Below are positions 1-42,878 of a DNA stretch of 42,878 nt, one piece after another. The notes under the pieces were generated by a model, which was given only the letters and a program-made list of their open reading frames with translations, was not told the DNA's origin and searched no databases. The position numbers and the translations under genes were made by a program. The DNA lies in the NCBI GenBank assembly GCA_018651745.1, contig JABIDL010000002.1, forward strand, positions 1 to 42,878, read 5' to 3'. How positions within the stretch are numbered: position 1 is the stretch's first letter; the number at the start of each line of letters is the position of its first letter. The DNA is from Candidatus Neomarinimicrobiota bacterium (GTDB taxonomy: Bacteria > Fidelibacterota > Marinisomatia > Marinisomatales > TCS55).

Positions 1-378
1 AAACGCCTCAAGTGGTAATCGCGAAACAACCGATTTGATTTAACCCCAGAAAACAGAGGAGCGTAATCAAGGGGCAGTTATGCCCACATGATTGCTATTG
101 TTTCCTGGGTGCTCGGTTTTTAGACCGGAATCAAAATCATATCAAAAATCAGTTGTTTCGCTCAATAATTTTACGGTAAATGATTCTAGAATTCAAGCAC
201 TTCCTCGGCGGACTCCTCAATACCACTTAAATATCCCAAATAAAATATTTCACAAGAGTATTTTTTATAGGGCAAAAACATTGATATATTTAAGATTACT
301 TTAAACCCAATTTACATAATCATAGCTCGTAAGTGAGTCGTGCTCATTTGATAAAATCTTAAATAAAGAGAGAAAATT
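1..378. other. Gene-poor leader before the ccm operon
   Basis: I see no convincing gene here. The only open frame of note (92-304, 70 codons) has no recognisable motif and a composition unlike its neighbours. The first 85 bases contain a short stretch resembling the start of Vibrio-type attC repeats, and a 5-bp hairpin with arms at 72-76 (GGGCA) and 81-85 (TGCCC). The last 60 bases before ccmE are AT-rich, and a purine-rich AAAGAGAG tract just before the ATG at 379 could serve as a ribosome binding site. A promoter for the ccm operon presumably lies here, but no clear -35/-10 pair could be assigned. Confidence 0.5.
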
Positions 379-813
379 ATGACCCAATCAAAAAAAATCG
401 TTCTGGCTGTTACCGGAATTGTTTTAGTATCATTATTTTGGATTTACCGTGCATCAACGGCATCAGATCCTCAGGAATCCCTAATGATTGAATTTCTTTC
501 ATTAGAAGATATTGAAGATGCCGGATTAAACCGAGTTCGGTTAGGTGGAATCGTGGAGCCCGGTTCAATTCAAATCGGAAAAAAGAATCTACTAGACTGT
601 CGTTTTACTTTGGCACAGGGTGAAGATATTGTTCGTGTCCACTATACTCAAACTCGTCCGGACCTTTTTGATGATGGTGCGGAGGTTATAGTTACCGGTG
701 TGCTTGATGGTGATATTTTTGAAGCAGATGATCTTCAGACAAAGTGTGCTTCACGCTATGAAGGTGATCTGCGAGATGAATCTAGTTACCAGCTAGACGA
801 ACTAGACATATGA
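379..813 (+). CDS. ccmE: Cytochrome c maturation heme chaperone CcmE, cysteine-type variant
   Basis: This periplasmic heme chaperone accepts heme from the CcmABCD complex and delivers it to CcmF for attachment to apocytochromes c. The 144-aa protein has an N-terminal signal anchor (about residues 6-23) followed by the small OB-fold domain. The segment leading to the heme site reads FEADDLQTKCASRYEGDL. The position that is His in the classical HxxxY motif is Cys here (C123, with Y127), giving CxxxY. This variant is known from archaea and sulfate reducers whose Ccm systems lack CcmG and CcmH. A second cysteine (C74) lies in the beta domain. It is the first gene of the ccm operon, its start has a purine-rich upstream tract, and its end overlaps the ccmF start by 4 nt. 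The identity is firm; the Cys variant is read directly from the translation. Confidence 0.93.
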   Translation: MTQSKKIVLAVTGIVLVSLFWIYRASTASDPQESLMIEFLSLEDIEDAGLNRVRLGGIVEPGSIQIGKKNLLDCRFTLAQGEDIVRVHYTQTRPDLFDDGAEVIVTGVLDGDIFEADDLQTKCASRYEGDLRDESSYQLDELDI

Positions 814-2777
814 CAGCGGTCGTAGGTGGATTTTCTCTAAACCTCGCTTTGGGGTTTGCTTGCCTTTCGTGCATCGCAATTCTTTTTTACGAAAAAACGA
901 AAGATTACCGTCTTTTCCTGACGGCGCAGAGGCTAGCGTTAGGGACATGCCTTTTTGTAGTATTTTCTACCGTTGCTCTTTCAGTCCTGTTATTAAACAG
1001 CGATTTTGATGTCAACTATGTGGCACATTATACAAGTTTAGAGACTCCAAACATTTATAAAATATCAGCGCTTTGGGCCGGACAGGAAGGTTCACTACTT
1101 TTTTGGTTGTTTATCTTATCGTTGTATACCGGAGTTGTCATTATCCAAAATCGGTACCGCCACCAAACCATGATGCCATGGGTTATTCTGGTTCTTAGTA
1201 TTGTCCAAGGATTTTTTCTAATTCTCACAAATTTTGTATCTAATCCATTTGCACCGACCGAAGCAAATTTTATTATAGCAAATGGGAACGGGCTGAATCC
1301 ATTATTGCAAAATATCACAATGGCTATTCATCCACCCACGCTGTATTTGGGATATATCGGATTTACGATTCCTTTCGCATTTGCGATTGCTGCCATGGCA
1401 ACCGGAGAAACAGGTTCAGTTTGGATTAGAGCTTCCAGAAGGTGGGCATTGGTTACATGGATGTTTTTGGGAATCGGAATTATTTTAGGTGGCTGGTGGG
1501 CATATCAAGAACTTGGCTGGGGTGGATACTGGGCGTGGGATCCTGTAGAGAATGCATCTTTTATGCCATGGCTTACCGGGACCGCTTTTATTCATTCCAT
1601 TTTGATCCAGGAAAAAAGAGATATGCTCAAAGCATGGAATATGGTTCTGATTATTATCACGTTTGCTCTAGTCATTTTTGGAACATTTTTAACACGAAGT
1701 GGAGTTATGTCATCTGTGCATTCTTTTGCGCAATCTTCTTTGGGACCACTATTTTTAGGATTCGTATTTTTTATTTTAATTGCCTCTTTTCTCTTATTTG
1801 CTAAACGCTTTTCTCTTTTGAAATCTGATCGGAAAATTGGTTCAATTACTTCCAGGGAAAGTGGGTTTGTATTCAACAATGTCATATTCGTTATTTTATG
1901 CTTCGCAGTATTTTGGGGAACCATGTTTCCTGTACTTACCGAAGCCGTAAAAGGAACCAAAATAACGGTTGGGCCACCTTTCTTTATTCAAATTACCACT
2001 CCAATCGGGCTCGCACTTTTGTTACTTACAGGCATTGGTCCACTCCTTGCGTGGCGGCGCACTTCGAAACAAAGTTTTATTCGCAATTTTACAATTCCGG
2101 TTTTATCAGCTCTTATATTTGGCATAATTTTAATTGGTTTAGGATTATCCGGTACAAACGTAATGACAGGATCTTTGTCCTTGTTTGTTTCGGTTGCAAT
2201 ACTACTTGAATTTTGGCGGGCAATTTCCATCCGCCGAGCAAAACTCAGGGAATCCATTTTTTCTGCGTTATCGAAGATTATTATCCGAAACAGAAGTCGA
2301 TACGGTGGCTACATTGCCCATCTTGGCATTGTGGTTATGTTTATCGGTTTTGCGGGGAAGACTTTTGATCAGGAAAGCGAATGGAGTATGAATGCCGGAG
2401 ATGAAAAACATCTTGCGGGATTTCATTTTCGAATGAATAAAATTACTGAAGCTGAAAGACCAAACCATTATGCATGGATAGCGGATTTAACGGTAAAGGA
2501 TGAAGCAGGTAAAACGATTACGCGCCTTAAACCAGAAAAGCGAATATATTTTCACAACAATCCAAATCCTGACCGCCGTCAGCCTCATAGTGAGCTTGAT
2601 ATTTATTCAACGATTAAGCAGGATATTTATTCGGTGTTTTCTGCAGTTGATCCAGATACGGAAACTGCATTCCTTAAAATTATGATCAACCCACTTGTCC
2701 GGCTGGTTTGGATTGGCGGATTCATTCTTGTGTTCGGAACATTAATTTCGTTATGGCCGGGGAAACAATTATTATGA
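810..2777 (+). CDS. ccmF: Cytochrome c heme lyase subunit CcmF
   Basis: This integral membrane heme lyase takes heme from holo-CcmE and joins it to the CxxCH motif of apocytochrome c. The protein has 655 residues, which is normal for the family, and many membrane segments. Hallmarks are WAGQEGSLLFW near residues 89-99, a conserved His-Pro in the ITMAIHPPTLYLGY stretch, the tryptophan-rich WWD loop at about 228-255 (core GWGGYWAWDPVENAS), and LTRSGVMSSVHSFA after it. A long periplasmic domain precedes the last helix. It starts inside the end of ccmE (ATGA-type overlap) and ends overlapping the next start, so the genes are probably translationally coupled. With no ccmH in the operon, CcmF may act without the usual CcmH-type reductant partner. 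Confidence 0.97.
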   Translation: MTAVVGGFSLNLALGFACLSCIAILFYEKTKDYRLFLTAQRLALGTCLFVVFSTVALSVLLLNSDFDVNYVAHYTSLETPNIYKISALWAGQEGSLLFWLFILSLYTGVVIIQNRYRHQTMMPWVILVLSIVQGFFLILTNFVSNPFAPTEANFIIANGNGLNPLLQNITMAIHPPTLYLGYIGFTIPFAFAIAAMATGETGSVWIRASRRWALVTWMFLGIGIILGGWWAYQELGWGGYWAWDPVENASFMPWLTGTAFIHSILIQEKRDMLKAWNMVLIIITFALVIFGTFLTRSGVMSSVHSFAQSSLGPLFLGFVFFILIASFLLFAKRFSLLKSDRKIGSITSRESGFVFNNVIFVILCFAVFWGTMFPVLTEAVKGTKITVGPPFFIQITTPIGLALLLLTGIGPLLAWRRTSKQSFIRNFTIPVLSALIFGIILIGLGLSGTNVMTGSLSLFVSVAILLEFWRAISIRRAKLRESIFSALSKIIIRNRSRYGGYIAHLGIVVMFIGFAGKTFDQESEWSMNAGDEKHLAGFHFRMNKITEAERPNHYAWIADLTVKDEAGKTITRLKPEKRIYFHNNPNPDRRQPHSELDIYSTIKQDIYSVFSAVDPDTETAFLKIMINPLVRLVWIGGFILVFGTLISLWPGKQLL

Positions 2778-3052
2778 CCATACTTAGTTTAATTGTACTT
2801 GTCATAATTTTTGGGATTCCTGTGGGTTTTGCCCTTCAGCCACTTTTTGCTCCAAAGCTAGATATGATTTCGGAAGATCAAAATACCTTTGAAGCCAATG
2901 AGAGAAAAAAACAGGTTTTGTATCAGCAAATTAAAGAGCTGGAATTAGAATATGGTCTTGGATTGATTCCGGAAGATGAATATTCTGCAATGCGCCAAGA
3001 ATTAAAACAGCATGTTGCAAATATTATGACGGAATTGAATCCTAAAAAATAA
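2774..3052 (+). CDS. Short CcmI-like membrane-anchored coiled-coil protein
   Basis: This 92-aa protein has one N-terminal membrane helix (about residues 3-23) and a charged, helical remainder. The pattern KQVLYQQIKELELEYGLGLI followed by EDEY and RQEL resembles the N-terminal segment of CcmI-type cytochrome c biogenesis proteins. The TPR region and the thioredoxin/CcmH-type cysteines are absent; the protein contains no cysteine. The ATG at 2774 overlaps the ccmF stop (ATGA), which supports this start over more upstream ones. It sits exactly between ccmF and ccmA, so a role in the Ccm machinery is likely. Whether it replaces CcmH/CcmI or acts as a scaffold is inference. Confidence 0.75.
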   Translation: MTILSLIVLVIIFGIPVGFALQPLFAPKLDMISEDQNTFEANERKKQVLYQQIKELELEYGLGLIPEDEYSAMRQELKQHVANIMTELNPKK

Positions 3053-3054
3053 CG

Positions 3055-3666
3055 ATGCTTGAAGTTAGGAATCTTAAAAAATCATTTTTTCACAAACCAA
3101 TTTTAGATGAAATTTCATTTACAATTCAAAAAGGGGAATCGGTTGCATTGGCTGGACCAAATGGCGCCGGTAAAACGACCTTACTCAGAATTATTGCCGG
3201 GATTGCTTCCTCGGATGCCGGGGATATAAACTGTTCTTTTAAACCTTTATTGTATATGGGACATGCGCCCGGCTTATATGCCGGTTTGTCCCTCCGAGAA
3301 AATGTGAAACTTTTTGCGGGTCTTCATCAACAACCTTTGGATCCAAACATCATGGAAAAAACATTTTCAAATTTTGGATTGGGAAATCATAGCCATAAAC
3401 CAACACGGGTATTATCGCAAGGAATGCTGCAGCGCCTAAAACTTGTCATCGGTTCCCTTTTACATTGGGATTTTCTTTTGTTTGATGAACCATTCAATGC
3501 CCTTGATGAGGACGGACAATCCTTAGCAAAAACATTAATCAAAGAATGGGTTGCAAAACGGAAAACTATTTTATTTGTTGATCATAACAAAGCACGATCA
3601 CATGAATTATCTTCGCGGCAGATCATTTTAAGCGGAGGACATATTCAGAAGGAAAATCAAGCCTAA
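3055..3666 (+). CDS. ccmA: Heme exporter ATPase CcmA
   Basis: This is the ATP-binding subunit of the CcmAB(C) ABC complex, which uses ATP to release holo-CcmE from CcmC. The 203-aa length is typical. The Walker A motif GPNGAGKT is at residues 34-41, the ABC signature reads LSQGM at 120-124 (a CcmA-like variant of LSGGQ), and Walker B LLFDEP is at 141-146, followed by a D-loop (NALDE). It follows the CcmI-like gene by 2 nt and shares its last base with the ccmB start, consistent with a single transcript. Confidence 0.95.
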   Translation: MLEVRNLKKSFFHKPILDEISFTIQKGESVALAGPNGAGKTTLLRIIAGIASSDAGDINCSFKPLLYMGHAPGLYAGLSLRENVKLFAGLHQQPLDPNIMEKTFSNFGLGNHSHKPTRVLSQGMLQRLKLVIGSLLHWDFLLFDEPFNALDEDGQSLAKTLIKEWVAKRKTILFVDHNKARSHELSSRQIILSGGHIQKENQA

Positions 3667-4328
3667 TGTTGGCATTCCTAGTTAAAAAAGAATTGCTGAT
3701 GGAATTCCGTGCAAAAGAGTCCTTTTTAACAATGGCTGCGTTTAGTATGGTTGTGATTGTCAGTTTCTCTTTTTCATTTAATGTAAGTAGTGGACGGTTT
3801 GTTGAAATGACTCCAGGACTTTTTTGGGTTATGGTTTTATTTACGTCCGTACTTGGCCTTCAAAGATCTTTTGCATATGAGAGCGAATTTGATGCTTTTT
3901 CGATGCTTTTGTCGGCACCTGTTGACCGAGGATTAATTTTCCTTGCAAAATGGATCAGCGGGTGGATTGTATTGACCTTAATTGTACTGATTGCATTAAT
4001 TCCATTTACTCTTTTTTTACGATTCACAATTCCTACAAATCCTCTAGTTGGCATCGGAATTATTTTATTGGGGAATGCGTCCATCATGTGTTTAGGAAGT
4101 TTTGTTTCAGGATTGGCAATGAGATCTCGACTGAGTAATGTGCTCGTACCCATTTTACTTTTCCCTCTTTTATCACCGGTTGTGATTGCATCGGTAAAAT
4201 CTACAAGCGGTTGGATGAGAGGGCTTTCTTTCTCCACATGGGAAACATGGATCTTTGTCTTATCCTCATTTATTATCATATTCGGCTTGCTAGGTTACAC
4301 TTTATTTAATCACATAACTGAAGAATAA
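3666..4328 (+). CDS. ccmB: Heme exporter membrane subunit CcmB
   Basis: This 220-aa permease pairs with CcmA. About six hydrophobic segments span the length, with a conserved cytoplasmic stretch between the first helices (LQRSFAYESEFDAFSMLLSA) that is characteristic of CcmB. The start overlaps the ccmA stop by one base and its own stop overlaps the ccmC start, so its place in the operon is clear. Confidence 0.93.
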   Translation: MLAFLVKKELLMEFRAKESFLTMAAFSMVVIVSFSFSFNVSSGRFVEMTPGLFWVMVLFTSVLGLQRSFAYESEFDAFSMLLSAPVDRGLIFLAKWISGWIVLTLIVLIALIPFTLFLRFTIPTNPLVGIGIILLGNASIMCLGSFVSGLAMRSRLSNVLVPILLFPLLSPVVIASVKSTSGWMRGLSFSTWETWIFVLSSFIIIFGLLGYTLFNHITEE

Positions 4329-5002
4329 TGAATTTTTTCTTTTCAAACCGATCGAACCAACTATGGACTGGATCAGTTTTTTTGCTAATGGTTGTCAATT
4401 TTTATTCAATCATTTGGGGAACTCCAATGGTCCCGGATCAGGAATGGGCTCAGAAGATATTTTATCTTCATGTACCATCCGCTTGGGTTGGATTCTTTTC
4501 TTATTTTATTGTCATGATTGCCGGTATTTTATTCTTATCCAAGAAAGATCATAAATGGGACAGAGTGGGGCTCGCTGCAGCAGAAATTGGAACTTTGTTT
4601 TTAATCCTTGTATTAATTACCGGTCCTATTTGGGCCAAACCGATTTGGGGACGTGCCTGGATTTGGGAACCTCGATTAACCACTACGCTGGTCTTATTTC
4701 TTATATATATGGGATATTTTATGATCCGATCATTTGGAGATTATCCCGAGCGATCCGCTCGAACGGGGGCAGTCCTAGGAATCATTGCATTTGTTGATGT
4801 CCCTATTATTTTTCTTTCTGTAAAATTTTGGATTCCAGACATTCAATCCCATCCTCAGGTAGAAATGTCTAGCCAACCTTCCGGCATTTTACTTCCGTTT
4901 TTATTTTCAATGTTTTGTTTCACTGCAATGTATTTCCTTATGTTGCGGTATAGAATTCATATTTTATCACTGAAAAGTATTCGAGAGAAAAATGATCTAT
5001 AA
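4328..5002 (+). CDS. ccmC: Heme delivery protein CcmC
   Basis: CcmC presents heme to CcmE and forms the CcmABCD complex. The 224-aa protein has six predicted helices, the heme-ligand candidates H48 (in YLHVPSAW) and H175 (in DIQSHPQ), and a tryptophan-rich WWD loop at about 102-130. The loop centre reads WGRAWIWEPRLTT: the common W-D pair of this loop is W-E here, and the following Pro-Arg-Leu is as expected for CcmC. The stop overlaps the start of the small ccmD-like gene by 11 nt. Confidence 0.95.
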   Translation: MNFFFSNRSNQLWTGSVFLLMVVNFYSIIWGTPMVPDQEWAQKIFYLHVPSAWVGFFSYFIVMIAGILFLSKKDHKWDRVGLAAAEIGTLFLILVLITGPIWAKPIWGRAWIWEPRLTTTLVLFLIYMGYFMIRSFGDYPERSARTGAVLGIIAFVDVPIIFLSVKFWIPDIQSHPQVEMSSQPSGILLPFLFSMFCFTAMYFLMLRYRIHILSLKSIREKNDL

Positions 5003-5114
5003 ATTCCTACCATATTTTAGTAGTGTTTTAGTCATTGTGATTGGAACAATTTTAGGTTGGTTCATATTCCAATTGATCAAAGAGAAAAATATAATAAACA
5101 ATAAATCGGAGTAG
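4992..5114 (+). CDS. ccmD: CcmD-like small membrane protein
   Basis: This 40-codon gene encodes a peptide with a single hydrophobic helix (about residues 9-27) followed by a basic tail ending KEKNIINNKSE. Its start lies inside the 3' end of ccmC in another frame. Size, topology and position directly after ccmC match CcmD, the small subunit that helps release holo-CcmE. Sequence conservation in CcmD is very low, so the call rests on topology and context. Confidence 0.72.
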   Translation: MIYKFLPYFSSVLVIVIGTILGWFIFQLIKEKNIINNKSE

Positions 5115-5119
5115 CATTA

Positions 5120-6184
5120 ATGGGTAAAAAAATTGTACATGTTGTTGGAACAGGAACCATTGGCGAACCGCTAACCGGTCTTTTAACCGATTATCGGGAA
5201 GGTCTTGGAATTGATGAAGTGACCTTTCAAAAATACACACCCCTTCGTGAGGATAGATCTAAGGTGAATGACCTCGTTAGTCGGGGTGCAAAGCTGGCTG
5301 TTTTGGATGATCGAAAAGACAGGTTTACAGAATTAGGAATGCATCCTGAACTTGAGACAGAAGAAGCCATTCAGCGTGCTTCCGTTGTAATCGATTGCAC
5401 CCCTGGCGGATTTGGTCATAAAAATAAGGCCAAATATTATGAAAAGTTTAAGGATGGTAAAGGGTTTATCGCTCAAGGAAGCGAAGATGGGTTTGGCAAG
5501 AAATATGCACGGGGAATCAATGATTCATCTTTGGTAAAGGGAGAAGATCAGTTTATTCAAATTGTATCTTGTAACACGCATAATGTATCCTGTATCACGA
5601 ACACTTTAGTGTTAAATGGACAAGACCCAGGTAATTTAATTGAAGGGCGTTATGTATGTATCCGGCGAGCAACAGATATTAGCCAAAAAACTTCCATTGC
5701 ATCACCGCAGGTAAATGAACATAATGATGAAGTGTATGGTTCTCACCATGCCAAGGATGCAGCGGCTCTTTTTCGGACATTGGATTTGGATTTAAACTTA
5801 TTCTCATCTGCGATGAAAATTCCCAGTCAGTATATGCATATTTTATGGTTCAATTTAAAAGTTAAAGAGGCAACTACTTTAAATGAAATCATGGATAAAC
5901 TGGAAGCAAATCCATTGGTTGCGCTTACGTCGAAAGATATGACTGGTACTGTTTTTTCTTTTGGACGAGACCATGGACATTTTGGAAGGATATTGAATGA
6001 AACTGTTGTTGTGGAACAAACTATGAATGTAAAAAATAATCACGAAATTACAGGTTTTTGCTTTACTCCTCAGGATGGAAATTCTCTTTTAAGCTCTATT
6101 TCTGCTACGGAATGGTTTCTTTATCCGGATGAGTACGAAGATAAAATCCAGTGCCTTTCTCATCTCATTTATCAGAATATTTGA
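5120..6184 (+). CDS. Archaeal-type (type II) glyceraldehyde-3-phosphate dehydrogenase
   Basis: This enzyme interconverts glyceraldehyde 3-phosphate and 1,3-bisphosphoglycerate with NAD(P). At 354 aa it is slightly longer than archaeal homologues (about 335-340). It has a Rossmann glycine motif GTGTIG at 10-15, the type II hallmark DCTPGGFGHKNK at 92-103, and the catalytic Cys motif VSCNTHNVSC with C151 as the likely nucleophile. A later GSHHAKDA segment and a PSQYMHILWFNLKV strand also match the archaeal family rather than bacterial GapA. It follows ccmD by 5 nt with a GGAG ribosome binding site, and its TGA overlaps the likely start of the next gene. The exact cofactor preference and direction (glycolytic or gluconeogenic) cannot be read here. 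Confidence 0.85.
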   Translation: MGKKIVHVVGTGTIGEPLTGLLTDYREGLGIDEVTFQKYTPLREDRSKVNDLVSRGAKLAVLDDRKDRFTELGMHPELETEEAIQRASVVIDCTPGGFGHKNKAKYYEKFKDGKGFIAQGSEDGFGKKYARGINDSSLVKGEDQFIQIVSCNTHNVSCITNTLVLNGQDPGNLIEGRYVCIRRATDISQKTSIASPQVNEHNDEVYGSHHAKDAAALFRTLDLDLNLFSSAMKIPSQYMHILWFNLKVKEATTLNEIMDKLEANPLVALTSKDMTGTVFSFGRDHGHFGRILNETVVVEQTMNVKNNHEITGFCFTPQDGNSLLSSISATEWFLYPDEYEDKIQCLSHLIYQNI

Positions 6185-6828
6185 GTTTAATTATTCAACC
6201 CGTTACAACGGGACCTTTTCAGGAAAATTCGTATTTAGTTGGCTTGGAACAGTCAAATGAATGTATCATTATTGATCCGGGCGACGAGCCGAATATCCTT
6301 CAAAAAGAAATCGATTCCTTTGGAAAACTGCTTGCTATTGTGTGCACCCATGCTCATTTAGATCATATCGGCGCAGTGTATGATCTTAAAAAAATCTATG
6401 ATTGCCCGGTATACCTCCATGAGAACGATAAGTCGGTTTTAGACTCATATGAAGAATCCTGTTCTTTTTTTGGTTTGAACCCAAAACCTAAGCCGGATAT
6501 CGATGAGTGGATTACTTCCGACAATGATCTCATCTTTAATGATCTTCCTCTGAAAGTTCTACATTCACCTGGGCATACGCCAGGAAGTACCTGCTTTGAA
6601 ATAATGGGACACTTATTTTCAGGCGATACACTTTTTGCGGGATCTGTAGGAAGAACGGATTTGCCGGGTGGTGATTGGGATGAATTAAATATGTCTTTAA
6701 TAAAAATAATGAAAACTTTTTCACAAGAAACGGTTGTGCATTCGGGGCATGGTCCGGAGACAACTATAAAATTAGAAATGCAACAAAACCCCTTTTTAAT
6801 TCCTATCCTAAGCCATGTAGATTCCTGA
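6181..6828 (+). CDS. Metallo-beta-lactamase-fold hydrolase, glyoxalase II-like
   Basis: This is a soluble metal-dependent hydrolase of the YcbL/glyoxalase II-like group. Motifs seen are THAHLDH (HxHxDH, about residues 56-62), the SPGHTPGS metal-ligand His, SGDTLFAGSVGRTDLPGG, and a C-terminal VHSGHGPETT. I prefer the TTG at 6181, which overlaps the preceding TGA as TTGA and gives MSLIIQPVTTGPFQENSYLV, as in the family. A GTG 30 nt upstream (6151) is an alternative. The gene is tightly linked to GAPDH and metF. Substrate unknown: hydroxyacyl-glutathione-like thioesters are usual for this group. Confidence 0.85.
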   Translation: MSLIIQPVTTGPFQENSYLVGLEQSNECIIIDPGDEPNILQKEIDSFGKLLAIVCTHAHLDHIGAVYDLKKIYDCPVYLHENDKSVLDSYEESCSFFGLNPKPKPDIDEWITSDNDLIFNDLPLKVLHSPGHTPGSTCFEIMGHLFSGDTLFAGSVGRTDLPGGDWDELNMSLIKIMKTFSQETVVHSGHGPETTIKLEMQQNPFLIPILSHVDS

Positions 6829-6830
6829 TT

Positions 6831-7775
6831 ATGAAGGTGACCAAATATTTAAAGGATGCGAATAATACTTTGTTCAGTTTTGAAATCATGCCGCCCATGC
6901 GAGGTGGAAGTGCAGAAAAGATATTTTCGCTTGTTGATCAGCTTATGCCTTACAATCCACCATTTATTGATTTGACAAGCCGGTCGGCGGAAGTGTATTA
7001 CGAAAATCGATCGAATAGTAATCCAATAAAACATGTTAAACGGAAGCGCCCAGGCACTATCGGATTAAGCGCTGCTATTAAAAATAGATATAATGTAGAA
7101 GCAGTTCCGCACATTCTTTGCAATGGATTTACGAAAGAAGAAACTGAAGATGCACTCATTGAATTAAATTATTTAGGCATTGACAATGTACTTGCAGTCC
7201 GTGGAGATGATCTTCGGAAAGTTCCGAAAAAATCAGACAAAAGAAGTAGAAATAAATATGCCTCAGATTTGGTAGAACAAATTGTAAAATTGAATCAAGG
7301 AAAATACCTTGAAGATTTGGATGATTCGAGTCCTACAAATTTTTGTATTGGTATTAGCGGATATCCGGAATGCCATTTTGATTCTCCTGATCCCGAATCG
7401 GATTTAAGGTACACTAAACTCAAAGTGGATCAGGGTGCCGACTATATTGTGACACAAATGTTTTATGATAATCAAGTTTATTTTGATTTTGTAGATCGTG
7501 CTCGTAGTGCGGGAATAAATGTTCCCATCATTCCGGGAATAAAAATTATTACCCTGGAAAACCATCTTGAAATTATTCCGGACATTTTTCATATTGATAT
7601 TCCGGAAGTATTGCAGTCGAAGATTCGAGGTAAATCAAAAAATGAAATTGCCTCTGCCGGCATTGACTGGGCTATGCAACAAGTGCAAGAACTCGTTGAT
7701 GCAAACGTACCTTGCGTTCATTTTTATATCATGTCATCTGCAAAAGCAGTGACAGAGATTGTATCCCAATTCTAA
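6831..7775 (+). CDS. metF: Methylenetetrahydrofolate reductase
   Basis: MetF reduces 5,10-methylene-THF to 5-methyl-THF using FAD, feeding methionine synthesis or, in some bacteria, C1 pathways. The 314-aa TIM-barrel protein begins with the FSFEIMPPMRG segment carrying the conserved catalytic Glu, then LAVRGDDLRK (family LALRGD), GISGYPECH, and TQMFYDNQVYFDF, followed by PIIPGIKII. These are diagnostic for MetF. A somewhat long insertion follows the RGDD motif (about residues 127-160). It starts 2 nt after the hydrolase gene and ends 10 nt before the tilS ATG. Confidence 0.95.
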   Translation: MKVTKYLKDANNTLFSFEIMPPMRGGSAEKIFSLVDQLMPYNPPFIDLTSRSAEVYYENRSNSNPIKHVKRKRPGTIGLSAAIKNRYNVEAVPHILCNGFTKEETEDALIELNYLGIDNVLAVRGDDLRKVPKKSDKRSRNKYASDLVEQIVKLNQGKYLEDLDDSSPTNFCIGISGYPECHFDSPDPESDLRYTKLKVDQGADYIVTQMFYDNQVYFDFVDRARSAGINVPIIPGIKIITLENHLEIIPDIFHIDIPEVLQSKIRGKSKNEIASAGIDWAMQQVQELVDANVPCVHFYIMSSAKAVTEIVSQF

Positions 7776-7785
7776 GAAAATTTGT

Positions 7786-9144
7786 ATGGATTTGAATCAT
7801 TCGTTTTTTAAACATCTTCAAGAATCAAACTTGATTCGAACAGGGTCCACGATCCTTGTCGCTGTTTCCGGTGGGCGCGATTCTATGGCATTATTGTATT
7901 TACTTAATTTAGTACAAGAACAGTTTCATTTTTCCCTACACGTCGGACATGTAAACCATGGTTTACGAGGTTTATCCGATGCTGATGCAAAATTTGTCGA
8001 AAGTCAATGTGTACAATGGGGAATTCCTTTTCATGGAATGAAACTTGATCCCTCTACCAAAGTTAGAAAAAAAAGTCCAGAAGCATGGGCTAGAGAAGAG
8101 CGATATAAAGTATTGAGAGATTTACTCAAGACTGTGAATGGAGATTGCATCGTTACAGCGCATCATGCGAACGATCAAGCTGAAACTATTTTGTTCAGAC
8201 TTCAGCAAAAATCTGGATTAGATGGTTTAAGAGGCATTCATGAGAAGCAGGGGGAAATTATTCGACCGTTGCTTCGGTTTAATAGGAACGAAATTGATTC
8301 TTATATTCGTGAAAATTCTATTCCATATGTAGAAGATGAAACAAACGTTGACACATCTTTCCCACGCAACTTTATCCGCCACCAAATCCTAAAACCGTGG
8401 GACGAAAAAGATCCCTATTTCATTGACTCTTTAGTAACAATCAGCCAAGAATCAGATCAATTGGTTCGTTTTATGAACCAGATTACATCGGAGTTTATTA
8501 GCTCAAATGTTCGTTGCCAAAATGCTGGCAATTATGTTATTCAGTGCAACTCCCTTTCGTCGTTGCCGGATCTGATTCAATCAAGAGTCATCAAAACTCT
8601 AGCAGGATATTCGGTTACTCCTTGGCGAAAGTACCAATGGAAAGACCTCTCAAGATTTTTAATTTCCGCTGGCACTGGAGATATACTTACATTGCAGTCC
8701 GGATTCAGACTTCTTAGAGATAGAGACAATTGGATTTTATCAAACCAAAAATTTTCTTTCGGAAAAACTCTGATGAATCCGGGAGAATCTATTCAGGTAA
8801 ATGATGTTTGTTTTGAATGGGACTGGACGTCTGCTAAAAGGGAATTTTCAAAAAATCCGATGACTGAGATTATTGATGGAAGCCTGCTCAAAGATAATGC
8901 TGCCATTTTAAGACATTGGAGATCGGGCGACCGATTTCAGCCATACGGAATGAAGCATTCTAAAAAATTAAGTGATTTTTTGACGGATGAAAAAATAAAC
9001 CGATTTGATAAAGAAAACCAGCTTGTCCTTGAAGTGGGGAATGACATTATTTGGGTTTGTGGATTGAGAATTAGCAATCAGGTGAAGGTAACACGTCAGT
9101 CACAAGCATTTGTATCACTAACAATGGGATTTTCAGAAGTGTGA
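7786..9144 (+). CDS. tilS: tRNA(Ile)-lysidine synthase
   Basis: TilS converts C34 of the CAU-anticodon tRNA(Ile) to lysidine, changing both amino-acid identity and codon reading from AUG to AUA. The 452-aa protein has the PP-loop SGGRDS at residues 28-33, the HVNHGLRG and AREERY motifs, TAHHANDQAETILFRL, and a C-terminal domain with HWRSGDRFQPYGM...KKLSDFL. The ATG at 7786 was chosen over an upstream TTG (7759) that would overlap metF. Placement directly before hpt and ftsH is an old conserved gene order. Confidence 0.95.
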   Translation: MDLNHSFFKHLQESNLIRTGSTILVAVSGGRDSMALLYLLNLVQEQFHFSLHVGHVNHGLRGLSDADAKFVESQCVQWGIPFHGMKLDPSTKVRKKSPEAWAREERYKVLRDLLKTVNGDCIVTAHHANDQAETILFRLQQKSGLDGLRGIHEKQGEIIRPLLRFNRNEIDSYIRENSIPYVEDETNVDTSFPRNFIRHQILKPWDEKDPYFIDSLVTISQESDQLVRFMNQITSEFISSNVRCQNAGNYVIQCNSLSSLPDLIQSRVIKTLAGYSVTPWRKYQWKDLSRFLISAGTGDILTLQSGFRLLRDRDNWILSNQKFSFGKTLMNPGESIQVNDVCFEWDWTSAKREFSKNPMTEIIDGSLLKDNAAILRHWRSGDRFQPYGMKHSKKLSDFLTDEKINRFDKENQLVLEVGNDIIWVCGLRISNQVKVTRQSQAFVSLTMGFSEV

Positions 9145-9154
9145 GAGAGATGAA

Positions 9155-9685
9155 ATGGATCAATTTGAACTACTAATTTCTTCGGATAAAATTGCTGAAA
9201 AGGTGCAGGAAATTGCCACCGAATTGGATGAAAAATTCAAGGATGAAACGCCTATTTTTATAGGAGTTTTGAATGGAAGTTTCATGTTTATGGCTGATTT
9301 AATTCGTCAGATTTCTATTGATTGTGAATTGGATTTTATCAAATTATCTAGCTATCATGGTTCGAAATCCAGTGGTACAGTGAGATTGTTAAAAGATATT
9401 TCAGCTGACATTACCGGGAAACATGTTGTTATTGTTGAGGATATTGTGGATTCGGGCTTGACGATAGGATTTATAAAAGAAAGGATGTCTAAGGCAGACC
9501 CTGCTTCTCTTACACTAGTTACATTTTTACTCAAGCCGGACCTTGCAAAACTCGATTTCCCTATAGATATAGTCGGGTTTGAAATATCTCCTGAATTTGT
9601 TGTAGGTTACGGGTTGGATTATGAACAGAAATATAGGAACTTCGATGGAATATATCGTTTGAAGGAAGGGTTAGAAGATATTTAG
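9155..9685 (+). CDS. hpt: Hypoxanthine phosphoribosyltransferase
   Basis: This purine-salvage enzyme joins hypoxanthine or guanine to PRPP. The 176-aa protein carries the PRPP loop VEDIVDSGLT at about 94-103, an early FIGVLNGSFMFMADL segment, and the flexible-loop SSYHGSKSSG motif. C-terminal VGYGLDYEQKYRN matches the base-binding region. It lies 10 nt after tilS, with a GAGAGATGA ribosome binding region before the ATG, and 12 nt before ftsH. Confidence 0.95.
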   Translation: MDQFELLISSDKIAEKVQEIATELDEKFKDETPIFIGVLNGSFMFMADLIRQISIDCELDFIKLSSYHGSKSSGTVRLLKDISADITGKHVVIVEDIVDSGLTIGFIKERMSKADPASLTLVTFLLKPDLAKLDFPIDIVGFEISPEFVVGYGLDYEQKYRNFDGIYRLKEGLEDI

Positions 9686-9697
9686 GGACAAGCAATA

Positions 9698-11713
9698 ATG
9701 GACAATAAACAAAAGAAAAACAATTCCAATCCTAACGGGTCAATGAAGCCCGGGAAGGATCACAATAAAAATTCAAAAAACGAGTTTCAATGGAAAAGAG
9801 CAGCTCGGACATCTTTGATTTGGGTTTTTATATTCAGCGCTGCATTATTTATGTCCAATCTTTTTACCAATGAAGGACAAAATAAATCTGCAATTACCTA
9901 CAAGCAGTACCGCGAATTTCTTGAAGATAGGAAAATTGTAAATGTTGCTGTAGTGGATAAGATCATTACCGGAGAGTTGGCACCTCCTCAATCAATTACG
10001 ACTGAAAGTGGAATATCAAAAGAAATTTCACAATTTGAAGTCATTCTTCCCTTTGTAGATAAAGAGGTAATGGCAGAATGGGAAGGGTATGGTGTAGAGT
10101 ACACTTTTAAGGAACAAAGCCTTGACTGGACAGGCTATTTTTTAAATATCCTACCATGGCTACTTATAATAGGATTTTGGATTTTCCTCATGAGACGGAT
10201 GCAAGGTGGCGGCGGCGGAATGAAAAGTATCTTTAATTTTGGCAAAAGTAGAGCCAAGATTTGGACGTCTGATAAACCAAAAGTCACTTTTGACGATGTT
10301 GCCGGATGTGTGGAAGCCAAAGAAGAATTGAATGAAGTTATAGATTTTTTGAAGAAACCAAACCGTTTTCAGAAATTGGGGGCTACTATTCCTAAAGGTG
10401 TTCTTTTAGTCGGCCGCCCGGGGACAGGAAAGACATTGCTTGCCCGCGCTGTTGCCGGAGAAGCAGGTGTTCCGTTTTACAGTTTAAGTGGCGCAGATTT
10501 TGTGGAGATGTTTGTTGGTGTTGGTGCGTCTCGTGTTCGGGATCTTTTTGAAGAAGGCAAAAAAACTGCTCCTTGTATTATTTTTATTGATGAACTAGAC
10601 GCTGTTGGCCGTCAACGAGGTGCTGGTCTCGGTGGAGGACATGATGAACGGGAGCAAACATTAAATCAATTGCTGGTTGAAATGGATGGATTTGAACCCC
10701 ATCAAAATATCATAATAATGGCTGCGACCAACCGTCCTGATGTATTAGACCACGCATTACTGCGGCCGGGTAGATTTGACAGGCAAGTTGTTGTTGATGT
10801 TCCGGATGCGCAGGGTCGATTGGGTATATTAAAAGTCCACGCAAAAAAAATAGTATTAAATAAGAGAAAAGTTAAATTAATGGATCTCGCAAAAGGAACT
10901 CCCGGATTAGTGGGCGCCGATCTTGCAAATATCGTAAATGAAGCAGCACTTTTGGCTGCACGAAAGCGGAAGAAATCTGTGGATATGTCTGATTTTGATG
11001 AAGCGAAAGACAAGGTTATGATGGGAGTCCAAAGGAAAAGCGTTATTTTGTCAGAAAAAGAAAAAGAGCTAACAGCATATCATGAGTCTGGACACGCTTT
11101 GGTTGCCATGAAAACACCCGGCGCCGATCCTGTTCATAAGGTGACGATTATACCTCGCGGACAAGCGCTTGGACTCACGATGCAGCTTCCTATCAACGAG
11201 CAACATACCTACAGAAAAAAATATATTGAGGGGATGTTAAATGTTATGATGGGTGGTCGTGCCGCTGAAATGATAATTTTTAAAGAAATGACTACCGGCG
11301 CAGGAGATGATATTGAGAAAGCAACCAACATTGCCCGAAAAATGGTTTGCGAATGGGGAATGAGTGGAAAACTAGGCCCCATGACCTTTGGAAAGAAAAA
11401 TGAAGAAGTATTTTTAGGTCGAGATTTTCATTCTCAACATAATTATAGCGATGAAACTGCAACGTTGATTGATGAGGAAGTTGTGAAAATTATTCGAAAA
11501 GCAGAATCAAATGCAGATCAGATTTTATTGAAAAATTTGGACATGCTACATTCGATGGCAAAAGAACTCCTGAAGCATGAAACGCTTGATGCATCTGATA
11601 TTGAGAAAATATTGGATGGTAAATCGATTCGCCGTTCTAAAAATGGTTCGGCTAAACCCAAAACGGGTAAGCGGAAAAATCCTTCGGTTAAAAAATCCCC
11701 TAAAAAAACATAA
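9698..11713 (+). CDS. ftsH: Membrane AAA+ zinc protease FtsH
   Basis: FtsH degrades misfolded or short-lived membrane and cytosolic proteins. The 671-aa protein has two N-terminal helices (about 37-55 and 147-166) around a periplasmic domain, an AAA+ module and a zinc protease. Walker A reads GRPGTGKT at 239-246, where FtsH usually has GPPGTGKT; Walker B is [11 protein letters not shown] near 294-304. The second region of homology is [20 protein letters not shown], the HESGH zinc site is at 461-465, and TGAGDD supplies the third-ligand region. A very basic Lys/Pro-rich C-terminal tail follows. The gene is the third in the conserved tilS-hpt-ftsH trio. Confidence 0.97.
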
Positions 11714-11797
11714 TAGTCCAATTTTTATTTATTTTCTTCAGCTTCATTGATCTTTTTTGAGGCAAAATAATTCCTGTTTACGCTCGTAATTTTAAAC

Positions 11798-12634
11798 ATG
11801 AACGAAACTCAATTTAAATCATGGATCCAATTGGACAATAAACCTTCTCTTGTAATGGGGATTGTGAATGTTACCCCGGATTCATTTAGCGACGGCGGGA
11901 AATACATCGAGCCTGAAAAAGCAGTTGCCCACGGATTGTCCCTCATCGAAGAGGGCGCCGACATTCTTGATATTGGTGGTGAATCTACGCGTCCTGGTTC
12001 GGATATTGTTTTGGTGGAAGAGGAATTAAATCGTGTCATTCCTGTTATTAAGGGAATCAGGAAAAAATCAAATTGTCTTATTTCAATTGATTCCATGAAA
12101 CATGAAGTTGTTTCAGCTGCATTAAATGCCGGATCAGGAATGGTAAATGATGTGAATGGGTTAAGGTCGGGGGAGATGAGGAAAGTGGTGGCAGAAAGAT
12201 CCGTACCTGTTGTAATTATGCACATGAAAGGTTCACCCAAAACAATGCAAATTGACCCAACCTATCGTAATATGATTAACGATATTGCATCATTTTTACA
12301 AAACCAAATTGATGCCGCCGTACAAGATGGTGTAAGTTCAGATATGATAATTGTTGATCCGGGTATAGGCTTTGGGAAAACACCCGATGATAATTTTAAA
12401 CTACTGAGACGGTTAAACACTTTTTTATCTCTAGGAAAACCCATTCTCGTCGGTCCTTCACGTAAATCATTTCTTGGGATTGCATTAGATCTTTCCGAGC
12501 AAAATCGGATGGAGGGTACGTCTGCTGCAGTAACCGCCGGCATTTTGAATGGCGCCAATATTGTGCGAGTTCATGATGTAAAAGAAATGAAACGGGTTGC
12601 CACAATTGCAGATCATATACGGGGCATTGCCTAA
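11798..12634 (+). CDS. folP: Dihydropteroate synthase
   Basis: FolP condenses p-aminobenzoate with dihydropterin pyrophosphate in folate synthesis and is the sulfonamide target. The 278-aa TIM barrel contains MGIVNVTPDSFSDGGKY, DIGGESTRPGS, SIDSMKHEVV, MHMKGSPKTMQ, DPGIGFGKTPDDN and VGPSRKSFLG, all standard for the family. Its TAA shares a base with the cdaA ATG. It follows ftsH after an 84-nt AT-rich gap with no evident terminator. Confidence 0.97.
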   Translation: MNETQFKSWIQLDNKPSLVMGIVNVTPDSFSDGGKYIEPEKAVAHGLSLIEEGADILDIGGESTRPGSDIVLVEEELNRVIPVIKGIRKKSNCLISIDSMKHEVVSAALNAGSGMVNDVNGLRSGEMRKVVAERSVPVVIMHMKGSPKTMQIDPTYRNMINDIASFLQNQIDAAVQDGVSSDMIIVDPGIGFGKTPDDNFKLLRRLNTFLSLGKPILVGPSRKSFLGIALDLSEQNRMEGTSAAVTAGILNGANIVRVHDVKEMKRVATIADHIRGIA

Positions 12635-13413
12635 TGATAGAAATATTTAACATCGGTTTTTTATCAGTCACATTTATGGATGTGATTGACCTTGCGCTCG
12701 TTAGCTGGCTTTTTTACAAAGTGTACCTATATTTTCACGGGACTCGTGCAGGTCAGATGCTGGTAGGTTTGATTATTTTGCTTATCATATCGTTTTTGTT
12801 TAATGCATTTGGATTAAGCGCATCATCATGGCTTGTTAATCAATTTCAAACAGTTTGGGTAGTTGCGTTTGTAATATTGTTCCAGCCGGAGTTACGGCGG
12901 CTTCTTATTTATGTAGGTCAAACTCGGTTTTTTCAGAAAATTTTCCGCGTAGGGTCAAGTCGTACCATTGAATCTCTTGTTGAGGCATCTCAGTCCCTTA
13001 TGAAAAAGGGTTGGGGCGCCCTCATTGTGGTTCAGCGAGAAACCGGGCTCAGAACCTATAAAGAAGCGGGTACTCCGTTGAAAGCAGAAGTATCTGCACC
13101 GTTGCTTGTTTCCATTTTTAATCCCACTTCACCGCTTCACGATGGTGCGATCATTCTTCAAAATAATATAATCGAAGCTGCCTCCTGTATTTTACCGCTT
13201 ACCGAAAGTAAAATGATTGATCCGGAAATGGGAACACGTCACCGTGCCGCCCTTGGACTAAGTGAAGAAACAGACGCAATAGTGATTGTTGTATCCGAAG
13301 AAAAGAAAAATGTGACTGTTGCCGAAGAAGGCCGATTCGTAAAACTTAATATGAATGAAATGGATTTCCGGAAATACCTAAATGAACGCCTGTTCATTTC
13401 GTCCGGTGATTGA
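12634..13413 (+). CDS. cdaA: Membrane diadenylate cyclase CdaA (DisA_N domain)
   Basis: This enzyme makes the second messenger c-di-AMP from two ATP. The 259-aa protein has three N-terminal helices (about 13-31, 41-59, 73-84) and a DAC domain with the catalytic DGA motif at 170-172 (SPLHDGAIILQNN) and the RHR motif at 202-204 (GTRHRAALGLSE). The membrane-anchored architecture matches CdaA rather than DisA. The gene overlaps folP by one base, a pairing common in Bacteroidetes and relatives. No CdaR-like regulator is present beside it. c-di-AMP usually controls potassium and osmotic balance; targets are not visible here. Confidence 0.95.
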   Translation: MIEIFNIGFLSVTFMDVIDLALVSWLFYKVYLYFHGTRAGQMLVGLIILLIISFLFNAFGLSASSWLVNQFQTVWVVAFVILFQPELRRLLIYVGQTRFFQKIFRVGSSRTIESLVEASQSLMKKGWGALIVVQRETGLRTYKEAGTPLKAEVSAPLLVSIFNPTSPLHDGAIILQNNIIEAASCILPLTESKMIDPEMGTRHRAALGLSEETDAIVIVVSEEKKNVTVAEEGRFVKLNMNEMDFRKYLNERLFISSGD

Positions 13414-13472
13414 ATAACCATAAACTTTTAATCGGTTTTTCAGTTATTCGAAAAGAGGTGTAGATTCGTCCT

Positions 13473-14592
13473 ATGGATTTATCAGAACTAAAAGAAGTTT
13501 TTCAAAACACCCGGGAACGCTATCTAGAGTTTAGGAGGTATCTTTGACTTGGATGCTTTGCAGTCGAATTTAAAAAAACACCGTGAATTATCTCTTAAAA
13601 CGGATTTTTGGTCAAATAATGCCAAAGCTTCCGGTACACTAAAACAAATATCCCGAATTGAAAAAGAAATTGAACTTTGGCAAAACCTGAATCTATTGAA
13701 TGATGATATTGAAGTCTTGTTCGAATTTGGAGATGCAGGTGAATCAACATCTGAAGAAGTGAGCGCAGAACTCAAAAAATTTACTACCCGCGTAGACGAT
13801 CTTGAACTAAGACTGTTGCTTAGCGGCGAGCAGGATGATAAAGATGCCATTGTTACCATTCATCCCGGTGCCGGCGGAACAGAAAGTCAGGATTGGGCTG
13901 ACATGCTTTACAGAATGTACACGCGGTGGATTGAGAAAAAAGACTTCTCCAAAAATGTCTTGAGTTATCAAACAGGTGACGAAGCAGGTATTAAGGATGT
14001 AACATTTGAAGTTAAAGGTGATTTTGCGTATGGGTTACTTAAATCCGAAGCAGGGATTCACCGCCTTGTTCGTATTTCACCCTTTGATTCGAATCATAAA
14101 CGACATACATCATTTGCATCGGTATTTGTGTATCCATCTATAGATGAAGAAATTGAAATTGACATTGATCCAAACGAACTCCGGATCGACACGTATCGTG
14201 CCAGCGGCGCGGGCGGACAACATGTAAATAGGACGGATTCCGCTGTCAGGATTACACATGTGCCAACCGGCATCGTGGCTACGTGCCAAAATGAACGATC
14301 TCAGCATAAAAATAAATCGCAGGCGATGAAAGTGTTGAAGTCACGATTGTACCAACTTGAATTGGAAAAAGAAAAAGAAGCAATGAAGGAATTGGAAGGC
14401 GAGAAAAAAGATATTGGCTGGGGAAGCCAAATCAGGTCGTACGTATTTCATCCTTATATGATGGTAAAGGATCATCGAACTAAGGAAGAAACTGGGAATG
14501 CGCAGGCTGTTATGGACGGCGACCTTGACCGATTTATGAGAACATTTTTAATGAGTGAAGTTTCAGAACATCAGAAAAAATTAACGGGATAA
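13473..14592 (+). CDS. prfB: Peptide chain release factor 2, with programmed +1 frameshift
   Basis: RF2 terminates translation at UGA and UAA. The gene is split across frames: 24 codons (13473-13544), an in-frame TGA at 13545-13547, then the +1 frame from GAC at 13546 to the stop at 14592, giving a protein of about 372 aa. Skipping T13545 joins MDLSELKEVF...RRYL to DLDALQSNLKK. The RF2-specific tripeptide SPF is at about 202-204 (RISPFDSNHKRH) and the catalytic GGQ at about 247-249 (SGAGGQHVNRTDSAVR). RF1 would have PxT instead of SPF. The frameshift makes synthesis self-limiting: abundant RF2 stops at the early UGA. lysS follows after 4 nt, as in many bacteria. Confidence 0.96.
13533..13548 (+). 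promoter_or_regulatory. prfB: prfB programmed frameshift signal
   Basis: The sequence AGGAGG TAT CTT TGA C contains all elements of the RF2 recoding site: an internal Shine-Dalgarno-like AGGAGG, a three-base spacer, the slippery CTT codon and the UGA stop followed by C. The spacing is identical to the classic E. coli site (AGGGGG TAT CTT TGA C). The downstream frame is required for the complete RF2. Confidence 0.96.
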
Positions 14593-14596
14593 AAAA

Positions 14597-16093
14597 ATGA
14601 GTGACGAAAAGAAAAGTTTAAATGAAATTATGAAATTTCGAATGGAAAAACTGAATTCCCTAAGAGAAGCCGGAGTTGACCCTTATCCGCATAATTTTGA
14701 ACCAACACATCATAGTCGTGAAATCCATGAGGACTATTCAAAATATGAAGGCGAAACTGTTACGGTAGCAGGACGAATAATGTCTATGCGGAAAATGGGG
14801 AAAGCATCTTTTTTTAATGTGCAAGATGGGGTTGGGCGAATCCAGATTTACATTAAAAAGGATGAAGTTGGAGAAGACTCGTATGCTCATTTCAAACTAT
14901 TGGATATTGGAGATATTGCGGGTGTGACCGGCAAAGTCTTCAAAACAAAAACTGAAGAAACATCCATTCATGCGGCTGCGTTAACTGTACTTGCAAAAAG
15001 CATCCGACCCATTCCGGTTGTGAAAGAAAAAGAAGGCGAAGTGTTTGATGCATTTGCCGATAAAGAATTGCGGTATAAAAATAGACATTTGGATTTAATT
15101 GTCAATCCGGAATCAAAAGAAGTGTTTGTAAAACGGACGAAAATTATCCAGGCAGTTCGGTCATTTTTAGATGCGCAAGGATTTTTGGAAGTAGAAACGC
15201 CGGTACTTCAACCCATCTATGGTGGTGCGAATGCTCGCCCGTTTACGACACATCACAATGCGCTGGATCGACAGCTTTATCTTCGGATCGCTGATGAACT
15301 TTATTTGAAGCGTCTCATTATCGGTGGATTTGAAAAGGTGTACGAAATTGCAAAAGATTTCAGGAACGAAGGAATGGACCGGAACCACAATCCGGAATTT
15401 ACGATGCTTGAATATTATCAAGCATACGCCGATTATGAGGACAATATGACGCTGGTGGAATCCATGTTTCGCGCAGCGGCGGTGGCTGTTGGACCTTTGA
15501 AGATTTCTTGGCAGGATATTGAAATTGACCTTTCTAAAACGTTTACCCGGAAACCGATGTTTGAATTGCTACAGGAAAAACTCGGGGAAGATATTTCCGA
15601 AGCTAACGAAGATGAACTTAAAACTATTTGCAAAGCTCAACGCCTTGAAGTGAGTGAAGATTCAAATTATGGCCAGCTTTTAGATGAGCTCATGAAACGC
15701 CTCATTGAACCAGACCTACTGCAGCCGACATTTGTAACGGATTACCCGCGGGCAATTTCGCCACTTGCGAAAGTGCACAGAAATGGCGACCCGAATATGG
15801 TAGAGAGGTTTGAGTTGTTTATTGGAGGCGCGGAATTTGCCAATGCATTTTCTGAATTGAATGATCCAGTTGACCAGCGGAAAAGGTTGGAGGCGCAAGC
15901 CGAACTGAAAGAAAAAGGAGACGAAGAAGCCCAGCCGGTAGACGAAAATTTTATCCAAGCGATGGAATGCGGCATGCCGCCAACCGGCGGTGTCGGCATC
16001 GGTATGGACCGCCTCGTAATGCTGCTAACCGATCAGCGGTGGATTCGCGATGTTATATTATTTCCAATTATGCGGTCGTCAGGAGACGATTAA
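14597..16093 (+). CDS. lysS: Lysyl-tRNA synthetase, class II
   Basis: This enzyme charges tRNA(Lys). The 498-aa protein has an N-terminal OB-fold anticodon-binding domain (about residues 55-150) and a class II catalytic core. Motif 2 is in FRNEGMDRNHNPEFTMLEYY and motif 3 is GIGMDRLVMLL near the end. The start has an adjacent AAAAA tract but no clear Shine-Dalgarno sequence and lies 4 nt after prfB. The length is as expected for bacterial LysS. Confidence 0.97.
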   Translation: MSDEKKSLNEIMKFRMEKLNSLREAGVDPYPHNFEPTHHSREIHEDYSKYEGETVTVAGRIMSMRKMGKASFFNVQDGVGRIQIYIKKDEVGEDSYAHFKLLDIGDIAGVTGKVFKTKTEETSIHAAALTVLAKSIRPIPVVKEKEGEVFDAFADKELRYKNRHLDLIVNPESKEVFVKRTKIIQAVRSFLDAQGFLEVETPVLQPIYGGANARPFTTHHNALDRQLYLRIADELYLKRLIIGGFEKVYEIAKDFRNEGMDRNHNPEFTMLEYYQAYADYEDNMTLVESMFRAAAVAVGPLKISWQDIEIDLSKTFTRKPMFELLQEKLGEDISEANEDELKTICKAQRLEVSEDSNYGQLLDELMKRLIEPDLLQPTFVTDYPRAISPLAKVHRNGDPNMVERFELFIGGAEFANAFSELNDPVDQRKRLEAQAELKEKGDEEAQPVDENFIQAMECGMPPTGGVGIGMDRLVMLLTDQRWIRDVILFPIMRSSGDD

Positions 16094-16099
16094 ATCGAA

Positions 16100-16121
16100 T
16101 CCCGGCTTATGGGTTCCGGGA
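16100..16121 (+). other. Small hairpin between lysS and the lolC-like gene
   Basis: The six-base arms TCCCGG (16100-16105) and CCGGGA (16116-16121) are perfectly complementary around a 10-nt loop. No U-tract follows, so it is not a convincing intrinsic terminator. It could be an mRNA processing or stability element between the two genes. Confidence 0.35.
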
Positions 16122-16131
16122 GTAATTGTAA

Positions 16132-17346
16132 ATGCAATTTTCATTTAAGATAGCACTTAGATATTTAAGAACACCCGGGATTAAAACCTTTTCATCCTTT
16201 GCCGGGATTTTTGCTATGATTGGGTTATCCATCGGCGTTGCCTCTTTGTTACTGACATCTGGCATTCTCAATGGATTTGAAAAAGTATTATCCGAAAAAA
16301 TATCCGATTTTGATGGAGATATAAGAATTCAACATTTTTTAAACCATCCACTCAACCGGAATAGCGCGGAAATGGAAATGGCGAAAACTATATTAATGAA
16401 TCGCGACCCGCGCGCAGAATTGCGAGCATTCATCCAAAATCCCGCACTGCTTCGTATCGGGAAAAAAGCAGAAGGAGTTTTGGTGGAAGGGATCGAATCC
16501 GGAAGTACTCTGCCGACAGCTGCACAATTGCTGGTTGAAGGCACGTGGATCCAATCTGAATCCGAAATTATTATAGGAAAAACACTTGCTGACAAATTTG
16601 ATTTATCCGTTGGGCAATCAGTTGTGTTATTTGATATGGCTTCTATTTCGGGATCTTTGGGTTACCGCCGCGCAAAAACATTTACCATTTCCGGGTTCTT
16701 CCACTCCGGGCTTCAGGAATATGATAAATCACTAGTATTCACAAATTTATCTTCAGCGGGGGCGCTATTTAAGTACGATAATAATGTATCCGGGTGGACG
16801 ACTCACGGTACCAATCCGGACCAAGTAGAATCGATTGTAGCTACGCTGGACGAAAAATTGCCGTACCCATACTTTACGCAGTCCTTTATTGATAAACATT
16901 ATATACTGTTTCAGTGGATTAAAGTGCAGCAGTGGCCTATTTACATTTTGTTTGGGCTGATTACTTTGGTTGGCTTAGTAAATATCATATCGGCATTGTC
17001 TATGGTTGTGTTGGAGAAAATTAGCAATATGGGAGTTTTGCTCGCTCTTGGCATTCCAAAAAAAGGATTACGCGCGATATTCCTAATGAAAGGGATGTTG
17101 ATTGGATTTGGCGGCGCTATAATTGGATGCGTACTGGCCTTTGGAATCGGCTATTTACAATCTGAATTTGGACTCATTCCTATTCCGGAGGATGTCTATT
17201 TCATGGACAAGATTCCGATAGATTTCAGCCTGAAATCCACCGCAATCATTCTCGGTTTTGCTGTACTTGGTTCTGCTCTGGCATCTTTTTGGCCGGCCTC
17301 ATCCGCTTCAAACTTAAAACCCTCAAGTGTATTGCGTTACGAATGA
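16132..17346 (+). CDS. lolC: LolC/LolE-family ABC transporter permease (first copy)
   Basis: This inner-membrane subunit is probably part of the complex that extracts lipoproteins for transfer to the outer membrane. The 404-aa protein has the family layout: an N-terminal helix (about 20-45) beginning ALRYLRTPGIKTF, a large periplasmic MacB-like domain, then three C-terminal helices of an FtsX domain (about 270-395). The EKISNMGVLLALGIPKKGLR segment is the typical cytoplasmic loop contacting the ATPase. It is followed by a second permease and a LolD-type ATPase, with overlaps at both junctions. Which copy corresponds to LolC and which to LolE cannot be decided from sequence alone. Confidence 0.85.
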   Translation: MQFSFKIALRYLRTPGIKTFSSFAGIFAMIGLSIGVASLLLTSGILNGFEKVLSEKISDFDGDIRIQHFLNHPLNRNSAEMEMAKTILMNRDPRAELRAFIQNPALLRIGKKAEGVLVEGIESGSTLPTAAQLLVEGTWIQSESEIIIGKTLADKFDLSVGQSVVLFDMASISGSLGYRRAKTFTISGFFHSGLQEYDKSLVFTNLSSAGALFKYDNNVSGWTTHGTNPDQVESIVATLDEKLPYPYFTQSFIDKHYILFQWIKVQQWPIYILFGLITLVGLVNIISALSMVVLEKISNMGVLLALGIPKKGLRAIFLMKGMLIGFGGAIIGCVLAFGIGYLQSEFGLIPIPEDVYFMDKIPIDFSLKSTAIILGFAVLGSALASFWPASSASNLKPSSVLRYE

Positions 17347-18536
17347 AGCTAAATTTAAAACTCGCATCAAGATTCCTTTTAAGCCAGAGAGAAAATAGGC
17401 CGGGGAAATTATCGGCTTGGATTGCCGTAATTGGTCTTTCGGTTGGATGTTTTTCCATGATTGTTGCTACGGCGGTGCTGAGGGGATTTGAGGAAAAAGT
17501 AACCGAACGACTGGCATCCATCGAAGGCGATTTGCGCATCACCGGATTTAATTCAGAAGGCGAAATTTCCAACGCTTTTACGGTATTATCTCAACAAAAA
17601 TCTGTCAAATCATTCGCTGGATTTATGGAACGAAAAGGATTGATTACGTTTGACGGAAAATACCATAAAATGGTCACGATGAAGGCGCTAGACATGTCAC
17701 AGTTAGAATCAGTTTACGGTATTTCAATATCCATTGCAGAAGAAACTTATGGAATTGCAGTGGGAAAACATCTCGCACAACGACTCAATGCAGGCATCGG
17801 CTCAGAATTGAGTTTGCTGAGTCCCGTGGACCAACCTGCATTGTTCGGACTTCCGCTATCACAGAAAGTTGTGATTTCTAATATTTTCCAAACTGATGTG
17901 CTTGATTATGATGACAGGCTCGTGTTTATTCCATTGGCCGTCGGCAAGAAACTGTTTACAAGAAAACAACTTTTGGATGGCATTGACGTCCGCTTGACCT
18001 CCGGTGAAAATGTAAAAAAAGTACAACTCGCTCTTACGCAAATCTTTCCACAATCGCTTTCTGTTACAACATGGGAATCGGCGCATCCGAGTTTACTGAA
18101 TGCCATGAAACTGGAACGTATCGGCGCATTGGTTGTCCTCAGCCTTATTATCATTGTTTCCGGGTTTAACCTGGCATCAACTCTATTTCTCATTATCATC
18201 CGGAAGACAAAAGAGTTTGGCATCTTAAGAGCAATGGGGCTACCGCAGGCAAATGTTCGCTCGATCATATTTACACAGGGAATACTGATCGGTTTTGTAG
18301 GTATTGCTGCCGGGTCCACCTTTGGGTTAATTTTGGTATGGACTCAGCAAGCCATCGGATTCATTCCGCTGCCGTCCGATATCTATTTTCTAGATTCTGT
18401 CCCTATGATATTGTTGTCGGCTGACGTTTTTTGGATTATAGCGATTTCGTTGATTTTAATTCTTGGATTTATTATCATTACCTCATGGAAAGCAAACAGA
18501 ATGCCCTTATTTGAATCTTTGCAATACGAAAAATGA
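17343..18536 (+). CDS. lolE: LolC/LolE-family ABC transporter permease (second copy)
   Basis: This 397-aa permease has the same architecture as its upstream neighbour: one N-terminal helix (about 22-46), a periplasmic domain, and three C-terminal helices. The ATPase-contacting loop reads RKTKEFGILRAMGLPQANVR. The ATG at 17343 overlaps the previous stop as ATGA and is preferred to an upstream in-frame start. The two copies are clearly diverged, consistent with a heterodimeric transporter. Role inferred from family and from the adjacent lolD. Confidence 0.85.
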   Translation: MKLNLKLASRFLLSQRENRPGKLSAWIAVIGLSVGCFSMIVATAVLRGFEEKVTERLASIEGDLRITGFNSEGEISNAFTVLSQQKSVKSFAGFMERKGLITFDGKYHKMVTMKALDMSQLESVYGISISIAEETYGIAVGKHLAQRLNAGIGSELSLLSPVDQPALFGLPLSQKVVISNIFQTDVLDYDDRLVFIPLAVGKKLFTRKQLLDGIDVRLTSGENVKKVQLALTQIFPQSLSVTTWESAHPSLLNAMKLERIGALVVLSLIIIVSGFNLASTLFLIIIRKTKEFGILRAMGLPQANVRSIIFTQGILIGFVGIAAGSTFGLILVWTQQAIGFIPLPSDIYFLDSVPMILLSADVFWIIAISLILILGFIIITSWKANRMPLFESLQYEK

Positions 18537-19210
18537 TTTTATCCGCAGATAACATATCCAAATCATTTTCAAAAGGATCGGAAACAATTTCTGTATTTCA
18601 GGACCTTAATTTGGTAGTAGATGCCGGTGATCTTATTACAATAATGGGTCCATCGGGTGCTGGGAAATCTACCTTGCTTAATGTACTTGGTACGCTGGAT
18701 ACACCGGATTCAGGGACCGTGTCCATTCACGGGAAAAACACAAACGGCCTGAATGACGCAGACCTTGCAGCGGTGAGGAATACGTCCATGGGATTTGTAT
18801 TTCAATTCCATCATTTACTTCCTGAATTCACCGCGTTGGAAAATATTGTAATCCCCGCTGAGATCAACCCAAGACAGGATTCACCTAAACAAAAAGCGTT
18901 GGAACTATTGGATTATGTCGGACTTTCGGATCGAAAAGATCATTATCCGTCCGAACTCTCCGGAGGTGAACGATCCCGTGTGGCGGTGTTGCGTGCGCTC
19001 ATCAATAATCCGGAAATCGTGTTTGCGGATGAACCGACAGGAAACCTTGATGCGGAGAACGCAAAAAAATTAACAGAACTGATTCAAAAGCTGCACAAGG
19101 ATACACATAAGGCATTTGTGATTGCAACGCATAATGCAAATGTCGCGGACATCGGAACGCGCAAATTGGTATTAAAAGATAGACGACTTTCTGAAAGTGA
19201 TGTAATTTAG
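18533..19210 (+). CDS. lolD: Lipoprotein-releasing ABC transporter ATPase LolD
   Basis: This 225-aa ATPase drives the two adjacent permeases. Walker A GPSGAGKS is at 39-46, followed by a Q-loop in VFQFHHLLPEFTALENI (the HHLLPEF run is characteristic of LolD), the signature LSGGERSRVAVLRAL, and Walker B IVFADEPTGNLD. The H-loop is ATHN. The start overlaps the second permease by 4 nt. MacB-type export of other substrates is a less likely alternative because MacB usually fuses the ATPase and permease. Confidence 0.92.
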   Translation: MILSADNISKSFSKGSETISVFQDLNLVVDAGDLITIMGPSGAGKSTLLNVLGTLDTPDSGTVSIHGKNTNGLNDADLAAVRNTSMGFVFQFHHLLPEFTALENIVIPAEINPRQDSPKQKALELLDYVGLSDRKDHYPSELSGGERSRVAVLRALINNPEIVFADEPTGNLDAENAKKLTELIQKLHKDTHKAFVIATHNANVADIGTRKLVLKDRRLSESDVI

Positions 19211-19240
19211 AGGGAAGAAAAAATAGATTAACCAACAAAA

Positions 19241-21739
19241 ATGAAAGAAAATTTTTCCAAGCGAGTTCAGGCAGTTATGAAATCGGCCAAAGAAGAGGCG
19301 GTTCGATTGGGGCATAGTTATGTGGGTTCTGAGCACTTGCTTTTGGGTTTGTTTAAAAATGAAGACGGAGTCGCTGCAAAAATATTTGATATTTACAATT
19401 GCGATGTAAATGATATGCGTACGATGATTATTGATATGATCAAAACATCCGGTGGCACCATGACGCTTGGACATCTTCCGCTCACCCGCCGTGCAGAACG
19501 AATACTTCGAAATGCATTTAACGAATCAGCGGCGATGGGTTCATCGGTGGCAGATGATGAACATTTGTTATTGGCCATGCTAAAGGAATCTGATGGAATT
19601 GCATTCGAAGTCCTCAATTCGTTTAATATCGATTATGATAGTGTAGGAGATCTCATTCAGGATGAAGGAAATGAACCAGCGCCAATCGCTCCTGAAAAGT
19701 TGAAAAAATCCAAAAAGTCAAAGACGCCGGCATTAGATCATTTTTCTCGTAATATTACTAAAATGGCGATAGAGGGGAAATTGGATCCGGTTATCGGGCG
19801 TACCGATGAAATTGAGCGAGCCGCACAAATTTTGACCAGGCGAAAGAAAAATAATCCAGTACTTATTGGTGAGCCCGGTGTTGGGAAAACCGCCATCATT
19901 GAAGGACTAGCGCAACGCATCCATAAAAAAGAAATCCCTCGATTGTTGTATAATAAACGAATTCTTGCAATCGATCTTGCGGCTGTTGTAGCGGGCACGA
20001 AATATCGTGGACAATTCGAAGAACGGATGAAAACTATTATGGTGGAATTAGAAACGGTGGACAATGTTATTTTGTTCATTGATGAAGTTCATACATTGGT
20101 TGGTGCAGGTGGTGCTTCAGGATCGTTGGATGCTTCAAATATGTTTAAACCTGCTCTTGCCCGTGGAGATATTCATTGCATAGGAGCAACAACACTAGAT
20201 GAATTTCGAAAGTATATCGAAAAAGATGGTGCGCTTGAACGCCGCTTCCAAAAGGTAATGATTAATCCTCCTACGGTAGAAGAATCCATTCAGATATTAA
20301 ATGGATTAAAAGAAAAATATGAAGAGCATCACAATGTGGTGTACGATGAAACTGCTATTGACGCCTGTGTCCATCTTTCAAATCGGTATATTTCAGATAA
20401 ATTTTTGCCTGACAAAGCAATTGATATTATGGATGAATCCGGCTCTAGGGCTCACATGATGAATATGAACGTTCCGCAGGAAGTAATAGATATAGAACTA
20501 GAACTTGAAAAAGTTCGGTCAGAAAAAGAATTAAGAGTCGCTGATCAGGATTTTGAAGCAGCCGCATTATTACGGGATACAGAAAAAAGCCTTTTATCGA
20601 TTTTAGCTTCTCATCAGAAAAAATGGCAAAAACAAGAACGGTTGAATCCAGTCGTAATCACCGAAGAAAAAATTGCGGATGTAGTGGCTATGATTACGGG
20701 AATTCCGGTCAATAAGGTGGCCCAGTCAGAATCCCAAAGATTATTAAAAATGAAGGATAAACTCAGTTTAGAAATTGTAGGTCAAGCGGAAGCCATTAGC
20801 AGTGTGACGAAATCAATTCAGCGAACACGTGCGGGATTGAAAAGTCCAAATCGTCCGATTGGCGTTTTTCTATTTCTGGGTCCAACGGGAGTGGGAAAAA
20901 CAGAATTGGCAAAAGTGCTCGCAAAATATCTCTTTAATCATGCAGATTCCCTAGTCAAAATAGATATGTCGGAATATGGTGAGCGCTTTTCGGTTTCTCG
21001 CTTAATTGGTGCGCCTCCCGGCTATGTAGGGTATGAAGAAGGTGGCGAATTAACTGAAAGAATTCGGCGAAACCCTTATTCTGTAATTTTATTTGATGAA
21101 ATAGAAAAAGCCCATCCTGATATTTTTAATGTGTTACTCCAGCTTTTTGATGAAGGTATACTAACCGATGGGTTAGGAAGAAAAGTAGATTTTAAGAATG
21201 CTATTATTATTATGACTTCTAATCTTGCGACAAAAGAGATACAAGGTGGTGGAACTTATGGTTTTATCGAAAATTCAGCGGATAATAATTATCAAGGAAT
21301 CAAGGAACGTGTTTTGGATCAAGTGAAGACCACTTTTAATCCGGAATTTTTAAATAGAATTGACGAAACAGTAGTTTTTCACCCCCTTTCTGAAAAAGAT
21401 GTGTTAGAGATAATTGATCTTCAACTAAACGATTTAATGGAGAATCTTGACAAAAAATCCATTCATTTAACGATTACAAAAAAAGCAAAGCAGCTTGTAT
21501 TGAAAAAAGGATACAGCGTCGAATACGGCGTCCGACGACTTCGCAGAGAAATCCAATCATTGCTTGAGGATCCACTTTCAGAAAAATTGCTCGAACGTAC
21601 ATTTTTGGATGGCGATGCCATAAAGGTGGATGTAAAAAAATCAGAAATGACATTTTCAAATGTAAAAAGAAAACCTTCATCTAAATCATCTCGTCCCGTT
21701 TTAAAACGAAACCCCAAAACTAAAACAACCAAGATTTAA
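19241..21739 (+). CDS. clpC: ClpC-type AAA+ unfoldase
   Basis: ClpC unfolds proteins for the ClpP peptidase. The 832-aa protein has an N-terminal double Clp_N repeat (about 3-140), AAA domain 1 with Walker A GEPGVGKT at 210-217, a UVR-type coiled segment near 427-450 (VADQDFEAAALLRDTEKSL) that distinguishes ClpC from ClpB, and AAA domain 2 with Walker A GPTGVGKT at 547-554. The C-terminal small domain ends in a Lys/Arg/Ser-rich tail. No clpP, mcsA, mcsB or ctsR is beside it. It precedes dnaK, so the two stress proteins are clustered. Confidence 0.94.
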   Translation: MKENFSKRVQAVMKSAKEEAVRLGHSYVGSEHLLLGLFKNEDGVAAKIFDIYNCDVNDMRTMIIDMIKTSGGTMTLGHLPLTRRAERILRNAFNESAAMGSSVADDEHLLLAMLKESDGIAFEVLNSFNIDYDSVGDLIQDEGNEPAPIAPEKLKKSKKSKTPALDHFSRNITKMAIEGKLDPVIGRTDEIERAAQILTRRKKNNPVLIGEPGVGKTAIIEGLAQRIHKKEIPRLLYNKRILAIDLAAVVAGTKYRGQFEERMKTIMVELETVDNVILFIDEVHTLVGAGGASGSLDASNMFKPALARGDIHCIGATTLDEFRKYIEKDGALERRFQKVMINPPTVEESIQILNGLKEKYEEHHNVVYDETAIDACVHLSNRYISDKFLPDKAIDIMDESGSRAHMMNMNVPQEVIDIELELEKVRSEKELRVADQDFEAAALLRDTEKSLLSILASHQKKWQKQERLNPVVITEEKIADVVAMITGIPVNKVAQSESQRLLKMKDKLSLEIVGQAEAISSVTKSIQRTRAGLKSPNRPIGVFLFLGPTGVGKTELAKVLAKYLFNHADSLVKIDMSEYGERFSVSRLIGAPPGYVGYEEGGELTERIRRNPYSVILFDEIEKAHPDIFNVLLQLFDEGILTDGLGRKVDFKNAIIIMTSNLATKEIQGGGTYGFIENSADNNYQGIKERVLDQVKTTFNPEFLNRIDETVVFHPLSEKDVLEIIDLQLNDLMENLDKKSIHLTITKKAKQLVLKKGYSVEYGVRRLRREIQSLLEDPLSEKLLERTFLDGDAIKVDVKKSEMTFSNVKRKPSSKSSRPVLKRNPKTKTTKI

Positions 21740-21745
21740 CCGGAA

Positions 21746-21798
21746 ATTCTGCCATATGTAGGCATAATTCGACTAAATTATAGCACATTCTGCCATAT
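21746..21798 (+). promoter_or_regulatory. Direct repeat in the clpC-dnaK leader, possible operator
   Basis: ATTCTGCCATAT occurs at 21746-21757 and again at 21787-21798, 41 nt apart. Similarity extends to ATTCTGCCATAT(GT)AGG, the second copy lacking the two bracketed bases. A TTGGCATAT follows at 21815. The first copy also holds an inverted TGCC...GGCA. The arrangement 80-130 nt upstream of the dnaK ATG suggests binding sites for a transcription factor. It does not match the CIRCE or HAIR heat-shock operators. Function is inferred from position and repetition only. Confidence 0.45.
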
Positions 21799-21877
21799 AG
21801 GTTAACTATTACAATTGGCATATTTATTGAGTAATGATTAGCAACAAACATTATTCAAATACGATTGGAGAACAAAC

Positions 21878-23773
21878 ATGGGTAAAATTATAGGAATTGA
21901 TTTAGGAACAACAAACTCTTGTGTGGCTGTATTAGAAGGCGGAGAGCCTACAGTAATTACAAGCCCGGAAGGCGGGAGAACCACTCCGTCCGTCGTCGCA
22001 TTTACGAAAGATGGAGAACGAATGGTTGGTCAGCCTGCAAAACGTCAGGCGGTTACCAATCCTGAAAATACCGTTTTTTCAATTAAGCGATTTATGGGTC
22101 GGAATTTTGAAGAAGTCGGGACGGAACTCGAAGAAGTTCCATATAAAGTATCCCAAAAAGCTGGTGGCGGTTTGGTAATTGAAGCTGGGGATAACCAATA
22201 TTCTCCACCCGAAATTAGTGCAATGACGCTTCAAAAATTGAAACAAATGGCTGAAGATCATTTGGGAACCAGCGTGGAAGAAGCCGTTATTACGGTCCCG
22301 GCTTACTTTAATGATACTCAAAGGCAGGCTACGAAAGATGCCGGAAAAATTGCCGGACTCAATGTTCGTAGAATCATTAATGAACCCACAGCAGCATCGC
22401 TTGCATACGGAATTGATAGCAAGAAAGAAGAAAAAATTGCCGTGTTTGACTTAGGTGGTGGAACCTTTGATATTTCCATTTTAGAGCTTGGCGATGGCGT
22501 ATGTGAGGTAAAATCTACTAATGGCGATACACATTTGGGCGGCGATGATTTCGATCAACGAATCATTAACTGGATGGCAGATGAATTCAAAAAAAGTGAT
22601 GGAATTGATCTGAAAAAAGATCCAATGGCGCTCCAGAGATTAAGAGAATCAGCGGAAAATGCTAAGAAAGAATTGTCAAGCTCGAAGCAAACGGATATCA
22701 ATTTACCGTTTGTTACTGCAGATGCTTCTGGTCCGAAACATTTAAATTTAAATTTGACGCGTGCGAAATTTGAAGATTTAGTTGATGATTTAATAAATCG
22801 AACAGTTGATCCTTGCATCAAAGCGATTAGCGATGCTGGTCTTTCCGCAAAGGAAATTGATGAAGTCATTCTTGTTGGTGGATCCACACGCATCCCAAAA
22901 ATTCAGGAAAAAGTAAAAGAAATTTTTGGAAAAGACCCTAACCGAAGCGTAAACCCAGACGAGGTTGTAGCTGTTGGTGCTGCCATTCAGGGTGGCGTGC
23001 TTGCAGGTGACGTGGATGATATTTTGTTGTTGGATGTCACTCCACTGACTTTGGGTATTGAAACTCTTGGAGGCGTAAGAACGTCTTTAATTGAAAGAAA
23101 TACTACCATCCCATCAAAAAAGTCAGAGGTCTTCAGCACAGCTGCAGATGGTCAGACTACGGTGGAAATTCACGTTCTTCAAGGTGAAAGAGAGATGGCA
23201 TTGGATAATAAAACCATTGGAAGATTCCATTTGGACGGAATTCCCTCTGCTCCAAGAGGTGTGCCACAAATTGAAGTATCGTTTGACATAGATGCAAACG
23301 GAATTCTAAATGTGAATGCAAAGGATAAGGCTACTGGTAAAGAACAAAGTATTCGGATTGAAGCATCCAGCGGGCTTTCTGAAAATGAAATTGATAAAAT
23401 GGTTCAAGATGCAAAAAAGAATGAATCAGAGGATCAGAAAAAACGCGAGGACGTAGATGTTCATAATCAGGCTGAACAGTTGATTTACCAAACGGAAAAA
23501 AACCTTGAAGAATTCAAGGAAAAGCTTGATGATGCAGAAGCTGATCCTCTTAAAGCTGCTGTTGAAAAGCTCAAAAATGCACATAAAGCTTCGAATCTTG
23601 ATGATATTAAATCCTCAATAGATGAAGTGAATCAGCTTTGGAATGCGATTGCAACCAAGATGTATGATGATTCGAAAAAGGAATCTCCCTCGCAGGATGA
23701 AGAACCTGATAAAAAATCGAAAGATAAGAAGGATGGAGAGATAGAAGATGCTGACTTTGAAGTCGTAGAATAA
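21878..23773 (+). CDS. dnaK: Chaperone DnaK (Hsp70)
   Basis: DnaK is the ATP-dependent Hsp70 chaperone. The 631-aa protein begins [17 protein letters not shown], with the phosphate motif [14 protein letters not shown], the adenosine motif [14 protein letters not shown], the linker [14 protein letters not shown] and the substrate-binding domain with a C-terminal acidic tail ending in DADFEVVE. An ATTGGAG ribosome binding site precedes the ATG. No grpE, dnaJ or hrcA is adjacent, unlike many bacterial dnaK loci. A strong intrinsic terminator follows. Confidence 0.98.
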
Positions 23774-23793
23774 CATCAATTTCGACCAAACAT

Positions 23794-23822
23794 AAAAAAG
23801 CGTCCACCCGGACGCTTTTTTT
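23794..23822 (+). terminator. Intrinsic terminator after dnaK
   Basis: A six-bp GC-rich stem (GCGTCC at 23800-23805, GGACGC at 23810-23815) with the four-base loop ACCC is preceded by six A and followed by seven T. This is a classic rho-independent terminator 20 nt after the dnaK stop, and the A/T flanks could extend the pairing. It is the clearest terminator in the window. Confidence 0.93.
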
Positions 23823-23876
23823 GTATTTGGAACTGCTCTTCAGTATATTCGTTAATAAGGAAAACCTAACATTTCA

Positions 23877-26800
23877 TTGAAAAAAACTAAAACAACATTT
23901 ATTTTATTCATTCTAGCAATTGTTATTGCCGGAGGTTTTCTGTCTAGAGTCAGTTTATGGGAAGCTAACATTGAAGCATTCCTCAACGGAAACATTAAAC
24001 AAGGTGGATGGAAAGCAACCATTGGATCTTTAGACGGGCATTTACTTTCAACCGTATCCGCACACAATATTCAATTTGAACATCGTGATAGTACACAGGT
24101 GATTGTTTCTTATACGGAGACCAATATCAATATCTGGCGATCGATTCTTTTTGGCGGGATCAATATGGATCGCATCATGATAAATGGACTTCAGGTAAAA
24201 CCAGGTAACATTTCTTTGAAAAAACCAACAGACGAATTTCAAATTCCTAATTTTCAACTACCAGATATAAAATTTGATTTAAAGAATTTTGAATTAGATG
24301 GATCTGTTCCGTTAACGATCAAGGATGAAATGCGCCTTTATTCAATTTTCTTTAAGGGTGATTACAGTCAAGATGATGGAAAAGCTCTACTCCAGATTGA
24401 TGAATTTTCTGGAAGCTCAAGTAAAACACCGGTTGGTTTTTCTGTTTATAATGTATTGGCAGAATTGGATTCATCTCGATTTCACATGTTTACCGAAAAT
24501 GGCATTGTAATGGGCATTGGGTTTAATGGGTCTATTAATGCAACGTTTGATGAAATACCTTCCTTAAAGTTGGATTTAGAATTTGACGAATACATTATCC
24601 CTGAAAGACTTTTCGAAAAACTTCCCCTTCAACCTAAATTTTCCAGTTTAAAGACTAAAGTTCATCTCTCTTCTGATTTCCATACAATGGATGGCGATGT
24701 TTCTGTACGAAATGATCTTGGGCTTGATATGAAAGGAAAAATATCACTTAGTAATGAATCGGACCATATCGTCATTAACCAAATCAATATGAAAAGTGAA
24801 ACTGCTCAGCTTACTCTGCAGGGAATTTTTGAATATGCTGGACATTTTAACGGCACCGTTAGCTTAACTCATTTGGATTTAAGTGAATGGATGTTACAAG
24901 AGCAAAATACCGATTTAACCGGATTTGTACTTTTTGAAGGATTGATCGATTCAGGTCAAGTAAGTGACCTTGATTTAACTGCAGAGATTCAAGAGACCGA
25001 ATTATATAGTGAAAAGGATATCACCATGTCTGGGTCTATTCAATTTCATGATAATCTTATTTCTATTTCCCACCCCTTAACTCTTGCCATCGGCCCGAGT
25101 TCTATTATAGTGCAAGGCGAAGCAGATTTTGCATCAGAATTTGTAGATATCAGTCTTGATTTAAAAGATGCTGATGTATTTCTTATTAATAAATTTTGGT
25201 CAGATTCTCTCACTAGCGGAACTGCTACAGGGTCCCTAAAGCTAAAGGGTCCTATGGATGTTCCAACTGTGAAAGCAGAATTGATTTGTAAGGATGTTGG
25301 ATTGCAAAATATTCACTTAAAGTATGTTGAAATGGCGTGTCAAATCAATCAAATTCAAGATTTATCAAGTGGGTGGGTTCAAATGAAAATAGGTAAAGGA
25401 GTTTGGAATGAGTATGGTTTTGATAATGGTACGGTTGATGTTTCATTTCAACCAGAAATTTGGGAAATTACGAGTTTAGAGTTTAACGATGGGGATGACT
25501 TCCTTGGGTTGAGCGGATTTGTAGCCATTGGTGACTTTGCGGAACTACAACGTATTCAAATTGCTTATAGAGGACATTATCTGGTTAGCACAGAACCGTT
25601 GATGGTTCATTTTATTGAAGATGACATAAAACTGGATCCCTTTAAGATTCATATTGATGATGGAATTATGAAGGGTGAATTTTATCGTGGTGATTCTTTA
25701 GCTGGTAGGTTAAGCCTTTCCAATATTGACGCTGATATTGTTCAATCTATTCTGGGTATGGATGAATTTCCCATTACCGGAAACGCTTTTGGGAATGCAG
25801 TATTTAACATGGATTCTTCAAAAGTCGTTTTTCAATTAGATGGATCGATGAAAAATGGTACCTTTTTTAATCATGCATATGATAATCTTGATTTATCCGT
25901 AATTTTTAAGGATAATGTATTTTCAATCGAACGTTTCAAATTGGAAGAGAATGGACGGACTTCTTTAGAAGTAAAAGGAGATTTTCCATTGCCGGAACAG
26001 CGAAACGATCCTCTTGAGATTACTTTAATTGCAGATCTAAATCAAATTAGTATGCAACTGATGTCAACTTTGCTGCTAGGGAATCTGCCGGTGAAGGGAT
26101 TGGCAACGGGGACATTGAAATTTGGGGGTAATACCAAAGATACCAGATTTCAATTTGATTTGAATATAACAGATAGTTTTTACGATTTAATTCCACTTGG
26201 GATTGTAAATGGGAAAGGATTTTATACCGGCCAAAAGTTGATCTTTAGCGATTATTCTTCCCGTTATCGAGGAAATCAAATGAAAGGGATCGGGTTTCTT
26301 CCCCTAGATTTAAATATTGGCTCTCAAAATTTTGGACATTACAATAAAACGGATTCTATTCATATTGCTACTCAGGGAGAGCTTAATTCCTTGCATTATT
26401 TAACACCTTATATGAGTACCGTTGATTCGATATTAGGGAATTTTGACTTTGAATTATTAATTGATGGTATCCCTGATAATTTGATTCGAAATGGATACAT
26501 TGTTAGCAAGGACGCTTCCATTTATACGACCTTGCTTCGAGACCCGGTAATACATGTTAATTCTCAAGCGGATATCAAGAATAATTCGTTTGATATTCTA
26601 TCATTTTCTGCGGAAATGACAGATAAGGATCTTATGAATTCAAACGTGAATTTAACCGGTTTAATAAATTTAGATTCATTTTTTAAACCCAAATATCAAA
26701 TTGATTTATCTGGATCGCAGGTTTTCATCAAGACTTTATTGGGAGATATTGAGGGAACGGCCAATTTAAATTTATCTATCACCGGGCGCGACACAATTGT

Positions 26801-27653
26801 AATTGCAGGTGATATTGCACCAGTGGAGGGAGTAATGAGAAAAGAATTTACTTCATCAGCCGTTGGGAAAGCTTTAGATAAGCCCGGGAAGGTCATAATA
26901 TCTTATCAAATTCAATTCCCAATTGAGCAGGATTTTTTACTTCAAAATAGCCAGGTAGATGCGATAGTTACAGGCGACATATTTATTTCAAAATTCGGCG
27001 ATTCTGATATGGATTTTTCCGGTGAGCTTTTGGTAAGTGATGGAAAGTTTTATTATTACCATGATGTTTTTAAAGAATTAAAAGGTCCGCTTGTTTTTGA
27101 TGGGAAAGGCTTTCATCCAACGATGGATATTTCCGCATCAACAACTATAGGAAAAGAAGTAATAAGCATTTCTCTTGTTGGACCACTCGAAAACCCAGAT
27201 TTATTTCTAGAATCAGCAAGTGGATTCTCCCAAAGTGATATTTTAGAATTATTAACCTTTCACCGCAGGTTCGAAGATCAGGAAATTTCATCTGAGGGTT
27301 TTGGTGCACAAGCCCAAACACTTTTGAGCGCCTATCTTGAGAGTCAGCTTGAAAAGAATTTATTTCAAATCAGTGGTATTGAAGATATGGGTCTTGTGGA
27401 TGATGTTAGTGTTTCCGGAGTGGGAAGTTTAATTGATCAGGATAGTGATGAAGAATTTACCATAAAAGCCGGACGGAAAATTTCGGGTAATTTATCGCTT
27501 AATTATTCTTATAAAAGATCTTTTTCTCTTGTGAATCCTAATCAAAGTAAGATGGGTGTAGAATTGAAATTAAATCCGTATTTTTCACTTGTGGGCAGCG
27601 TAGATGAGGAAGGTTTCATGAGTGTTAAATACCGTTTAAGGTACTCTTACTAA
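23877..27653 (+). CDS. TamB/DUF490-family envelope protein
   Basis: This 1258-aa protein resembles TamB, an inner-membrane-anchored periplasmic protein of the AsmA/VPS13-like repeating beta-groove group, thought to help move lipids or assemble outer-membrane proteins. It has an N-terminal signal anchor (about residues 6-24) and a long body dominated by short beta strands. The C-terminal TamB-like domain (about 900-1258) holds DGKFYYYHDVFKELKGPLVF, SLVGPLENPDLFLES and the terminal AGRKISGNLSLNYSYKR. The best start is TTG at 23877; no ATG gives a signal anchor. The Omp85 gene 9 nt downstream supports a TamAB-like pair. Confidence 0.82.
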   Translation: MKKTKTTFILFILAIVIAGGFLSRVSLWEANIEAFLNGNIKQGGWKATIGSLDGHLLSTVSAHNIQFEHRDSTQVIVSYTETNINIWRSILFGGINMDRIMINGLQVKPGNISLKKPTDEFQIPNFQLPDIKFDLKNFELDGSVPLTIKDEMRLYSIFFKGDYSQDDGKALLQIDEFSGSSSKTPVGFSVYNVLAELDSSRFHMFTENGIVMGIGFNGSINATFDEIPSLKLDLEFDEYIIPERLFEKLPLQPKFSSLKTKVHLSSDFHTMDGDVSVRNDLGLDMKGKISLSNESDHIVINQINMKSETAQLTLQGIFEYAGHFNGTVSLTHLDLSEWMLQEQNTDLTGFVLFEGLIDSGQVSDLDLTAEIQETELYSEKDITMSGSIQFHDNLISISHPLTLAIGPSSIIVQGEADFASEFVDISLDLKDADVFLINKFWSDSLTSGTATGSLKLKGPMDVPTVKAELICKDVGLQNIHLKYVEMACQINQIQDLSSGWVQMKIGKGVWNEYGFDNGTVDVSFQPEIWEITSLEFNDGDDFLGLSGFVAIGDFAELQRIQIAYRGHYLVSTEPLMVHFIEDDIKLDPFKIHIDDGIMKGEFYRGDSLAGRLSLSNIDADIVQSILGMDEFPITGNAFGNAVFNMDSSKVVFQLDGSMKNGTFFNHAYDNLDLSVIFKDNVFSIERFKLEENGRTSLEVKGDFPLPEQRNDPLEITLIADLNQISMQLMSTLLLGNLPVKGLATGTLKFGGNTKDTRFQFDLNITDSFYDLIPLGIVNGKGFYTGQKLIFSDYSSRYRGNQMKGIGFLPLDLNIGSQNFGHYNKTDSIHIATQGELNSLHYLTPYMSTVDSILGNFDFELLIDGIPDNLIRNGYIVSKDASIYTTLLRDPVIHVNSQADIKNNSFDILSFSAEMTDKDLMNSNVNLTGLINLDSFFKPKYQIDLSGSQVFIKTLLGDIEGTANLNLSITGRDTIVIAGDIAPVEGVMRKEFTSSAVGKALDKPGKVIISYQIQFPIEQDFLLQNSQVDAIVTGDIFISKFGDSDMDFSGELLVSDGKFYYYHDVFKELKGPLVFDGKGFHPTMDISASTTIGKEVISISLVGPLENPDLFLESASGFSQSDILELLTFHRRFEDQEISSEGFGAQAQTLLSAYLESQLEKNLFQISGIEDMGLVDDVSVSGVGSLIDQDSDEEFTIKAGRKISGNLSLNYSYKRSFSLVNPNQSKMGVELKLNPYFSLVGSVDEEGFMSVKYRLRYSY

Positions 27654-27662
27654 GGATTTCAA

Positions 27663-29480
27663 ATGAGTTGGTTAAGCGTAGGGTCTGTGACTCTACTGAT
27701 ATTTTCGAATTTCGTGCGGAGCGAACCGTCGTCAATTTTTGTTTCGCAAGTGCAATTTTTGGGTAATGGTTCAATTAAAGCAAAACAGTTGCATTCAGTT
27801 ATAGAATTGCATGAACCACGAATATTTTCCCAAAAAGAGTTTGACCCGCGTATCCAAAAATTAGATGCCATTTCTCTCAGGACATATTACGTTTCAAACG
27901 GATTTTTATCAGCAACTGTAAATGATTCTTTTTCAATTATAGATGATAAAGCCACTCTTAATTATACAATCAATGAAGGGAAACAATATTTTTTACAGTC
28001 AATAGATGTAAAAGGTAATAAGGCAATTCCCACAGGAATAATCACCTCAATTCTAGGATTAATAATTGATGAACCGTTTAATCCGATTAAGGTTAATTCT
28101 CAAATGCAAACGTTGGAAGAAACGTACCAAGAACATGGTAAATATTATGTTTCTTTCGATTTCTTACCAGAAATAAAGGATTCAGTTAATGCTTTATTGC
28201 TAATAGAAGAAGGACCGAATTTAACGGTGGATAAAATATCAATCGACAATATTGATTCGTCTGAACAGTACTTGGTCGGTAGAGAATTACTTATTAATGA
28301 AGGTGAAAATCTCAAGAAATCAACCATAGATAATTCAAAACGAAGGATTCTTGAAACTGGTATTTTTTCTTTTGTAAGCATTGTCCCCGACTTAGGAACA
28401 CCTTCTGATTCTTCAGTTGAAGTAAGTGTCCACGTAAAACCGTTTAAGGAACGAAGAGTTATTCAGTCTGATGGTGGGTTTGATAAAATTGAAATTAGTG
28501 ATGGGTTGCTCCCCGTTCCGGGAATTGGAGGAAACTTGGAATGGCTAAACAGAAGTATTTTTGGATCAACCAATAGAATAAGTTCCAAAATATCTGCTGA
28601 TCTTCCGATTGAAGAGCAATTCCATTACCCTCGACTTCGAGTGGATGCAAATCTTTCAAATCAATGGATTGGCTCGCTCAGAATTCCAACACGATTCAAA
28701 AGTTTTTTTCACATGTTTAAAAATTTCGCTGATCTTGAGGGGCCATTTATATTTCGATATGGAATGCAAATTACCACCATTCACAAATTTGGCGAACGGT
28801 CTTATATCAGCATGGGAGTTAAATGGGAGAAATTTGAAGAGCCGGAAGAACTAAAGGAAAATATCGAGCAAAAAAAGGTGGACATTCATTACAAACTGGA
28901 TCAAACTAATAATCCTTTCTTCCCTTCTAAAGGATCCATTATTTCTATTAAGATTAATAGCACTGGTGGTTTTTTAGGTGGTAACAGGGAATTTTTAAAA
29001 TTTGAACTCGATGCTAGAAAATATATAAATATTTTTGGAAAAACTATTTTGGCGCTTCGTGGAAATTATGGAATTCTGCAGGGATGGGATAATTCGGATG
29101 AACAATATGAAGAAATACTTTTTGATAAATTTTATTTAGGTGGGAGCACAAACTTAAGAGCATGGGACCCTTTGGAATTTTCAGTTGTAACAGATTCGTT
29201 GGGAAATTCAACCAATACTCCAAAAGGTGAAACATTTCGGTTTTTTATTAATTCAGAAATTCGATTTCCCATTTATGGATTGATTGGAGGTGTTATTTTT
29301 ATGGATGGCGGAAAATTGGATGTCGCGGAAAAATGGAATTCCCTCGCAGATTTTCAATGGGATGGCGGGTTTGGCGCGACCTTAAAAACACCTTTAGGAC
29401 CCGTGCGGTTGGAATATGCATCCCAATTAAAAGATCCATCCGAATGGCGCATTCATCTAGGAGTATTATATGCATTTTAA
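27663..29480 (+). CDS. Omp85-family outer-membrane protein (TamA/BamA-like)
   Basis: This 605-aa protein has a signal peptide (about 1-20), three POTRA-like repeats (about 24-250; for example LQSIDVKGNKAIPTGII and LTVDKISIDNIDSSEQYL), and a C-terminal 16-strand type barrel region. The barrel includes KFYLGGSTNLRAWDP, matching the conserved (V/I)RGF-type loop motif, and GFGATLKTPLGPVRLEYA near the end. The last residue is Phe (GVLYAF), the usual outer-membrane insertion signal. An AAGGA ribosome binding site precedes the ATG. Three rather than five POTRA domains and the tamB-like neighbour favour TamA over BamA. Confidence 0.87.
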   Translation: MSWLSVGSVTLLIFSNFVRSEPSSIFVSQVQFLGNGSIKAKQLHSVIELHEPRIFSQKEFDPRIQKLDAISLRTYYVSNGFLSATVNDSFSIIDDKATLNYTINEGKQYFLQSIDVKGNKAIPTGIITSILGLIIDEPFNPIKVNSQMQTLEETYQEHGKYYVSFDFLPEIKDSVNALLLIEEGPNLTVDKISIDNIDSSEQYLVGRELLINEGENLKKSTIDNSKRRILETGIFSFVSIVPDLGTPSDSSVEVSVHVKPFKERRVIQSDGGFDKIEISDGLLPVPGIGGNLEWLNRSIFGSTNRISSKISADLPIEEQFHYPRLRVDANLSNQWIGSLRIPTRFKSFFHMFKNFADLEGPFIFRYGMQITTIHKFGERSYISMGVKWEKFEEPEELKENIEQKKVDIHYKLDQTNNPFFPSKGSIISIKINSTGGFLGGNREFLKFELDARKYINIFGKTILALRGNYGILQGWDNSDEQYEEILFDKFYLGGSTNLRAWDPLEFSVVTDSLGNSTNTPKGETFRFFINSEIRFPIYGLIGGVIFMDGGKLDVAEKWNSLADFQWDGGFGATLKTPLGPVRLEYASQLKDPSEWRIHLGVLYAF

Positions 29481-29576
29481 TCGGAACCCGTTAACTTCCT
29501 TAATGTATAAAGTTCAATTCTCACTTGCGAGAGGATGATGGAACGAATAAATTCACAAACTTTTTTCGAGAGGACT

Positions 29577-30068
29577 ATGAAAAACATACACATAATAATC
29601 GCAGTTAGCGGGCTACTTTTGGTGGGAATGAATTGTGGGAAACCATTAACAGCTGAGGCCTTGTTTACACAGGCAGAAACAAAACGAAACGTGAGCAATA
29701 ATTCCGGTGCAATTGAAGATTTATCTAAATTATTGGAATTGTATCCAGATCATGATCTTGCGTCTAAAACCCAGTATTTCATTGGGGATATTTATATGAA
29801 CAATATTAAAGATTTCGAGGCAGCAATTACGGCCTATAAAAAAGTTGTCGAATCTTATTCTGGAAGTGGCTTAGAAGCTAATGCCCAATTTATGGTTGGA
29901 TTTATTTATGCCAATTATATTCAGAATCTTGATAGCGCCAAAAAAGAATATGATCAATTTTTGAATCAATTTCCAGATCATGATTTATATGATGATGTAC
30001 AATTTGAACTGCAATATCTTGGCAAGGATATCAATCAGATTGATGCGTTAAAAAATATCGCATCCTAA
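29577..30068 (+). CDS. TPR-containing lipoprotein
   Basis: This 163-aa protein starts with a lipoprotein-type signal (KNIHIIIAVSGLLLVGMNC; Cys at 20). Asn at -1 is unusual for a lipobox. It continues with TPR-like repeats of about 35-40 residues, including AIEDLSKLLELYPDHDLASK, AITAYKKVVESYSG and AKKEYDQFLNQFPDHDLYDD. This resembles the BamD/CpoB (YbgF) group of envelope TPR proteins. The ATG at 29577 was preferred because it sets the signal peptide at the N-terminus and has GAGAGGA just upstream. A role in outer-membrane assembly with the preceding Omp85 gene is plausible but inferred. Confidence 0.72.
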   Translation: MKNIHIIIAVSGLLLVGMNCGKPLTAEALFTQAETKRNVSNNSGAIEDLSKLLELYPDHDLASKTQYFIGDIYMNNIKDFEAAITAYKKVVESYSGSGLEANAQFMVGFIYANYIQNLDSAKKEYDQFLNQFPDHDLYDDVQFELQYLGKDINQIDALKNIAS

Positions 30069-30084
30069 TAAAAGTTTCTCTTGA

Positions 30085-31080
30085 ATGTCAGATTTTAGTT
30101 TATCAGAAATAAACGAAAAAATATCTGCCCGGTCTGGATTTGTAGATGAATTAAAAAAAGGTCTTGGACAGGTTATTGTTGGGCAAACTGAACTGGTTGA
30201 AAAAATAATCATTAGTTTGTTGGCAAATGGTCATATTTTATTGGAAGGCGTTCCGGGGTTAGCTAAAACTCTGATTGTAAAAACAATTTCGCAGCTGATT
30301 GATACTCAGTTTCAGCGCATTCAATTTACTCCAGATATGTTACCGGCAGACTTGCTGGGAACGCTCATTTTTAACCAGAAAACGAGCTCCTTTGAAATAC
30401 GAAAAGGGCCTATTTTTTCTAATATCATATTGGCAGATGAAATCAATCGTGCACCTTCAAAAGTACAAAGTGCTTTATTAGAAGCCATGCAGGAAAGGCA
30501 AATTACCATTGGAGAAGAATCATTCATTCTCGATCAACCTTTTCTTGTTTTAGCAACACAAAATCCAATTGAACAAGAGGGGACTTACCCGCTTCCTGAA
30601 GCGCAAGTCGATCGGTTTATGCTGAAACTAAAGGTGGATTATCCTTCCAAAGAAGAGGAACGAATCATTTTACGTAAATCCGCTAAAACCCACGTTGTCG
30701 ATTTAGTCAAACCTGTCATTAGTTCGGATGAAATATTGGATGCGCAATCTTTACTGAATGAAATTTATGTAGATGAAAAAGTTGAGGAATATGTTTTAAA
30801 TCTCATTTTCGCAACACGGGATCCGGAAGGTTCCGGAATGGGTGACTTAGGTGGATTAATTGAATACGGTGCTTCCCCGCGTGCTACGATTAATCTGGTT
30901 CTTGGTGCCAAAGCAAGGGCATTCCTTCAACATCGCGGTTATATTACTCCTGAAGATGTGAGATATATTGCAATGGATGTTTTGCGCCATCGCATTATTC
31001 TTAACTTTGAAGCCGAAGCGGAAGAACTTACCCCTGAAGATATTATTCAACGTCTCTTGGAAACTGTCATTATTCCTTAA
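30085..31080 (+). CDS. MoxR-family AAA+ ATPase
   Basis: This 331-aa ATPase is a chaperone-like AAA+ protein that usually works with VWA-domain partners to mature or regulate protein complexes. The Walker A variant GVPGLAKT is at 55-62, Walker B with the sensor is ILADEINRAPSKVQSALLEA, and a LATQNPIEQEGTYPLPEAQ-like motif follows, all diagnostic for MoxR. A DUF58 protein gene follows after 12 nt, the standard MoxR pairing. Confidence 0.95.
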   Translation: MSDFSLSEINEKISARSGFVDELKKGLGQVIVGQTELVEKIIISLLANGHILLEGVPGLAKTLIVKTISQLIDTQFQRIQFTPDMLPADLLGTLIFNQKTSSFEIRKGPIFSNIILADEINRAPSKVQSALLEAMQERQITIGEESFILDQPFLVLATQNPIEQEGTYPLPEAQVDRFMLKLKVDYPSKEEERIILRKSAKTHVVDLVKPVISSDEILDAQSLLNEIYVDEKVEEYVLNLIFATRDPEGSGMGDLGGLIEYGASPRATINLVLGAKARAFLQHRGYITPEDVRYIAMDVLRHRIILNFEAEAEELTPEDIIQRLLETVIIP

Positions 31081-31092
31081 TTCTCGGGCAAC

Positions 31093-31968
31093 ATGATACC
31101 CCGGGAAATCCTCAAAAAAGTTCGCCAAATTGAAATCCGAACCCGTGGTTTGGTGAATGATCTCTTCGGCGGAGAATATCATTCGGTATTTAAAGGAAGG
31201 GGAATGGCTTTCTCCGAAGTTCGAGAATATGTCCCCGGTGACGACATCAGGCTAATTGATTGGAATGTTACTGCCCGCACCGGCGCACCTTTTATTAAAA
31301 TTTTTGAAGAGGAACGTGAACTTTCAGTAATTCTTATGGTGGATATGAGCGGGTCCGGTCAATTCGGTTCAAAATCTCGACTTAAAACTGAGCTTGCAGC
31401 AGAGTTGGCATCTGTTCTTGGTTTCTCCGCTATAAAAAATAATGATAAAGTCGGAGTTATTTTTTTCACCGATGATGTTGAAAAATACATTCCTCCCAAA
31501 AAAGGACGATCACATATATTACGTGTCATTCGAGAAATTCTCTATTTTAAACCAGAGAAAAAGGGGACATCTTTGCAAAATGCATTAGATTTTCTTCTCC
31601 ACACGTCTCATCGGCGATCCGTTGTGTTTCTGATATCGGATTTTATGAATGAAGGATATTGGAAATCATTAAAGATAGCTAATAGAAAACATGATTTAAT
31701 CGGAATTCAAATTCACGACCACGCCGAGGATAATATTCCAAACCTTGGAATGGTAAAAGTGAAAGATCCGGAGACGAGTGAAGTTTTTTGGATAGATACA
31801 AGTTCAACTTCGGATCGGCAAGCGATTAAAGAATTGCGTCAAAAATCTAAGGATGATTTTCTGAAAACATGTCGTAAGAATCGGTTCGATTTAATTCCGA
31901 TTTCTACTCAGGATGATTATGTAGAACCGCTCATGAATTATTTCCGTTTAAGAGAAAAGCGGTTTTAA
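31093..31968 (+). CDS. DUF58 protein with VWA-like fold
   Basis: This 291-aa protein has the DUF58 signature FSEVREYVPGDDIRLIDWNV and a MIDAS-like DMSGS at 84-88, typical of the VWA-like partner of MoxR ATPases. The rest is an alpha/beta fold with no membrane helix. DUF58 proteins interact with MoxR, but the biological target varies by lineage. The neighbours are MoxR and a BatD-like lipoprotein. Confidence 0.9.
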   Translation: MIPREILKKVRQIEIRTRGLVNDLFGGEYHSVFKGRGMAFSEVREYVPGDDIRLIDWNVTARTGAPFIKIFEEERELSVILMVDMSGSGQFGSKSRLKTELAAELASVLGFSAIKNNDKVGVIFFTDDVEKYIPPKKGRSHILRVIREILYFKPEKKGTSLQNALDFLLHTSHRRSVVFLISDFMNEGYWKSLKIANRKHDLIGIQIHDHAEDNIPNLGMVKVKDPETSEVFWIDTSSTSDRQAIKELRQKSKDDFLKTCRKNRFDLIPISTQDDYVEPLMNYFRLREKRF

Positions 31969-31985
31969 GGGATTCACAACTACAA

Positions 31986-32936
31986 ATGGTTTTCTTCTAT
32001 ATAATTGCGATTTCTTTATTGCTGAATGGATGTTCAGAAACCGATCAAGAAAAAACCTTCCAGGCATTTGCAAAGCTGGATACAAATCGTGTCGGCATTG
32101 GAGATGTTTTCCATTATAAAGTTGTAGCATCTGCGCCGAAAAATAAGATGCTTCAATTTTCTGAAATTCGAAATAACGATCCCCTTGAAATTAGACATAC
32201 ATTGTTGAATGCTGATGGAACAAGATTAGACTCCATTGATTTTACATTGGTTTTGTGGGATACGGGATTTCACTATATACCGCCAATCGAAGTAAATCTT
32301 TTGAACAGTGATTCTACTTTGGCAAAGACGATGACAATGGATAGCCTTCAGGTTTTTGTTTTTTCTTCCATTGCAGAGGATTCTCTTTTTCGCGCAGCTG
32401 GTTCGATAAATTTAAAGCCGGCTAAAAATCCGGTTTCCATTGAAAAAGGTTTCCCCTTTCGGACTCTTTTGTTCGGAACAACATTCCTGATATTATTAGT
32501 TTTGATAATTGGTATATGGTTTCGTCGTGTTCCGGATCGTTTCCGTTTCTCGGAGCCATTGCTTGATATTCCGCCGCCGGACGAGTTAGCATTAAAAAAA
32601 TTGACAGACCTTCGTAAACAGATCAAGCAAGACGGACGGACGGTAAAGGAATATTATACTTCATTGTCCCACATCATCCGAGAATATATTGAATTTAGTT
32701 TTTTTATTAAGACCCTAGAAATGACTACGGAGGATATTGTTAAGCATACTGACGATTTGCCCTTTGGATCTACGGGAAAGGGTGCGTGGAAGAATATACT
32801 TGAACGAGCGGATCTCGTGAAGTATGCAAAAGAAACCTCGGACGTTGAAACAATCCAATTGGATATTGATTCTACCCAAAAATTCATTAAAAACACGACA
32901 ATATTTTGGAAGCGAATCGATACGAGTCTTCCGTAA
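31986..32936 (+). CDS. BatD/DUF4381-like membrane lipoprotein
   Basis: This 316-aa protein starts with a lipoprotein signal (lipobox LLNGC, Cys at 16), followed by a beta-rich periplasmic domain (about 25-130), one membrane helix (about 157-178) and a cytoplasmic helical region (from about 200) with TVKEYYTSLSHIIREYIE. The layout matches the third component (BatD C-terminus or DUF4381-like) of MoxR-DUF58 clusters. The usual two transmembrane VWA proteins (BatA/BatB) and a BatC-like TPR are not encoded next; efp follows. The family call rests on context and the helical segment. Confidence 0.65.
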   Translation: MVFFYIIAISLLLNGCSETDQEKTFQAFAKLDTNRVGIGDVFHYKVVASAPKNKMLQFSEIRNNDPLEIRHTLLNADGTRLDSIDFTLVLWDTGFHYIPPIEVNLLNSDSTLAKTMTMDSLQVFVFSSIAEDSLFRAAGSINLKPAKNPVSIEKGFPFRTLLFGTTFLILLVLIIGIWFRRVPDRFRFSEPLLDIPPPDELALKKLTDLRKQIKQDGRTVKEYYTSLSHIIREYIEFSFFIKTLEMTTEDIVKHTDDLPFGSTGKGAWKNILERADLVKYAKETSDVETIQLDIDSTQKFIKNTTIFWKRIDTSLP

Positions 32937-32986
32937 ATTTTAAATGAAAATTTCGTAAGTTTATTGTTTAATAATAGAAAGATATT

Positions 32987-33550
32987 ATGGCAACCACATC
33001 AGAAATTAAAAAGGGTGCAGTTTTACTCCACAAGGGGAAGAGAATGAAAGTGATTGAATTCCTTCACGTAAAACCTGGAAAGGGTGGAGCATTTGTTCGT
33101 ACGAAAATGAAAGATATCCAGACGGGAAAGATATTTGATGAAACGTTTAACGCCAGCGCAAAAATTGAATTGATTCGAGTAGATGCAAAAACGATGCAAT
33201 ATTTATATGCTGATGGTGAAGATTTTATCTTCATGGATAATCACACATATGAGCAACTTTTGGTTGCTGGTAATACTGTTGGCGAGGCAAAGCATTATCT
33301 CATTGCCGGTCAGGAAGCGGATCTATTGTTCGACGGGAGCGAAATTCTTGATATTCGCCTCCCTGCGCATGCAATTCTTGAGGTAACACACACGGAACCA
33401 GGCATCCGAGGAAATACGGCAACAGGCGCTACCAAACCGGCAACGCTTGAAACAGGTTATGAGGTTCAGGTGCCGTTATTTGTGGATGAAGGTGATAAAT
33501 TAAAAGTTGACACGCGAACGGGTGCGTATGTTGAACGGGCGAAATTATAA
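32987..33550 (+). CDS. efp: Translation elongation factor P
   Basis: EF-P relieves ribosome stalling at polyproline stretches. The 187-aa protein has the three-domain length, and the loop HVKPGKGGAFVRTK places a lysine (K32) at the position that is post-translationally modified in bacteria of the E. coli type. The family signature region EVTHTEPGIRGNTATGATKPA is present in the third domain. The modifying enzyme is not in the window. The gene heads the efp-accB-accC order, which is common in bacteria. Confidence 0.97.
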   Translation: MATTSEIKKGAVLLHKGKRMKVIEFLHVKPGKGGAFVRTKMKDIQTGKIFDETFNASAKIELIRVDAKTMQYLYADGEDFIFMDNHTYEQLLVAGNTVGEAKHYLIAGQEADLLFDGSEILDIRLPAHAILEVTHTEPGIRGNTATGATKPATLETGYEVQVPLFVDEGDKLKVDTRTGAYVERAKL

Positions 33551-33578
33551 ACGATTTGTCGTAATTTGAGGAAATCAA

Positions 33579-34037
33579 ATGTGGAAAGATAAAGTTAAAG
33601 AAATTATTTATATCCTTGAGAATAGTGATGTTGAAGAAATCGACATAACTTTTTGGGGGAAACGGATCCGCGTATCCAAATCGGGAGGATCTTACAAAAT
33701 GTCGGGTCCCCCAGTTGAAAATGCCATTGAATTGTCGCCTGGTTTATCGGATAAACCACTGGTGCCACAATCGGAATCTCCGGCGGAATCTATAGATGGA
33801 GAGTCAATTTTATCGCCTATGCCCGGAACATTTTATCGCTCACCAACGCCGGAAGCGGACCCGTTTATTAATGAGGGCGATATTGTAAAAATGGGTCAGA
33901 CTTTATGTATTATTGAAGCGATGAAAATCATGAATGAAATTGAAGCGGAGCAGGATGGTGTCATCCAAAAAATAACGGCACAAGATGGAAATCCCGTGGA
34001 GTTTAATCAACCTCTCTTCGTGATCAAGCCATCTTGA
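33579..34037 (+). CDS. accB: Biotin carboxyl carrier protein (AccB-like)
   Basis: This 152-aa carrier bears biotin for a carboxylase. The C-terminal biotinyl domain has LSPMPGTFYRSPTPEADPF and the biotinylation motif EAMKIMNE with K116. The classical AMKLM is AMKIM here. The N-terminal half has a short helix and a charged linker, as in acetyl-CoA carboxylase carriers. It lies 28 nt after efp and 26 nt before accC. No carboxyltransferase (accA/accD) is in the window. Confidence 0.95.
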   Translation: MWKDKVKEIIYILENSDVEEIDITFWGKRIRVSKSGGSYKMSGPPVENAIELSPGLSDKPLVPQSESPAESIDGESILSPMPGTFYRSPTPEADPFINEGDIVKMGQTLCIIEAMKIMNEIEAEQDGVIQKITAQDGNPVEFNQPLFVIKPS

Positions 34038-34063
34038 TATTATCTAACATTTTCTGAACTGTC

Positions 34064-35419
34064 ATGTTTAAAAAAATCCTGATAGCCAACCGCGGGGAAA
34101 TCGCCTTGCGAATTATTCGTGCTTGTCACGAGTTGGGAATAAAAACAGTTGCAGTTTATTCTACAGCTGATGAATTATCTCTCCATGTCAAATTTGCGGA
34201 TGAAGCTGTTTGTATTGGACCGCCTTCCAGCAAAGACAGTTACCTTAATATCCCTCGAATTATAGCAGCGGGAGAAATTACCAATGCGGATGCTATTCAC
34301 CCGGGATATGGATTTCTTTCGGAAAATGCTGAATTTTCTCGTATCACTGAGGACAACGATTTTACATTTATCGGACCAACGCCTGAAACGATTTTAGCAA
34401 TGGGAAATAAATCTCATGCAAAAGACACCATGAAAGCTGCCGGCATTCCCGTAATTCCAGGCAGTGACGGCATTATCAAAGACGTTTCGGAAGGAAAAAA
34501 ACTTGCGAGTGAAATGGGTTACCCGGTTATGATAAAAGCATCATCCGGCGGTGGTGGGAAGGGAATGAGGTTTGTAGAAAATGAAGCAGCATTTGACAAT
34601 GCATTTGATACTGCAAAGAATGAAGCATTGGTTTCTTTTGGAGACGGCGATGTTTATCTGGAAAAATTTCTTGTTAACCCAAGGCATATTGAAGTTCAAA
34701 TATTAGCAGATTCCAATGGAAATGTTGTTCACTTGGGAGAAAGAGAATGTACGATTCAACGGCGTCATCAAAAATTGATTGAAGAATCTCCCTCAGTTGC
34801 AGTGGATACAGAAATGCGAGCAAAGATGGGCGCCTTGGCCGTTAAAGGTACAGAAGCCGTTAATTATGTTGGCGTTGGAACGATGGAATTTTTAATGGAT
34901 AAAAATAAAGATTTTTATTTCATGGAAATGAACACTCGTATTCAAGTAGAGCATCCCGTGACGGAAATGGTAATGGGCGCCGACCTTATTAAACAACAAA
35001 TTCGTATGCATTGGGGCGAACCTCTTCCGGAATATGTAAATGATCTACAAATTCGTGGACATGCTATCGAATGCAGGATTAATGCAGAAGACCCTGCCAA
35101 GAATTTTATTCCATCTCCGGCGACCATTTCTAGTTTTCATCTCCCGGGTGGTAAAGGAGTTCGTGTGGATACCCACGCATATGCTGGATATGAAATTCCG
35201 ACTTATTATGATTCTATGATTGGCAAACTCATCGTGCATGCTTCTGATCGGGGAAAAGCCATTAACCGAATGCAAAGAGCCTTGGAAGAATGCATCATTG
35301 AAGGACCAAAAACCACGATTCCATTCCACCAAGCCATCATGAAAGATAAGCAATTTCAATCTGGCGAATTTGATACCGGATTTTTAGAAACATTTGAATA
35401 CAATCCTCCAAACAATTAA
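34064..35419 (+). CDS. accC: Biotin carboxylase subunit (AccC)
   Basis: This 451-aa ATP-grasp enzyme carboxylates the biotin of AccB using bicarbonate and ATP. It begins [20 protein letters not shown]; the biotin carboxylase N-domain motif [15 protein letters not shown], the ATP loop [10 protein letters not shown], and [19 protein letters not shown] are all present. [16 protein letters not shown] is the metal-binding region. The length (about 450) fits a single-domain bacterial AccC, not a fused pyruvate or propionyl-CoA carboxylase. Confidence 0.97.
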
Positions 35420-35430
35420 AAGAAAATTTA

Positions 35431-35817
35431 ATGACTATACCTAACGATTTAAAGTACACGAAAGATCACGAATGGGTTAAAATGCACGACGGATCTGTTA
35501 CGGTTGGCATAACCGATTATGCACAAAAAGAATTAGGAGATATCGTTTTTGTCGAATTTCCGGAATTAAATGACCACATAACAAAAGACGAACCATTTGG
35601 AACCATCGAGGCTGTAAAAACGGTTGCAGATCTTTTCGCACCTTTATCCGGCGAAATTATCAACATAAATGATGAAATTGAGGATGCTCCTGATTTCGTA
35701 AATTCCGATCCTTATGGTGACGGTTGGTTGGTAAAAATAAAAATTCCGGACGAATCTGAATGGAACCTTCTTATGTCCGCATCAGATTACGAAAACTATT
35801 TAAAGAACGATTCTTAG
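35431..35817 (+). CDS. gcvH: Glycine cleavage system H protein (lipoyl carrier)
   Basis: GcvH is the lipoate-bearing shuttle of the glycine cleavage complex. The 128-aa protein has DHEWVKMHDGSVTVGITDYA, the lipoylation motif IEAVKTVADLFAPLSGE with K63, and a C-terminal DGWLVKIKI strand. The gcvT, gcvP and lpd genes are not nearby. It sits between accC and a GGGP-synthase-like gene, an unusual location. A lipoate-relay role, as known for some bacterial GcvH proteins, is possible but untested. Confidence 0.96.
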   Translation: MTIPNDLKYTKDHEWVKMHDGSVTVGITDYAQKELGDIVFVEFPELNDHITKDEPFGTIEAVKTVADLFAPLSGEIININDEIEDAPDFVNSDPYGDGWLVKIKIPDESEWNLLMSASDYENYLKNDS

Positions 35818-35826
35818 GATATTTTA

Positions 35827-36579
35827 ATGAACTCATCTGTTTTCAAAACCTTATTAAAAACTGCTGAAAAACGCGGCGCTTGCTACATTATCCTTCTTGA
35901 TCCTGATAGGAAGAATGAACATACATTAGAAGCAAGATTGAAGGCGGCTCATGACGCTGGCGTAGATGCTATTTTTGTCGGTGGAAGTTTGATGATGGAT
36001 GGTAAATATCATGAGCGGATCAAACGGATTAAAGAATCTTCAACCGTACCGGTCATTTTTTTCCCGGGCGGCGCAAATCAGTTGAATGAACATTTTGACG
36101 CCATCCTATTTACAGCAGTTTTATCCGGGAGGAATCCTCATTACTTGATTGGAGAGCAAGTGATTGCAGCGCCGATTGTTAAAGATCTTGGATTGGAAGT
36201 CATCCCGACAAGTTATTTACTGTTTGATGGAGGGGCACATTCTACCGTTGAATTTATGAGTGGCACCCAACCTTTACCGCTGCATCGTCCTGATATTGCG
36301 GTTGCACATGCTTTGGCATCAGAATATTTAGGCAAAAAATTAATTTATCTTGAAGCGGGTAGCGGAGCGCATGAATCTGTTCCGGATGAAACCATTAAAC
36401 GCATATGCAGTCAGGTGTCTGTTCCAGTTATTGTTGGAGGTGGTATCAAAACGCCTGAAGATGCACGTCGAAAAGTTGAAGCAGGTGCAACCTTTATTGT
36501 TACCGGAACAGCTGTAGAAGAAAGTGATTCATCAGATTTGATGCAAGCTTTTTCAAATGCTGTTCATGTAAAGGAGTAA
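35827..36579 (+). CDS. Geranylgeranylglyceryl/heptaprenylglyceryl phosphate synthase family protein
   Basis: This TIM-barrel prenyltransferase family joins glycerol-1-phosphate to a long prenyl diphosphate, the first committed step of archaeal ether lipids; bacterial members also exist (PcrB in Firmicutes and group II in Bacteroidetes). The 250-aa protein has ILLDPDRKN at 22-30, FVGGSLMM at 50-57, PVIFFPGGANQL, TAVLSGRNPHYLIGEQ, YLEAGSGA at 174-181 and VGGGIKTPEDA at 203-213. The length and the GRNPHYLIGEQ motif match group II. No G1P dehydrogenase or second ether-forming enzyme is nearby, so the product cannot be judged here. Confidence 0.88.
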   Translation: MNSSVFKTLLKTAEKRGACYIILLDPDRKNEHTLEARLKAAHDAGVDAIFVGGSLMMDGKYHERIKRIKESSTVPVIFFPGGANQLNEHFDAILFTAVLSGRNPHYLIGEQVIAAPIVKDLGLEVIPTSYLLFDGGAHSTVEFMSGTQPLPLHRPDIAVAHALASEYLGKKLIYLEAGSGAHESVPDETIKRICSQVSVPVIVGGGIKTPEDARRKVEAGATFIVTGTAVEESDSSDLMQAFSNAVHVKE

Positions 36580-36582
36580 ACA

Positions 36583-37161
36583 ATGAACAAACGTGAAGAA
36601 ATAATTCGGCAATTAGAAGCAAGTGCTCAGGTTAAACAAGAAATGGTTTCTCTTTGTGCGGATTCTATAGAAATGAGCGCCACTCTTTTAATTTCAGCCT
36701 TGAAAGACGGACATAAAGTGTTGTGGGTTGGAAATGGTGGTAGCGCCGGACAAGCACAGCATTTATCTACAGAACTTATTGGCGGTCTTAGAGATCACAC
36801 GTGGAAAGGATCTCCATCCATTTCTCTTACAGTTGATTCTTCCTTTATTACAGCATGGGCAAATGATGTCGGATTTGACTCAGTATTTTCCCAGCAAGTT
36901 GGTGCTTTAGGTATGGCTGGAGATGTGTTGGTTGCCATTTCAACCAGTGGGAATTCTGTAAACGTGATTGAAGCCGTTAAAAAAGCACAAACCATCGGTA
37001 TGAAAGTAATCGTGTTTACAGGGAATTCCGGCGGATTCTTAAAACCAATGGGAGACGTTGTTATTTCAATTCCAAGTGATGATTGTCAGCGTATTCAAGA
37101 GGGACATATTCTCGCGGGACACATCATGTGCGAACTCGTTGAGATGGAGTTCATACAATAA
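36583..37161 (+). CDS. Phosphoheptose isomerase-like SIS protein (GmhA family)
   Basis: GmhA isomerises sedoheptulose 7-phosphate to manno-heptose 7-phosphate for lipopolysaccharide core synthesis. The 192-aa SIS protein has WVGNGGSAGQAQHLSTELIG (47-66) with the likely metal ligands H60 and E64, SISLTVDSSF, AISTSGNSVNVIEA, and PSDDCQRIQEGHILAGHIMC with H180. These match GmhA rather than DnaA-initiator-associating DiaA, but the close relatives are hard to separate. Other heptose genes (hldE, gmhB) are not seen in the window. Confidence 0.83.
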   Translation: MNKREEIIRQLEASAQVKQEMVSLCADSIEMSATLLISALKDGHKVLWVGNGGSAGQAQHLSTELIGGLRDHTWKGSPSISLTVDSSFITAWANDVGFDSVFSQQVGALGMAGDVLVAISTSGNSVNVIEAVKKAQTIGMKVIVFTGNSGGFLKPMGDVVISIPSDDCQRIQEGHILAGHIMCELVEMEFIQ

Positions 37162-37168
37162 ACGATTC

Positions 37169-38062
37169 GTGGAAACACATATCCAGGATTATATCACCAT
37201 GATCCAGGTCGAAAAAAACCTGGCAATCAAAACAGTGGAAGCATACAAAAGAGATATTGGTCGGTATTTAAAGTTTCTTGAAGAGGAACAAAATGTTACT
37301 TCCATTTTGCGAGTAAAGGATGATGAAATTAGAGCATTTATAAGAGTTCTTTCCGATTTGAAACTTGCTCCATCAACGCTTCACCGAAATTTTTCTGCTA
37401 TCCGCTCGTACCATTCTTTTCTTGTCGAGTCCGAACTAACCAAGCATAATCCTGCACAATTATTAGATCCCCCCCGAATGACCAAAAAACTTCCTGATGT
37501 TTTAACTGCAAATGAAATTGAATCCATCATCAATGCAGTGACGGAAGATTCGTCGTCGTATCTCCGTGATAAATCAATGTTAGAAATGCTTTATTCTACA
37601 GGGTTACGGGTGTCGGAATTATGCGAACTTGAATTGGTAGATATTCAGAATAACTACGGGGTTCTTCGTATAAAGGGAAAAGGAAACAAGGAACGTTTGG
37701 TTCCGATTGGAAGAAATGCCGTAGATATGCTTGAAGAATACCTAAAAAACCTGAGAAAAAAATTGGGTGAAAAAAAGTTGGATAAAGGAAAAATATTTTT
37801 AAGCCTAAATGGTCGCCCACTTACCCGTGCCGCTGTTTGGCAAATACTAAAAAAATGGACGGCCCAGGCGGGAATTACAAAGAATATAAGTCCCCACACA
37901 TTCCGCCATTCGTTTGCGACGCATTTATTGGAAGGCGGTGCAGATCTTCGCGCCATTCAGGAAATGCTTGGACATGAGAGCATTACCACAACCGAATTAT
38001 ACACGCATTTGGACCGACAATATTTAGCTGAAGTTCATAAAAAATTCCATCCGAGGTGGTAA
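37169..38062 (+). CDS. XerC/XerD-type tyrosine recombinase
   Basis: This 297-aa tyrosine recombinase has the size and end motif (HKKFHPRW) of the Xer proteins that resolve chromosome dimers. The N-terminal SAM-like core-binding domain includes MIQVEKNLAIKTVEAYKRDI. The catalytic residues are R147, K171, H243, R246, H269 and nucleophile Y278 (TTTELYTHLDRQYL). The GTG at 37169 is preferred: it lies 7 nt after the gmhA-like stop and gives the correct length. Nothing suggests a phage integrase or an IntI-specific insertion. XerC or XerD cannot be decided. Confidence 0.9.
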   Translation: METHIQDYITMIQVEKNLAIKTVEAYKRDIGRYLKFLEEEQNVTSILRVKDDEIRAFIRVLSDLKLAPSTLHRNFSAIRSYHSFLVESELTKHNPAQLLDPPRMTKKLPDVLTANEIESIINAVTEDSSSYLRDKSMLEMLYSTGLRVSELCELELVDIQNNYGVLRIKGKGNKERLVPIGRNAVDMLEEYLKNLRKKLGEKKLDKGKIFLSLNGRPLTRAAVWQILKKWTAQAGITKNISPHTFRHSFATHLLEGGADLRAIQEMLGHESITTTELYTHLDRQYLAEVHKKFHPRW

Positions 38063-38713
38063 ATGGGCATTGCTTCTCTAGATCCGTCTGTTCAAATTAT
38101 TCTAATCCCTGTGATTTTATTTTCACTTTCATTTCACGAATTTTCACATGGTTGGGTAGCATTTCGGCTTGGTGATCCGACTGCGCAACAATATGGACGC
38201 TTAACTCTCAATCCAATTGCCCATTTGGATATGTTCGGAACTTTGGCGTTGTATTTCATGGGATTTGGTTGGGCAAAGCCTGTCCCGGTTGATGTGGGAA
38301 AGTTGAACAATCCCAGACGCGATGCCACGTGGGTTGCACTTGCCGGACCTGCTTCCAATTTTTTACTTGCACTAATCTGCGGTATTGGTTTTTCAGTTTT
38401 ATTTAGAATGATGGCAAATGGAACAGAAGTACCAACAGTTGTCATGAAGGTTCTACAAGTTGGTCTATTCATCAATATATCCTTAGGCGTTTTCAATTTC
38501 CTTCCAATTCCACCTTTAGATGGATCACGAATATTAGAAGGTTTTATTCCAATTGAACATCGTCACATTGTGCACAAAATGGAACATTATGGACCGATGG
38601 TTTTAATTGGATTGATAGCATTTGGTTGGATGACGGGCTTCAGCGTCATTTGGGTGATTATGGGACCGATAATTGGACTTTTATCAAGTTTATTTACTGC
38701 GGGATTATTATAA
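38063..38713 (+). CDS. Site-2 protease family membrane metalloprotease (M50)
   Basis: This 216-aa intramembrane protease of the short YwhC/S2P-like group has the zinc motif HEFSH near residues 25-29, followed by GRLTLNPIAHLD and the second zinc-binding motif NFLPIPPLDGSRIL. About five to six membrane segments are present, with no PDZ domain. It follows xer without a gap, and its stop overlaps the start of the next small gene. Its substrate is unknown. Confidence 0.88.
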   Translation: MGIASLDPSVQIILIPVILFSLSFHEFSHGWVAFRLGDPTAQQYGRLTLNPIAHLDMFGTLALYFMGFGWAKPVPVDVGKLNNPRRDATWVALAGPASNFLLALICGIGFSVLFRMMANGTEVPTVVMKVLQVGLFINISLGVFNFLPIPPLDGSRILEGFIPIEHRHIVHKMEHYGPMVLIGLIAFGWMTGFSVIWVIMGPIIGLLSSLFTAGLL

Positions 38714-38847
38714 TGACCGGACATTTGTTTAGGAGAATTATTCCAAAACGGCATCAGACGTCCCGATCTCTATTATGGACTGTGATCGTTTTACTTGCTG
38801 TTCTATTTTTAATCATGTATCTGAACGGCGTCAGTTTAGGCAGGTAA
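38713..38847 (+). CDS. Small single-helix membrane protein, unknown
   Basis: This 44-codon gene starts at an ATG overlapping the previous stop (TAATG) and ends 2 nt before the FTCD start. It encodes a basic N-terminus (MTGHLFRRIIPKRHQTSR) and one hydrophobic helix (about 20-37). The overlaps on both sides suggest a real, translationally coupled gene. I do not recognise it. It could be an accessory to the M50 protease or an unrelated small membrane protein. Confidence 0.5.
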   Translation: MTGHLFRRIIPKRHQTSRSLLWTVIVLLAVLFLIMYLNGVSLGR

Positions 38848-38849
38848 AA

Positions 38850-40550
38850 ATGAAACTGATTGAATGTGTACCCAATTTTAGCGAAGGGCGTGACCTTAAT
38901 AAAATCAAAATTATTACCGATGCAATTATAAACGTAGCGGGTATTACAGTTTTAGATGTGGATCCGGGTGAAGATACAAATCGTACCGTTGTTACGATTG
39001 TCGGGGAACCGGAAGCTGTCGCCGAAGCTGCATTTATTGGAATTCAATCGGCAGCAAACGTGTTGGATATGAGGTCTCACACCGGTGCACATGCACGTAT
39101 GGGCGCTACAGATGTATGCCCATTTATTCCTATTTCTGAGGTCACCATGGATGAATGTATTGAAGTTTCCAAACACGTTGGCGCTCGTGTTGGAAACGAG
39201 TTGGGTATTCCAATTTATTTATACGAGAAATCAGCCCAAAAAGTGGAACGAGGAAATTTAGCAACCGTCCGTCAGGGGGAATACGAAGGATTAGAAAAAA
39301 AGTTAAAAAATCCTGAATGGAAACCGGATTATGGTCCTGCAGACTTTAACCCAAAAACTGGGGCAACAGCAGTCGGTGCGCGGGAATTCCTGATTGCATA
39401 CAATATCAATTTAAATACTAAGGATAAGAGACTTGCTACGGATATTGCATTTGAACTTCGTGAAAAAGGACGAAGCAAACGGTTTCCAAATCCTCTCTCA
39501 AAAAATTTATTGGATGGAGAAATCGTTCGAAAAGATAACGGGAAACCTGTAAAAATCCCCGGGATGTTTAAGAATGTAAAAGCTGTCGGGTGGATTATTG
39601 AATCGTATCACCGAGCTCAAATATCCATTAATTTTACCAATTATAAACAATCTCCTGTGCACGAAGTATTTGACGCTGCATGTACGTTAGCAAATGAAAG
39701 GGGACTTAGAGTAACGGGGAGTGAACTTGTTGGGCTTATTCCGATGGCTGCGGTAAAAGAAGCGGGGATCCATTATTTAAAAAAACAGGGGCATACACCG
39801 GGTGTTCCTGAATCAGAAATTATTGAAACGGCTATCCAGTCGTTGGGGTTGCACGATGTTGCACACTTTGATCCGGAAGAAAAAATAATTGAATATGCTA
39901 TTCAAAATGAGGAGGCAAATCTCATGAATTCAACGATGAACGAATTTGTGGAGGAATTATCAACCAATAGCCCTGCGCCGGGTGGTGGTAGTGTCGCTGC
40001 TTTGGCAGGAAGTTTGGCCGCGGGACTCGCTGCAATGGTCTCAGCGCTTACCCATGAGAAAAAAGGATTCGAACTGACTAAAGATGAAATGGAATCCATT
40101 GGGCTTGAAGCGCAACATTTAAAAGATCGGTTCATTGCACTTGTGGATGAAGATACGTCAGCCTTTAATCAAATGATGGATGCCGGGCGACTGCCAAGCA
40201 AAACAGAAACAGAAAAATCTGATAAAAAATCAGCAATGGAAAAAGCCGCAAAAAACGGCGTCAATATCCCGATGGAAACGGCTGAATCAGCATTAAAAAT
40301 TCTAGAAATGACCGCTGTACTTGTGGAAAAAGGAAACCCGAATTCGGTAAGCGATGCCGGAGTAGCAGCCGAAATGGCACACGGTGCAGTTCGAGGTGGA
40401 ATTATGAATGTACGGATCAATCTTTCCGGTATTGGTGATCAGGAATTCGTGAAGGAAGCGATCGAAAAATCTGAAACACTTATACGCAAAGCAGATTCAC
40501 TGCAAGATGAAATTTATTCAAAGACTATGAATACTATTCAATCATCCTAA
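38850..40550 (+). CDS. Bifunctional glutamate formimidoyltransferase/formimidoyl-THF cyclodeaminase
   Basis: The N-terminal part (about residues 1-330) is formimidoyltransferase: KLIECVPNFSEGRD at the start and SHTGAHARMGATDVCPFI with H77/H81. The C-terminal part (about 359-560) is a cyclodeaminase with NSPAPGGGSVAALAGSLAAG. The fusion of 566 aa is like the FTCD of animals and Bacteroidetes. It would move a formimino group from formimidoglutamate to THF and release ammonia, linking histidine breakdown to folate. No hutH, hutU or hutI is adjacent. The ATG at 38850 was chosen over upstream starts that overlap the small membrane gene. Confidence 0.92.
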   Translation: MKLIECVPNFSEGRDLNKIKIITDAIINVAGITVLDVDPGEDTNRTVVTIVGEPEAVAEAAFIGIQSAANVLDMRSHTGAHARMGATDVCPFIPISEVTMDECIEVSKHVGARVGNELGIPIYLYEKSAQKVERGNLATVRQGEYEGLEKKLKNPEWKPDYGPADFNPKTGATAVGAREFLIAYNINLNTKDKRLATDIAFELREKGRSKRFPNPLSKNLLDGEIVRKDNGKPVKIPGMFKNVKAVGWIIESYHRAQISINFTNYKQSPVHEVFDAACTLANERGLRVTGSELVGLIPMAAVKEAGIHYLKKQGHTPGVPESEIIETAIQSLGLHDVAHFDPEEKIIEYAIQNEEANLMNSTMNEFVEELSTNSPAPGGGSVAALAGSLAAGLAAMVSALTHEKKGFELTKDEMESIGLEAQHLKDRFIALVDEDTSAFNQMMDAGRLPSKTETEKSDKKSAMEKAAKNGVNIPMETAESALKILEMTAVLVEKGNPNSVSDAGVAAEMAHGAVRGGIMNVRINLSGIGDQEFVKEAIEKSETLIRKADSLQDEIYSKTMNTIQSS

Positions 40551-40557
40551 TCGACCT

Positions 40558-42285
40558 ATGCAAATAAAGCCACTTTCTGAAGATCTTCAAAATAAAATTG
40601 CCGCCGGCGAGGTGGTGGAACGTCCGGCATCTGTTGTAAAGGAATTGGTAGAAAATAGTCTTGATGCTAATGCGAAAACTATTACGATTGTGGTTGAACA
40701 AGGTGGAGAAAAACTCATTCAGGTAACGGACGATGGTTCGGGAATTCCATCGGAGGAATTGACGCTTGCAGTCCAGCGATATACTACGAGCAAAATTGAA
40801 GAAGCAGACGATTTATTTAATATCCAGACTCTGGGATTCCGGGGAGAGGGACTTGCAAGTATTGCTGCCGTGGCTGAAATAGAATTAGCATCTTGTACGA
40901 ATGAAGAGGGGCATACCATCAAAGTAAAAAACGGGCAAGCAGGCGCGATTGAACCGGCTGCTGGTGTTAGGGGAACCCAAGTGACGGTTCGCAACCTGTT
41001 TTACAATACGCCTGCCCGTAAAAAATTCCTGAAAAAACCGCGTACCGAATTCCGAAAGATTGTAGATATGGTGCGACGATTTTCTCTCATGTATCCCGAA
41101 AACGGATTTAAACTTATTTCGGAAAATCGAAACGTTTTGGATCTCAAATCAGAATCGCTGGAAGATCGCATCTCAGCCGTAACAGATCCGTTATACAAAA
41201 ATAATATTTTATCGGTTAGCCTTGCGAAAGGTGATTATCTAGTGACCGGGTTCGTTGGGAATTTGACTCTTGTACGAAAAAAACCGGGTGAACAGTTTTT
41301 GTTTTTGAATAGGCGGTTTATCCACAATAGGATGATGAATTCTGCAGTGTACAATGCTTTTCGATCTCTCATAAACCGAGGAGAATATCCCTTTTTTGTT
41401 ATCAATTTATCGCTGCCGTTCGACCAAGTTGATGTGAATGTTCATCCAATGAAAACCGAAGTTCGTTTTAAAGATGAATGGCGACTGTATCATGTGGTGC
41501 GCTCTGCCGCTGAACAGGCACTCGAACCAATTTTATCCACGATACCGGATTTTTCTGCGCAAGAACCCGGAATTTCATTTTTCGCAAACCCAACCGCTTC
41601 TGAACATGAAAATCAGGCATCGATGGGGTTTGGAAGCCCGATAGAATTACCTCAACTTGATCGCGCTAAATCCTATGCTTCGAACCTGGCAGGTGGTGAG
41701 GCGCAGGAAGAATCGTTTGATTTTGAATCAATGTGGCAGGTGCATAAAAAATATATCGTGTCGCAGATTCAAAGCGGGTTGGTAATTATTGATCAACATG
41801 TAGCACACGAGCGGGTATTGTTTGAAGAAGCGCTTGCTTCCTTTGACGGTGATGCACTTGCTGCTCAAACGTTACTTTTTCCGGAAGTGGAAGAATTTAG
41901 TCCGGATGATTTTTCTGTTCTTTTAGAAATTTTGCCCTATTTAGAAAAAATGGGATTTCGGATGAAAGAATTTGGTGAAACATCGGTTATGGTTGAGGCT
42001 ATTCCATCCGAAATGGCGTGGGGAACAGAACGACTTGTCATCAAAGAAATGATTGATAATTATCAGGAATATCAAAAAAAACATGCATCATTTCAGGAAG
42101 CACTAGCTGCATCTTTTGCTTGTCATGCCGCTGTAAAAGCCGGCGACCAACTGACCCATGAGGAAATGTCTTCACTTGTGAATCGTTTGTTTGGAACTGA
42201 ACATCCTTACTATTGCCCGCATGGCCGCCCGGTGATCATTCAACTCTCTCTGGATGAACTCGATCAGCGGTTTGAACGAAGCTAA
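40558..42285 (+). CDS. mutL: DNA mismatch repair protein MutL, endonuclease type
   Basis: MutL couples mismatch recognition by MutS to strand incision. The 575-aa protein has the GHKL ATPase motifs ENSLDANAK, DDGSGI, GFRGEGLASI and FYNTPARKKFLK, and a C-terminal domain bearing the endonuclease motif DQHVAHERVLFE at 412-423 (the family consensus is DQHAxxERxxYE) plus CPHGRP near 553. These residues indicate an active nicking endonuclease, expected in bacteria without MutH. The stop at 42285 is followed by gene-poor DNA. Confidence 0.96.
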   Translation: MQIKPLSEDLQNKIAAGEVVERPASVVKELVENSLDANAKTITIVVEQGGEKLIQVTDDGSGIPSEELTLAVQRYTTSKIEEADDLFNIQTLGFRGEGLASIAAVAEIELASCTNEEGHTIKVKNGQAGAIEPAAGVRGTQVTVRNLFYNTPARKKFLKKPRTEFRKIVDMVRRFSLMYPENGFKLISENRNVLDLKSESLEDRISAVTDPLYKNNILSVSLAKGDYLVTGFVGNLTLVRKKPGEQFLFLNRRFIHNRMMNSAVYNAFRSLINRGEYPFFVINLSLPFDQVDVNVHPMKTEVRFKDEWRLYHVVRSAAEQALEPILSTIPDFSAQEPGISFFANPTASEHENQASMGFGSPIELPQLDRAKSYASNLAGGEAQEESFDFESMWQVHKKYIVSQIQSGLVIIDQHVAHERVLFEEALASFDGDALAAQTLLFPEVEEFSPDDFSVLLEILPYLEKMGFRMKEFGETSVMVEAIPSEMAWGTERLVIKEMIDNYQEYQKKHASFQEALAASFACHAAVKAGDQLTHEEMSSLVNRLFGTEHPYYCPHGRPVIIQLSLDELDQRFERS

Positions 42286-42367
42286 AGTCTAATAAAGATT
42301 ACGCTGGAATGGCTCGTATCGTTAGTAATGGGCTTGGTGAATGATTAAGCACCGTAACCCAAATATT

Positions 42368-42500
42368 ATCTAACGGAAAAAGTAACCTGCACAAACTTGG
42401 CTGAACTTTTGTTGACCGATGAACATAATGATTATCAAATCTTTCTAATTTCCAAAACCACGCTGCCAAGTTTTTGTGTCAGGTTGACTGGGGGTTATAT
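42368..42500. repeat. Imperfect inverted repeat with attC-like architecture
   Basis: Outer boxes ATCTAAC (42368-42374) and GTTATAT (42494-42500) are complementary at 6 of 7 positions. They are separated by unpaired spacers (GGAAAA and GGGG) from inner arms of about 21 and 25 nt (42381-42401 and 42465-42489), which are complementary apart from small bulges. The terminal part between the arms is 63 nt. Read on the - strand, the right-hand box is GTTAGAT, fitting the GTTRRRY core of integron attC sites, and the other box ATATAAC fits RYYYAAC at 6 of 7 positions. It follows the 3' end of the - strand HEPN-like gene, where attC sits in gene cassettes. The pairing was done by eye. A repeat remnant of another kind is possible. 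Confidence 0.4.
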
Positions 42501-42515
42501 TTACCCGTTCTTTAG

Positions 42516-42878
42516 TCATACACTATTTACTTTACGAACTGGTATTCTTTCATACAGGTCAATACCATTGCCTTCACAAAATTCTCTAACATCATTTGCG
42601 CCCAAAAGAATTAATTCTACTTTTGGTGTTGCAAATATTTCCGAACAGGAACTTACACCGTGAACCAAGCGATGTCTTTCTTCAAATGCAGTTTTAAAAT
42701 TTGACCAATTGTTTATAATTTTAGACAATAAAGGAAAATTTTGGTGATTAACCACTTCATCCTTCCATAGTTGTTTATAGTTATCTAAACCGTGACAACA
42801 AAATAGTTTTATCCGTATTTCCTTATTAGATGAATATCCCAATGCTATTATTGCTCTCCTTATAGTCCATTCAAAATG
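42516..42878 (-). CDS. HEPN-like domain protein, 5' end beyond the window
   Basis: This - strand reading frame is open from the window edge (42878) to TGA at 42516-42518, giving at least 120 residues of what looks like a small helical protein. It includes HFEWTIRRAIIALGY near the visible start and FEERHRLVHG further on; RHRLVH fits the Rx4-6H active-site pattern of HEPN domains, many of which are RNases in toxin-antitoxin or defence modules. The true start lies off the window, so the N-terminus is unknown. It is the only - strand gene in the window and adjoins an attC-like inverted repeat. The HEPN call is from motif and helical character, not from a search. Confidence 0.55.
   Translation of the reverse strand, partial: HFEWTIRRAIIALGYSSNKEIRIKLFCCHGLDNYKQLWKDEVVNHQNFPLLSKIINNWSNFKTAFEERHRLVHGVSSCSEIFATPKVELILLGANDVREFCEGNGIDLYERIPVRKVNSV

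Follow-up and report, generated by a model that had tools for sequence, protein, structure and literature searches.

Does the open reading frame (ORF) at positions 35827 to 36579 of this bacterial contig encode a true enzyme of archaeal-type ether-lipid synthesis, and could its host build mixed membranes with it? The first-pass annotation had read this ORF as a group II geranylgeranylglyceryl phosphate synthase (GGGPS) with all of the characteristic motifs of its family, in a bacterium, and had added that parts of an archaeal ether-lipid pathway have been proposed for bacteria of the FCB superphylum. It had also suggested mixed membranes, provided that G1P dehydrogenase (G1PDH) and DGGGP synthase (DGGGPS) are encoded too. 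The window, by which we mean the whole stretch of 42,878 nucleotides that was analysed, is one contig (C2) of a Candidatus Neomarinimicrobiota MAG of 1.86 Mb in 43 contigs, which is about 96% complete. The current NCBI name of the phylum is Fidelibacterota, within the FCB group, and we take it to be the SAR406/Marinimicrobia group. In named genomes the GGGPS has its nearest relatives at 83, 80 and 61% identity, each in a Candidatus Neomarinimicrobiota MAG, which together with the NCBI taxonomy bears out the FCB host. The ORF lies exactly where it had been placed, on the forward strand, and starts with ATG. In a profile search of the 1.86 Mb genome it is the only match to PF01884 at E ≤ 0.001.

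35827..36579, forward strand: GGGPS, group II, 250 aa (profile scores, PDB matches, predicted fold, conserved residues)

The ORF encodes a group II GGGPS, as judged from profile scores, closest solved structures, predicted fold and active-site residues, and in this the earlier reading was right. It passes the NCBIfam models NF003198 (282.1 bits, cut-off 247) and TIGR01769 (200.2 bits, cut-off 161.55) and scores 139.9 bits with the Pfam model PF01884 (cut-off 23.9), so these profile matches are far above chance level. The group I models, sorted into their group partly by the organisms named in them, stay far under their cut-offs (TIGR04146, 48.2 of 320; TIGR04147, 27.7 of 300; the heptaprenylglyceryl phosphate synthase model NF003197, 29.2 bits against 260). 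The closest solved sequences are those of F. johnsoniae (173 bits) and M. thermautotrophicus (172 bits), both group II enzymes, whereas the solved group I sequences reach at most 36.8 bits (PcrB) and 31.5 bits (the A. fulgidus enzyme). The AlphaFold2 model (mean pLDDT 87.7, pTM 0.88) predicts a modified TIM barrel nearest to the solved group II structures. A structure search with this model returned group II GGGPS chains in PDB rows 1 to 27, with TM over the query of 0.77-0.92, and group I chains from row 28 on (PcrB and A. fulgidus GGGPS, 0.70-0.77). A group I or PcrB identity is ruled out by the group I model scores and this ranking.

The active-site residues of group II enzymes and their catalytic roles are named in PMC9385802, and we carried them over ourselves by alignment with the sequences of PDB chains. 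They map to D25, S54, Y130, Y174 and E176. The ORF has all five, and none of them varies among the 24 sequences of the phylum that were aligned. T228 is the threonine of the last phosphate-binding loop, a position held by T or N elsewhere in the phylum. The residues Y134/Y178/E180 are labelled as M. thermautotrophicus in PMC9385802, but their numbering in our alignment fits the F. johnsoniae chain. The codons concerned, all on the forward strand and placed by alignment together with PMC9385802 (F143 by alignment), are as follows.

35899..35901, forward strand: codon of D25, predicted Mg2+/diphosphate-binding aspartate (24/24 aligned sequences)
35986..35988, forward strand: codon of S54, possible Mg2+ ligand
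36082..36084, forward strand: codon of L86, at the proposed group II chain-length limiter position
36214..36216, forward strand: codon of Y130, predicted glycerol-phosphate stereospecificity residue
36253..36255, forward strand: codon of F143, at the aromatic-anchor position of hexameric group II enzymes
36346..36354, forward strand: codons of Y174-L175-E176 (in YLEAGSGA), predicted catalytic Tyr and Glu

The limiter proposed for group II is I90 in the F. johnsoniae enzyme and V86 in that of M. thermautotrophicus (PMC9385802). Since L86 is aliphatic like these two, a C20 chain is the likely donor, and the protein should have GGGPS activity with C20 specificity. F143 aligns with the hexamer anchor of the M. 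thermautotrophicus enzyme, which we take to be W141; this anchor is absent from some group II members. An aromatic residue at this place supports hexamers in group II enzymes (PMC9385802, PMC4244643).

The gene lies in a row of bacterial genes on the forward strand, 9 bases after one neighbour and 3 bases before the next. These were named from NCBIfam matches (Pfam as well for the SIS-domain protein) and serve as conserved context only.

32987..33550, forward strand: elongation factor P (EFP)
33579..34037, forward strand: accB
34064..35419, forward strand: accC
35431..35817, forward strand: gcvH, upstream with a 9-base gap
36583..37161, forward strand: SIS-domain protein, GmhA-like (under the GmhA cut-offs), downstream with a 3-base gap
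37172..38062, forward strand: xerD-like tyrosine recombinase

Loci were compared across the phylum for the 30 best-scoring matches of each gene, with 3 named relatives added in the case of GGGPS. Of the 33 GGGPS loci, 29 have GcvH or GcvPA upstream, the other four having no matched neighbour or a contig edge there, and 32 have GmhA-like or XerD downstream. In other orders and classes the block runs EFP-AccB-AccC-GcvH-(GcvPA)-GGGPS-(GmhA)-XerD-S2P-like, often with FtcD-MutL. Among the 30 DGGGPS loci, DnaE lies downstream of the gene in 26 and PrmC precedes it in 18. The trees of the two proteins were built for 31 genomes hand-picked among those with coordinates for both genes, with family f16 in neither tree. 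Their patristic distances correlate with r = 0.80, and none of 5000 permutations gave so high a value. Each tree sets apart the order of this genome, the remaining orders of its class and the rest of the phylum, with local supports of 0.86-1.00. The finer branching inside the order is not identical, and neither tree shows family f1 as a single clade. Given the conserved loci and the matching trees, GGGPS and DGGGPS look old in the phylum, and it is most likely that both were present in the ancestor of the sampled classes and were inherited vertically.

The GGGPS family is best known from archaea, which would suit a contaminated MAG or a gene recently acquired from an archaeon. However, the gene sits inside an ordinary bacterial block (EFP-accBC-gcvH-GGGPS-gmhA-xerD) that recurs in other orders and classes, and the GGGPS tree follows the higher taxonomy of the phylum. 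We reject contamination and recent transfer on this synteny and these trees, and would give them a negligible chance.

Some further features of the locus can be recorded here. GcvPA, whose identity was verified at one GGGPS locus, is the nearest matched upstream gene in 16 of the 33 GGGPS loci; it is missing at 35431-35827 of the window, where GcvH comes next instead. At 38775-40550 the window encodes a 591-aa fusion of glutamate formimidoyltransferase with a cyclohydrolase-like domain; the FtcD locus of L127 has a 345-aa protein matching FtcD only, and L126 has one of equal length. The 316-aa protein at 31986-32936 has no Pfam match at E ≤ 0.001; it recurs in L120, L123 and L016 at the same place, next to the genes for DUF58 and EFP, with 31-55% identity.

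The partner genes that a mixed membrane would call for are partly present. There are three UbiA-family genes in the genome, for a heme O synthase (C11), a MenA-like protein (C37) and a DGGGPS-like protein (C22:32026-32844). The last has one strong PDB match, the M. jannaschii DGGGPS 6m31 (95.2 bits, E 4.5e-26), followed by a chlorophyll synthase at 37.6 bits. It keeps the six motif residues named in PMC9385802 (N57/D61/D65 and D176/D179/D183), and so has the two aspartate motifs of a DGGGP synthase, with scores below the curated NCBIfam cut-offs (194.9 of 269; 190.3 of 296). The cut-off of the model NF009523 is passed by no genome of the phylum and by none of 14 control genomes, archaea included. 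A protein of the geranylgeranyl reductase (GGR) family on C30 scores 220 bits with TIGR02032 (cut-off 158.8, passed), and among PDB entries it matches best the digeranylgeranylglycerophospholipid reductase 3oz2, at 132 bits, with 89 bits for the next entry. Its sequence reads YFWIFP, eight residues, GLG, which presumably fits the reductase motif YxWxFPx7-8GxG. It also matches the menaquinone reductase model MenJ at 127 bits against 141 bits for the best lipid-reductase model, both below cut-off, and because MenJ is matched nearly as well the lipid substrate of this GGR is putative. As a side observation, a MenA-like protein at L020:5038-6648 has about 190 extra N-terminal residues that are covered by no MenA model, and its gene is followed by a putative UbiE/MenG (judged by eye).

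Two polyprenyl synthases are encoded, on C28 and C3. The C28 synthase combines an uninserted DDIMD motif with F at its -5 position, which is the pattern of archaeal type-I GGPP synthases (PMC9385802); its best PDB match is 6kd7, a 'polyprenyl synthetase', and the next two are named GGPP synthase (1wy0, 5jfq). We thus class it as a type-I-like GGPP synthase, with a product length suggested by the limiter residue. The C3 synthase has A at -5, and its best model match is a heptaprenyl synthase. The bacterial-pathway genes PlsY and GpsA are both present as well. The GGGPS, DGGGPS and GGR genes are on different contigs.

A G1P dehydrogenase (EgsA/AraM) was searched for in this roughly 96% complete genome with the profiles PF13685 and NF002022, and none was found. 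PF13685 has matches in 27 of the 41 genomes searched, this genome and its two genus-mates not among them, and since it also matches 13 of the 14 control genomes it is a broad model. Its three best matches were rejected as G1PDH, being AroB (L002) and two alcohol-dehydrogenase-like proteins (L003, L004). The narrower NF002022 matches 8 of the 14 controls. At E ≤ 1e-15 it finds nothing in 236 of 245 genomes of the phylum, and in the other nine no match is over its cut-off. Seven of these nine were scanned and six match only the G1PDH model, while L113 was rejected as its scan gives glycerol dehydrogenase. The six (L105, L107-L110 and L112) are G1PDH-like proteins that match only NF002022 at E ≤ 1e-20, below its cut-off, and four of them have 457-470 aa, longer than the 350 positions of the model.

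The proposal of mixed membranes is thus partly supported, with DGGGPS-like and GGR-family genes present and G1PDH not found; such membranes may occur in this organism. The absence of any G1P-forming enzyme, combined with a lack of activity, had been named as grounds for giving up the proposal, and the former agrees with our failure to find G1PDH by these searches. Missing G1PDH alone does not refute it, because Cloacimonetes MAGs are also without this enzyme and their GGGPS is active, making GGGP in vitro from G1P and from G3P (PMC7852524).

A profile search for each gene in 245 genomes of the phylum, with the 14 controls beside them, gave GGGPS matches in 156, DGGGPS matches in 182 (NF009523, E ≤ 1e-15) and GGR matches in 162 (TIGR02032, E ≤ 1e-30). 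From these we dropped two weak GGGPS matches (G077 and G197, E 9.4e-5 and 6.6e-5) and two weak DGGGPS matches (G239 and G240, E 1.0e-16 and 5.4e-17) before counting combinations. All three genes are then found together in 128 genomes, none of them in 52 and a mixture in 65, with pairwise phi of 0.59-0.63, the counts being of related genomes and not of independent events. The DGGGPS and GGR thresholds are loose, since they give matches in 10 of the 14 controls (E. coli and Corynebacterium among them) and in 8 of the 14 (with E. coli, Synechococcus and Corynebacterium), respectively. In a stricter count DGGGPS was cut at about 1e-45, a value read off the match table by eye, and GGR at its curated cut-off, which removed 26 DGGGPS and two GGR rows. 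This left 112 genomes with all three genes, 53 with none and 80 with a mixture (phi 0.47-0.59). Most of the shift comes from family f16, where DGGGPS is then kept in 1 of 23 genomes and GGGPS is found in 15 of 23. The DGGGPS-model matches of these genomes (G153-G175) lie mostly between 1e-33 and 1e-45, and may be a divergent DGGGPS or another UbiA protein.

In family f1, genera g1-g4 (17 genomes) have GGGPS, DGGGPS and GGR in 15, 17 and 15 genomes, and g5-g8 (23 genomes) in 0, 0 and 1. Genus g22 of family f15 (24 genomes of 0.4-1.0 Mb) has none of the three. Genome reduction may explain the joint absence in f15; it fits f1 less, because four g6 genomes of 1.9-2.5 Mb that are 93-96% complete (G007, G014, G019, G024) are also without the genes. 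We count at least two joint absences, since they fall in two different families. In f1 g5-g8, genomes including G006 and G016 have kept other UbiA genes.

There are also genera in which the set is incomplete. Among the 10 genomes of g63 in family f23, GGGPS is found in none, either with the general profile or with one built from the GGGPS of the phylum itself, DGGGPS is found in 8 and GGR in 6. The one g63 DGGGPS that we examined carries both motifs, with model scores of 204 and 186 bits that resemble those of this genome. The four genomes of g40 in f16 count 0, 4 and 4 for the three genes, with weak DGGGPS matches (1.5e-35 to 1.7e-39) that make g40 an uncertain case of DGGGPS without GGGPS. 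In the two g63 genomes examined the DGGGPS gene (L115:4719-5708, L116:5108-6097) is outside the usual PrmC-DnaE locus. The reductases are of two types (L117:5667-6935, L118:4492-5676 and L054:1228-2415 as against L068:6653-7867). The g63 reductase lies beside the same transporter and dinG-like genes as the GGR of this genome, yet has 24-25% identity to it. The reductases of G004 and G054 match a Thermoplasma-type lipid reductase model best, with no MenJ match at E ≤ 1e-20, and the GGRs of this genome and G161 differ from that type in matching MenJ.

Taking all of this together, the protein is probably a real ether-lipid enzyme that contributes to mixed membranes. The explanation that we favour, and think fairly likely to be correct, is that a working group II GGGPS feeds DGGGPS, and that bacterial CDP-lipid and head-group enzymes and GGR then complete an archaeol-like phospholipid beside the fatty-acyl lipids. 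Following the mechanism described in PMC9385802, D25 would hold the Mg2+ on which GGPP ionises, and E176 would polarise the C-3 hydroxyl of glycerol phosphate for its attack on C-1 of GGPP, giving GGGP. The DGGGP synthase of UbiA type, whose gene is on another contig, would then prenylate GGGP; bacterial enzymes would activate the product and attach its head groups, and GGR would saturate its chains to yield the archaeol-like phospholipid. With PlsY and GpsA present, this lipid would occur beside ordinary fatty-acyl lipids. The glycerol phosphate might be G1P from a route not yet known, or G3P; a route to G1P without G1PDH has been argued to exist in E. coli (PMC7852524, PMC13400652). We infer the order of these steps, the use in the membrane and the source of the glycerol phosphate from the genes.

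The choice between G1P and G3P is where the favoured reading meets its closest competitor. A true GGGPS could work on G3P in the cell, giving lipids of bacterial stereochemistry and a membrane that is not heterochiral. GpsA is present and G1PDH was not found, the Cloacimonetes GGGPS took G3P in vitro (PMC7852524), and DGGGPS is reported to take G3P-based GGGP too (PMC9385802, PMC4244643). Set against this, the residues proposed for G1P stereospecificity (Y130, Y174 and E176) do not vary in any of the 24 aligned sequences, and G1P-based archaeal lipid was still formed in an engineered E. coli that has no G1PDH (PMC7852524, PMC13400652). We regard the use of G3P as quite possible, if somewhat less than even in our estimate.

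The three genes might also serve no single lipid pathway, the GGGPS making a minor single-chain product like PcrB in Bacillus, the UbiA protein using another acceptor and the GGR acting on menaquinone. This would agree with the unlinked genes, the weak UbiA match in f16, the MenJ score of the GGR (127 bits), the preference of the G004/G054 type for the Thermoplasma-type model at the expense of MenJ, and g63, which keeps DGGGPS and GGR without GGGPS. It agrees poorly with the joint absence in f1 g5-g8 (one GGR apart) and f15 g22, though such g5-g8 genomes as G006 and G016 retain other UbiA genes, and with a DGGGPS that matches the M. jannaschii DGGGPS far above other UbiA structures, and we find it unlikely. 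The authors of PMC6431249 raised the possibility that the enzymes run backwards and degrade archaeal lipids on which the cell feeds, and the missing G1PDH would suit it. The genome, however, encodes an archaeal-type GGPP synthase, forward activity is published for the Cloacimonetes enzymes (PMC7852524), and in the literature covered we found no demonstration of ether cleavage by reversal, so that breakdown seems very improbable to us.

If the favoured forward pathway is extended to the whole phylum, its ancestor would have had mixed membranes made by GGGPS, DGGGPS and GGR, with G1P from an unfamiliar route or with G3P. The set would then have been lost whole in at least two lineages (f1 g5-g8 and f15 g22), and g63, and perhaps g40, would have replaced or by-passed GGGPS while keeping DGGGPS. 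We offer this history tentatively and put it below even chances. Should it be true, the DGGGPS of g63 would imply either an enzyme not yet known for the first ether bond or an acceptor new to DGGGPS.

Comparison with known systems helps to place the enzyme. The group IIb GGGPS of F. johnsoniae (PDB 4jej) resembles it in fold (TM 0.89, 42% identity in the structural alignment), catalytic residues and aliphatic limiter, but belongs to another phylum. Bacillus PcrB (group Ib) shares the superfamily and the barrel (TM about 0.75), whereas identity to the B. subtilis chains is 22-24% and the PcrB model gives 29 bits against 260; PcrB uses a C35 donor (PMC9385802), and Bacillus has the G1PDH AraM (PMC13400652). 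Closest in gene content are the Candidatus Cloacimonetes genomes of PMC7852524, with GGGPS, DGGGPS, GGR, prenyl synthases and the bacterial G3P pathway and without G1PDH. GGGPS and DGGGPS adjoin there, while here they are on different contigs, each in its own conserved neighbourhood. The activity of the Cloacimonetes enzymes was measured, their GGGPS and DGGGPS giving archaeal-type lipid in an E. coli strain optimised for GGPP and G1P (PMC7852524), whereas the Neomarinimicrobiota pathway is predicted from its genes.

The kind of gene is not new, as GGGPS and DGGGPS in Marinimicrobia are already reported: PMC6431249 finds both in all 12 FCB phyla surveyed, with Candidatus Marinimicrobia listed among them in its table, and G1PDH only in Fibrobacteres and Cloacimonetes. 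That survey gives presence per phylum, whereas our 245 genomes add joint absences, neighbourhoods and exceptions, together with the nine genomes with an NF002022 match, of which six of seven scanned match only the G1PDH model. Marinimicrobia are not named in the main text of PMC7852524 (as distinct from its figures and supplements), nor is the phylum in that of PMC11868695, and in the parts covered of PMC7203096, which mentions Marinimicrobia, the term 'geranylgeranylglyceryl' was not found. In the main texts of the open papers that we searched, no earlier description was found of the 245-genome profile, the joint absences, the conserved loci, or a genus with DGGGPS and no GGGPS.

Our addition lies in the apparent age of the core genes within the phylum, seen in their fixed loci and matching trees, and in their distribution in f1, where four genera have the set together and four others, save for a single reductase match, have none of it. 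This offers related genera that differ in the set for a comparison of lipids. The finding sharpens the question of where G1P comes from in genomes that encode no G1P dehydrogenase. A natural archaeal-type lipid pathway beside the bacterial one in a living bacterium would bear on the 'lipid divide' and on early membranes.
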